A DNA stretch of 64,000 nt from Diadema setosum (Eukaryota > Echinodermata > Echinoidea > Diadematoida > Diadematidae), in NCBI RefSeq assembly GCF_964275005.1, contig NC_092694.1, positions 37,339,971 to 37,403,970 on the forward strand. Direction: 5' to 3'. The position numbers and the translations under genes were made by a program. This document shows positions 1 through 64,000 of this stretch, in pieces; within the stretch, counting starts at the first letter, position 1; the number at the start of each line of letters is the position of its first letter. The notes beneath the pieces are model-generated. The model had not been told where the DNA came from, did no database searches, and saw only the letters and a list, made by a program, of their open reading frames with translations.

Positions 1-59
1 TTCGCCCGGTGCGCCCCGCTTAATTTCCAAAGCAAAAAAAAAAAAAAAAAGAAAAAAAG

Positions 60-96
<37 letters not shown>

Positions 97-1330
97 CCAT
101 AAAGGACAGTTTTGGGGACTGTAAAATATCAAAATTTTCAAGCTCACTCGCTTCGCTCGCTCGCATTAAATCATTATTCCATTCTCCTGATGTTGCTGCC
201 AGTAATTGTCGGCAGTTGCGCCCGGTGTGCCCCCCTTAATTTCCAAAGCGAAAAAAAAAAAAATACAGCGACAAACGGCAGTCTTTGGACTGTAAAATGT
301 CAAAATTTTGAAGCTCGCTCGCATTTGATCATTATTCTATTCTATTGATTTTGCTGCCAATAATTGCCAGCAGTTTTCGCCCGGTGCGCCCCTCTTAATT
401 TTCAAAGTGAAAAATATTGCTACAAACGGCAGTTTTTGGACTGTAAAATGTCAAAATTTTGAAGCTCGCTCGCTTCGCTCGCTCGCATTCATTATTATGC
501 CATTCTCCTGATGCTGGTGCCAGTAATTGCCAGTAGTTTTCGACCTGTGCGCCCCCTTAATTTCTAAAGCGAAAAAAAAAAAGCCACAAACGACAGTTTT
601 GGGGACTGTAAAATGTCAAAAATTTTAAGCTCACTCGCTTCGCTCGCTCGCATTTAATCATTATGCCATAATACACTCTCCTGATGTTGCTGCCAGTAAT
701 TGCCATCAATTTTCGCCCGGTGCGCCCCCCTTAATTTCCAAAGCGAAAAATTACAGCCACAAAGGACAGTTTTGGGGACTGTAAAATATCAAAATTTTCA
801 AGCTCACTCGCTCCGCTCGCTCGCATTTAATCGTTATGCCATTCTCCTGATGTTGCTGCCAGTAATTGCCGGCAGTTGCGCCCGGTGTGCCCCCTTAATT
901 TCCAAAGCGAAAAAAAATACAGCCACAAACGGCAGTCTTTGGACTGTAAAATGTCAAAATTTTGAAGCTCGCTCGCTCCGCTCGCTCGCATTTAACCGCG
1001 GTGCCATTCTCCTGATGTTGCTGCCAGTGATTGACAGCAGTTGCGCCCGGTGCGGTCCCCCTTAATTTCCAAAGCGAAAAAGTATAGCTACAAACGGCAG
1101 TTTTTAGACTGTAAAATGTCAAAATTTTCAAGCTCGCTCGCATTTAATCGCTATGCCATTCTCCTGATGTTGCTGCCAGTGATTGACAGCAGTTGCGCCC
1201 GGTGTGCCCCTCCCTTAATTTCCAAAGCGAAGAATATAGCTACAAATGGCAGTTTTTGGACTGTAATGTCAAAATTTTCCCCCCTACCATACCCTCCCCC
1301 CCCCTCGCTTGCTTCGCTCCCTCACATAAC
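1..1330. repeat. Tandem array of ~163-bp units (8 copies)
   Basis: Eight head-to-tail units can be followed by the recurring motif GACTGTAAAAT near 118, 289, 440, 605, 778, 942 and 1108, with a changed form near 1260; spacings run from 151 to 173 bp. Each unit contains, in order, a CGCCCGGTGCGCCCC block, a TTAATTTCCAAAGCGAAAA block with a variable A-run, the GACTGTAAAAT block, a palindromic GCTCGCTTCGCTCGCTCGC block and a CTCCTGATGTTGCTGCCAG block. The last unit decays into a C-rich stretch. The first unit carries a (TA)n run at 64-92. Units differ by scattered substitutions, so the array is not brand new. Open frames across it repeat the same short peptide and are by-products. The array continues off the left edge of the window. 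Confidence 0.9.
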
Positions 1331-2257
1331 CGCTCCTCCTTAGATCAAATCCTGTCTACGCCGGTGATAGGCCCCACTATTTAGTAGGCCTTCATAGTGA
1401 TGTCGCACATGCGGAGCAAGAGCTGAAATACCACGATTTAGTCATTCAATAATATATTGTGAATATTTCATTTTCTTATTGTTTTTTTAAAGAAAAGAAA
1501 ACACATTTTTTACCAAAAGTGTGCACCAGATTGCTGAATTTCAGGGCTGAAAATGCAAAATCTTCCTCGTGTGGGAGAAGGCTACCACCCCCCATACACA
1601 ACCTCCCCCCGTTCGGTCGTTCCGCTCCCTCTCACATATATTAAAAAAAAAAAAATGTTTTCATACTTTTAAGGTCTGATTTTCCGCCGAAAGTCATCTG
1701 ATAAGCAAAAAAAAAAAAAAAAAAAAAAAGGCAACAAGAACTTCATCTTCATATTTTTGCTGCCACTTTCCTCCCACATTATATTTCATGCAAAAGAGTG
1801 GGACATCCGATCCCTGTATAAAGTGTGTGTGTGTGTGTGGGGGGGGGGGGCACCAAGCTTCTCCCCCCCCCCCCCCCCTCCCCAAGGCTGCGCAAGTCCG
1901 GTGGGCTTGTAATCGTGGTGATGGTGACCATCCCCCCCACTCCTCAGGACGGATTTACGCCGTTGCCCCCTGCATACACTTTTAATTTTTTAGTACACTT
2001 TCTGGAAAAGGATCTTCCGGACACCCAAGCCAGATGATTGATGTCCAAAATGCTGTCCGAAAAAAACAACAACAAACAAACAAACAAACAAACAAACAAA
2101 CAAACAAAAACAACAGCAACAACAAAAGGTTAGCATCCGCCCCTGGCCAGCATAACAACGTTGTTGGTATACACGGCTCCACTGCTGTAGGCTAGTTATT
2201 TTCTTCGAATTTGTTATGTGTTTGTAAATATCTGTGAATAAACTGTATTGTAATGTA
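1331..2257. other. Non-coding, low-complexity stretch
   Basis: No gene is seen. A second C-rich CTCGCT-type block near 1590-1640 resembles the end of the preceding array. There are A-runs at 1650 and 1707, a (GT)n-G11 run at 1825-1850, a C-run at 1862-1877 and a (CAAA)n tract at 2072-2107. Confidence 0.6.
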
Positions 2258-2440
2258 AATGAATGAATGAATGAATGAATGAATGAATGAATGAATGAAT
2301 GAATGAATGAATGAATGAATGAATGAATGAATGAATGAATGAATGAATGAAATGAATGAATGAATGAATGAATGAATGAATGAATGAATGAATAAATAAA
2401 TGAATGAATGAATGAATGAATGAATGAATGAATGAATGAT
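2258..2440. repeat. (AATG)n microsatellite
   Basis: About 180 bp of a nearly perfect tetranucleotide repeat with a few interruptions near 2350 and 2390. Its reverse strand is open and would read as a Phe-Ile-His-Ser repeat, which is a by-product and not a gene. Confidence 0.97.
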
Positions 2441-2959
2441 TTTTATTACCAAATTTAAGTTCACAGTCTATCTTCAGCCTACTGAAGGTCTGGAGGCAGA
2501 AGAAGAAATAGGAAAAAGAGGCTTAAGACGGACGAACATCGACCTTTCACTCTTTTTGTGCTCAGCATTGTGTGCACCTGCAAGCGAAGACCCGCCGCGG
2601 CGCGCCGGGGACCTGGCTCCGCACACACTGCATGCGTGTACTGGACCTACTGGCCCTACTACGTACACACACGTCCCCCATGCATACATACGCAAATTAC
2701 TGGACATCGACCCGGGTTATCACACACATAATAAATAGCCAAAGATCGATCGTGTACGATCTTTGGTATTACCGAGGACGACGGTACCTGGTGATGACTT
2801 ACACCATGTGAATATTCCCTCATAGATTTATGCAATAATAACTGTCTGAAATAACTTTCGTCGCGTGAGTGGTGCATGACCATTTTCAACCACGTTAGAA
2901 GGTCAAGGTGTAGGCCTATGTTCCAACGCCATTGACAAGGGTTGGGAGAAAATGTCATT

Positions 2960-3142
2960 TCAGGGCGCGGCTAGACCGGCTGCTGGCGACATTACAAGCT
3001 CTCCATCCACGGCGCCGGGTAGGTGAGCGGAGTGTGTCCATCGCAACGGGTCGGTAGAAGTGCGGAGTGTACGGGCTTCGGCCTCACCCTCGCGAGCCTG
3101 GTGGGGACCCGCCGCTTATGGGACACCACAATATTGTGAAGT
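2960..3142 (+). other. GC-rich island, possible 5' UTR exon of the patched-domain gene
   Basis: This stretch is clearly richer in G, C and CpG than the AT-rich DNA around it, and it ends at a strong donor-like site, GAAGT followed by GTAAGT at 3143. No convincing coding frame is seen. It lies 11 kb upstream of the patched-domain coding start on the same strand, so it may be a transcription-start exon for that gene or for an unrelated transcript. This is inference from composition and one splice motif only. Confidence 0.3.
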
Positions 3143-3192
3143 GTAAGTAGAAATCTAGTGGGAACACTGATACGGTAGAATCAGACAGTCCT

Positions 3193-3363
3193 GGGGCCCG
3201 TTGCATAAAACTTACCATTGAATTTCAATGGTAACTACCGTCAAAATTAGGCATCACAGCCAATCAGCATCAAGGATTATAAAATTTACCGCTTATTTGA
3301 AGACTTATACCGCTAGAAAGGAGCAGTAAGGCGTAGTACTAAGGGTTTTATGCAACAGGGCCC
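3193..3363. mobile_element. Foldback MITE, copy A
   Basis: The ends are GGGGCCCGTTGCATAAAA and its inverted form TTTTATGCAACAGGGCCC. About 171 bp, non-coding. Only the outer 20 bp or so pair well; the middle differs from copies B and C and is the most diverged of the three. It is separated from copy B by a few bases. No clear target duplication is seen. Confidence 0.85.
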
Positions 3364-3368
3364 TGGCT

Positions 3369-3542
3369 GGGGGCCGTTGCATAAAAGTTACAATTATGGT
3401 AACTTTGCCATCCAGTGGTAACTAGAAATCTACCATGGTAACAATACTCAACAGCCAATCAAAATCAAGAATTCTATGGAAGTTACCATTGCCATTGGAT
3501 GGCAAAAGTTACCATAATTGTAACTTTTATGCAACGGGCCCC
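3369..3542. mobile_element. Foldback MITE, copy B
   Basis: Long inverted arms begin GGGCCGTTGCATAAAAGTT and continue through AATTATGGTAACTTTGCCAT for about 55 bp. They flank a short core containing AGCCAATCAAAATCAAGAAT. The whole 174-bp unit can fold into one hairpin. It is the same family as copy C at 37019-37175, whose core is in the opposite orientation. Confidence 0.92.
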
Positions 3543-3965
3543 TGGCATGTTTATACAATGTGTCCAAGATAAGATTTGCGTCAAGCTTTCTTAAACAAAT
3601 CGTTAGTGTTTACTAGTGAACCTACTCTAGCCCGACCAGACGCCGTGACACTTGTGTACAGCGAAAGGACTGTTTATAGGCGTACTAGTAGCCCTAGGTC
3701 CTACTAGTACTAGTACTGTAGTTGCTAGTATTACTATTATTAGTAACCTAACTATGCTAACAATAAAAAAAAAAAGTGCCTCTAAATAACTGGCTGTTCA
3801 CCTGTTTGGGAAAAGAGTTCCAAGAATTCATGTTAATTATACCCCTCCCCTTGTTAAGGAGTCCCCCCCCCCCCCCCCCCCACCCCGCGGATGATGTCTG
3901 ACTTGTATTTTGAACAACAACTGTGAATTAGTTATCAAGTGACTTCTAGTGAGTACTCTAGAGTA
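3543..3965. other. Non-coding, nothing recognised
   Basis: AT-rich DNA with short CTAGTA-type runs near 3685-3720 and a C-run at 3858-3875. I see no gene or element. Confidence 0.5.
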
Positions 3966-4495
3966 GCGGACCCAGTTTGCGGCAGGTTAAGGCCTTTTCA
4001 AGGGTATTTAGTAGTAATTAGTATTCTGGTAAAACGGGCAACAGAAATTATTATTATTATTATTATTTTTTTTGAACTGGAAGAGGTAGGCCTACCAAAG
4101 GCCTCTTGATACTGCATCACAATTTTGTATGGTGGACAATTACCCTAACGTTAGTCATAATAATCAATTTTATGCAGAAAATTTGCAACCACCAAGAGGA
4201 CCCGGTTTGTGGCAGGGGGGTCCAGTTTGCAGCACTAGCACCCCACACAAAAATGTCCCCTGATTTCTTCAAACATTAAAATTTTGCAAAAACCAAATAT
4301 TTTTTGATGGTACAACTAGCTTTCAGCTTGTAATGTTAGAACACTTTATTTGGATTTATTATCTCGATCCTTCACGATTTCATAGTTTTTCAAGATCGCA
4401 TGTATTTCATCAATTTCCACCCATTTTGACATGTAAAATAGCGCTATGTGTGTAAATCCCATACGGTAGGGGTGCCGCAAACCGAACCCATCCCC
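3966..4495. mobile_element. Possible TIR element with GTTTGCGGCA ends
   Basis: GGACCCAGTTTGCGGCA near 3968 is matched in inverted orientation by TGCCGCAAACCGAACCC near 4473. Related GACCCGGTTTGTGGCA and GTCCAGTTTGCAGCAC motifs occur inside, near 4200-4235. The end pairing is short and imperfect and no target duplication is clear, so the element status is tentative. Confidence 0.35.
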
Positions 4496-7400
4496 AACAT
4501 TGTGGTCACTGAAATGTTGCAATCCTCAAAACTGACAAAGGAAATGAATTTTAGAATATTTAATACAGTTACACGAGGAATCCTTTCCATGCCAGGCCTC
4601 TTTTCATAGTAAGATTTTGTACAATGTATAAAGGGATGATGGTGGTTGCCTAGTAACAGAACAAAATCTTAACGTTTTGTTAAGAAAGTCATACTTTTTT
4701 AAAAACAGCGTGACACAGACGGTTTAAATTAGAATTATGAAGGCCATCATCCAAGTTATTTCATGATTCTGGTATCAAAAGAAAGCTCCTCAGTTGCTCT
4801 TCAAATAAAACAATTTAGAAAAAAAAATACCCTTCTACTTTTGAAGATATGGTTAGATATTCCTAGGGCCAAGGCTATCTTCTGTAAGCTTACAGCTTAC
4901 AGTGTACAATTATAGTTGTACGTAGAAATTAGTTATAAGGCTGTATCTGGTGACTGGTATGCAACTTGTTATGGAAATTTTTGGATACGGTAGTCTACCC
5001 AAATCTGAGTGAGAGGGGCGAACCTTCCCACTTCATGGTATCGCCATGTCCCACACGACCAGGATTTTAAAATCTTAAAAAAAAAAAAAAAAGTATGTAT
5101 ACTGTACATTGTAGATGTACGACTCTGATACCACAGTAGTAACAGCACGTTGTGGTTAGGGTTGGGATTTAAGTAATTTAACCTGTTCAATTTCTCTGAG
5201 TAGAATAATCCCTACCCCCTTCCCCCCCCCCTCCAAAAATGTATACCAGACCTCATATTTACTCCAACCCCATCAAAATTAAAGTGCACAATCTATTAGA
5301 ATATTCAAGTAGAGCAGAAAAAGATCAATTTGATGAGGGGAGTAATGAACATGTATACCTGGTACCTATGGAGTTCCTTTTTTGCCTTATTTTCCAGCAT
5401 CCCAAACCCCATCATATCTTTGATATTCCTTCTCTTTTCTTGCGGGGAGAGGTCCTAGAATAGTCTGTGAATGCTAGTCCATAACACATTGTAAATCATG
5501 CTAAAATGAAACGATTTGAATAGAAAGCATTTTAGTTATCAATCAGAGAAAACAAACTGAAAACAAACGCAAATCCCCTTTATGGGCCGTTCACACGAAC
5601 CTCATAAATCTTTACCCGACAAAATTGTTTGTTGATCGTACTGCATGATTCTGATATCCAAAGACGAGTCTTCAGGAGTATACTTGACCCGGTATCTATG
5701 GGAAATGTGAATTAAATAGCAAAATCAGCCCGTCTTCAACGGGTTAAGTACATTTTAAAATCATAACATTTACTAATTTGATTTGTAAACACCCAAACTG
5801 TACTTTTATTATGTATAGCATCTACTTAAAAAAAGAGAGAAAAGCATAGATTCAAGAAGAAATCATTCTCTTGGCACCAGATTCCTGTACTGTCAAACTG
5901 TAGTTACAATGATTGATTGTTGATTGATTTGAAAATGATAACTTTGTAAAAGCAAAGAGGGATCCTCTGCAGAATTATTGATTTAAAAAAAATAATTATT
6001 TTATTTATTTTCCATAAAATGATGGAGGAGTTGCAGTGTGGATACATTTTCTTCACTTCTCTGAAATCGAAAGGCCATGCTGTGCTGTATCAGAGAAAAG
6101 AAATAGGAAGTTTAGAACATCTTTAAAGGCATAATTTACCATTTGCAGATGAAAGCATTAGTGCTTTAAAATAGTTCTAAAATGTGAGTTAGGGATAGAA
6201 ACAGCCACTGTCGAAATTTGAATCCGTATAATCGATGTTAAGTGTTGTTAAATACACAAAATGTGAACAATGGTTATAATAAAATGTTTCCAGACTAAAC
6301 CGTGTACAGTTACGGTTTATTGAGAAAAACACTGATATCTCCTTGTATATTAGGTTTTATTGCAAATATTTCATATGGTAGGATGCTTTATGATACAACA
6401 GACCTACACATATGCATCAAATGTGATATCTAGAACATTTTTGAAATCACTGCTCCCAAAGGTAAACTGGACCTTTAAGCTCGTCCAGTCCTTTATACCA
6501 TTGCAAACTGAAATGATGTAGGGCCTACCTTATTTCATATCACAGTAAAAACAGTCAACATGTCTCAAAGGGACTAAAAACAAATTAATTTGTCCTCAAT
6601 CGTCCTTGAAATGACACCTTGAAACAAGCAGAAATGAGAGAGAGAGAGAGTGAGAAGAGAGAATTTTAATAGAAACTGTCAGTAGAAATAAGCTTTATTG
6701 CCCTCGGGAGGCGTGGCAATGATGCTAGCTATCCCCAAGGTCTTGGCTGCCAGCAAATTACACCAAGGTTTCCCTTTTTTCTTGTGATCCACCTTCCCAG
6801 CCAGTAGCTGGCATTTTGCCAGTACAAGTACCTGACAAATATGATTATCTCAATGTATGAGCCCTTTCAGATGGGCGAAAAACTTGTTTTGTAAACAGGT
6901 TTAGAAACACATTTCATCAGGGCTGCTACCAACCTTTAGTAATTTTGTTGGTGAGCTGTTGTCCACTCTCGTGGATTTCCTCAGACTATTAAGTGGTTAC
7001 ACATTTTCTCTTGCACTGGCTGCTTGTTTCTTAATCCTTGGACCGAATTCAGTGATAAAATGTACCTGATTCCCTATTTGAGTGTGGGCTGATGAAGTCA
7101 GATACAGGAATGGACAAAAATTCACCTACGATATTATCAAAGGTAGGGAATCCCATTTGCATGCCTTAAATGAAGAGTTGTATAAATACAGTGGTATGTT
7201 GAAGAGAGTATCATCTTAGAAACTCCCATAAAGTATTGAAAGTGGAAGGTAACATTTAGTACATTTTTATTGACCGTTAGATTTTGAATTGAATTTTTTT
7301 CGGGGCTCACCGTAAATTCCAGTACATTACTAGGCTACCTTTGCAGACCCATGCACTGCATGTGTGTCCATAGGTTTGTGAAGAAAGTTCATCAAAACTT

Positions 7401-8220
7401 ACAAACATTTCTGTATACATTCTTGCCACACACTCTATATGTTATTACATCAGCTCTTATACTTTTAGATTTGTGTTTATAGATTAAAAAAAAATACAGA
7501 AGACTGCAACAAAAAGGCTTAAGTGTGGCTGACACACAGAACTACTGAGTAGTTGAGTTTTGTGCATTATTCAAATTGTAGATAACTGTTGACTTCCAAA
7601 TTTCTCAGCAGTGGCCTAAACAAGTCCCTTGAGGTTGGTACATTTTGGGAGGTCTGTAAAAGGTATCCCCTACCTTTAAAGGTTGGTAGAAGCCTTTGAC
7701 TTCCTGTTGAATAATCATCCTCAACTGATGAAAGTTTTTTATAACATTTCATGCTGATTAAGTTAGTCTATTTAGTCTGTCATAACGCTCATTCAGATAT
7801 AAACTCCATAATTGACGGTTTGAAAAAATAAATTTTGAAATATATATGGTTAAACAAAATAATCCTTGTCTGTGAACACATGGAATAATATTCACTTACA
7901 ATGTACCACTGACCATTGGTAGCATGATGCACATATCAGTTCACCATGATATTGTTTGTTTTTTTTAAATCCTCACTGCTGTAAGAGTGGAAATTTTCAC
8001 GGTGGCGCAACCAGAATCTAGCACAAAAATAAAAAGCACGAAAATATTTATGTTTGCCATACAGTATGTGCCAGTAGTTATTATGTCTAGATTCGGTGGA
8101 ATTAAAAACACGCGAAACTCTTCTTACCCTGCCGAGCGCGAAAATATCCACTTGTACATTATCGTCTTGCACAATGTACAATGTGCATGAATGTGAATGA
8201 ACAATTGAACTAACTGTACT
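4496..8220. other. Intergenic or intronic DNA, nothing recognised
   Basis: No convincing exon or element is seen. The DNA is AT-rich with short homopolymers. Small open frames near 5000-5460, 7570-7750 and 7936-8256 lack splice context or recognisable sequence. A TTCGCG-type AT-rich stretch near 8030-8160 resembles the interiors of the small elements at 18466 and 23212 but has no clear ends. Confidence 0.5.
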
Positions 8221-8431
8221 ACAATATATAGATGATGACTGGCGGGGAGGGAACATACCGAATGTTCCACCAGAAGGGTTTGAAATGCTATTGAGGGAGG
8301 TTATAAATCCCTCAACTTCGTCTCGGGACTTATAGCTTCCCGAAATAGCATTTCAGACCCTGAGGGTGGAACGTTTCGTTCATGTTCCCGACAACAAAAG
8401 CCATCATCTGTTATATTATATAGGTTCTATA
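8221..8431. mobile_element. Foldback element, imperfect arms
   Basis: GAATGTTCCACC, then GGTTTGAAATGCTATT and TATAAATCCC, are mirrored by GGGACTTATAG, AATAGCATTTCAGACCC and GGTGGAACGTTT. The arms are about 60 bp in the core and extend more loosely outward, with ATAGATGATGACTGG matched against GCCATCATCTGTTAT. Non-coding; probably a snapback MITE. Confidence 0.75.
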
Positions 8432-9215
8432 GTCAAATACAGTCATTAATCGGTCATCTGCTCATTCACATTGTATGGAATAGGCAAAGTTACACTATCG
8501 ATTGTGTGAAAAATATGATCGTTCAATCGTTTGGTATCGTTTGTCATTTGTTACATGTACGTGAAAATGTTACAAAAATGTTCTCCCATGGGCGAACATT
8601 ACCAATGTTCCTCCATCACGTGACTGTGTTTAGCCAATCACTAACCGGTATTTGACTAACCCATTTAATATTGTACAATGTATAAGGTTAAGGTTGAGGA
8701 TGCAAAGACCATGTGTTTTTTTTTGTTTGTTTGTTTGTTTGTTTTTTTGTTGCCAGGCATTAGTAGTTTGGAGGTTTTGAGTGCTTTGTTTGCAGCCAAG
8801 GTATATATTGATCTATTATAGAAAAGCCCTGTTTTTTGTTTTGTTTTGTGTTGTTGTTTTTTTGCCAAGAGTTTTTTTTTTTTGAACAGCAGCAGCAGCA
8901 GCAGCAAAAAAAAAAAGTTTTGTATAACAATCCAAAAATGATAAATTGTGTGTCACTGTGTGTGTGTGTGTGTGTTTGGATCTACAATCATGCATTCCCC
9001 ATTCCACAATTTGTGTTTCATGTCACAGTTATACCAAGTAGGAGTTTTTAATGTGTTTTATTAAATGCCTGTCCTTAAATAGTCCGTGATTCAAGGCGAG
9101 CATTGCAGTGAGAATGGTTTGACTGCAAATGGTTGACATAATAGGAGACAGATTTTGAATGTAGCTTTTTCATTGTATTTGCAAATAATGCTGTGTTCAG
9201 TAAGCTCGTGAATTA
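8432..9215. other. Non-coding with microsatellites
   Basis: Contains a (TTTG)n tract near 8718-8746, (CAG)n near 8888-8903 followed by an A-run, and (GT)n near 8955-8975. No gene is seen. Confidence 0.6.
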
Positions 9216-10511
9216 TTGTCCCCGCCGAACGAGTTCGAGCAGGGGACTATGAATCGGGCTCTGTACGTGTGTGTGTCCGTGTGTCCGTCCGTCCGTCCGT
9301 CCGTCCGTGTGTCCGTCCATGTGTGCGTCCGTGTGTGATCAAAATCTTCAATTTGCTACTTCTCTGTCATTTATGAGCCAATTTTGATTCTGTTTGCTTT
9401 ATATGATAGCACTACATGGGAGCTTTGAAACTTCTACACAGAATTTCAGTCGTGACCTTTGACCTTGACCTTAGACCTACAATTGTATATTGTACATTTT
9501 GCTACAAAGTGCTACTCCTTCGCCATTTCTAACCCGATTTCGATTCTGTTTGCTTTATATGATGGCACTAGGTGAGGGCTTCAAAACTTGTACACAGAAT
9601 TTTGACCTTTTACTTCTTTGACCTTTGACCTTGATTTTTGACCTGTATTGTACATTTTGCTACAAAATGCTACTCCTTCTCCATTTCTAACCCGATTTCG
9701 ATTCCGTTTGCTTTATGTGATGGCACTAGGTGAGGGCTTCAAAACTTCTTCACAGAATTTTGACCTTTGACTTCTTTGACCTTTGACCTTGATTTTTTGA
9801 CCTATATTGTACATTTTGCTACAAAATGCTACTCCTTCGCCATTTCTAACCCGATTTCGATTCCGTTTGCTTTATGTGATGGCACTAGGTGAGGGCTTCA
9901 ACACTTGTACACAGAATTTTGACCTTTGACTTCTTTGACCTTTGACCTTGATTTTTTGACCTGTATTGTACATTTTGCTACAAAATGCTACTCCTTCGCC
10001 ATTTCTAACCCGATTTCGATTCCGTTTGCTTTATGTGATGGCACTAGGTGAGGGCTTCAACACTTCTACACAGAATTTTGACCTTTGACTTCTTTGAGCT
10101 TTGACCTGGATTTTTTGGCCTGTATTGTACACTTTGCTACAAAATGCTACTCCTTTGCCATTTCTTACCCGATTTCAATTCTGTTTGATTTATGTGATGG
10201 CACTAGGTGAGGGCTTCAAAACTTCTACACAGAATTTTGACCTTTGACCTTTGACCTTAATTTTTGACCTACATTTTGTTGTACATTTTGCTACAAAATG
10301 CTACTCCTTCGCCATTTCTAACCCGATTTCGATTCCGTTTGCTTTATGTGATGGCACTAGGTGAGCGCTTCAAAACTTCTACACAGAATTTTGACCTTTG
10401 ACTTCTTTGACCTTTGACCTTGATTTTTGACCTTTATTGTACATTTTGCTACAAAATGCTACTTCCGGGGGGGACATATATTACGCACCGCGTAATTTCT
10501 ACTTTTCCTTG
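9216..10511 (+). mobile_element. Helentron-like non-autonomous element (HINE), copy 1
   Basis: The element starts TTGTCCCCGCCGAACGAG and ends TTTCTACTTTTCCTTG. Its 5' end contains a CGAAC-GA-GTTCG hairpin, followed by a (CCGT)n microsatellite (9280-9335). The body is a variant first unit plus tandem units of about 157 bp, marked by CTACTCCTTCGCCATTTC near 9511, 9669, 9828, 9987, 10146 and 10300. Near the 3' end ATTACGC-ACC-GCGTAAT (10480-10496) forms a hairpin that stops 15 nt before the terminus, as in Helitron-type elements. The flanks (TAT and TTTTCATTT) fit insertion between two T residues without a target duplication. No protein is encoded. The assignment to the Helentron group rests on architecture, not on a transposase match. 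Confidence 0.75.
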
Positions 10512-10612
10512 TTTTCATTTCTTTAATATCTTGTGTGTTTCAGCAGTGGCACAAACTAGTGGGCCGTCATAGCTTTTTGATACAAGAGTGTTTATACACA
10601 TAGCAGGGGCGG

Positions 10613-10758
10613 ATCCAGGAATTCTGTAAAGAGGGAGCGCCTTTTCAAGATTAAAGGGGGGGGCGCATGCACCCTCCCCCCCCCCCCCACCCCTGGATTT
10701 ACCAGAAATAAAGGGGGTGTGCACCTGGTGCACCCCCCCCCCCCTGGATCCGCCACTG
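10613..10758. mobile_element. Small TIR element with CAG-GGCGGATCCAGG ends
   Basis: CAGGGGCGGATCCAGG at the left is matched by CCTGGATCCGCCACTG at the right. The 146-bp interior is G- and C-run rich. CAG-type ends are common in hAT-like MITEs, but I could not find an exact 8-bp target duplication. The same ends recur at 20594-20718 and 38591-40231. Confidence 0.8.
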
Positions 10759-12170
10759 CATAGGTTCATTTGTTTGTCATGCAAATCCTGCACAATAACT
10801 TTCAAGGAATTGTTCACACATCAGTGAGTTTAAACCAACTGCATGGAAAGTCACACAATGTCTGAAGTTGCTACTGATGTTATGCTGTAGCTTGCCATAG
10901 CAGTGATGTCCAGAATGCATTGCAATTTGGGATGCAACACCAGGAAAATCATTCCCTGTACAGTACTCGTCAGTATAATTAGAAAACAAATGAAGAGTTT
11001 TATCGCAAAACAAGCTAACTACCTTCTTGTTAAGTTGAGGTATTTGTGATTTAAAGCTTCTAAAAATCAAAGAATATATCAAATGAGAAAATACAGGATA
11101 TTTTTAATCATAACTTCTAGAATATATTCCTTGTCCTGTCACAAGTGAGGTTAATACTGGAAAGGTTTCATTGCTCTATGTGATGATGGACGTACAGTAA
11201 TTCTTTGAAACATTTGTTTAAAAATGGCACTTAGCTCATTTTGAAATAAAACCCCTCAAATGTACAAGATGTGAGATCTCAGCTTTAGAACACTAATCAC
11301 CGAGTACCTGCCACCATCCATGCCTGCACTCAGACTGATAATATAGAAACAAGTGACATTCTTATTTCAAACACCGAGGGAAGGTGTTGTTTTGAGATCC
11401 TCTGATCCCAAAATGAAAAGAGCAGATCTTAGCAATAATACAGGAAACAGTCTGAACTCTCACAGGGAAATGGCCTCATTTCTGTAGAAAAAGGTTTAGA
11501 GGCTTGCCACCTTCTTCCTGGGTGCAGGATCACATTACTGGTGGCAAGGATAACAGTACCTACTGTAGCGATTACACACCGTAATGCTGATAATTTATCA
11601 TCATTTCTTGTTCTTAAAGTTTGTTTGTAATATCTTTCTGTTCTCATTGATGTTATCACTTCATTAATACACTTTTATCACCACTATTTTTCTATTTTGC
11701 TGCTGCTGATGATGATGATAATAAGATCATCCTTTTTTGCTGTCATTGTCAGAAGTATTCTCTTTTAGTGGTAAAAATTGTAACTTAAATTCTGTACTTC
11801 TTACAAAATGACTGGCATAGCCTATTGTATGTGCACTATTTTCTGCATTATATGCAGTTCATTGTCTACACATACTGTACACACCGAGTATTTGGCGAGT
11901 CAAGTGCTATTCTCCAATTTAAAAACACAGCATGAAAATATTAACTCTGATTCTTGACACAAGTGTAACATGCATTGCATGCATTTTTCTGTTCATTACT
12001 GGTACTCCAAGATCACTTGTAAAATTGTCATGAAGTCTTGATTCTCCCCAAATTAGACCTGCTTTATACAGTATCCATCAAAATCACACAGCATTTATTC
12101 CGTGCAGACAGCTAGAGTTGTACATGTATGCCTAGAGATAATAATTATTAATAAGCCAGACAAGCATATT
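10759..12170. other. Intergenic DNA, nothing recognised
   Basis: AT-rich with several short open frames that have no recognisable sequence. I see no gene or clear element. Confidence 0.5.
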
Positions 12171-12914
12171 TGTGACTGTGCATCACGAAACGGAACAAAA
12201 AGTCGCTCCCATTGATTTTACCTGAGGACTCAAAAAAGGTCAAATGGGTCAACAGAGTCAATCTTGAGTTTTTCATATTTTCTGAAAGAGCTACATGTAT
12301 CCTTCTTCTACACTATTCTTTAGTTTGGGATCATAACATGAATGGGAAAGTGTGTTTTCAACAGATTTTCTACAACCCTTTTTTAGAGGGAGAGTACCTG
12401 TAGAATGATCAGGTATGTCTCAGAGGCCCCTTTTCATTTCTTAAAATCCTTTGCACGCTTTGGCTGCGCTCTTTACTTTCAAGTCTAATAACTCGTGAAA
12501 GGATAAAGCTACTGCTTTGAAAGTTGGCATTAATTATGAACATAATGTGTTGATAAAACATACTAAATTTCAGCTTAAGATGAGATGATAATCTCTTCAT
12601 TGTTGTTGCTCCAGAGATTTACATCCTGTGTTTTGTCCCTTTCACCGCTCAGCTACAATTTTGTAGCACGGCTTCGTAAGGATTAAAGTGCACCTTGAAT
12701 AGACAGATAGACCCTGTACTTCAAAGACTCTTTTCTCAGTTTCCACTTTTCGAGAGTGTGTGCTTTCTTTCCAGTATAGTTTAGCGGAGTCCATTTTAAT
12801 TAAGTACAGTGTATAATACATCATTCTAAAGCTTACAGTCTGCTCTTTCAGAATCTGTCCCTTACTAAAAATCCATGTCTGGTGACTTTGTTGAGTTTGT
12901 GGTGCAGGGTCACA
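12171..12914 (-). mobile_element. ~0.7-kb TIR element, copy 1
   Basis: The right end reads TTTGTGGTGCAGGGTCACA; the left end is a mutated match beginning TGTGACTGTGCATCACGAAA. The interior matches the element at 56182-56868 in reverse orientation, for example GAAAGTTGGCATTAATTA here against TAATTAATGCCAACTTTC there. No protein is encoded. 744 bp, somewhat longer than the other copy. It lies just upstream of the patched-domain gene and may be inside its 5' UTR intron. Confidence 0.88.
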
Positions 12915-13515
12915 TATGTTTGAATTGTGTGTGTGGAGGGGGGGGGGGGTTGGGGGGACCCTGTATGTCACATGACAGCTCTGATGAAATGATCCAGCAA
13001 TTTTTCTATAACTTTACCAAATTTCATGATTCCATGCAGTTCTGCAAGGGACATTTAGTCTATTTCACTGATAACTTCTCAGTTTTTGATATCCAACAAA
13101 ATCACCTTGACAATGAACTGTGGTATAGTGCTGTTTAATATAGCGAGTCTATTTCTTTTCTTTTTTTTGTCAATTGTGACCTCCCAACAATTTTCACAAT
13201 CATGGAGTACAGCAATCGACAAAGAAACATGCTTGTTGTGTCACATTCATGTCAGGATCAGACTCTGATATTTTCATAATTCTTTTTAGAATTTGCGAAT
13301 AGCACCTGTCTCAAGAAATTGGCAGAAATATAAAAAAAAAAACAACAACAACCTGGGAGAGAAATAGATCTTTTGAATATTCATGAGCTAGATGAGATAA
13401 AATGATCCTGTTTGCATGTAGCAAAGGGTTTTGGCATTGGCAGAAATATCACAAGTGGTTAACCGGACATTGGAATATAATTGATCTCCTTGATGCTTGT
13501 GTGTTTTTCTTTCAG
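12915..13515. other. Non-coding DNA upstream of a possible UTR exon
   Basis: Begins 3' of the TIR element and ends with a pyrimidine-rich GTGTTTTTCTTTCAG tract, a good splice-acceptor candidate. Nothing else is recognised. Confidence 0.45.
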
Positions 13516-13833
13516 GTCACATATGGATCTTTGGACTTCCTTGAAACACAAAGTGGATTGTTTTCCCAGTGACAAGAAGAGTTTGTTGACCCGGGACTTC
13601 TGTAGAGATGTTGTGACCTGCACACAGATATGTGTGCTATTGGAGCGGTGAACTCTATTTATACGACAGGGGGAAGGAAGAGAAAGAAGGAGGCTCAGAC
13701 AGCACTGATCGGCGGTGACTCAGTGAGAAATGACGGCAAGACCTCGGGGAGAACCCAGGGCTTGTTGAGGCCCAACAGATGTAATGCTGGATGGAGGGAT
13801 CAACTAGTGTACAGTAGGAGCTCTTGCCCCCAG
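13516..13833 (+). other. Possible 5' UTR exon of the patched-domain gene
   Basis: A strong acceptor (TTTTTCTTTCAG) precedes 13516 and a donor-like CAG-GTGTTG lies at 13833/13834. The sequence is less AT-rich than its surroundings. Small frames are open, but none joins convincingly to the coding exon, which has an in-frame stop just upstream of its own ATG. A UTR role is therefore the simplest reading. The donor choice is uncertain. Confidence 0.35.
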
Positions 13834-14028
13834 GTGTTGGAGATTGTCTGCTGCAAATCTTTCTGCTGCATTTTATAGCACACACTCACCAAAGATCATA
13901 ATTCAAATCCTATGTATTCACGATAAGATTATAGCTGCATTGCAAACATGCTCATGCAAAATATGCAGCTGTCTATGTGATTATATTTTTCTTCATTTTC
14001 TTGTGAGCACTAAAATTTGATCGGAACT

Positions 14029-17000
14029 ATGGGCTACTTTCATTGCATAGATAGGTTGCTGGTGAGCTTCTTTTCGAGATATGGCAAGCTGATAGGGCGG
14101 CATCCTCTGCCCTTTCTGCTGGGGTCAATCCTGGTAGCACTCGGCCTTGGCACGGGGCTGATGTTCATTCGTCTTGAAACAGACGTGATGTACCTGTTCA
14201 CGCCTCAGGAGAGCCAGGCACGAGTTGAGAGTGACATCATATATGACATTTTTCCTGTGGACTACGAGGAATATTTGCCGAATCGTGGGAAAGGTGTGAC
14301 TGATCTCGGCTCTAACGTAATCGTCAAGCCGAAGGTTGGTGATAATGTTCTGACCGAAGCTGTCATCACTGAAATATTGCGCTTTGATGCCGGTGTACAA
14401 GATGTCACCGTGCAAGATTGGAATGATACCGAATGCAGATACGACTGTTTATGTGCGATGTGGGAAGGGTCATGTCTGGTCAACCCAGTGCTCCAAGCGT
14501 ATGATTTTAATGCAAGTCGGGTGTCCAGCATCAATTTGACGCATCCCTTCCATCATTTATCGGAGAGGAGCGTTGTGTTTCTTGGCGCTTCTCTTGGAGA
14601 GGTTACAATGAAGGATGGAGAAAACTCGACGGTAGCCACTGCGGCACTCCTGTCCTTGTCGTATCACCTGAAGTCCACTTCTGAATTCCAGTCCCTTGGT
14701 AGGAGATGGGAGAAGGAGTTTCTGAAGTACGCCGATGGATTCCAGTCAGACCACGTCGCTCTCTCGTACATCGTGTCTCACACGCTGGAAAGAGAAATCA
14801 CAAACTTGACCCTCACCGTGTTGCCCTTCTTCGCCGTGACATGCGTTCTCCTGGTGACTTTCGCGGTGGCCTCGTGCCTGGTGGCTGACTGGGTGTTGGG
14901 CAAGGCCATCCTGGGTTGCTTGGGATTCATCTCAGCCGTGCTGGCCATCGTAGCGTCATCTGGGCTCCTCTGCTTCCTTGGGTTCCGCTTCAACATTGTG
15001 GCAGCCTCCATGCCTTTCCTTATTATTGGTAAGTCATAGAACCATTGAGTCCTGTGGTATATTGACTTTGAAAAGCATCACGTCTTCTTCATTAAACTGG
15101 CAACTCTAATTTTATTAAATGTATCCTTTATTCAAGAAAATTCAATGGAAAAAAGAATAGAATTGTACCAGTTTGCCAAATCATGATTGCTATGTAAATT
15201 CATCATCAAATGTATGTATTACTATGATACAAGCAGTGCGAAAGAAATGATGTTACATGCCATTTTAAAAACAATTTGAAGACCAGGATTGTTATCTATT
15301 AAATGTTTTAATAATTGATCATCAAACATGTGTATTACATATAATATTATGCTATAAGCAGTAGGAAGGAATCAGCTTTGTTTAAAATGTATGCCTTAAA
15401 CAACTTGAAGACCATAATTTGCAGTTCCTGGTTGGACATCTTTTTTGTGGTTACGGTTTTGGAGTTGGCTGTAGTTTTATGAGAGACAATCTTTCATTCT
15501 GTGTTAGCATGGAATATATATTTTTCTTTTGTCTTTCCACTTGTCCTGTGTAGGGATTGGCATTGATGATATGTTCATCATGCTTGCAGCATGGCGCAAG
15601 ACCAATCCAAGAAGCACAGTGGAAGAACGCATGGGAAAGGCATATTCTGAAGCAGCCGTCTCCATCACCATCACCAGCATCACGGATGCTCTGGCCTTTG
15701 GGATAGGAGCAATCACCCCACTACCGGCTGTTCGCATCTTCTGTCTCTTCACCGGTGTGACGGTGGTGTTTGATTATCTCTTCCAGGTCACGTTCTTTGG
15801 CGCCTGCATGGTGTACAGCGGGAGACGAGAAGCAGCAGGGCGTCACTGCATCACGATGCTGAAGGTGGTACCCCAAGATGAAGCCAAGTCCAAATTGTAC
15901 AAACTGTTCTGTGCAGGTGGGCTGTCAAAACGGGACCAAGGACTGGACCTGAAGCAGTCTTGCGAAACGGCCCTCATGACCTTTTTCAAGGAGCACTATG
16001 GCCCTGCGCTCATGACCACACCCGCCAAGATCCTGGCATTATTCCTCTTTTGTGTTTATATCGGAGGAGCAGCATACGGATGCTTTTTTGTTACTGAAGG
16101 ACTGGAAATGAAATCACTCGCTGGAGATGGTTCTGTAGCTCACCAGTACTTTGACACATTGGTAAGAGACTTTTCGCAGTATGGCCCTGCAGTGTCCGTT
16201 GCAATTCTGGATCACCTCAACTACAGTAGTCCAAAGGTACAAGAAGATGTGGAGCGTATTGTTCGGGATTTTGAAAGCAGCATGTACATTCACTCTTCAG
16301 ACTTGACAGAGTTCTGGCTAAGAGACTACTTAAAATTTCTTGATATGGCAAACATTCCAGAAAAATCCAGGACAGAATATTTTATGACATTACTTGTAGA
16401 TTTTTTTCTCAGAATGCCTGCATTTTCCAGATATTCTCAGGATATCGTGTTTCAGGAGGGATCCAATCAAACTATCATAGAAGCATCAAGATTCATGCTG
16501 CTGGGTGATAGCTTGATCACAACAACACAGCAGATGGATATGATGGCTGATGTGAGAAAAAGAATTGAGGACAACGAAATGAACATGACAGTGTTCTCAC
16601 CAATGTTCATAATTTATGAGCAGTTTGTCATCGTCAGGCCCTTGACACTTCAGAATCTTTCCATCGCCTTAGGGAGCATGTTCCTGGTTGCTCTCTTGCT
16701 CATCCCGCATCCGTTCTGTGCTGTCATGGTGACAGCTTGCATCGTCTCCATCCAGGTGGGTATCTTCGGCTACATGTCACTCTGGGACGTTCCGCTGGAT
16801 GGCATCTCCATGATCAACATCATCCTCTGCATCGGATTCAGCGTCGATTTCTCCGCCCACATCACTTACTCTTTCCTCTGCGACCATGATGCTCAGCACA
16901 GAGACTGCCAGCGGAAGATGACGACAGCCGAGAGACATTCGGTGATGGCGCTCTACTCCCTCGGCATGCCCATCATGCAGGGGGCGTTATCAACCATACT

Positions 17001-17301
17001 GGCTATTCTGGCCCTCTACTGGTCGCCGAGCTATATCTTCCGAGCTTTCTTCAAGATCATGTTCATGGTGATGGTCTTCGGGATGCTGCACAGTCTGGTC
17101 TTTCTACCGGTCCTGCTCTCCTCCCTTGGATGTTGCTTCAAGATGACAGCCCCTCCCTCCAGCGGTTCCCCGTACAAGATGAAAGAGGATGTTGCTCAGA
17201 AGGGGAACCATGAATCAGGTAAGGTGGAGTTGGCATTTGTGGATGATGGAACAGTGTTACGTGTCTACCCGACCTTTGATGGGCGTGTCACGGTGCTGTA
17301 A
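14029..17301 (+). CDS. Patched domain-containing protein (PTCHD3-like)
   Basis: Two coding exons, 14029-15028 and 15554-17301, join in phase to give 915 residues. The intron begins GTAAGT and ends TGTAG. The start is the first ATG after an in-frame TAA at 14011. The product is a multi-pass membrane protein of the patched/PTCHD (RND) family, which has a sterol-sensing domain; relatives act in sterol or Hedgehog-linked transport, but the substrate here is unknown. A first membrane segment lies near residues 26-47, followed by a Cys-containing, N-glycosylation-rich extracellular loop. The sterol-sensing-type helices begin near 250. The GIGIDDMF motif at 334-341 is split by the intron, and its second-half counterpart FSVDFSAH lies near 762-769; both carry the acidic residues typical of RND permeases. 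The length is normal for the PTCHD group (roughly 850-1000 residues) and the frame is intact. Exact orthology within the expanded invertebrate PTCHD set cannot be settled by eye. Confidence 0.94.
15197..15425. repeat. Diverged tandem duplication in the PTCHD intron
   Basis: Two neighbouring segments of about 115 bp share the same order of motifs: ATCATCAAA, TGTATTAC, ATAAGCAGT or ACAAGCAGT, then TTGAAGACCA. They differ by many substitutions and small gaps. This looks like an old local duplication inside the intron. Confidence 0.6.
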
Positions 17302-18375
17302 CTTCTGCACCTCACTTGTCAAGCTTTGCACTTGACGCTCCTTCCGTCAACTGACTTTAATTAACGTCATGCATGAACTGTTTTCCCATCCAACTAACGT
17401 CTCAAAAATGGGTATAGACTCATCCATGTGAACATCTTACCAGTTGTACACCCTTTCCTTCCATACTTCCTTGTGGCTGTCGTATGTGTGCCATAGTGTA
17501 ATATTTTCTGTGCAATCCATATACATGTTAGTTCTGTGTAACTCTGTATAGCAGGGCCTGTGCTTGTGAGACAATGTGCAGGTACATTGTACATCATAGT
17601 TTTTAGTACATCATGTGTGTACCTCTTTATCTATAGGAGGTGTGTGGGTGCAATGAATGTATTTTATAGGTAGTTTTTCATTTGTTCACCTGTGTATTTA
17701 AAACAGGTGCTGTGAAATTTGTGTATTTCCAATCCATTTTAAGTTCAGTGATTGGTCAAACTTCAAACTTAACACTATTTAAAATAGGAACAGTGGAAGA
17801 GTTGTGAAGACTAGTGAATATTTTTCTTGTGGCAGGTATAACCTTATTTCTTACTCGATCCGTTTTGATACATGGATTGTTGTCATTACCTGCATTTTAA
17901 AATCCATTTTTTATTTTTTTATTTTTTTTATTATTTTTTTTTTTTTGGGGGGGGGGGCAGTATATTTCAGTGCAGACTTTGGGATCTGTATGCCGTCCAC
18001 TGTATAATGACATGTGAGCCTTGATTTTTACACTGTTGTACAGTACCCAGATCATGCTTTTTATACAGCCATATAGCGTGGCTCTCGGGGAGGCCTCAAA
18101 AGTTGAATAGTTATCACAAATATGCCATGAACTGAGCTAGGGATTCCGAGGAAGCAGAAATAGTACACTTTCTGTCACTGAGAAATCCATAATTCCGCAA
18201 GTGGCCCAAAACAGTGCATGGTATATCTGTCATCCTGATGATGAATATTCAAGAAATACTTTTTTCAGATAAAAATGTTCCTTAAAAAGTAAAGTGTGTT
18301 GTGATGACAGACAATTAACATATTGTGGTGATTTACAGTGTCCAGAGTGGTCAATAAAGGCTGTTACTGACTATG
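17302..18375 (+). other. Likely 3' UTR of the PTCHD gene with a polyadenylation signal
   Basis: About 1 kb after the stop codon there is an AATAAA at 18353-18358 followed by TG-rich sequence, the best candidate poly(A) signal. The stretch includes a T-run followed by a G-run near 17920-17958. No other gene is seen. The exact transcript end is not determined. Confidence 0.5.
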
Positions 18376-18465
18376 ATACCAATGTCATGTACTATTGATG
18401 AAAACCATCAATGCCTTGTGATGGTGATGTAATATTCATGCTATAGTGCACTATACCCCTAGATA

Positions 18466-18687
18466 CTGTATACGCTGTTATTTTCGGGAATCAGGATCGA
18501 AGTCACAGACATTTTTGCGAGATTTTGTTTTTCGCGAATTGACACAGCAGCCTTCATAAGCGCACTATACCTTAGCATATGGTGACGTTTTTCCGTGTTG
18601 TTAAATTCGCGGTCTAACTGAGATTGCGAAATTCGCGAAAATTAAACCCTCACGAAAATACTGTAACAGCTTATATCAGTGTTTAAT
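18466..18687. mobile_element. Small TIR element with TTCGCG-rich interior
   Basis: GATACTGTATACGCTGTTAT near the left end is matched loosely by ATACTGTAACAGC near the right end, with TTTTCG and CGAAAA just inside. The interior contains TTTTTCGCGAATT and AAATTCGCGAAAAT. About 220 bp and non-coding. It resembles the element at 23212-23432. Confidence 0.6.
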
Positions 18688-19899
18688 TTTTTTTCCATTT
18701 TTCATTGGCAGTTTGTCTTTCAATATTACAGCAATCATTGGTCACATGATGCTATGTAGACCAATCACTGAACAGGATAGATAGTTAGTGAAGGATGGAA
18801 TGTTCATTGTTTCTTTTAATGAAGCTAACATACTATGCAAGTTTTCATTCAAAGAAAAAAAAGAGTGCTTTTGTTCGTTTGTTTGCTGTGAGTACATCAT
18901 GTATTTTACATTGTAGCAGTTGTGGTTTAGGAGAGTGTAAGGGTTCATTTGAGTACTCTCCTTAAAATGCTCCGTACCATACCATTATACTGAGCAAAAA
19001 AATGGGCCACTTCATGATGTACTCCAAAAGTGTACTGCATACGCCAAATATTTTGCGCGTTTTTTATTTTTCGCAAAAATGGGCTTTCGGCAGGAGGTTT
19101 CCCGTTGAAAGCGGGAGAGTTGGAGTCTCTGTATAAATTGTGTAATCACTTTTACTTGAGTATGGTATGGTATACAGTATGGTATGGTATGGTATGGTAT
19201 GGTATGGTATGGTATGTATGGCATGCCATGCCTTGAATTGGTTTGCTGTGGTTCACTTTTGAGTACTCAAACTTGGCCTAAAATTTTAATACCGGTAGAT
19301 TGGTGCAGAATGCGTTAGGCTGGTTGAGGGAACATGAACTTGTGAATGTGCACACACATAGTACATTTGTATGGGTATGCATGACTTTATGCTATTAAAG
19401 TGTGTGCTGTTGGAAGCATTGGGTTTTTTTTTACAATACTGGTGTTTTTGTGTCATTCGTAGTAATTTATTATCTGTCATTGTGAAATGTGAGGTGTCTT
19501 GTTTATCATTGATGTTTTAATGTCTCTTGAGAGAACACAAAATTGTGTTCAGCATTCATATACTATCCCATGTGTCAAATAATACACTAAGATAACAAAT
19601 GAACACAATTTGTAACAGGGAAAGTACAGAAAAAAAAATTAATAATTCACCTTTCAGGGTTTTGTAAACCTTGTACAGAGCTGTGTACTTAGTAGTTGAT
19701 GTCTTAATATACACTATAGCATGGTGCATGCAAGATTGAGAATGTCATATTACTCCACAGACCGTACATTTGTACAGTGCTTTAAGAAAACAATGAGAGT
19801 ACTGAAGTGTAGCTATCAGCGACTCTTAACTCTGCTAGTCTGTTATGTAAACATGCTGGTACTATGCACTTTCCTGGAGTCAGATGTCAAAGTTGATCT
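18688..19899. other. Intergenic DNA with a pentanucleotide repeat
   Basis: Holds a (TATGG)n microsatellite at about 19161-19216. Small open frames across it are repeat by-products. No gene is seen. Confidence 0.6.
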
Positions 19900-20150
19900 A
19901 TGATATGATGATAATGATAAAAATGTCTTTAATTTATCCAGGGTAGCCTCTTCAGTGTTGCCACTGCTCTGCCAGAGGGCCCTGCTATTATTATTACCCC
20001 AGCATTGCCAGGGTACCCATTTATACATTTGGGTCCAGAGGGACTCGTAGTGGGTAAAAACATCTTGTGCAAGGACGTAAGCACTGGGCGGGATTCGAAC
20101 TCGGGTCTTTCAATCGGGAGTCGCGAGTCTTATCCACTATGCCACAGCAT
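19900..20150 (-). mobile_element. tRNA-derived SINE
   Basis: Read on the - strand, the head contains an A-box-like TGGCATAGTGG (complement at 20134-20144) and a B-box GAGTTCGAATCC (complement at 20091-20102), spaced as in a tRNA gene. A conserved-looking body follows (AAATGGGTACCCTGGCAATG), then a short ATT/ATC-rich tail near 19905. The head cannot be a working tRNA: it lacks a full cloverleaf and runs straight into the SINE body. The family is not named here. A deuterostome SINE is likely. Confidence 0.85.
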
Positions 20151-20593
20151 ATGAGAGAGATCACAATTGCAGCAGCCTGAAGCTCTGTTTTAAAATCATT
20201 TCCACAGCAATTGATCTGATTAGATTTTTGCAAATTTCTGCATATAGAGGAAAAAATAATGATAAACGAATAGATCTTCACACAAAGTGAAATGCAATAC
20301 TCTTATGATTATTGTAGAGATCAAAATACGATAATTCAATCAATTATAAAGGTTAGTGAGATTACGTGTAAAATTGAATTAAAAACCTGGATTCTGATCA
20401 GTGTTAGCATTACGTACATGTAATAAATTGGTACCATTCAGTAAGATGTTATTCATGTGTTTTTCATCACATCACCTTGATAAAGTCATGAACAACAGCA
20501 AAAGGCTAGCAAAATGCAGTGATTAGGCTGAAATATTCATGTAGGAAGTATAATGTTTGTCTAAATCTGAAAAATGTTAATTATTCTATTAAG
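20151..20593. other. Non-coding, nothing recognised
   Basis: AT-rich sequence between the SINE and a small TIR element. No gene is seen. Confidence 0.5.
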
Positions 20594-20718
20594 CAGGGGC
20601 GGATCCAGGAATTCTTTGCCCCCCCCCCCCCCATTTTTTTCTTTTTATTTCTTTCGTTTTAACAAAAACTATAAGCAGGGGCGCGTGCCCGGTGCTCCCT
20701 CCTCTGGATCCGCCACTA
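20594..20718. mobile_element. Small TIR element with CAG-GGCGGATCCAGG ends
   Basis: CAGGGGCGGATCCAGGAATT at the left and CTGGATCCGCCACT at the right are inverted. The interior is a C-run, a T-rich stretch and a second GCAGGGGCG motif. Same family as 10613-10758. Confidence 0.78.
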
Positions 20719-21695
20719 CTAAGTATGTCAAGTTCAGATGTCAAAGTCTGAAACTGCTCTGCAATTAAAAATCTTATGTGTTCGTGTAGCAGTCCACTGT
20801 GGTGTTTGGAATTATCCTCAAGTGCATGTAATCCCTAGTCGACGTGACAGCATTTAAATCGCCAGTCTTCAAAGATCTCAGGCCAAACAAGCAGGAAATG
20901 AAATGTGTAGAGCATGGCATTTTGGATGAGAACACTTGAGTGGTGAAGTATAAACTTGTATTTTGTGTCACTATGAACCAGAACTTTATGATGATGATGT
21001 GATTTATGGAAATATACCTTGTATATGATTTATAAACTGTACTTTTACAATATTTTTTTGAAGTCTTTAAACTAGGTAGGAAGTCAAGTTCAAAATCATT
21101 TCATTGAAAGGATACAAGTTGCAAAGTAGCCCTGCCTTCTGTTCTTGAAGAACATTGTATGCTCCCTGTACATTGTGGAAATACCATGAAAGAGACAATT
21201 TTTTGCACATTTTACGCAACATATTTAGCATGAAAATAGAAGCACGCAAATGTTTTTCCTGGTCATACAATGTACATACTGTGTCATATCCTCGATAATG
21301 TAGGAATGTAAACTCACAAAATTCATCTTGCCCGCCAAACACGAAAAAAACTTTTTGTGCCAAAATGTCTTCTTTGCAGTTCATAGCATCTTATTATTCA
21401 TCATATTCCAAGTGCAGTAGGCCTACATGTAATTGCCACTTTGTTTTGGTATCTTGGAGAACGAGACTTTTTTTTTTTTTTAATTAAGTGCCTGCTCTTA
21501 TAAAAAAGATAAAGTCTAAAAAATTTATTAAACCTAGTACCATCAAAATATGTCCATGTATTGCAGGGCATCTTGCATGCACTTTACCACCATTATCCCA
21601 TAATGTGCTACGGTACTGATTAAAACTTGCCAAGTGTATCATTAGCATTCAGTAATCGATCCAGACCTACTTGTAAAGTTCATGAGAAAACACTA
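20719..21695. other. Intergenic DNA, nothing recognised
   Basis: AT-rich, with no exon or clear element. Small open frames near 21067-21384 have no recognisable sequence. Confidence 0.5.
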
Positions 21696-22471
21696 GTTAC
21701 GTTCAGACGGAAGGCCCTAACCTCGAGGTTAGGAAACCTCGAGGTTTAGCTCTTGCCCCCTAACTACGACGTGTGTCCACACGACGAATCTTAACCTCGA
21801 GGTTACGAAACCTCGAGGTTAAGCTTCTGCCCGCCCCCCGTAACTACGAGTGGGTCCCACTCGATGTTAAAACCACAAAACCGGAAGTTTTAGCCCACAC
21901 TGCTAACAAGGCGTCTATTTATTCTTTAGTCCAACCATGTCGGACTCGCTTACAGGTACAAACTCTTTTTCTCTGTTATGGTATGCAGAGATAGCACTGC
22001 ACTGATGACTTTATGCCTTTATGAACATATTCGTCGAAAACATTTTTTTTAGCGTCGGAGAAGAATATAGAATACAGTAGCGAGTTTGACGTGTTCAGTT
22101 TCAGAGATCAAGCGCATGGGAAGAAAAGATGTTGTTGTGTCGTGCGTCATAGGTTTTTCACGTGTAGTGTATTTGTGTACGTTTGGGAGGTTGACCCGGA
22201 AGCAGAGGGAAATTGTGGGGGCTGGAGTTTACGGGGAGGTCACTCTAAACTTCGAGTTCGTTGTTTTTTGTGTCCACACGGTGCTTAACTACGAGTGGGG
22301 ACCCCCCGCGGCTCGTGGTTAGAGCGCTAACCATAAGATTTCTCGTGGCTCGAAACATCAAGCAAACCTCGAGGTTTGCTAACTACGAGTGCGTCTTCAC
22401 GGTCCCTAACTACAAGCTCTAACCTCGAAGTTTCCTAACTTCGAGGTTAAGGGCTCCCGTCTGAACGTAAC
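21696..22471. mobile_element. 776-bp TIR element packed with AACCTCGAGGTT palindromes
   Basis: The ends GTTACGTTCAGACGG and CCGTCTGAACGTAAC are perfect 15-bp inverted repeats flanked by TA. Inside both ends are several AACCTCGAGGTT palindromes and CTAACTACGA or GTAACTACGA blocks. The middle, about 21900-22320, is unique and carries open frames of 65-78 codons with no recognisable motif. A cut-and-paste DNA element with a TA target is the simplest reading; the superfamily is unknown. Confidence 0.85.
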
Positions 22472-23211
22472 TACTGGTACTGGTAGCCGAACCGTAAATT
22501 AGACCTACATAAAGATGTAGCTTGAGGATAATTTTGGGACCTGAATTGTTAACATTTTATAATGAGAATTTTCTTACAACCATGTCCTTTATAACAGGAG
22601 TAAATTGCATTCCCAAGCCAAAGCAATGCCTTAAAAAAAAAAATGATCCAGAAAACTGTCAACATCTAAATTTTGGTTTTGTTTTAAGCCGCCAAATTTT
22701 GACAGGTGGTTGAAAGAAGATTACTCACCCATACCAGGTAAGACAAACTTAGAATAAAAATTATGTTGATCTACTTAATGTGAATTACAAATTGTACATA
22801 TTCAGTCCATTGTAGAGAATCCTAATCTACAACTTTTTGTGGGTTTTGAGCTAGGCAGTCACAGTTTAATATCCTTTTTAGAAAGCACAGTTGGGGATTT
22901 CCCACTTTCAGAATGAGGGCATTGCTGCTTGGGGAGGTCCTGTTTGTTGCTGTGGATTTATAGAAAAACATGTATATTTCAGTCAGCTACCTAGTAGAAA
23001 ATTTCTGCAGAGAAATATGGCTCCCTTGTGTGCATGTGCTCAGACATCCATTATAGATGGCCTCTATTATTTAACAAAAAATCCAATATCTTGGCAATAT
23101 TGCAGTTTTTATGACTCCAAATGCAAACTGCAAAGTATATTTTATGCAAATTTGTGACTATTTGAGACTATTTGATTGACTGTAGGGGAGACCAGGAGCC
23201 TCAGAAGTGAA
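22472..23211. other. Non-coding, nothing recognised
   Basis: AT-rich. A CCATACCAG-GTAAGAC donor-like site near 22738 has no supporting coding sequence. Confidence 0.45.
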
Positions 23212-23432
23212 TACTGTAAAACAAGGAATGTTCACATGCATTTTAATTTCGCGAATTTTGCGAGTGCCAAAATTCACGGAATTAAAATGAGCGCAAAAGT
23301 TCTTGCCTACACAATATGCATTTGATGCCATTCGCAATTTGCAAAAAAAAAAGAAAAAGTTATGCTGCAAGAAGCCTGGCAGCTCCAATTCGCGAAGTTT
23401 TCATGCCGCAAATATATCATGTTTTACAGTAC
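23212..23432. mobile_element. Small TIR element with TTCGCG-rich interior
   Basis: TACTGTAAAAC at the left is mirrored by GTTTTACAGTA at the right. The interior contains AATTTCGCGAATTTTGCG and TTCGCGAAGTTTT. About 221 bp, non-coding; probably the same broad family as 18466-18687. Confidence 0.7.
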
Positions 23433-24060
23433 CAAGGTACACTGTATACCAGCAGTCCAATTTGCAGTTACAGTATTACATGTAGGTCACCCCCACCCCC
23501 CACACAGTGCTCCAGTAGGTTATTCCCCTGTATCCAAAATTTATAGGTCTGTAAACATAATCTGTATTTATTGCACCATCATTTTGTTATCATAACTATA
23601 TTTTAGTAAAAAGTGGGAGACGGTGGATATTTTCAATGGGTGAAGCCCATGATAGAAATATGTGCATTGACTACAAGCATAGTCTCCTCAAACACTGTTC
23701 AACCATGTTATTTTGAATTTGATATGCATGGAGTGGTGGAAAAGATGTGCAGTTTAATCAAACTTTGCCTGAAGAAAGGCTAGTTGGGTCTAGACTCCTT
23801 TTATGACCTGCCATCTGTCCTTAGATTTATTACAAGTGTCAGGATAGGTTAATCTTCCAGCTGGCGATAATTTCCTGGCGATCTCAACTTAAACACTGGA
23901 GATGACAAATAGCATTTTTTGATGGACAACTCCAGTCACTAAAAAGGAGTGAAAAGCCTCAGTTGTGTGATTTGATTCTTCATATGTTGACATATCTTTA
24001 CATTTTAATGCAGCGCACATTTTTCTTTCCTAAATTGATCTCAACGGTAGTTGCTTCCAG
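23433..24060. other. Non-coding, nothing recognised
   Basis: No gene or element is identified in this AT-rich stretch. Confidence 0.45.
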
Positions 24061-24194
24061 TGACTTGAGTGCCCCTTCTTATCACTCTATATATAATGTT
24101 GTGGTTTTAGACAAATGATTCGAGTTCAAGTTGCACAGATTGTATGGAATTTGTCTAAAACCACAACATTTTTTAAGAAGGGGCACTCAAGTCA
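24061..24194. mobile_element. 134-bp foldback MITE
   Basis: Arms of about 50 bp: TGACTTGAGTGCCCCTTCTT and AATGTTGTGGTTTTAGACAA on the left are mirrored by TTGTCTAAAACCACAACATT and AAGAAGGGGCACTCAAGTCA on the right. The inner 20 bp or so of each arm are perfectly complementary. Non-coding. Confidence 0.92.
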
Positions 24195-27100
24195 TACATT
24201 TTAGGCCACAGTCATCAGTGGTTAAAACCAAAACATGATTTTTAGATTTCTCTATATTTGGTGCATATAGCATGTTGTGTAACTGTGCCAAAAGAAAGTA
24301 CTCACTGTTTGATGATTTTCTACCTTTTATTGAAGTGTGCCAATATAATTTGTAACCAATGACATCTCTCTTGCCTCAGAAAACTCTTGATTCCGATCAT
24401 TGCGACTTCCGGCCAATTATACGTACTAGGTTTACTTGCCGCCACCAAACATGAAGAGTGAAAATCATATAAACCTATCAAAATCATATTTTCACCCTTC
24501 CCAGCAGCTGGGCTGTTGTGCACCTGGAGCTTGACATGTATTACCAGAGACACCTCCCTGTTATTACAGTGTTGTTTGTGTACAGTCGACTTCGCAGCCA
24601 TTTGCCAAGACGCACCAGGGAGGTCACCTCCGTGGATGCACTTACAGTGTAGGACTGTGCCAAAACATACAAACTGTAGCATGTTTTCGCAAGGATGATA
24701 ACATCACAGCTTATCATTGTTTCAGTGTGAACTGAATATTTTAGACATACATGGGAGATGCTCTTAATCGTTACAATCAAATCGCCAGGTAGTGGAGGTA
24801 GGTCTTAATAGTAAATGGAAATACAGTGATTTAAAAGTGATTAGGATAAGTGAAGGATGATGTGGTGTGCAACTCAATTTATAGGCCTACTTCACAATTT
24901 CCAACAAATCAAGGGAGTACTGTGCATTGAAAATGTGCATGATAATATCCCCATGCAAGAATAATAAGGCCCTGTGTAAGGCCTACTAGTAGTACAACGT
25001 ACATAATGTATGCAGAGCACTATAGTGTACTGGTTACTGGTAGTTTCTATACGATGCTTACAATGGGTGTACATTCCAGTAATGAATACACCCTGCCATA
25101 GATCTGTGAATAAACGGGATTTGGCCCACTGCGTGTCATGTTCACACTCATAATGTACTTGCCACCAACAGAGCGTGTGATCTGGTATATTCATAATGTT
25201 TTCTGGTGCATAGAAACCTGCTTGTGTGAAATCTCAACACGCATTTATACAATGTAGTTGCCATACGCTATTATACAGGCATTGTCTGCGCCTATTGATT
25301 GTGGCAGGATGCATTGCATGAATGACTGATTTCACCGTGTAGGTAATAAATTAGTGCTCATCACATTCAACGTTCACAATACTGTACTCCAGATATTAAG
25401 ATCAAAGATCAACTGCTTCGAATTAAAATGAATTGTCTTCCTCAGTAGCTGTATTGATGGCATAAATTGTTTGTAGATTTTGTCATGCGTCATAATGGGT
25501 CACACTTAGATTGTACCTGAGGGAATATATAAGCAGCATGACAAGCCATCAACTAAATTCAGTTTTAGTTATATAATTTGCATATTACTCTGGAAAAGGC
25601 AAAACATAGGTAAAGGGTCAGTATAAAGGGAGCAATTTTCCGAAGGACTGGAAGATGAGGTGTCCAGAACAAAAAGGGATTTTCTTGAATGAGAGCTCAC
25701 CACAAAAGATAAAAAATTAAAAAAAAAATTAAAAAAAATGTATTCTATACCGGTACAGTGACATTATGTGTGCAAATGTACAATGTGGCGAATGTATAGG
25801 AATGTTGTATGCATTAGAAATCTGATCACTGATATCTATAGATCATGTGACGACAGTTGAAAGGTCAAGACCAGGTTCTCAGGTTCTCTGGTTCTGAGAT
25901 TCACAAGTTAGCATGGAAAAAGGCTTTGAATATATATGTACCATACTTGGTAAAGACCAGTAGCGTACAAACTGACGTAGCAACACTCAGGAATTTTGTG
26001 TTGTATGTAAAATGTGCATCCAAGGGTCTTCACAAAATACAGTGTAGAGTATGGTACTGTATCACAATTCACTGATACACAAGAGGAACATTTTGGCCTT
26101 GCAAATTCTCTTTGATATGATTTTTTCTTCATCTTTTCTCTATAGGCCTTAATGGTACGCAAATGCTAGCAAATGTTCAAACAAGTGCATGTATTTTAAT
26201 ACAGGGTATTCATGTAATCAAGTACTGTATGCTGCAGACTGTCCTTTCCCATGTGGATTTAGTGAATGTGTTCCAAATTTTGTGCCAATCACCATTTCAA
26301 TATCAGTGCTTATCACCCATAATGATATGTTTTCTTTGCCATAATTGTATAGCATTCCAGAGCAAGAGATCAATTACAGAACTTGTCTCTTTTTTTTCCT
26401 GCCTTTTGTACAAATTCAACACTTGATTGCACAATGAATTTGGTATTTTATCAGTGCTGCACAATAAATCATTATAATAATCAGTCATATTGTTAATACT
26501 TTTGTACATCTGTGCACAAGAACTGTAGAAAAAAAGTCAGAACTAATTTTGCAAGCAAGCATGTAAAAAACTAGTAAATCTGCTGGTTGCTTGGATGTAG
26601 AGAAGGCAATTCGATGCATCCATGGTCCATTTTGGCATCAAATGGGAACCACTATGAAAGGGTTGTCTTTATTTCCAATGGAGAGCATGCAGTCAAATGT
26701 TCTGAAGGAATTGATAAGGTTTACATCATCATCAGTCAATGATGGGGTGTGCCACTGAGTTGTATTTGTTGAATAACCTTGGCGTGCATGAATAAATTTG
26801 CCAATGTTCCTTTATGTGCTGTAGTTATAGACTTTTCCCATGAGAGCAAGCTAGTATGTGATGAAGACTGCTTCATTCTTACTCGAGGGAGAATAGGGCC
26901 TTTGTACAATACAAACATGCAGGACTATTTCCTTAGAGTGACCAGGGAGTTATCTCTCCATGGAATGACCTTCCTCCCCACTTTCCATTCAAATTAAATA
27001 CTGTGTATTGTATGCTGTATTTGTTGTATGGCTCAAGATTTGGCTGTAGGCAAGCCTGTCCGACAGTATGTTGCTTGTTTGAGAATTCATACTCTCTCCC

Positions 27101-30082
27101 TCCGCCTGATTTCCTTCTTCTTTTTTTTTTCAGTATGCAGATGATTACTCCTAATACTATAAGAGTGTAGATTGATTTGAATACTGTAGGGAGGTGAGAC
27201 CTCCCTGATTTGAAGCTTTATAGATTATGATTTTAAAATCATTTTGATATTAAAATCATTGTTACATGTACTGCTGTTGCAATTACCACTACGATCATAA
27301 GTTATTTCTGGGATTGTGTGTGCACGATAAAGCAGTGCTCTGAGACTGTTGCTGTTTGTACATGATGTACATGCAGTCTTACATTGTACATGTATTTCCT
27401 GTATTTCGCAATTTTACAATGAAATTATCACAACTGGGTGGGCCCTGAGGGCACCATCCTGATTTTATTTTTGTTTGTTTGTTTGTTTGCTTGTTTGTTT
27501 GATTTTTGGTGATGGTACATCATGTAACTGCCAGTGTCTAGTTTTCCTATTGTTGCATGTCATACATGTATCCCTCTCTTTTAACAACAAACTGCAAATT
27601 AATATGGGAAAGCAGTCATACTGTATAAGATTGTCGGTAGAAACAGCCATAAATACAGAATGATAAAATTAAGAAGTGCATATATCAGGGTAGAGAAAGA
27701 GGGAGTGATACCAGCTAAAGTATTTCCTTGTGTTCATGTAAAGTTACAATGTATTTAATACAAGAATTATTTCTCCCATTTAGCTCCGTGGGGCCCATTC
27801 ACACACAAAAGTTATTGGTTCATCATGGGTCAAAAATTACATTCAGATATAAATTGTATGATCTAGCAATCTTTCCACAAGGTCTATAGTACTTAAAGTA
27901 TGACTGTACTCTCTACATGTAGGTAGAATAGAATTTTTCTTAAATGAAAATCTGTCTCATATTGATGCAAGTGGGTTCCAAGGCATGAGACTATAGTTTA
28001 CTGGCCCAACAATCATCCCATGGTGGATGTGATGTTTCTGTTCCTGGTATTTAATCGCTTCAAAAAGAATATGATAAGGCTGCAGGCTGTCATAAATATG
28101 TAGAATTCCAGTAGCAAAACCTAGTGTTCAGGTACTGGTTAAAATCTGACCATCAGAAATATGTCATGCAACATAATTATGAGAATTGCAGGGTATACAA
28201 GAAATGCACTAATTTTGTTCCTACATGTATGTATATAGATCATGTTCCATGTTAATTTTCAGGGCATCTGTATATGTGCAGTGTGAAATTAATGTCAATA
28301 GTCAATGGCAATGATAGATGAAATAAATGTCATTTTAGTTTAACTTTGATCACACACCATTATTCATACATGCATGTATATCTGTTGCAGAATATTGTCA
28401 AGAGCTTCAATAAATGGATAAGTTTATAACTCATCCATGAATTGACATTAGAAGCATACAATTATTTATTCTCAAATGTACTTTGTCATTGTATTCCATA
28501 AACTTAGCAAATTCAGTATGTTCCATCTAATCCTTTTGCCTTATAGGATAGCAAAATGATTCAGGATTGTTGCTTTTTTGAGAACAAGATATTCAATGAC
28601 ATTCACTCATCAGCGAATTTACGTGATGACTGAATGAGTTATCAGTGTGTTTTAAGTTCATGAACTTTTATAGTGATGGCTGGGCCCATTAGTAGATTCA
28701 TGATATTTTAGAAGTACATTGTACATGTATGTTCTTATTTGATGCATGTACTGTACAGAAACTGTTCATGAAGTATGTAGCTAGAGGACATGACAAAGTT
28801 TCCCTTTGGTGTTGTAAGTGTTTTTTTTTTTTTAAGCAACAATTACAAGGGTAAAGTAGTGAAACATGAAGTAGTTCAATATTCTTCATACTAATTGCAG
28901 GGGTTGAACCTCGAGTTATCTCAGGGCCATAGGGTGAGGGCTTGCGTAAGATTTGCAGATTCTATATCATAGTGCTTGTTTCATCACAAGATGTTTATTG
29001 CCATCAATCATTAACTTGACCGACAAATACGCACATTTATAATCATTCAAAAATACTTGCTCACTGAGGGTGATCTGTGTGCACTGCAAATACTTAAACT
29101 CAATAGTCAAGATACAGTGTTCCTTCTCAGTATGATAGTTTGTTTGTTTGTTTGTTTTTTAATTGAAATTTCATCCTGACCTTATGTTGCTTCGAATATA
29201 AACAAGAAAATCAGAAAAGTAAATCAGTTAATTTTGTGGGAAAACTTGGACAAACTAACAAAATTATGAAGTGTACAAATTTAGAGAGTGAAAAATCAGC
29301 AAATCTGTGTGATGTATAGTTGTTGAGCAGCTCTCCTTGGCTCCATTTGTTTTGAACACAAATTTTACTAATTTTTGTTTTTCTAAAATATAATATACAC
29401 TCTATATCAAATGTATACAGAACTTGTCCACTGAGAAGGAGTACATACACTGTACAAACTCGTATTAATAGTATTATATCAAATACAGGGTCTGAAGAGA
29501 CTTTTTCTTGGGAGTAGAATAAAATCATTGTGTTAACTTTATTTGGGAAACAATTGCAGAACCTATAAGTTCAAAAGAAAATCTTAAACTTAAAAGGACA
29601 AATTTACAATAGTTCCTGGAGACTACGATGTTATACGTAGATCCTTATAGTCAATTTCAAATGCATGACTGTATTGAAATCAAGTACCTGATATTTCTGT
29701 TGTGCTATTATACCAATGTAGGATATCTGCCTGCTTTTACATAGACTGCGTGTATTGCAATTTGTGATGGGGGTGGGGGCTGTAATCTTTTTCAAAGTCT
29801 CAGACTGAATTTCAGGGTATGTCTGATAACATTAGATCTAGAATATGTATTGTACGTCTTGCCTTTATTTTTTGGATCTTTTTATCACTGTTGTACAATG
29901 CAATTACGTTTCTATTTTAAATTGTGCTTACTCTTCGCAAGCATACCAAGTACATTTTCTAACCATTGTAATATGTGGGAGGAGGGAAGCAGATCTGCTT
30001 ATCATGTATCCTTTGTTTGGAGTCAATGTTGTTATCTGTGTTCATGTTTTATTTGATGGGAACGTTCTTGTGTGCAAGGCCA
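24195..30082. other. Long gene-poor stretch
   Basis: Nearly 6 kb of AT-rich DNA with (TTTG)n tracts near 27472 and 29148 and frequent TACATGTA octamers. Open frames of up to 120 codons (24320-24682, - strand) have no recognisable motif, splice context or coding bias that I can see. No element with clear ends was found. Confidence 0.5.
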
Positions 30083-30472
30083 TTAAAGGGATAGTACAGT
30101 ATTGGTGGAGATGAGAATTGGGTTTTTAACTTTTTGCAAGATACCAAGAAAACACTTACGAAATAGTACAGTGCATACCATTTTAGGAGGAATTAAAAGT
30201 TTATTCGATGAAAATCGGGTTTGGAATGACTGAAACATCCAAAAACAAAGTAAAACAAAGCAATCGTGATATTAAGTGTGGGTCCCGCACTTTACTAGAA
30301 TCGCTCTGTTTTGGATAACTCAGCCATTTCAAAACCAATTTTTGTCAAATAAACGTTAATTCCTCATGGAATTACATGCTCTTTCTATTTCACAAGAGGT
30401 TTCTCATTATCTCACCAAAAATGTTAAAAACCTGAAATTAGGTCTCAACCAAAACTATACGATCCCTTTAAC
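30083..30472. mobile_element. 390-bp MITE with TTAAAGGGAT ends
   Basis: TTAAAGGGATAGTAC at the left is mirrored by CTATACGATCCCTTTAA at the right. If the outer TTAA is a target duplication, the element proper starts AGGGAT. The interior is AT-rich and non-coding and contains GGGTCCCGCAC. A TTAA target would fit a piggyBac-like origin, but this was not tested. Confidence 0.85.
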
Positions 30473-33370
30473 TCATCGTCTGTTTGTACTGTCTAGACTA
30501 ATAAGACTTCAAGTATCCCCCTGAAAGAGAGTATTTTGAATTAAAACAACTTAATCATGACAAAACAGCCGTATTCTTTCTTGTCGTCATTAACTTTGTA
30601 TGTTGTATGTACCATTTACATTATCGCTATAAAGTCACATTAAGAGGTCTACCTTGTAGTTGTATTACGTTTATACAATACTTGACATTTCACACATAGA
30701 TTATATACAAATACGTGCATGCAGCACTTGTAATCACAGCTGTTACATAAAATGTATTGCAGTATTTCCTTTACGTGTACTGCAAAACAGTGGAAACATT
30801 AATTTTATATTGCATAATTACCCACCAATAACAATCTCTCAAGAGAAAGTAAAAACTGCCAACAAGTTCTTACTGATTAAGGGCTATAGATTTTTTGCAA
30901 AGCACAGAAAAGCATACTTGGCCTATGCTCAAAAATGAAAAAGAAACGCTGATCGTTGATATGTAGGCCTATAATAGATTATTCTTTTGCACCGTATAAT
31001 TATAGTCACATGGAAACAAAGACCATGCGCGAAGCAAGTGTTCGACGTTGAGGATGTGTAATGTTAGTGTGCTCCATGGGCTAAGATCCACGAATACTGT
31101 ACATAGCATCCAAGGTTAAAGACCTCATTAGTGTAAGCCGACACTTTATCTCTTATTAGACTGCTTCCTTTGCACAGTGATACACATTTCCAGATCTACA
31201 ATTTGTAGGTCAGTCACCAGGTCCAAACACGTGCTTCGGATCGGCCGACATACATCTTCCTCTCTTGCTCTCAGGATGTGTTCCATGTGTTTATGTCACA
31301 CGCACAGACTTTTTGATCTTTGACCTTCAGTCTGATTACACTTTTCACATCTTATCGCGTACATGTTCTTCCTTCATAATCATTATGATGAAACATATGT
31401 ATTCATCGAGTTCCCCGACACCAGTAATTCCATCTTTTTCCTTCAAGGAAGGCGAGACTGCATGCTCAAGACTTGAAAGCCCCATTCCATAGGCTTTGGT
31501 ATTAAAAAAAACAACAACAACAACAACAACAAATGAAATGTCTCACTACAGCAACAAAATATTATTTCTGATTTATGTCATGTCTAGAAGCGAAAAATTT
31601 AGAGGGAAAATATAATGATAATACTGTATGTAGCTTTTGTTTGTCAGAAAATTGTGTTGCAAGGGGCACCAAAAAAAAAAAAAAAAAAAATTCACTATTG
31701 CTTCTTGGTGCCATAACACTCTAAAGAGGAGCATTTTCATTCCAGTGCTTTGCTGAAGAACTATTGTATTTCTAACATTAATTGTTTAGGAGGCATATCA
31801 GAACACATACAGAACATGATTGCTGCCAATCAATTTGTTAATGTACATCTCATCCGTTTGTGGGTGCATGTTTTTTATGAGTCTGTGTGTATTCGCTTTG
31901 CTGTATCATCATTATTATAATTTTGAAGTAGTCACTTTTTTGAAAGATTTGCTGTAGATGTAGTAAAGTAGATAAATCATGTAGCAGACATTCATTTAGA
32001 TAATTGTGGAAGTATTACTATCATCAAACACAATACGACGACCTTTATTGATATACATTTCTACAGAAGTCAATGCTGTGGAATTGATATAATTCATTTA
32101 ACACACATGTCTTTCTTTCTTTCTTTCATTCATTTCTTCCTGCTACCATTTGCTCTGGTATACCCAGAACTATGAAAAGTATAGCTCTCTCTCTCTCTCT
32201 GCATTATACCTTGGGCACCTGCAGGTAAAGTATTCACCGTCTCTTTGTTTGTTTGTTTGTTTGTTTTTTTTTTTTGAGAATATTTATCACCGATTGCATG
32301 GTGTTGGTATATTTGAAACTTATAATAACTACATAGACAACTTCCTTAATGCACAACGTATCATGTAGAAGAAAATTAGAACACATTGTATGACATTTGT
32401 TCTAAGGTGACACTGATGTAGACTTTGTGTCGTGTGATTGTGTTCTGTTTTTGTTTTTCTTTTGTAGGGGGAACTAATTTTGTAATTTTCGTTGTATAGC
32501 GTTGGTATTCTTTTGAAAGTGTGTTTTAATGTTGATATGCAATTGTATGTCACGCTTTGCACTTTGGGTGAATGAGGGTCACATTGGTAGTTAGTGGCTA
32601 CAGGCTGTGGGCTGCAATAAAGTTTGTGTTTTATATATCTCAGTATTATACATGTATATAATTCACTTGAGGTTAAATGGTGATGCATTTTAATAGTCCG
32701 GTGGACACTGAGCACATACACTGTATCTGCACTCTGGTCACTGTCAAACTAAAAACCTGGTCCATAAAGAGGAATTATACCAAAATGAATATGTGGATTT
32801 GATGAATGCAGCAGTGAGCCAGTTCGGAGTTTGCTCATGTTCACATTGGTATAACAAATGACTTTTTTTTTCGCAGTTGGTTAGGCACGTCACTCGTTTA
32901 CGAGGCGACATCATTTTTTATAGTGAAGGGGTCTTTATCCGTCGGTATGGCTTTTCTTGACTACTTTAAAACAATTGTTAAAGTTAAGTTAACCATTGCG
33001 TCGTTAGATTACATACATGTTCAGTAAGACAAGGTAAATACTTCAAATCTATAAGCAATATGAATTATGTACACACACTTAGAACGTAATGTTCCTGACA
33101 CAGTAACTTAGAAAGCATTTTAAAAGTTTCACATGTTTTCACAAACTTTGCACTTAAATCGTACATAATTTCCGGTTTGGGTATTTTGACATTAATTCCG
33201 CATCGAAAAGAAAAAGTTATATCTTTCACATCAAATCATTGGTATATTATTGTTAACTTAAAACATACCTTTTGCATTATGTTTTTGTGTGGAAACACTA
33301 TAATATGGGAGATTGATGACACCTATTGATATCTAACACTGAGAAAAGAAATGATACAGTATAATTAGCG
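30473..33370. other. Intergenic DNA with microsatellites
   Basis: Contains (CAA)n near 31510-31531, an A-run near 31671-31690, (CT)n near 32187-32200 and (TTTG)n near 32243-32265. Small open frames (31265-31492 +, 32329-32721 -) are not recognisable. No gene is supported. Confidence 0.5.
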
Positions 33371-33510
33371 CTTAGAAACGTAATAAGCGCTTTATAAATG
33401 ATATTTTTTATCATTGTTGTTATTATTATTATTATTATTATTATTTTCACCATTATTATTATTATTATCGTTATTATTGTTATTATTATTATTATCATTA
33501 TCATCATTTG
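33371..33510 (+). repeat. LINE-tail-like segment plus (ATT)n microsatellite
   Basis: AAGCGCTTTATAAATGATAT followed by a long imperfect ATT/ATC tract resembles the 3' ends of L2/CR1-like elements, which end in short tandem repeats. A similar segment is at 50929-50975. Only the tail is present. Confidence 0.4.
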
Positions 33511-33724
33511 ACAATGCTCGACATTAGCGGTGGCCCAAGGCCACCCAAAATGGATATAGGGCCACCATTCTTCCAAGAGGGCTGGCTATCTTTTGGTTGT
33601 CCGATCGGGCAGCGAATATTAAAAATGAATTCCTGTGTTTCCTTTTTTTTCTTTTTTTCTTTTTTTTTTGTTCAGGCCACCAAAATTTCAGATTAAAAAG
33701 TTTTAAGTTGCCCATTCGGACCAC

Positions 33725-33763
<39 letters not shown>

Positions 33764-35329
33764 CCAAACCCTGATGCCCTGATATACACACGTAAATTGA
33801 AACAGAAATTAACTTCAGCTTTCCAAGACAAATGTATAGCGCGAAATGTACTTAATTGAACTCTCATACAGCACAGATTTTTTTTTTTTTGTTTTAAGGC
33901 CCAAAATGATGCCCAAATCATAGTCATTAACAAAACGAAATTTCAGTTTCACAAATATTAATAGGAAATAGGACAAAACGAGAAATAGCACACTATATAA
34001 TTAATAGCAGGTATAGAGTAGTATAGATTGCAATAGATTTTACTTAAAAAACCATGCAGTGCCGTAAACCACACAGATTTAAAAAGGGGATGTCTTCTCA
34101 CTCTCACGTAAGTTTAACTTTTTGAAAATGCACACTTAGCGCCTGCATTCGTAGATCAACAGCTCGTGACTCGGTACTCATGATTCCTGTAACATTTCAC
34201 AACACACTTTTTCTGATATTGATACTTCCCCTTTAGATTGAGTCGCACTTACCCAAAATGTTCGATGCCTTTACCTTTTGTCGATTGTTCTGTTTGTTTC
34301 AATTAAGTCATGCACATAGTTGTATGGTATTGTGGTTTGAGCATTGTTGGTCACGTTAAACAAAACAGTGCACTTTTTATTTTACCTGTTTGGTTTCTGC
34401 GTATATACTAGTTTCCTTTTAAAAACAAAAACAAAAAAGAAAGTTCAGAAAACAAAAGTATAAAAGTCATGTGCCGGGTATAACATTGTTTTTCCTTTGG
34501 CACGTATTTGGAAAAAAGAATATCTACAGGAACAAAATTATCATTGCACTGTATATACATGGTACACGTAGTTATTAAGTGAAAAATAAAGACATCAGGG
34601 ATATTAGATCATTGTAATAAGAGGTTTTCAGCACAGATGATTTTTCGCTTTTGTTTTTCATTCCAGAACACAGTTGCTTAAAATGGGGTTAGCGATCCGT
34701 TTTCGGTTTTGTTTTTGTTTTTGTTTTTGTTTTTGTTTTTGTTTTTGTTTTTTGTTTAACATATCTCCACGTGATATCAAGTAGTCCTACACTGTAGTTT
34801 GTAATGTCAAAGTCTCTACTATTCATATAACTATATTATGCTTAATGTTCAAGGAGACGCTATAAACTCTATGTAATGCTTTGTGATAGGAAACAAGCAA
34901 TGACCATCGGAGCTACAATGACTTGTCTTGTACATCCATTCCACAGATCTGCCGAGATGCTTCAGTGTGTCGACCCAGGTAAGCTGGGTGGATTCCACGC
35001 TGGTGAAGTCGGTGGTATCTGCGGTTGACTCGCACTCGTATGGAGAGGAAGTGTGGGGTCTTTACTGACCTGCTGTGAGATGTTTCCCACCAGTGACGTC
35101 ATCAGCCACCAAGCCTAGTCGTGTTTGGAGGACTTTTTATATCAGTCTATTGGTAAAGCAAATTCTCCAGCGGAAACTTATTAAAGGGGGTCGGATATAT
35201 AAAAATAACAAATTTACTTTTTACAGATTTCAACTTTTTGTGTTGTTAGTAAAGTTTGTTTTGTTTGTGTATTTTGTTTCTGTACCTTGATATAGTGAAA
35301 AACCTGATACATGTACAAAAAAAAAAAAT
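33511..35329. other. Intergenic DNA with A-run and hexanucleotide repeat
   Basis: Holds an A-run of about 33 bp near 33730-33761 and a (GTTTTT)n tract at about 34706-34756. A small GC-richer island at 34920-35110 has splice-like motifs on both strands and a TGACGTCA palindrome near 35092, but no gene can be assigned. Confidence 0.5.
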
Positions 35330-35529
35330 ACAGTGTACTCTCTTTATAATGAGCACGGAATTCCGGTTACAACGAAGTAAAAATTCAAGCCGCAACATTG
35401 TTCGCTCTGTATCAAATTATTTTCATTGTTTATTTTGTTCGGTTATAACGAAATTTCGAATAACATAATCAATAACGAAAGAAAACTGCCGATCCCGAGG
35501 AGTTCGTTATAACGGGAGTATACATACTG
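35330..35529. mobile_element. 200-bp MITE with CAGT-TACTCTC-TTATAA ends
   Basis: CAGTGTACTCTCTTTATAAT at the left is mirrored, with mismatches, by GTTATAACGGGAGTATACAT at the right. The interior repeats TTATAACGAA-type motifs. Non-coding. Ends of this kind are common in mariner/pogo-like MITEs; the superfamily was not tested. Confidence 0.75.
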
Positions 35530-37018
35530 CAATGTCATGGTTTGAGGTGGTCCCCTGTATACATTCAATATTTTTCCGTTGCAATGCTCACAAACGCTGC
35601 AAAAGGCTGAATATTTATGCGTTACATTTATTGTTTGTAGCTGAATTAAATCTATGCAATGCCTATGATAAATTATGATTTAAGTGGAATTTCTGTGATT
35701 TTGTTTTGCTTTTGGTTCACAGTGTTTCAGAATCAAAGCATAAATGTATTGGCAGGATGTAATTGCAAAGTATTAATGGCCAAAAAGATAAGAAGATACA
35801 GTAATGTGTCACTGTAAATGATAATCTTGTTGTATGATATAAAAATAAGTCCTACATTTATTGTATACAGCAGAAGAGGAACACATTTTGCTGTTTGATG
35901 CACTTGATGACTCAATAACAAAACATTGTTCTCTACAAACTGGTGGGAAGTGCTGTAGAGCTACTACCTTTAAACTATCAAATTGCACTTCAGTTGAGAT
36001 AATTGTCTGGAAATAGGCATAAGTTCATTGATCCAAACCATTTCGAAGCATGCAGCCTCTAGGCTATATTCCATCACTGGTCTTGCAAGAAAGGTCAGAA
36101 AGGGCAAAAAGATACGAAAAAATTAACAATGTATAGACACATGTGTGTATGGAAAACATTTCCCCATACAAAAAATATGTATTTATATCATGTATGGATT
36201 CGTAATAATGTAGGGTCCTATAGAAACACAAGACACGAGTACTAGTAATTATTGTTGCGTAAGTATTCAATAGCTGAGCAGTTCGGTGGAAATGTCTGTA
36301 AAATTGCAGTGATAAAAATTGTAGCTCGTAGTTACCTCTATATGATTGTATGTGTTTTGTGGAAAGTATCATAGAGTTAATGTAAACTATTAGCAGTTAC
36401 TGTAAACTTGAATAAAGAATTAAGTAAAGAACTATCCGAAAGAGTTTAATTCAAGTTATCAACTGCGTAGCTCCAACGGGTCGTATTTATTTCATGGTTT
36501 GGAGTGTTCAAGTTGGAAAACACAATAGGGGCCCATTTTCTACTTGATTAAAAAAATAAATAAAAAATCCGGAAAACACACAGTCGAGTTATCATGACGG
36601 TTCTTAGGGAATAGAGACGTTATATATTGCGTCCCGTGAATCGTAATTAAACCTAACTGAGGCAATCATGTCGTTACCTCAAACTTTATTGTTATTCATT
36701 GTCTATATGGATATCAATAGCGGTACGATATCACTATAAGTGTGCGTTATAATGATTTATGTGTATTTTTATTATAGTCAATACTTCTGTTGACTTTCCA
36801 CTGCTTATTTCGAAAAGCGCTATAGATAGAAATGTGGTTCACTCTTCTTTTCTTCTTATTGTTATCATTAGTACATATTTTGTAGTAGTATAGGAGTATT
36901 GTAGTGTTGTTTATTATCATTATTGTTATTACAAAATGTGTATTATTATTCTAATTTTTATTTTCATTCATTATGTTTTTATCTGTCCTTATTTATATTC
37001 ATTTTAATTTGCAGTTCT
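35530..37018. other. Intergenic DNA, nothing recognised
   Basis: AT-rich; includes AAAGCGCTATAGATAG near 36815, which recalls the LINE-tail motif but without a repeat tail. No gene is seen. Confidence 0.5.
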
Positions 37019-37175
37019 GGGGCCCGTTGCATAAAAGTTACAATTATGGTAACTTTGCCATCCAATGGTAACTTCCATGGAATTCTTGATTTTGATTGGC
37101 TGTTGAGTATTGTTGCCATGGTAGTTACCACTGGATGGCAAAGTTACCATAATTGTAACTTTTATGCAACAGGCC
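37019..37175. mobile_element. Foldback MITE, copy C
   Basis: 157 bp that fold into one hairpin, with ends GGGGCCCGTTGCATAAAAGT and TTTTATGCAACAGGCC. The core (CTTGATTTTGATTGGCTGTT) is the reverse complement of the core of copy B at 3369-3542, so the two copies lie in opposite orientation. Confidence 0.93.
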
Positions 37176-37415
37176 TCAGATTTTGATGAATACAGTATTT
37201 GTAATAGATTTTTAGTTCTTCAGCCATTTTACAGTACTCATCGGGTAGTCGTGCTGCATCCTCGTGTTATCAATATAGATTATGAAGTTTATGTATAGTT
37301 TTTATATTGTACGATATAATTAGTTTTATGATAATACCAGAATAAAGGCTTTGCACAACAGAGAAATCATCTCCAGCCTTTCGTATAATTTGTGAGCATG
37401 GTTGTCGTGTTTCAA

Positions 37416-38404
37416 TAGGCGTTTTCACATCTGCCCGATGTTTCGAAATAGCGCGCTATTTTCTGACTTGGGAAATTTTCCCGATAGCGAAATAGCGCGC
37501 TATTTGATAATGTGAACACAAATTAACGCGCTAATTGTATCGCTCTGATTAGGCGTTTTCACATCAGCCCGATGTTTTCAAATAGCGCGCTATTTTCTGA
37601 CTTCGGAAATTTTCCCGATAGCACAATAGCGCGCTATTTGATAATGTGAAGCACAAATTAGCACGCTAATTGTATCGCTCCGATCGAGAAAATTTCTCGA
37701 GTCCAACTCGGGAAATTTCTGAAATAGCGGGATAGTAGCGCGCTATTTGATAATGTGAAAACGACTCGAGAAATTAGCGCGATGAATTCCATCATGCCTA
37801 ACGTGTGTGACCCGATCGATCGAGGCAAACTGCACACAAATCATGAAGAATTTTTGAGAGGGCACACACATTACTGATGTTGTTTGCATATACACAGCTG
37901 TCGAATTAGCTATTTTAAAAATGTTAACTATTCGGGCTATCCCCCTCTACGGGCTGATGTGAATAAGAAATGAAATAGGGCTCTAATTCGCAATCGCGAA
38001 AAATATTTCGAGCTTGGATTTTTATCGGGCTGATGTGAAAACGCTTATTGAGAAAATTTCTCGAGTCCAAATCGGGAAATTTCTGAAATAGCGGGATAGT
38101 CGCGCGCTATTTGATAATGTGAAAACGACTCGAGAAATTAGCGCGATGCATCCCATTATGCCTAGCGTGTGTGACCCGATCGATCGAGGCAAACTGCACA
38201 CAAATCATGAGGAATTTTTGAGAGGGCACACACAATCATTACTTCTGCTGTTTGCACATACTCGGCTGTCGAATTAGCTCGAAAAAAAAAATCGGTCTAA
38301 GTCTCTTCGGGCTGATGTGAATAAGAAATGAAATAGCGCGCTAGTTCGCAATCGCGAAAATATTTCGAGCTTGGATTTTTATCGGGCTGATGTGAAAACG
38401 CCTA
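37416..38404. mobile_element. Outer copy of a ~490-bp TIR element, split by a second copy of itself
   Basis: The left end (TAGGCGTTTTCACATC) and right end (GATGTGAAAACGCCTA) are inverted repeats. The first 133 bp and the last 357 bp together make one element length of about 490 bp; the middle is another full copy. Many AATAGCGCGCTATT palindromes and TCTCGAG motifs are present. Non-coding. Confidence 0.85.
37549..38047. mobile_element. Inner copy of the same TIR element
   Basis: Bounded by TTAGGCGTTTTCACATCAGC and GCTGATGTGAAAACGCTTA, about 496 bp. It is intact across the point (about 37684) where the outer copy is interrupted. The flanking TTA on both sides may be the target duplication. Confidence 0.83.
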
Positions 38405-38645
38405 CTGGGGGATTTATTCGTAGAAAGGTGATGTGTCATTCCACTGAGGACACAAAAAACAATCCAGAGAATCCATTTTGGGCAACGTGATTTTGTTGGA
38501 AATGAAGTGTGCACCACCAGATCGTGAAAGACACATAATAATGGGGTGGATATTACATGCACTTACATGTACACATGGGTGAATTAAGTGATGTGGGGCG
38601 GATCCAGGAATTCCAGAAAAAAGGGGGGGGGGCAAAATGAAATTA

Positions 38646-38688
<43 letters not shown>

Positions 38689-38720
38689 TATATATATATA
38701 TATATATATACATACATATA

Positions 38721-40079
38721 TGAAGAGTTTTTTGCAAAAACCGATAAGTCCATTTTTGTCCCCGCCGAACGAGTTCGAGCAGGGGACTATGAAACGGGCT
38801 CCGTACGTGTGTGTGTCCGTCTGTCCGTCTGTCCGTCTGTCCGTCCGTCCGTCTGTGCGTCCGTGTGTGATCAATAATGTTCAATTTGCTACTTCTCTGT
38901 CATTTATGACCCAATTTTGATTCTGTTTGCTTTATATGATAGCACTACATCGATGGGAGCTTTGAAAGTTCTACACAGAATTTCAGTTGTGACCTTTGAC
39001 CTTGACCTTTGACCTATATTGTACATTTTGCTTCAAAATGCTACTCCTTCGCCATTTCTAACCCGATTTCGATTCCGTTTGCTCTATGTGATGGCACTAG
39101 GTGAGGGCTTCAAAACTTCTACACAGAATTTTGACCTTTGACCTTGATTTTTTACCTATATTGTACATTATGCTACAAAATGCTACTCCTTTGCCATTTC
39201 TAACCCGATTTCGATTCCGTATGCTTTATGTGATGGCACTAGGTGAGGGCTTCAAAACTTCTACACAGAATTTTGACCTTTGACTTCTTTGACCTTTGAC
39301 CTTGATTTTTGACCTATATTGTACATTTTGCTACAAAATGCTACTCCTTCGCCATTTCTAACCCGATTTCGATTCCGTTTGCTTTATGTGATGGCACTAG
39401 GTGAGGGCTTCAAAACTTCTACACAGAATTTTGACCTTTGACTTCTTTGACCTTTGACCTTGATTTTTGATCTGTATTGTACATTTTGCTACAAAATGCT
39501 ACTCCTTCGGCATTTCTAACCCGATTTCACTTCCGTTTGCTTTATGTGATGGCTCTAGGTGAGGGCTTCAAAACTTCTACACAGAATTTTGACCTTTGAC
39601 TTCTTTGATCTCTGACCTTGATTTTTGACCTATATTGTACATTGGCTACAAAATGCTACTCCTTCGCCATTTCTAACCCGATTTCGATTCTGTTTGCATT
39701 ATGTGATGGCACTAGGTGAGGGCTTCAAAACTTGTACACAGAATTATGACCTTTGACTTCTTTGACCTTTGACCTTGATTTTTTTACCTATATTGTACAT
39801 TTTGCTACTAAATGCTACTTCCGGCGGGGACTTATATTACGCACCGCGTAATTTCTACTTTTCCTTGTTGAAGATTTTGAAGTACGGTCTCTGTTATAAA
39901 GTACAAAATAATACATTTTAAATGATATATTGGTCACTACATAATAAAGGTATATTTTTGAAGTTATGGTCAAAAGAAGCAAAAATTTTATTATTCCCTT
40001 TATTCTTCTTGACCTTTAATCGCAAATATCTCCATTTGACAAATATGGACTTATCGGTTTTTGCAAACAAACTCTTCAT
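38721..40079. mobile_element. 247-bp MITE (TGAAGAGTTT ends), copy A, interrupted
   Basis: The ends TGAAGAGTTTTTTGCAAAAA and TTTTTGCAAACAAACTCTTC are inverted repeats of about 33 bp, flanked by TA-rich DNA. After the first 35 bp the MITE is broken by the 1112-bp element at 38756-39867 and resumes at TTGAAGATTTTGAAGTA. Without the insertion it is about 247 bp and matches the uninterrupted copy at 51758-52006 along its whole length. Confidence 0.93.
38756..39867 (+). mobile_element. Helentron-like non-autonomous element (HINE), copy 2
   Basis: Same ends as copy 1 (TTGTCCCCGCCGAACGAG and TTTCTACTTTTCCTTG), 1112 bp, with about five internal units of 140-160 bp rather than seven. The 3' hairpin ATTACGC-ACC-GCGTAAT is at 39836-39852, again 15 nt before the end. 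CGGCGGGGAC near 39822 is the exact inverse of the 5' GTCCCCGCCG, giving the asymmetric inverted repeat typical of Helentrons. Joining the flanks CCATTT and TTGAAG restores exactly the sequence of the empty MITE copy. Confidence 0.8.
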
Positions 40080-40231
40080 ATATATATATATATATATATC
40101 TATGGACATCTGTTTGGTGTCTTGTTTCCAAGATCATGCGCTTTCCTCGTCAGGATAAAGCGTTCTATTGCAATTTTAGGTTTTAATCTCATATAATATT
40201 ATGTTGTTGTTTTTTTCTGGATCCGCCACTT

Positions 40232-40980
40232 AAAAAAGTGACCTTAACTACCATTATAACTTCAGCCTTTTCTGACATAATGCATGTATCATATTGGAGC
40301 ATGGTACTAATATTTGAAGTATAGTGTACATGTATACTGACACTCCATGCAGGGCCTTTTTGTTTTGATATTCTAAAGAAAATGGTCAAGGCCATGATAT
40401 CCTGCTACTCGTTCTCTACAGACATGTGTAGGGTGAAAAGGAATCTTTGGGGAAAAAAAACAACAACAAACACAAACAAACAACATCAACAAGGCACACC
40501 AGAAATGTAAAATGTCGCATTACTTGGAATGAGTGTGGCAGAGTCAATGGAATAATGCTACATCACGACAGATGTTTAATTCTAAAACTCTTCGGATCAA
40601 TTTATTTGTTTTCCTATGAAAATCAATCATTACAATATATCGTACGAGGGAAGACAAGCTGTATGTGCTATTGATGACAAATAATGATGACAACGACGAT
40701 GACGATGATGATGACAATAATGATAATAATACGGTTTGTATAAAAGACTTATCACGTGAAAGTACTATATAGAGTGCTAATGGCGCATATTGTTATTAAG
40801 AAGTGTAGTTGCATCCAAACTGTGCATCGACGAGCGTTGGAACTGAACAGCTGGGTTTTATTTTATGCTCTTTCTTTTTGTACATGTATCATTTCGAAAG
40901 TTAACCCAACAATGAAACCCCTTGCACATATCAGCAGGCTGTCTACTTGATACCCCCATTCCACATAGATTTTTTTTTTC
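40232..40980. other. Intergenic DNA, nothing recognised
   Basis: Contains an (AAC)n-rich stretch near 40458-40490 and a GATGAC-rich tract near 40685-40725. No gene is seen. Confidence 0.5.
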
Positions 40981-41271
40981 CTCATCGGTCACTCATCGAA
41001 AGCAGTTTGTTGCTTCCGGCCACCCACCGAAGTGTGTCGGATGGCAGTCTGATATATCCGACTTGGTTGGTCGACTATCAGGTGAGTGTCGGACATGTCG
41101 CGCGTGATTCTCATCGGACGATCTTGCCTCATCCGATCACCGCCCGACATGTCTGACACTGACCTGATACTGTAGTCGACCAACGCAAGTCGAATTCATC
41201 GGACTGCGATCCGATACGCTTCTGTTGGTGGCAGGAAGCGATAAACTTTGCTTCCGATGAGTGGACGATGA
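40981..41271. mobile_element. 291-bp foldback element with ~125-bp arms
   Basis: CTCATCGGTCACTCATCGAA at the left end is mirrored by GATGAGTGGACGATGAG at the right. The pairing continues through GCTTCCGGCCACC/GGTGGCAGGAAGC, TTGGTTGGTCGACTA/TAGTCGACCAACG and GTGTCGGACATGTCG/CGACATGTCTGACAC. The loop is about 40 bp. Non-coding. Confidence 0.88.
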
Positions 41272-43996
41272 GAGAAAAATCTCTCTCTATGACGGTTACA
41301 CACAAAAAGCACTAATATTGTATAGCAGTAGAGGGCGCCACACAAAGTTTTATGAAAGCTGCAGCAGCTGCCAGCGCTCGTGGCTCTGCTACAGTCCCGT
41401 CCCTTGCACGTTCACTTTACGGTCTTTGCTACAAATTCAACCTTAAAACAAATTTTTACCGAAAAACAGTTGTTTTAAATGTTGATAAAATAAATACTTA
41501 CAAAAGTTTAATGTGATTCTCCTTAGATGACTTCAATTTTGTTGAATTTCACCAATATTATAACTGTTATTTTAGGCCTGTCGTACATGTGTATTAGCAT
41601 TGTGTGACGTCACTAAAACAGTGTATTTTTCTTAATGGCGCTGACATGCATGCAGGCACCTCTGGGAGAAAAAAAAAAAAATAATATGCATGTTTTTCAA
41701 CAAAGTTGGAGGGGTTTTTCTTTGCATGGTTGGTTTTCCAGACCCTCCGACGGAAAGAAATTAAAATATCTTGCATTTTCAAACATTTAACAACGCAACA
41801 AAACTCAATCTCAAACTCCTTGACATACATTGCAATGTATCAAATTGCAACTGCTCATCTAGAAATTCTTTGTTTTTACATGTATGAGTCATCAGTGTAT
41901 AAGCAAAATCACTGAAATCAATGTTTGCGGAGCTACTTTTTTTTTTTGTCTTCTGCTTTGTTCATAATGTGCGTTTTACTTCCTAAAGTTATTTCCTAAC
42001 GTTTTGCCGTCGCCTTCTTCTTCTTCTTCTCCTCCTCCTCCAACATAAACATCTTCTTTTTCTTCTTCTTCCCTTTCTTCTCGTCCTTCTTTTTCTTCCC
42101 ATCCTCCTCCATCAATAACTTCTCCTTCACCTACTTCTCCTCCTCCTCCTCCGTCTCCTCCTTCTTATTCTTGTGATCTTCTCCAACTTCTCCAGACTAC
42201 AAAGTACTTCTTTTACTGTTCATGGAGCTATAGATCCATGAACTGTCATCATGGACTGTCATCACCTCCTCCTCCTCCTCTACCACCATCCTCTGCTACA
42301 CTTTTGTTCTTCCCTTTTCATCTGTTCTCCCCCGTTCCGCTGATACACACCATCCACGAACGGCCCAGCCAACGAGTGTACATGCGAAGTCTGGCCACAC
42401 AGAAAATGGATGCGCTACTTACAGAGCCTATCCTTTCATACGCTGTATCAGTGTTCAAACTTTCAAGAAATAAAAGCACAAAATACGGAGCGGCTCTTAC
42501 CCAGTGTTTGCGAGAATTGTTATCGGAGTCATTCGTCAAAATGACAAAAAGTCATGGAACATGATAATTTCACATACATGTATTTTCACTGAGAATTATA
42601 TCGATTGCAACTGCACTTGCAAAATGATTTAAGTGACAATGTTATCACTTCATAACTTTCCTTCTGGTTTATTACTAGAAATCAAAATTAATATCAATAT
42701 CGCCAATAGTTTTGAAACAATGTATTCCCATGTATTCGACCTAATCAGTTCCTTTTGATTTAGATTTTATAAGAAAAAGAACCAAGAAAACTTTGATGAA
42801 AACGTCGTGTGTGAAATGATGGCGATTCAAATGATAGCATACCGAGTAATCGCTTAATAATCTGCATAAGGGTTAAGAACCATTGTGACTGACTTGTAAA
42901 TACTCAAAAAAATAATTGTTCTTTTGGATATGTCTGATTTTTTTTTTGATTTTTTTTTTACAAAGCATCTTACTCTATTTACTAAAGTTGGGGTAAACAT
43001 GGAGTTGCTTTCACTGTGTCAAATCCACATCGGCAATATGCATTTTTTTTTATTTGTTACTAGCCACAGATTTATTCGGCGGTTCTTAATATCGTCAACG
43101 TACTGGGTCATTATATTTGTACAGGATTTATGTTACTGCTATTAGAAACGACTGTTTGAAGCGTTTTATCTTGATGATTACTGTAATGTTACTGCTACAA
43201 TAATTCTACAATTAAATGTACCTGCTACCGTCACCAGTATGATAGTACATGTATGATTATGCTCTTTTCTTTCTTTCTTTCTTTTTTGTGGCATGGTGCA
43301 GCCTGACCTATTAAAACAATATGCTTTTCATATTCATGTATCTTACAAAAGTAGAAACAGCAACAACAACAACAACAATGGATGGCAAGTAAAAATTGTG
43401 AAAATAAAGTAGATCCATTGTCCATACAGCAATACTTTGGGAAAAAGAAGGAAAAGCGCAAAATACGACACTAATGGATCAGAAATCAAATCTTGCAGTA
43501 CACTGTCTTTCTCGACCATATCCGTTCACTTACCATTAGATTCTCATTTCCCTTGGGAAGTTTCTGAAACTTTCTTGATTGGTCCGTCACATTCCGTTAT
43601 AAACGACATATGCATGCATCAACAACGTAAACACATACATGTATATTCCGGCCTTGTTATAAACCTGCATCTCCCTAAAAAACTAATAGGTTTCTATCAC
43701 CTTAATGGGACGTAAGTTAAAGCGCTCTTGTTGTAGTTCGCATAGCTGATGAAACTGCCTACGAAGTATTCTGACATATTCTAGCTGCCTTTAAGACGAG
43801 GCTGGAACCGACCCAGACGCGAAATATCCAAGACAAATCTCATGGATGTGAGTAGGGTCAGTTTGTAAGTTGTTGTTGTCGTTGCTTTTTTTCTCTTAAA
43901 ATATTTTGACTGACGAATCAATCACGAACGTCCATGCAACATGAAACTTCAGGACAAAAAGAAAAACAAGAGATATTGAAGAAAAAATGTGCACGG
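41272..43996. other. Intergenic DNA with a polypyrimidine tract; 3' side of the unrecognised gene
   Basis: 42011-42300 is an almost pure CTT/CTC-rich tract, then AT-rich DNA. A 108-codon open frame at 42238-42564 begins in this tract and is not convincing. TTTATT at 43069 (AATAAA on the - strand) could be the poly(A) signal of the gene ending at 43997. (CAA)n lies at 43361-43378. Confidence 0.5.
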
Positions 43997-46900
43997 CTAA
44001 AGTGCCACGTTAACAAAGACTTCCTTGGTTGAAACGGCGTCTTTTCCCCGAAGGCGTCTTTTCTTGGCCCTTATTTTGACCTTGTACTCCTCCGGTAACT
44101 CGGGATTTTTATCGTTTTCATCTTCCTTGACGTCTGTGTCTGCAGAATTATTGGCGTTCCCATCGTCGTCTTTCACTGCTTGTGACGTAAGGGCACGCTC
44201 GAACAAATTAGGTTGTACCCTATGTATTTCGTCGTTCACATGGACTTGGTAGGGATGTTCTCGATGCGACGCTGGTCGACGAGTCTCGTTCGCGACTTGC
44301 ACGGAACAGTGCGCGAAGTCCTGATTGTCATTAATATTGAGATCTTCAAGTGGGATTGCGTTCGGGTTGAGGTCGATCACACGATCACGCCTGAGACGAT
44401 CGTCCCCGATGCTGATCACCGCGTCTGCTGACGGTGACGTCTCGGGAGGGTTGGCGGGAGAGGCGGCTGGTTCGTCGTCGGATTCGTCAGTACCAAGCAG
44501 AAAGTCGACCACGGGCATGATTTTGCCCGAGTGGGTTGACAGGAACGAGTTGATGCTCCGCGCGGCTTTCCCGAGCTTACAGCGGACATATTCCATCGCC
44601 GTCATATTCTGCGGATCGGCGCGCCACTCCTCGAAAGCCTCTTGCTGCTTCGCGAGAGTGTCGGCCAGGATCGCGAGGAAGATCTCAACCAACTTCTCTG
44701 GCGACAAGGGCGGGTCAGCGGCCAAAACGCAGTCCCGCAGCTCAGCCATGGCCTTGACAGAGAACTCGTGGGTGAGTTGGGCGCACATGCTTTCCAGCTT
44801 GAGTGCTACCGACGGCTGCTGCTTGAGGAACGAGGCAGGCTTTCCCTGGCTCATCAGGGATGAGAACGCCTCAAACCTCGCCGCCTGGACAGAGGAAGAT
44901 GAAAAAGCACCGCTCTCATTATACTCGGGGGAATTGCGAAATACTGACTATGTCAGTATTCCTGATATTGAATAACGATTTTCTAATCTTTTTTTTTTCT
45001 AGAAATTACTTGAATCCACACACATACACAATAAAATCTTCCAAACCGAGATTCTGTCCATGACGTCATGTCTAGAATCACTGCTACGTTACTTATTTGA
45101 TACAGGCACACACACACACACACAAAAGAAAAAAAAAATGGAACGTACCTTCCCCTAGTGTTTCCATACTAAGGTGTTTTGTCAATCAGTTATGATAGCA
45201 ATTAATGATCGACAGATGATGTCATCAACAGAATCTTGGTTTGGAAGATTATTTCATGGCCGAAAAGGAAATTATGATAACGTTAAAACTTCATAAAATC
45301 GAATCAACATGTAAGAAATGCTGCACACTTGTAAAGAGCGGTGCCTTACAATTTCAACTTGGAATATTGATATAGTAATTTACTCTGCAATTTTGGAAAT
45401 ACTGACATTACTGAGCAGGGTGTCTTCCTGTTTTGACCCAATGCAAGGTATCCTCTCTCTCTCTCTCTTTCTCTTTTGTATACATGTTCATTTACACATC
45501 ACAAATTTCTTCTTTTTTTCTGCAGTACGCTGTTTCTGACTGATTTAGTAGGCCTACGTGTTTTCGTATTTGCGAAGTGACTAGCGTCAGACAGATAAAT
45601 TGACACTGTTCAAATAACTACTGGAGTATTGAAAATTAGCGGTCAAAAAAAAAAAAGAGTTTGTGGTCAAGCAAAGAAAGTCAGTTTTCATAAAGAATGT
45701 CCTGCTGGTCGTTCTGAAGGGCTGTTATGATATCATAAAAAGACGGACATTGCGGCGTTCTGTCCAGGCCTCCAACTCACCGGAAGTCCATCCGGCCTTG
45801 AATCACTTCCGGGGCTTCCATCTCCACGGGGGTCACGGGGTGTCTTCTCCAGGTGTAAGCCGTTCATGTAGGCCTCGAGCTCCCACATCATCATCCGTAT
45901 CTACGGACCAAGCAGACGATAGAAATTAACCCTCCCAGCCCTGACTATGCTAATAGATTATAATTTGTACTCGTAGTCTCTGGACGCGGAGTATTACGAC
46001 TTTATTGAGAATGAACCCCAAATATTGAGTGAATGCAGCAATATTATCCAAATTTTCCTACATTGTACCAGTAGGTAGAAGTGACAGAACACATCAGCGA
46101 AGTTCGAGGAAAACTTAATCCGCTTACAAAAATTAGGCCTACGATTTTTTTTTTTAAAGTTTCGTAAGCGCAACAGATGAAGGAGAATAGACTATAGAGT
46201 ATACACCTACACGGTAGTAAAACATTCTGTTACGCCACGCATTGTCTAACAGAAGTAAAAAAAAAAATAAATGAATAAATTAATTAAAAATCCAATGTAT
46301 AACACTAACAGCTTCATCGTACCTTCAATTTTCTCATATCTATAATGAAAGAGCACCTCTTTACGAGTCCCCCCCCCCCCAAAAAAAAAATACAATTGGA
46401 TTTTCGAAAAAAAAAAGAAAGAATAAAACCCAATATGATTAAACCATCTAAATGCTACTTCAGGGTCCTAGAATATAACATCTTACCTCTATTTTGCTGA
46501 AAACTCCATTCAATTTGGTTAAGTGGTCACAAAGAAATGTGGATTGTTATAAAGCATGTCATGAGTCTAATTCTTCCAAGTAAGCTCTTGGAAGTTCTGC
46601 ATATCAATGTGGACAGAACTTGGAGGGAAGAGATTCCTGAAATTGTCTACAAAATTCCTCATTTCTCTTTGACCACTGAAGCAAATTGAATGGGGTTTTC
46701 TGTGGGCAATGAGTTATAGTTTCATACCCTGAAATTGTATTTGGATAGATTCACTATTTTTTAAGTTATCGTTGCGGAGGGCACGGTTGTAATTTTTTTG
46801 GGGACATATACGGTATAAGTTTTATAAAACATACATTTGTCAGGACTTAACAGGTCGCGGGAATGAGTACTTTTTATGAACAAAAAAACAACAAACAAAC

Positions 46901-49900
46901 AAACAAACAAACAAACAAAAATCAAACCAGCCGGGCTATATAATACATAGACAGTTTTATACGGATAATGTATAAACAGACTACTGCCTGTTAGAGCTCT
47001 GGACAGTGGTAGTGTACAGTAATTGGAATACTAGAGTGGAAGGTTCTACAGATCTGAGAGGCCATGCATCGAATTCATTTACGGTACCATTACCATATTA
47101 TTACTATAAGGCAGATTCTACTCCAGCACAATCAACATGTACTGACATCACTATCGTCATCACCCTGCTGTCATACATTAGAAATAGTAAGCCCTAACCC
47201 ATATTAGGCCTGTCATCACTAGCACTACCTTCAGTAAGAACGGGGAAATTAATTTACCGGTCTTACGTCATAAAATTGGCATGAAAGGTGTTAAAATTTA
47301 AGATTATTTAAGCGTACAACACAGACGTATTTTGAAGAGCCGCCGCATGGCGCCGGAGGTGGGAACGAGTGAGTATAGAACCCTTGATGCTAAATCATCA
47401 TCCTGTATACTGCCTTACTTTGGCAAAAGGAAGCAAGTGACATCCAGTACAAATGCTACAAATGAAGAAAATAATGTTTTTGGGTAGGCCCTTCAACATG
47501 GTAATTTGTGAAGAGAAATAATGTCCGTATTCGTGCAAGTCATATGGCGATGCATTTATGACAATTCGAAGAATTTTGATATTCTCATAGAAATTCATTA
47601 TTATGTAAATTGCTTCCTTTTGCCCAAGTATTATAGATTTGTAGCAAACATGAAGAATCTGGCAAAAGGAAGCATGTGACAATCATATCTTGAGTATGTA
47701 ACTTGCTTCCTTTTGCCAAATGTAGCAAACATTAAAAAAAAAAATAGCAAAAGGAAGCATCGACAATCATATCATATTTGTTGTCACTTGCTTCCTTTTG
47801 CCAAAGTATTTTAGATTGTGTGAAATATAAATAATTTGGCAAAAGGAAGCAAGTGACAATCATATGAGGTTGTAACTTGCTTCCTTTTGCCAAAGTATTT
47901 CAGATTTTCAGCAAATATGAAAAATCTGGCAAAATGAAGCAAGTGACGATGATATGATGATAATGTTACTTGCTTCCTTTTGCCAAAGTATAGATTTGTA
48001 GCAAACATACAAAAATTGGCAAAAGGAAGCAGGTATGACAATCATATCATAAGGATGTTACTTGCTCCCTTTTGCCAAAGCCTAAGGACCGGGTATTTTA
48101 GATTGTGTGTAATCATGTAAAAGATTTGGCAAAGGGAAGCAAGTGACAATCATATCATGAGGTTGTAACTTGCTTCCTTTTGCCAATTTGGGTATTGTAT
48201 TGACTGTCTATTACTACTAACGTTGCTAGTTTTGTTGTGGATCAATCGTTAGTAAAAATCAGAAACAAAAAAAAAAATCTTCGTTATGGTTCTCGATTCA
48301 ACATCTAACCTTGCCATTATAAACGCCACCTATAGGTCTAGAAATCCAGTCCCCCCCCCCCCCCCCCCCCGTCAAACTGAATCTCGGTCCCCTATAGATA
48401 TAGTACCGGTACTGTATATTCTACAATACTTGAGAAGTTGGCATCTATCTTTGCATTTGGTCTGTCTTACACATGTCATGTCATGGCTGAACTCACATTC
48501 TTTGAAATTGAATACGGATAAATCTGAGTTTTTAATGTTTGGTTCGAAGACACAATTAGGTAAACTTGACATTAATTTTATCTCTTTTTCCGGCATGTCA
48601 ATTAGTGTGTCCCAAACCTGTCGCAACCTGGGTGTAATGCTAGATTGTAATATGACTATGTCTCATCAAGTTTCTAGCATTTGTAGATCGGTAAGATACC
48701 AACTTCGTAATATCGGCTTCATTAGAAAATATTTGAACCGCTCTTCTACCGAAAAATTAGTCCATGCCTTGATATCTTCTAGGCTCGATTTTGGAAACTC
48801 TGTCTTATTTAATTTACCACAAACTCAGCTCTTCATGCTACAGAGGCTTCAAAATGCGGCAGCACGCATCATCACACTATCCAAGAAGCACACTCACATC
48901 ACCCCTATTTTGAGATCACTTCATTGGTTACCAGTCAAAGATCGCATTATCTTTAAGATTTTACTTTTGACTTTTCATTGCATTCAGGGCGCTGCTCCTC
49001 AGTATAACATTGACTTACTCCATAATTACATCCCTGTTAGATCTTTACGCTCATCCAACTCCGGTTCTCTGATAATTCCAAGATTCACTACAATATGGGG
49101 CACACGTGCCTTTGGCCATGCTGCTCCCACCTTATGGAATAACTTACCTCCAGCCGTAAGAAATTGTTCTTCATCAGACTCCTTTAAAAGCAGTCTAAAA
49201 ACTCACTTGTTGAAAGCCTCAATGCTCAATTTGACTAGTCTACTCATTACATGTATGGTTGAGGGGTCTAGATATCGCGCACGTAAATTTGAAATGCTCT
49301 TATAATAGAAGTTATTCCATAATCGTACCTGAATTTCTCAATGAATATCACGAAAATGCAGAAAAATCACCTCCCAGAATCTCCTGATGATACGATGACG
49401 GAGTAGTGCGCTGTCGCCGTTTGTATGTCGGACTTTTTTTTATGCGTTCAATTTCTCGGGGTATGTAAAGATCGCGCAGCTGCCCTCTGTAGTTTCATGC
49501 GTGAAAGTGTCTGCCCCTCTGCGGCTGTAACGTGCTCCGGCTTTCGTAGAATATTTTTTCACTTGATATTAAATTTGTCCCTGTTAAGCAACAGCAGTAT
49601 TATTATTGTTATTATTATTATTATCATTATTACTATTATCACCACCACCATCATCGATCATCATTATAATCATCTTTTTTTCTTTTTTTTTTATGAAGCA
49701 ATGTCATGCTGAAAGTACAGCTCGATTCTTTTTTTTTTTTCTTATGAATGCACTGTCATGCTAAAAGGACAGCTCCATTTGATTTTAATGAAAGTAAGTA
49801 AGCAGTGTATGTTGTTTTTTTCGGTGTGTTGTATATTCTTTACGAATGCACTGTTTCTGCTGAAAGTACAGCTTGGTTTGATTTCATTATAATTGTGTTT

Positions 49901-51137
49901 TGTTGAATCGTGGATTCTATGATACATGTGATTTGATTTATCATGAAACTGTATTGAATATGGAATCAATAAAAGATTATGGAAAAAAATCATCATCATC
50001 ATTATCATTTTCATTATTATTATTATCACTTCCACCACCATCATCATTTTATCATTCTTATTATCATTATTTTTATCATTGATATTTTCATAATCGATAA
50101 TGATATTCATTTATAAAGTTTTCTTACAATATTTCTAATCACTTTAACCAATAATATACACGTAATATAAAATGGAAAAAAGTAAAATATGAACATATAT
50201 TTTGTGTGTGTGTGTGTGTGTGTGTTTGTGTGTGTGCTTACCCATTCGTCACCCTCTCATTTTCGTCACCCATTTGTCACACTCTCATCTAATTTTTCTT
50301 CAGTATCATTATGACCCTCCCCTGTCACAAATATATCACAAGTTAGCGCAAGAAATCACAAGCAAACTCAAATTGAAATCACACTTCAACTCCGATACAC
50401 TGAAATATTTTCCTTTGTAATATTATAATCGTTGTGTTAAAATTTGACTTAAAACAACATTTATTAACAGTATTTCAGCGTAGCTGGCAGCATACATTGT
50501 TCTTGTGTATGATGACGTCACGTGGTAAACGATCGATCGAACAAATTACGAATTCTATCGACTACGAACGAGACAAGCGAGACGACACGTCTAGGCTACA
50601 ACATCCTTAGAACAGATTTTAAGGTTAGGTAGGTAAATTACAAGGTAAAAAATTGGAAATTTTGTGGAAAATTTGTTGGAAATCAAAATTTCTTACCTGC
50701 TTCCTTCTCATGTTGGGCGGTAAGTCAGGTATGTTTATTCCATGGGCGTATCGGCAAATTTTGCGCTTATTCCTACGCGTAATATCGCTTGCTATACGCA
50801 GTTACGCTATGCGCGATCTTTACGTCCCTGCGCGAGACCTAGTACCCTTACTATATTTGATATTTGTATGTCCTTTATCTCCTTCACTTTCTCTTCCTTC
50901 CACGCCTAGAGCACTCTGCAGAGTGGATTTGGCGCTATATAAATCATATCAATTATTATTATTATTATTATTATACTCGATTATCAATGGAAATTCCATA
51001 ATCATTATTCACTGTCAGTCTAACTTGTTACACCCACAGTATTACACGCGACCTACCTGAATGTCTGACAATGTTTCAGTTTCCATTTTCTGGTCATGAT
51101 GTGTTGTGGTCCTTCGTCTGTCCTCGCTCTCCCCCAT
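43997..51137 (-). CDS. Unrecognised spliced gene, 362-residue product
   Basis: I do not recognise this protein. Three exons join in phase 0: 51057-51137, 45781-45900 and 43997-44884. The donors are CAG-GTAGGT and CCG-GTGAGT. The acceptors are GGTCCGTAG and TCTTCCTCTGTCCAG, the latter behind a clear pyrimidine tract. The last exon alone is an 888-bp open frame with much higher GC than its surroundings. Residues about 86-202 look helical (FLKQQPSVALKLESMCAQL to VDFLLGTD) and contain a Cys and several Trp/Phe. About 203-330 is acidic and probably disordered. A basic KIRAKKRRLRGK near 336-347 could be a nuclear localisation signal. There is no signal peptide or membrane segment. An alternative start at 45894 (after an in-frame TAG) would give a shorter two-exon form of 333 residues. 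The exon 2-3 pairing is stronger than the exon 1-2 pairing. Confidence 0.6.
44940..44960. promoter_or_regulatory. 21-bp palindrome beside the last exon of the unrecognised gene
   Basis: AATACTGAC and GTCAGTATT flank a 3-nt centre as a perfect inverted repeat. In the three-exon model it lies in intron 2, about 56-76 nt before exon 3. If exon 3 were instead a first exon it would sit in the promoter next to a TATAATG. Its role is unknown. Confidence 0.4.
45901..46462. other. Intron 1 of the unrecognised gene, proximal part
   Basis: AT-rich with A-runs and a C10-A9 run near 46371-46390. Nothing else is recognised. Confidence 0.45.
46463..46736. mobile_element. ~274-bp foldback element in intron 1
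   Basis: CAGGGTCCTAGAATATAAC at the left is mirrored by GTTATAGTTTCATACCCTG at the right. Further in, CCATTCAATTTGGTTAAGTG and CACAAAGAAATG pair with CATTTCTCTTTGACCACT and AGCAAATTGAATGG. The arms are imperfect and about 75 bp long. Non-coding. Confidence 0.8.
46737..47414. other. Intron DNA, nothing recognised
   Basis: Contains an (AAAC)n tract at about 46888-46920. No exon or element is seen. Confidence 0.45.
47415..48187. repeat. Tandem array of inverted repeats (14 arms)
   Basis: The 12-bp arm GGCAAAAGGAAG and its inverse CTTCCTTTTGCC alternate along about 770 bp, near 47419, 47607, 47657, 47705, 47748, 47789, 47838, 47876, 47928, 47970, 48017, 48061, 48126 and 48168. Two spacer types also alternate: an AT-rich one (TATTTTAGATT type) inside the TTTGCC...GGCAAA pairs, and one with ACAATCATATCAT inside the GCAAGTGA...TACTTGC pairs. 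The basic period is about 85-100 bp, larger in the first pair. The array could fold into a string of hairpins or one long cruciform. No coding content. Confidence 0.92.
48440..49310 (+). mobile_element. 5'-truncated LINE (CR1/L2/Jockey-like), C-terminal part of the reverse transcriptase ORF
   Basis: An open frame ending at 49305 reads SWLNSHSLKLNTDKSEFLMF, then CRNLGVMLD, LQRLQNAAARII and LHWLPVKDRIIFKIL, then AAPTLWNNLPP. This is the typical order downstream of the catalytic FADD box in CR1/L2-like non-LTR reverse transcriptases. The catalytic box, the endonuclease and everything 5' of them are missing, so the insertion is 5'-truncated and dead. The remaining frame is free of stops, which suggests a fairly recent insertion. 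The strand is opposite to the surrounding gene. The exact clade needs an alignment. Confidence 0.92.
49311..50849. other. Intron 1 of the unrecognised gene, with ATT/ATC microsatellites
   Basis: Imperfect (ATT/ATC)n tracts lie at 49600-49680 and 49990-50095 and a (GT)n tract at 50201-50230. A GTAAGAAATTT donor-like site on the - strand near 50692 has no convincing exon beside it. Confidence 0.5.
50850..50978 (+). mobile_element. LINE 3'-end fragment with (ATT)n tail
   Basis: ACTCTGCAGAGTGGATTTGG and CGCTATATAAATCATATCAA followed by (ATT)n is the usual look of the 3' end of L2/CR1-like elements. Only the tail is present, and it is likely a heavily truncated insertion. Confidence 0.45.
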
Positions 51138-51757
51138 CTTCAGAAGATATCCAAACGGATTGGAAGTGAAAATAGACATCTCCCTGCCGGTTGGAAAAGA
51201 TATGAACTCCGTCAAATGATGCATTTGACCAGGACCAAGGCAAAGATGCGAAAATCTCTAGCGGTGCATTGATGCCTTTTCGTGCAAGCAGCGCTACAAC
51301 ACACCCAAACCCATGGATCGGATGTTTTGCGTAGTCCTACTACGTTTTGCGTTTAGTTGGTGGTGGGATGCCGATTGCATGCGCTGTGATTTTCAAACTG
51401 CGCGCACAAACTTGTTACGCGCTATCTAGCCGATGGTGTGGCACTCCGTGTCACACGGCACTGCTCCGTGTCAGGTGCGGGATCCATCTATAGCCTGCTA
51501 TTTTTCTGTTTTTATAGCAAACTTTGCAGTTTGTTTATAATCAAAACATCTGCATGTTTTGTTTTTTTTAACTTCCACTTGACACATTTAGTCAAGAAAT
51601 TGAAGAAAAAGATTTAATAGGCTACATCACGCTCTTTATCACAGACGTTTATAAATGCGCATTCAATAATTTCAAGGGGGAAAAAGAAATAAAAAAGGTG
51701 TTCAATAGATGACGATATTTTGTATATTTGTTAACATATGTGTATAATGTATGTATA
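51138..51757 (-). promoter_or_regulatory. 5' flank and possible promoter of the unrecognised gene
   Basis: 51140-51500 is richer in GC and CpG than its surroundings (for example GCGTTTAGTTGG and CTGCGCGCACAAAC), as expected for a start region. No TATA box with convincing spacing was found. The distal part, beyond about 51500, is AT-rich. Confidence 0.4.
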
Positions 51758-52002
51758 TGAAGGGTTTGTTTGCAAAAACCGATAAGTCCATTTTTGAAGA
51801 TTTTGAAGTATGATCTCTGTCATAAAGTACAAAATAATACCTTTTAAATGATATATTGGTCACTACATATAAAGCTATATTTTTGAAGATATGGTCAAAA
51901 GAAGCAAAACTTTTCTTATTATTTTCTTTATTTTTCTTGACCTTTAATCGCAAATATCTCCATTTGGCAAATATGGACTTATCGGTTTTTGCAAACAAAC
52001 TC

Positions 52003-52006
<4 letters not shown>
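51758..52006. mobile_element. 249-bp MITE (TGAAGAGTTT ends), copy B, uninterrupted
   Basis: The ends TGAAGGGTTTGTTTGCAAAA and TTTTTGCAAACAAACTCTTC are inverted. It continues CCGATAAGTCCATTTTTGAA without a break, so it is the empty counterpart of the MITE at 38721-40079. A (TA)n tract of about 40 bp follows on the right. TA-flanked ends would fit a Tc1/mariner-like MITE, but the microsatellite obscures the target site. Confidence 0.93.
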
Positions 52007-52050
<44 letters not shown>

Positions 52051-52053
52051 TAT

Positions 52054-52627
52054 CTGAATATAAGAACGACCCAAGTCCATGGAAGACCATTTCGAGTAAA
52101 CTGAAAAAAAAAAAAAAAAAAACTTCATATCTTTTTTATTTGTCCAATAATATTCTATTTAACTGTGATGGGAAGGCAACATTGTATATACAAATTAGAA
52201 CATATATTATTATGACAATTAACATTTACTGGTGTACATTAATTGTGGAGAGGCCATTTTGTGTGATGGACTTGGGTCGTTCTTTGATTCATATACATGA
52301 TATTCTGCTACAGAGACAACGAGATTTTACCCAGTGTGGTGGGGAGGAGAAAAATCTCTTTGTATAGAGATGAGAGAAGGACGAGAGAGGGCGCTATAAT
52401 ACGAATGTAAGAATGACCCATAGAGCTGTATTTAATACAGCTCTATGGAATGACCCAAGTCCTTCATTCTTACATTCATATAAGATTTAACTCATTTATT
52501 TCAGGCACTTCCGGGGGGTAATTAGGATTTATCATTTATACACAAGATGAGTCCATGCATAAGCTACAATTTCCCATGTCAAACTAAATTTGGCCAAAAA
52601 TTGGACTTGGGTCGTTCTTATATTCAG
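52054..52627. mobile_element. 574-bp TIR element (GGACTTGGGTCGTTCTTA ends)
   Basis: CTGAATATAAGAACGACCCA at the left and TGGGTCGTTCTTATATTCAG at the right are perfect inverted repeats, and the match extends inward to about 27 bp. (TA)n tracts flank both sides (52007-52047 and 52632-52664). Two internal copies of the terminal motif (near 52265 and 52450) suggest nested or rearranged ends. Open frames inside are short and unrecognised. Confidence 0.88.
52403..52477. repeat. Double hairpin inside the TIR element
   Basis: CATAGAGCTGTATT and AATACAGCTCTATG (52419-52447) pair perfectly around one base. An outer pair, GAATGTAAGAATGA against TCATTCTTACATTC, encloses it. The outer arms carry diverged terminal motifs of the host element, so this is probably a miniature derivative inserted in it. 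Confidence 0.75.
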
Positions 52628-52630
52628 GTC

Positions 52631-52664
<34 letters not shown>

Positions 52665-52667
<3 letters not shown>

Positions 52668-55167
52668 GATTGAAATTGAACACAAAAGTACAGTATTACG
52701 TAGCAGACAGATCGAGTGGTGTAGGTGTGGGTGCGAGTGTGCGTGTGTATTTAGAAATTATAAAATCTGTTTATTTTCAGTTTGGCTACAATTTGTTCGT
52801 ACATGGAAGAATGATTAGAAATATTTTGGTCTTCATGTCTTCTTTCAGCATCTTTCCTGCTATCTCTCCGTCCATCCCCTATCTCTCCATCTATTCAACC
52901 AAGCACTCAAGACATACAAAGTGCTCTCGTCCTTCAGGTCAGGATCCCGGACCAAAACGAAAGAAGAAGAAGGAGGAGGAGGAGGAGGTGGTGGTTTGAA
53001 CATTGTTTTGTGTCGGGTTCCTTACATTTCCAACATATGCAGGGGTGAATAGCTGCTATTCCACACATTCATGCAAAAACTATGATTTAATCGAGTGTGA
53101 AAATAATCATGTGCATCTCTTAACATATCAACAGAGCGTAGAAAACAAAACCGTATGTTTTGAGGCAGTATTTATTAACGTTTAACAAATACACTGCATT
53201 AATATCCTCCTGAATTACAAATCACAATCTTCAAGAATTTGTAATTATAAGGCTATTCCTGCACAGGAAATACAAAATCACATTTCTCCTGCTCAATTCA
53301 CAATGACAGATTGTTCAATTGAAGACAAGGTTTGCCTATGACAGTAATCCTTGAAACAAAGACAAATGAATGCGTATCAGAGGATGAAACTTTGGGAGAA
53401 AAACTCAAACCGAGAATTATATCAATAAAAGTAGTTGTTACACAGTCGACTATCATAACGAACTAAGGAATCACTTTAATCTGATATAAAAGAGTTTGAA
53501 AAACAATAGAATACAAAGAAACTTAGATCTCTGGGGCAAGAGAAATCACCTTGCTATAAGAGTACCAAAGTGTGGTGTCATAAGCCATTCATCACCATGG
53601 AAACTGGTTCTAAACAACCTCATCTGTCTCCCAAGTGCTTCTGTGCGCACCTGGTTCCAACTCAAGCTATAACAAAAGACCGTGACATCATCACTTTGGT
53701 ACCCTTTAACATGAGCTTGCAGGAGAACAAAATGTATTCTATAAGAATGGCAAGTGTCATTTTCAAAAAACTCCAGCATTGACAAAGGATGGAAAACTGT
53801 AAGAACACAAAAGGCAGACACACAATTGTATGATCAGATGATAGTACTGGCGAATGGTGTTGTCACTTTCACAAAATACTGATATCAATCTCTTTTAATT
53901 GACCATGATGAGACGAAATGTAATGTCTTTTTTATGAACTGCTAAATCTGAAAACAGGCAATCAGTAAGGTCATCTTCCAAATATTCCCATGATATGAAA
54001 ATTGTCTTCCATTGGGTTTAAATCATGATGTGCTTCATCTTTTTGGCCTTACTACTAGAAGAGAAGAAGGAACCCAAGACATTATTTTTCTGTAAAGTAA
54101 CTGCAAAATGGAACACTCAGCTGCAACTGAAAGACACAAATTCTGTTTTCATCAGCTAACTGGGAAGTGAAGAATAGAAACCGATGTATCATTTATTTCA
54201 GAGCTTTGTTCACAGCATATGTGCTGTCTTGAAAATGTATAAGTCATGCTTTTTTTATCTGACTTTCTCTCACAGTAAATGGCAAAGAAATAAAATTTAT
54301 ATTCTCAACTCCTTCCCATCATTGCAAACTGTAGATTTAGATACTGAAGTGATAAAATATTGCATTTTAAATGGCGGTTTATCCTTTCCCACAAACCTTG
54401 AAGGGTGATGTCATGTGACATGTCCAAATTAAAGAGTTTGTTTACAAATATGCTTACTGACATTTCTGCCATTCTAAAATAATGGAACAGAGTGGGCATT
54501 TCAGAGTGGGCATTTCAAGACAAGTGTCTTGTCTGTGATATTTACTGATTAATTTGCTCTCAGCCAACCAGATGGAAGGATTTCAGTAGTGTAAAACAGC
54601 TGTCAGTGACTAATAAGGTTCATGAAATGCTGCCCACATTGCACTCTACTTGGTCATTCAATTCATAATTGTATTCCTTTTTTTAAGATTGAAAGAAACA
54701 AAAAATAATCTGCATTCTTTCCAATCATTTGACTCCAATCAGTTACATGTATGGTACAAAAATAAGAAATTCACTGCTTTTTAGGAAGCACTGACTGCAT
54801 CACCAAATATCAAACAGCAAACTTGCAGTTTGAAAGCATGACAAAGTCCAGCCTTACTTTTCTCTTTTAGGCACAAGCATTCAACCATGAATTAATTTGA
54901 AATCACTTTGCCATATAATGTTTCACTCTCTTGAAGTGTTCCCCCTTCCCACCTTCTCTCTCCTCTCTATTCTATTCTTTTCTCCTCTTCTTGCTTATAT
55001 CTTTTTATATTAGCCTTGGGCTACTTATACAAGCAATCACAGGCATACTGCATAAAAATAGGAATTGGGGCATTATAGTGCATTTTGAGTCAGTAAAAAG
55101 AACATTTCAATTTGAAGACACCTTCCAGTAGCGATGCAGATGTCCGCTGACAGTCGGTGAATTCAGT
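52665..55167 (-). other. 3' flank and probable 3' UTR of TMEM14
   Basis: No second gene is seen. On the - strand, AATAAA candidates (TTTATT on the + strand) lie near 54192 and 53170; either could end the TMEM14 transcript. A GGAGGA-rich stretch lies near 52968-52992. Confidence 0.4.
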
Positions 55168-57771
55168 TTACTTCAACAGTCTGGAACCATAGCGGAGTAT
55201 CATAAGGAGACTGTAGATGAAATTAGAGATCAAAAGTGAACATAAACAGACACACGGCAACAAAATTGTTATTTGAACTTTGTTGTGTTGTTTCTTATTG
55301 TAGATGGACAAAGCATTGCACATTTTTTTCTTTAAAAAAAAAATCACAAATACTTGCTGATAAGATGTAAGTCTGATTTTCCATCTATACATCATTAATA
55401 AGATGGGGAAATGCAATGGAACTGTATGTTTGAAAGTATATGTAACACCATAGGCCTCAGACATAGCTATTGTGCAATTGCAATAGAATGAATTCATGGT
55501 GGCTCAGGCAGAGCCAAAGATGGAGACTACTCACAATAATGGTTCATTCAAGTCTGGTTTCATAATTGTTTAGATATGCTCCAAAACATATTTTTATAAA
55601 TCAACTGCAGTACAGTGTATATTGTAGTCATGATAATCAAAGACAATTTTGAAGGGAGAAAAATATTCAATGTACACTGCATTTATAAACACCATTTGAC
55701 AAAATTGTTACAAGAATAGTTAATTCACACCTACAGTAAAAATAGAGAGCTCTGTAAAATTAATCATCTACAGCGTGTACAATGGTTTTGGCAAACTGTA
55801 ACACACATGTATAAGATGCACCCCGACTTTGGATTTGGAGCAGAAAAAAAAAACAAAAACAAAAACAAAAACAAACAAACATGGACATGTGTACTTGCAT
55901 TCGTGTATAATCAATATTTTTCAGGACAAAAAAAAAGGTGCATCTTATACATGAGTGCCTACAGTACTCATTCATTCATTCAAGATTTTTTTTTTTAATA
56001 CCACCGTATAAAGTCAAATACCAACAGGAATAACACACCTGAGGGATGCCACAAGACCAGCTGGCATGAACTTCCCACTGTTTGAAAACCTGTAACCCAT
56101 GATCCCACACAACACAGCAGCAGTGCCTGTAACAGAGAGAAAAATCAAATTGACAGCTTATGCTTAGGATGGTTTATTATATGTGACCCTGCACCACAAA
56201 ACACATAAAAAGTCGCCAGACATGGATTTTTAGTTAAGGGCAGATCCTGAAAGAGTAGACTCTAAGCTTTGAAATGATGAATAACTCACTTCAAATGGAT
56301 TCTCCTAACCTATATAAATATTGGAAAGAAAGCACACACTCAGGAAAAGTGTGAACTGAGAAAAGAGGCTCTGAAGTACAGTGTGTATTCAAGCGTTTAA
56401 TCTTGACCAAGCCGCGCTGCCTGTGCGATGAATGTGACAAAAAACAGGAAGTAAACCACCGGAGTAACAACAATGAAGGGATTATCAAATCGAACTGAAA
56501 TTGAGCATGCCTTATTAACACTCTATGTCTGTAATTAATGCCAACTTTCAAAGCAGTAGCGTCATCCTTTCAAAAGTTATTAGAGACGAAAGTGAAGAGT
56601 GTGTGCAAGGTTTAACTCAGAAATAAAAATTGGACTCTAAAGACACATCCAATCACAGTATTCTACCATACCAAAAATGTTCGAGATAAACTGCTAAAAA
56701 AAACACACTTTCATGCCCGTTTTATGATCCCAAATTTTAGCTTAATGTAGAAGAAGACTTGCTCTTTCAGAAAATATGAAAAAGTCAAGATCGGCTAGGT
56801 TGACCGATTTCACCTATTTTCAGTCTTCACGCAAAATCAGTGTGTTCGTTTTGTGGTGCACGGTCACACATGCACTTTTTTGGTGTCCTTTTAAAATACG
56901 TCCAAGCTCAATTACTGTAAATACATGTATGTAAAAAACCCCATCAAATGCCAAATATGCAGAAAGCCACCTTGGTGAAACAATGATTGGAAAATGTAAT
57001 GCATAGATTTTTAAGGGAAAAATTAAAAAGATATTCAAGAAAGTACTCTTCGTGTGCATTTTTCACTTTTCACTTTTTTTCACTATTTTTTTGTAAAGTT
57101 TGCTCAATGCAGTTTTCTAGATTCATACCTGCTATTTCATCATGCATCACTCTCTTTTTTTTATCTTCTTCTCTTTTAAATCAATCTTTGTTTCCAGATC
57201 AAAGAAAAAATATGAGCATTATGAAAAATGCAGGCAGAGAGTCACTCTGTATTCAAAGTACATTTATTTCATATGTTTGTATTCAAAATGTGTGTATAGT
57301 CAATACGAATTCAAATATAAAGCATTTAGAATTCTCTTCTGCTTTTACAATTTATTAGATGAATGCAGTTGCTGTAGAGATCTTCGGTGTCAGAAAATTG
57401 TAGTCTCTTGCATCCAGAAGGAGCACTTTCAGCTGTACTTACCGAGAATGGGGTAGACATTCATTGGATCTTTTGAAGTCAAAGAAGCTCCGTATCCAGC
57501 CAAACATCCAAACAGCAAACCAGCCCCCAGAGACATGGTGCTACCTGTGGTTCAGAGAGGTTAAAGGTTTGCATGAAAGACACAACAAATAATGTAATAT
57601 TTGATAAACTTTGCTACATCAGTCACAGAACTTTTAATATTATGTCATATCACTGCATTACAGAATCTGGGCGACTCTGCACTAGTGACAGTGTTACAAA
57701 ATTCACAAGCATCAAATTATTATGTTTCAAGCACATAGAACTATTGGTTTATGTGTGTGTGTGTGTGTGTG

Positions 57772-57804
<33 letters not shown>

Positions 57805-58459
57805 AACCCCTCTTCTAGAAAGTAGAATTCATGCAAAAGACAATAGAGTAGAATCTACACATTTTTTGATAGGGGGGGGGGGGGTCAGGCATTTGAAACC
57901 TGTACAGATCTAATTGCATTTATCATAGGTTCAGCATTCTGTCATCGTAAAATATAATTTGACTTGTTATATTACCATTTTGACGATTGCAAAATTTGAT
58001 GCACATTGCCAGGTCAATTTTCACTTCATAGCATACTTTATTTGGTTTGGAAATATGTAGAATCTATGTATATATCATGTGTAGGTAGTGTAGTGTATAC
58101 ACGTACGTGTATGACTGACAATGCTAGGATACACGCACATAATGTCAAATAAAAATGAACACAAGAAAATAATCGACAATGTAGAAACTAACCATGTATC
58201 TTATACATTGTAGTCCTACTGTACACTCAGTTCTACCAGAATCTAGCACCATGCACTGCCAGGCTTCACTAGTTTACATGTGTAATCAAAATGAATGAAA
58301 GCATCAAAGAACAATCTGACACTAGTGACAGTTTCCCATAGCCATACTTTGGATATAACTTGCATAATATCAAATCTATGATGTACCTGCTTTGAGGTAG
58401 CCAACTACTCCGCCTATCGCCACGATGGCTGCATATCCGAATCCCAGAACATCTGTCAT
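55168..58459 (-). CDS. TMEM14: TMEM14 family membrane protein
   Basis: Four coding exons, 58387-58459, 57443-57544, 56039-56126 and 55168-55210, join in phase to 101 residues plus a stop. All introns are GT-AG. TMEM14 proteins (UPF0136) are small four-helix membrane proteins. TMEM14C works in the mitochondrial inner membrane in porphyrin import for heme synthesis, and TMEM14A is linked to cell survival. Glycine-rich helices are visible at about residues 5-22, 29-45, 58-72 and 78-95. The signature GFGYAA at 6-11, a GIMGYRF block at 66-72 and KFMPAGLVA at 77-85 match the family closely. The length is between human TMEM14A (99) and TMEM14C (112). The tail SLLMILRYG is closer to TMEM14A, so which paralogue this is stays open. 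The gene is complete and intact; intron 2 holds a TIR element (56182-56868). Confidence 0.95.
56182..56868 (+). mobile_element. ~0.7-kb TIR element, copy 2, in TMEM14 intron 2
   Basis: TGTGACCCTGCACCACAAAA at the left is mirrored by TTTTGTGGTGCACGGTCACA at the right. 687 bp, non-coding. It matches the element at 12171-12914 along its length in the opposite orientation. The ends are better preserved here than in copy 1. Superfamily unknown. Confidence 0.9.
57745..57803. repeat. (GT)n(CT)n microsatellite in TMEM14 intron 1
   Basis: A perfect GT run passes directly into a CT run, about 58 bp together. Confidence 0.9.
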
Positions 58460-58971
58460 TTTGCAGCTTGTGAAATTTACAGATTCTTGAAGCGAATATC
58501 AGTAGAAACTTGCTCCTCCGGCACCCAGCACGTTTGGAACGATCACCTGTAGATCTACTACACTTGTATTCCAGACAACAAGCAGGAGTACCACCGGGCC
58601 ACCACTATCAACACAGCCACCAGCACTGGCCGCTTCAACCACCAGCAAATCCACGATCAGTTTTATTTACACGTTTTACGTTACGTATCACACGTAGATT
58701 CTAAGTATGATTCAGTCGAAGCAGATAACTGCGTAGGAAACTTATGAAGTGCCAAAATTAAACAGGGCACAAAGGGTAAAAATTGTTTGAAAGGGATTTG
58801 ATATTTTACCATCTTATTTCATGTTTATAGAATGTAACTGTGGAAATTTCTTTTGATAACAACTGCCTTGAGAAGCAAAAAGCTGTAAAAATAATTATTG
58901 ACGTGTGGGGCTATAGTAAATTGGAATGATTAGAACACTGTCGGCATTCCGTAGGCTTTTTCTTCCAAAAC
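58460..58971. promoter_or_regulatory. Divergent promoter between TMEM14 and the CABLES-like gene
   Basis: Only 512 bp separate the TMEM14 start codon (- strand) from the CABLES-like start codon (+ strand). The TMEM14-proximal 250 bp are less AT-rich and contain ACGTTTTACGTTACGTATCA near 58672, with several ACGT cores. No TATA box is obvious on either side. A shared bidirectional promoter is an inference from the spacing. Confidence 0.6.
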
Positions 58972-59381
58972 ATGGCGGATAACGTGAAGAAGAAATCTCA
59001 TTTGCGACATGCAAAAAGACGCATTGAAGCCGTAAATTTCTTGTCCAACATATCTCTGGATGGCAGTACCCCACCATCTTTAATCAAAGGGAAGCAGAGC
59101 TTAGAATCTAACAACGCGAAAGCTGAAAACAACAGTGATATCAACAACCAGTGCAATGAGTTTTCGCGCAACAGCAGGAGCGAGCGTGATGTCACCGACG
59201 GGGGAGGGACATTCATCGGAGGAGTTCAGGCGACGGGTCAGGGGAGGTCCACGGTCGATACGCCCAATAGCAGCATACAGTGTAGCACGCGGGTCGCCCG
59301 TACCAGAAGCCGCCGAACTTCGGGCGAGAAAAGTCCACCCGTTTCGTCCCACAGATATGACTCGCCTTTCTACCACTCCGG
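58972..59381 (+). CDS. CABLES: CABLES-like protein, first coding exon (partial gene)
   Basis: This exon codes for 136 residues and two bases, and ends at a good donor (TCCGG-GTAAGA). The start ATG has the context AAAACATGG. Residues 16-31 read RRIEAVNFLSNISLDG, which closely matches the conserved RRxAALxFLxNISLDG block of vertebrate CABLES1/2, adaptor proteins with a C-terminal cyclin-like box that link cyclin-dependent kinases to Abl and Wee1 tyrosine kinases. The rest of the exon is polar and low in complexity (Ser, Asn and Arg rich), as expected for the disordered N-terminal half. The cyclin box and other later exons are not in the window, so the first intron exceeds 4.6 kb. The identification rests on one motif. 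Confidence 0.68.
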
Positions 59382-60106
59382 GTAAGAAGATCACTAAAAA
59401 GCTAATTCAGCCATTGCTTAGATTTCAGTCCTTTATTTCTCGTGTGACGAAGGTAATTTAACTTGATTCTTGACAATTGATAAATAAAGAATGAATTGGG
59501 GGGGGGGGGGAGCTGAGCTGGGGAGGCTGCAGCTCCTTTTAAGGTTCTCAAAAAGAAAAAAATGAAAGAAAGATTGAAAAAACAAGTGGGGGGGGGGGGC
59601 AATTGGGGGAAAATCTCGATACCCATGACCCATGCCATCTGTCCACAGCCCTAGCTGTATACATAGCCATAGGCTATCCGCTTAAGCTGGTGTGGTATAG
59701 CCCCACCCACGCCCACCTGGCCCTGAAAAAAAAAAAAGATATTCCTCAGCCCCTGGCCATTATAATGCCCCCAGAACCTGCTTGATAGAATAATAGAATG
59801 ATAATGATAGAACTCATCTGCAATGTCTACAGTACAGCCATACAGGAGTACAGTATGGCTCTAAAGCAGATTTGCAACCTTGGTACCTTGATCTGCCACC
59901 TTGATGGAATAAGAAAGATGTGCGTTGATTGATACCTTTTCATTTTTTATAAGCATGAATTAGCCATGTCCTGCCCTCCATTAAATGCACAGAGGCAATA
60001 GTTTTCAGTAAGTCTTTGGAAGAATTGGAAGAGGCAGTAGTTTTCAGTTATATTATAAGTCTTTGAAAGAATAACCTCTACATAAAGATTTTTTTTTTTA
60101 ATGCAT
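59382..60106. other. Intron 1 of the CABLES-like gene, proximal part
   Basis: Contains two G-runs (about 59498-59510 and 59588-59599) in a C/T- and G-rich stretch and an A-run near 59727. It looks repetitive but has no clear ends. No exon is seen. Confidence 0.45.
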
Positions 60107-60652
60107 TAGGGTAAGAGTACCGGTATTTGGCCAGCTACGCGGTATCGATGTTCGGTCACTTATCATTAGTCACCAGCCAGTAAGTTCAACTGTCGCAACA
60201 CACGCAAATCACATCAATTCACATACTTGCACACTCATTCACAACAGGAAACTCCGTAAAGGAAATTTCCGTACGTGCCAATACAGTGTCTCAATGTACA
60301 AGAGTTGAATGCAAGTGCCGAATCCGCAGTATTCGGTCACCAACGGGCTCCGCAACGTCCCCGATGCAATTTTGCACCAACAAGGTAGTGCCCAGCACAT
60401 TTTTCAGCTGCCTTGAACACGCATTGACCGAATACTGGTTGTGGTGACCGTATTCTGGGGAATTTTCAAGGTGACACAAATTTTGGGATTTTGTGAAATT
60501 CTGTGTGATATTTAACAAAATGAAAATTGAGATTAAAGAAATTTGATATATTTCACATACATTGCTGTGGATATGGTGTATGTATGTATTATTTTAGTTT
60601 GAAAAATATTGCAGAAAAGCTTAAGTGACCGAATACTGGGGGTTCTACCCTA
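60107..60652. mobile_element. 546-bp TIR element with GACCGAATACTGG motifs
   Basis: TAGGGTAAGAGTACCGGTAT at the left is mirrored, with mismatches, by ATACTGGGGGTTCTACCCTA at the right; TA lies on both sides. Inside, GACCGAATACTGG or its inverse recurs about five times (for example near 60330, 60428 and 60628). Non-coding. Confidence 0.8.
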
Positions 60653-60899
60653 TTAAAAAGTGTTCCAAGAGGCAATTTTTGTGGATGGCATATTCTTTAT
60701 TTCTGAAAAACCACATGAATCTTTCATTGTTATTGTATTAAACCTCTGCTCAAACAACCACCCCTCCAAAACTTTTCTATTCTGGATGTTACACGTTTGT
60801 CCTGCAACAATATTCAAAGCAAGATAATACTGATGTGTATCGTTTATGGCGCGCCAGAGGGGAATCAAATATTTATGTTCGACACCGACTAAAAAACCA
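60653..60899. other. Intron or intergenic DNA
   Basis: Short stretch with no recognised feature. Confidence 0.4.
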
Positions 60900-61310
60900 T
60901 TTCATCAAGTAAAATTTCATTCAACAAAAGTATATTCGACAAAATATATATTTGATAAAAGATATATTCAATAAGATATGTATTTGACAAAAATATATTC
61001 AAACAAAATATATATTTGACAAAAAAATATATAGGTTTGACCAAAATATATATTTGACAAAAATATATATATATTTCACCAAAATATATTTGAGCAAAAT
61101 TATATTTGACCAAAAATATATTTGACCAAAAATATATTCGACAAAATATATATTTCACCAAAAATATATTTGACACAAAATATGTTTGACCCAAAATATA
61201 TTTGACCAAAAATATCTGACGAAAATATATTCGACAAAATATATTCATTTCAACAAAAATCTATTAGACCCAAAATATATTTGACAAAAAGTGTTTTACA
61301 TACATGGCTT
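60900..61310. repeat. AT-rich minisatellite, TATATTTGACCAAAAA-type unit
   Basis: About 20 or more imperfect units of 15-22 bp built on ATATATTTGACAAAAAT and variants with TTCGAC, TTTGACC or TTCAAC. The - strand is open across much of it and would give an Ile/Phe/Tyr-rich repeat peptide, which is a by-product. Confidence 0.9.
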
Positions 61311-61539
61311 TCCATACTTTCGAAAAAAAAAAAAAAATCATTCAATGAACGAAAAACCATTCCATGAAAATACATTTCATGAGCTGAAATACGTTTCATG
61401 ACAAAATACGTTCGACAAAACGAGTGCGCAATATTCGCTGTGTACCAAGCTGGCCCATGCGACTTGTCTACATGCAGCGCAACACGTACGCATGCATACA
61501 CTGCACGTGTACCATGCATAGCACACTACAGCTAGCTAG
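61311..61539. other. Transition region
   Basis: The TTTCATGA/TTTCGAC motifs of the minisatellite fade out by about 61420 and the DNA becomes GC-richer. Nothing else is seen. Confidence 0.4.
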
Positions 61540-61870
61540 CCTAGCCGGCCCGTGATCGGCGCGGCGCAGCCGCTGGCCGCCTTGGTGGGATGCTCGATCG
61601 AGTGGTGGGTTTTGAGCGCGGTAGCTTTCGCGATTTCGATGTCGATCTAGCTCAAGACTTCACGCATGGGCAATGGGCTTCCACTGTTCTGAAAGTGGGA
61701 GTAGGAATGATCCCGCCATGGCGTTATGCAAAAGATTCAGCACAGCTTAATCTCCGCCATTATTGCCAGTTGGCGAGCGCGAGATCGGGATCAGGTCGTG
61801 GCCGTGGCAGAGCAACATCAGCGGTAACCGCATGCAGCAGCGACCCCAACACGTTACTGGTTACAGCGCC
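61540..61870. other. CpG-rich island, possible first exon of an unknown transcript
   Basis: The only strongly CpG-rich stretch in this part of the window, with GATCGGCGCGGCGCAGCCGC near 61554 and GCGCCCCGCGCCGGGG near 61866. A + strand frame is open from 61590, but it runs on into the following minisatellite and shows no known motif. A donor-like CAG-GTCGTG lies near 61795. It could be a promoter or first exon inside the CABLES-like intron, or unmethylated repeat DNA. Confidence 0.35.
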
Positions 61871-62036
61871 CCGCGCCGGGGTTACATCATCACAATACAA
61901 ATACATAGTACTAGTATTTCATCACATCATCACTATACAACCAGCTATATACCTCATCACTGTACAACCAGATACATACTTCATCACTACACAACCAGAT
62001 ACATACTTCATCACTACAACCAGATACTTCATTTGA
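61871..62036. repeat. Minisatellite, CATCACTACACAACCAGATA-type unit
   Basis: About five units of 28-35 bp built on ACAACCAGATACATACTTCA and CATCACTA. It adjoins the CpG-rich island directly. Confidence 0.85.
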
Positions 62037-62301
62037 TGAATCTTCAAGTCTGATTGGTTAAGAATTGGGGCATACAGTCAGCAATTACCTGTAGTTCCCA
62101 CAGTACCCAAACTGACCCATATTATACTAAACTGCCCTCTTGATTTGTAGCAGCACATTCATATGCACATGTAGGGTAAGCACTTGGCTTCAATAGTGAG
62201 AGAGGTGACCAATATCCAATACAATTGCAATGCACGTGAAATGGCAGCGCAGATATGTGAATTGGCTATCCAAAAGCTATTGCCATCAACCTACTAAATT
62301 T

Positions 62302-62631
62302 TCATATACAATTTTCTTCATTATATAATACATGTATGTACAGATATGAACTGCTTTTCTTCAAGGCAGTTGTTGCTATCGGTGCCCCTGTAAGGTTCCT
62401 TGGGTCATAGCACAGAGCCGAGATCCCTCGTGGTAATGATATCAACAATTCCCCGAAGAGCAGTCCATATTTGCACTCTAGGAGATTGTCATTAAAAACT
62501 TCATGTCTGAATAGATGGGAGAAGTGTTGTGTGGTGGTTAGTAGAGGTGCCATTGAACTACGGCAAACATATTCCATATGTAGTATCAAAATGTCAATAA
62601 ATGTTTGTAGAATATGTTGAAGGAATTGAAC
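62302..62631 (-). other. Open - strand stretch, possible exon
   Basis: An unbroken - strand frame runs through here and on into the neighbouring MITE. The part left of the MITE would encode a plausible mixed sequence ending at 62302, but it shows no domain I know, and no acceptor is clearly placed. It could be chance. Confidence 0.2.
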
Positions 62632-62819
62632 TACAGTCAACCTTGCCCATGTTGAATCTATTTGGACTGAAGAAATAGCTTCGATCAGAGAAAATTCAAC
62701 TAATGAGGGATTAAAATTAATAGAATGTACCGGTATAAAGAGAAGAGGACTTGAAAAGGACCTTTGACTTGGGTGATTATTTGACTTATGCGAGGCCAGC
62801 TTAAGCAAGGTTGACAGTA
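62632..62819. mobile_element. 188-bp MITE with ACTGTCAACCTTGC ends
   Basis: TACAGTCAACCTTGCCCA at the left is mirrored by TAAGCAAGGTTGACAGTA at the right. The interior contains TTGACTTATGCGAGG. TA is at both ends. Non-coding. Confidence 0.82.
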
Positions 62820-64000
62820 TTTTCATTTGTGTTGGAACTTTTGCAGCAGTTATCAAAGAATGAATAAAACTGGATACAAATATAGAATCCATGTTATAAA
62901 ACTTGCAAGGATGATACACTAATTTCATCACAATCATAGTCATGGATTGAAAAGGAACACATATATGCTATTATGTGCCAAGTTTTTTTTTTTTTTTTTG
63001 TATGTGAGGGGGTGTGTGTGTGTGTGTTTTCATTTGATTGCTCTTATGGTTTGTTCACTTATAGGTCTCCATACTTTCAACACTGTTATTATTCCTCGAG
63101 TACTAGTAGTATGTTGCACTGCATCTTGTATGAAAAAAACAAACAAACACCAAAACCTCTAATTTTGCAGTCATTCACCTGGAGCATATACATCTGTACT
63201 GTACTCTTCTGAGCAGCAGTAAACTAATTTGCCCATTCACAATGAACTGGTTGTTTCCAGTTGCACAACTTACAATATATATAGAAAACTTACAGTTTGT
63301 GGGATGGCGTCATTCAGTTGTGTACACAGCTATATGATGTATGTAGTAACTATCTCACTTTTTCAGTCATAAATTTATCTTGTGTATCATTCATCCACTC
63401 ACGCATTCAATCACTCCTTTCACTTTGTATGCCAAGTTAACAAGGAAAGATATTCGTGCCATACCAATCACAAGATGGAAATTTAATTGCAGTCATTAAC
63501 AATTCTGGACATAAAAGAAATACAAAGTTTATGTAAATAACACTGTATATTCAAATTGGCTTGCCATTATTCAACAAGACAGCTCGCACTGCTGTTGTAT
63601 GTATTCCACACAACCTACTAAAGAGCTCTGAACCACACTGCTTTCACAGTAGTTTGGGTACAGTCCCTTTGTTATCAGTCCATATTTTCCATTCACAACA
63701 GACCCAAGAGATGTCACCTGTAGGCCACACAGTTTTGGGGGATAAATTGTTTCCTGTCATGAATCGCCCACTTATGGCCAGAAGTAACAAGATTTCAGAG
63801 GCTGAACTTATTTCACAGATGAGCCAGCAGGCAGTATTTCTAACATTATGGCATTGTTATTTCATGTTACTGAGTAAGATCTGAATATTACTGAGTACAT
63901 GTATTACCATGTAAAATTTGTATGCTTACCGTTATGTTGTAAAAGTTGCATCGCAGATTACAATTTGCACTGAAATAACCCCCATATTTCTCCTGTTGAA
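62820..64000. other. Intron or intergenic DNA to the window edge
   Basis: Contains a T-run and a (GT)n tract near 62985-63028 and (AAAC)n near 63138. A 107-codon + strand frame at 63561-63884 has no recognisable motif. No CABLES cyclin-box exon was found. Confidence 0.45.

What the first reader, a model, noticed from the sequence alone, without database searches (positions are those of the whole stretch)
38756..39867. Helentron-like element whose insertion site can be read from an empty paralogue in the same window
The MITE at 38721-40079 carries this 1112-bp element, and the uninterrupted MITE at 51758-52006 shows the original site. Removing TTGTCCCC...TTCCTTG restores the empty sequence exactly, with T on both sides and no target duplication. 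A 3-bp TTG duplication is the only alternative, and the second copy (9216-10511) argues against it because its right flank is TTTT. Together with the 3' hairpin 15 nt from the end and the exact inverse GTCCCCGCCG/CGGCGGGGAC, this matches Helentron-associated elements (HINEs), known from insects, fish and molluscs. The family name in this lineage is unknown to me.
Basis: partly seen in the sequence, partly recalled or inferred. Interest (0 to 1): 0.75.

Follow-up and report, generated by a model that had tools for sequence, protein, structure and literature searches.

The report
Helentron-type jumping DNA with readable target
This is one copy of an abundant, probably recently active, non-coding rolling-circle transposon (a HINE) of a known kind; its value is that its copies show its insertion rule and that it carries repeats of a hormone-receptor-like motif.

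Summary
Removing 38756-39867 restores the MITE sequence, and 100 of 100 listed uninterrupted MITE sites in the genome have the five T that this predicts. The 3' tail occurs 2,307 times. In 40 sampled tails the right flank begins with T, and the 36 with a 5' end begin TTG. A TT duplication is rejected: genome-wide the first right-flank base is non-T in 10 copies, the second in 144. The anatomy is that published for HINEs, the non-autonomous Helentrons: 5' subTIR with its inverted repeat, microsatellite, 158-bp array, 3' subTIR, 3' hairpin. The genome holds open Helentron genes with Rep, helicase and endonuclease, but none of the stretches I read shares these ends, so the partner is unknown. The 158-bp unit carries a DR1-like nuclear-receptor motif; its 16-mer occurs 13,708 times. 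New member of a known kind.

The parts
38756..39867 (+). HINE copy under study, 1,112 bp, TTGTCCCC...TTTTCCTTG
9216..10511 (+). second HINE copy, 1,296 bp, more array units; inner 3' subTIR has one mismatch
38753..38755 (+). host bases T-T-T left of the element; the T at -3 is the one kept in 55 of 55 sampled copies
39868..39868 (+). host T directly right of the element (39 of 39 distinct sampled copies; 10 exceptions genome-wide after the exact tail)
38758..38787 (+). 5' hairpin: subTIR GTCCCCGCCG plus the IR arm GGGGAC (38782-38787); -10.5 kcal/mol as DNA, z -2.9
38814..38864 (+). GTCC/GTCT microsatellite
38990..39015 (+). two tandem TGACCTTTGACCT (DR1-like) in the leader
39130..39819 (+). 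satellite-like array, 158-bp unit, 4.4 copies
39822..39831 (+). 3' subTIR CGGCGGGGAC, exact inverse of the 5' one
39836..39852 (+). 3' hairpin ATTACGC-ACC-GCGTAAT
39853..39867 (+). 3' terminal 15 nt, TTCTACTTTTCCTTG
38721..38755 (+). left part of the interrupted MITE
39868..40079 (+). right part of the interrupted MITE
51758..52006 (+). uninterrupted MITE paralogue (empty site)

Best explanation
A non-autonomous Helentron (HINE) mobilised in trans by a Rep-helicase-endonuclease protein of the Helentron type. Shown: fixed ends, no target duplication longer than one base, a host target T-N-D^T, terminal hairpins and subTIRs, some copies over 99% alike, open Helentron genes in the same genome. 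Inferred: the Rep (HUH) nuclease nicks at the 5' end, the element is copied or peeled off as a single strand, the 3' hairpin marks the stop, and the product is joined into a nick at TND^T without duplicating host DNA. Because the element begins with T and ends with TTG, both junctions (TND^T left, TTG^T right) again read as the target, so one cleavage specificity would serve start, stop and target. The register may be one base over, i.e. element TGTCCCC...CCTTGT inserted after TNDT; sequence cannot tell these apart.
For: Ends and empty site. Tail count 2,307, control 0. 36 of 36 copies with a 5' end start TTG, 40 of 40 tails are followed by T (the 5' search pattern itself held TTG, 4 edits allowed; the 20 further left ends were found without it and also read TTG). 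First right-flank base non-T in 10 copies, second in 144, genome-wide: a duplicated TT would decay equally at both bases. T at -3 in 55 of 55, C at -1 in 0 of 55; non-T at -3 in 19 exact-start copies genome-wide. The two bases next to the element are host DNA: the MITE site, and a CATTT array that is restored across L096 (19-bp tract against 6-14 for other registers) and L085 (16 against 8-15). Young copies: 17 size-matched copies 95.8% alike on average, best pair 99.73%. Rep, PIF1 and Exo_endo_phos in one open frame of 3,401 aa. Published HINE and Helitron2 anatomy: PMC4067079, PMC7492417, PMC5148889 (named sections and passages seen).
Against: No autonomous copy with these ends was found. 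One 20-kb stretch around a Helentron gene lacks the 5' end (18-mer, up to 4 mismatches), the subTIR (1 mismatch) and the hairpin (3) on both strands; only a poor 3-mismatch match to the last 16 nt appears on the minus strand. Flanks of two more genes show nothing, and 3' sides of two members of a second family only three 4-mismatch matches to the last 16 nt. A search for the exact 3' end with other upstream bases gave 11 places, which look like HINE variants from the few bases shown, none within 2 Mb of a Rep match (coordinates compared by eye). The 3' hairpin alone is modest (14 of 200 shuffles fold as well). The genome-wide denominator for T at -3 did not complete; 2 of the 19 exceptions have C at -1. 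A 1-bp T duplication cannot be excluded.
Confidence: 0.92

Rival explanations
1. A cut-and-paste MITE or other DDE-type element with a 2- or 3-bp duplication (TT or TTG) and subterminal repeats.
For: At the MITE site alone, TT and TTG duplication registers fit; TT follows the element in 37 of 40 tails.
Against: TTG follows in only 6 of 40 tails, 5 of 39 distinct. Genome-wide 144 copies have T then non-T against 10 with non-T first; the three copies of that kind (L006, L046, L063) and L086 keep TT on the left. Ends are asymmetric: one subTIR lies 2 nt from the 5' end, the other 36 nt from the 3' end.
Confidence: 0.03
2. A canonical Helitron1 derivative (5'-TC, CTRR-3', A^T target).
For: No duplication and a 3' hairpin near the end.
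Against: Ends are TTG/TTG or TG/GT, an inverted repeat is present, and the target is TND^T.
Confidence: 0.03
3. The two bases at -2 and -1 belong to the element as a variable 5' filler, so the target is simply T^T as published.
For: Would make the obligate T at -3 and +1 the two bases of a TT target; PMC4067079 section 8 reports a variable number of terminal T in Helentrons.
Against: The MITE empty site would then have three T, but 100 of 100 listed have five; the CATTT tracts at L096 and L085 shorten to 6 and 8 bp. Copies 99.73% alike (L005, L006) differ in these two bases.
Confidence: 0.06

Closest known systems
HINE / DINE-1 elements, non-autonomous Helentrons (PMC4067079; sections 5 and 8 and search passages seen)
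   Same: subTIR 2 nt from the 5' end and a second one before the 3' end, IR arm beside the 5' subTIR (as in DINE-1), 3' palindrome, microsatellite, tandem repeats, T-rich target, no coding.
   Different: subTIR match is 10 bp and 36 nt from the 3' end, where mite HINEs have 12-15 bp and about 38-60 nt; the autonomous partner is not identified; target here is T-N-D^T with an obligate T three bases out, not stated in the passages seen.
Cg_HINE elements of the Pacific oyster (PMC7492417; abstract, part 1 of Results and section 9 seen)
   Same: Same order of parts: 5' subTIR, IR, microsatellite, satellite-like array (about 165-bp units), 3' subTIR, palindrome; TT-rich target; no duplication.
   Different: Unit here is 158 bp; sequence relation not tested because the consensus sequences are in figures.
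Fusarium FoHeli Helitron2 elements (PMC5148889; section 6 and passages seen)
   Same: Terminal hairpins (FoHeli1/2), asymmetric inverted repeats, target written both as TNAT^T and TNAT^A for FoHeli1/2; FoHeli3-5 start TGCCT and end CTCCTGT, close to TGTCC...CCTTGT here in the shifted register.
   Different: Fungal; no endonuclease found there; third target position is A there, A, G or T here; no preference established for FoHeli3-5.
Helitron2 as compiled in PMC5148889 (section 6)
   Same: Target TTTT^T or C fits T-N-D-T.
   Different: No freedom at the middle positions listed.
Bacterial IS91 (target logic recalled; PMC4778049 passages only name it as a rolling-circle relative)
   Same: Logic of one tetranucleotide serving as target and at an element end.
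   Different: Different host domain, sequence and ends.

Membership tests
HINE (non-autonomous Helentron) | subTIRs, one 2-4 nt from the 5' end and one about 38-60 nt from the 3' end | tested here: met
   10 bp exact, 2 nt and 36 nt from the ends; just outside the mite figures in PMC4067079 (12-15 bp, about 38-60 nt)
HINE (non-autonomous Helentron) | palindrome 8-35 nt from the 3' end | tested here: met
   7-bp stem, 3-nt loop, 15 nt from the end; folding alone is modest, 14 of 200 shuffles as good
HINE (non-autonomous Helentron) | insertion in T-rich/TT sites without target duplication | tested here: met
   a 1-bp T duplication cannot be told from none
HINE (non-autonomous Helentron) | no coding capacity, high copy number | tested here: met
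   2,307 tails; the only listed stop-to-stop frame of 120 aa or more touching this copy, 38414-38899 minus, covers its first 144 bp and the flank
HINE (non-autonomous Helentron) | shares ends with an autonomous Helentron | tested here: inconclusive
   Helentron genes present but ends not shared in the stretches read nor near any of 11 variant 3' ends
Helentron (autonomous, same genome, L011) | Rep + helicase + endonuclease in one ORF | tested here: met
   OTU, DUF6570, Helitron_like_N, PIF1, Exo_endo_phos in a 3,401-aa frame scanned as two adjoining pieces
Helitron1 | 5'-TC...CTRR-3', A^T target | tested here: not met
DDE-type MITE | fixed target duplication | tested here: not met
   a 1-bp duplication remains possible

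The most novel reading that the evidence does not exclude
Helentron/Helitron2 nucleases read one short site, T-N-D^T, in the target and at both element junctions. The element carries the right half at its start and the left half at its end, so each insertion regenerates the site twice. The published 'TT', 'TTTT' and 'TNAT' targets would be partial views of this one rule. Separately, the family has seeded the genome with thousands of perfect DR1-like nuclear-receptor motifs.
Probability: 0.45. Interest if true: 0.55.

Novelty: new member of a known kind. Interest (0 to 1): 0.38.

Why it matters
As far as I recall no active Helentron has been reconstituted, and the sources seen here give its target as TT only. 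A family with about 2,300 countable tails and thousands of copies of one empty site lets the cleavage rule be read from sequence, and predicts what a Rep assay should cut. The DR1-like load, if bound by receptors, would be a rolling-circle counterpart of the Alu-driven spread of DR2 elements (PMC1785376, search listing only).

Tried and rejected
TT and TTG duplication: rejected by right-flank counts. T^T with one host T directly left (element TGTCC...CTTG, no duplication): predicts six T in the empty MITE; 100 of 100 listed have five.

L044 looked like a rolling-circle tandem (two 5' ends, one 3' end). The right flank seems to follow an array unit for about 13 nt, so I read it as a copy nested in a 3'-truncated copy; not proven. 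Three 3' ends 2,965 bp apart are a host tandem duplication.

Both ends in IMG/VR viral contigs: 0 exact matches. Four sequence strings in papers: 0 papers. Ends of Helentron family A: L028 and L029 stay alike (99.5% over 3,439 bp, 99.0% over 3,647 bp) to the limits of the overlapping stretches fetched, so they may be a duplication and do not give the ends; comparison with L011 suggests a 5' limit near L039:809, without these ends.

DR1 conservation: the 16-bp motif is 99.0% conserved in 64 units against 96.3% for the rest outside the anchor used to find units. Of 65 CpG-free windows not overlapping it, one is as conserved. Units are not independent, so this is weak. Host lineage was not identified; the planned test did not complete.

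Full report
What is there. The window lies in a 912.7-Mb assembly of 102 contigs. Position 38756-39867 holds a 1,112-bp element inside a MITE, and 9216-10511 a second copy. Parts in order: TT, then GTCCCCGCCG, which with GGGGAC forms a 5' hairpin (-10.5 kcal/mol, z -2.9); a GTCC/GTCT microsatellite (38814-38864) and a 158-bp array (39130-39819); CGGCGGGGAC; a 7-bp hairpin; and 15 final bases. The 35 distinct full copies read are 483 to 1,309 bp long and fall mostly in size classes about one 158-bp unit apart.

Abundance and age. The 25-nt tail occurs 1,164 and 1,143 times on the two strands at up to 2 mismatches; reversed control 0. Seventeen copies of 1,100-1,150 bp are 95.8% alike on average and 96.5-98.3% like their consensus; the closest pair is 99.73% alike. 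Seven of the 17 were picked as best matches to the window copy, so this leans young. Recent activity is likely.

Ends and target. Samples: 40 tails from 8 best-match loci, 30 loci listed first on contig C1 and the two window copies. L001 repeats the window copy and was dropped, leaving 39 distinct tails and 35 distinct copies with a 5' end; 4 tails (L048, L050, L052, L070) had no recognisable 5' end. Twenty more left ends were taken out of the 33 rows without a locus. All 55 left ends read TTG (the pattern used for the first 35 held TTG with 4 edits allowed, the one for the other 20 did not). Base -1 is T 32, A 17, G 6, C 0; base -2 is T 45, A 7, C 2, G 1; base -3 is T in 55 of 55, while base -4 is T in 24 of 55. 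Right base +1 is T in 39 of 39, +2 in 36 of 39. Genome-wide, the exact 22-nt tail is followed by non-T 10 times (one of them the altered member of a tandem duplication) and by T then non-T 144 times. Genome-wide, non-T at -3 before the exact 22-nt start occurs 19 times, 2 of these with C at -1. The count for T at -3 was asked nine times and not answered, so no genome-wide percentage is given.

Are the two bases at -2 and -1 host or element? At the MITE site the empty sequence has five T in 100 of 100 listed matches of 3,871, so they are host there. Two copies, chosen by eye because they sit in CATTT repeats (both flanks of 8 of the 20 further copies were read), have CA at these positions: joining flanks at TTG...CTTG gives an unbroken period-5 tract of 19 bp (L096) and 16 bp (L085); leaving the two bases out gives 6 and 8; the one-base and two-base shifts give 14 and 15 (L085 separates the last models poorly). 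So the host site is T-N-D^T, and TTG...CTTG is the net gain. A one-base register shift (TG...CCTTGT after TNDT) is equivalent.

Mechanism. Shown: fixed ends, the target rule, no duplication longer than one base, terminal hairpins. Inferred from published work on Helitrons (PMC4778049, passages seen: HUH Rep, 3' hairpin, no duplication): single-strand rolling-circle transposition by a Rep supplied in trans. That both junctions read as the target (TND^T left, TTG^T right) suggests one cleavage specificity; this step is inference. The closest precedent seen is Fusarium FoHeli1/2, written as TNAT^T in a legend and TNAT^A in the text, and Helitron2 with TTTT^T or C (PMC5148889 section 6).

Partner. 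Helitron_like_N has 49 matches here; 21 lie in open frames of 3,276-3,517 aa without stops. The one read in full has OTU, DUF6570, Rep, PIF1 and Exo_endo_phos, the Helentron hallmark; a second family has PIF1 and Exo_endo_phos. The stretches read (20 kb around one gene, flanks of two more, 3' sides of two second-family members) do not carry the HINE ends; only poor matches of 3-4 mismatches to the last 16 nt appear. The exact 3' end with altered upstream bases has 11 places, none within 2 Mb of a Rep match. The partner may be absent from the assembly, too diverged at the ends, or share more upstream sequence than my pattern allowed. The matching 5'-end search did not complete.

Motif load. The unit holds TGACCTTTGACCTTGA, i.e. 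AGGTCA-A-AGGTCA on the other strand (a DR1 in the notation of the PMC1785376 and PMC4524655 abstracts, seen in listing) overlapping TCAAGGTCA (extended half-site, recalled). There are 5.8 DR1 per copy on average. Of 5,000 dinucleotide shuffles of the unit, 1 has a DR1 and 0 have four TGACCT. The 16-mer occurs 13,708 times in the genome, reversed control 0. Of the 100 listed places, all from the start of contig C1, 64 have a neighbour at one or two 158-bp steps; the others may belong to degraded copies or other families. Binding is not shown.

Verdict. A well-documented new HINE family. The anatomy is ordinary for the class; the target rule and motif load are the parts worth following.

Noticed in passing
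window 51758-52006; genome: Host MITE: 249 bp, terminal inverted repeats, flanked by TA on both sides, 3,871 matches to its empty-site pattern genome-wide; the full-length scored copies are 96-100% alike. Looks Tc1/mariner-like (recalled).
   Followed up: partly
L010-L038; G000: 21 of 49 Rep matches lie in single open frames of about 3,400 aa; the one read has OTU, Rep, helicase and endonuclease. Nearest neighbours among 26 compared Rep stretches are 61.5-99.9% alike without gaps, so several Helentron subfamilies, some young.
   Followed up: partly
L071 + L044: A HINE copy directly abutting the array of a 3'-truncated HINE: two 5' ends, one 3' end.
   Followed up: partly
L072: 2,965-bp host tandem repeat, three 3' ends, carrying a HINE; one copy has the right-flank T changed to C.
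   Followed up: yes
L099: Upstream of one HINE lies the inverted 5' end of another, about 80 bp away, a head-to-head pair.
   Followed up: no
L063 flanks: Left flank holds AGGTCAAAGGT-like repeats in the other orientation, hinting at a second, related element family as insertion target.
   Followed up: no
window 14014-17301: Two long open frames matching Patched / sterol-sensing domains, a likely host gene.
   Followed up: no
window 10609-10690 and 38600-38640: Shared GGATCCAGGAATTC-like stretches near both HINE copies, each beside a G-rich tract; possibly another repeat family.
   Followed up: no
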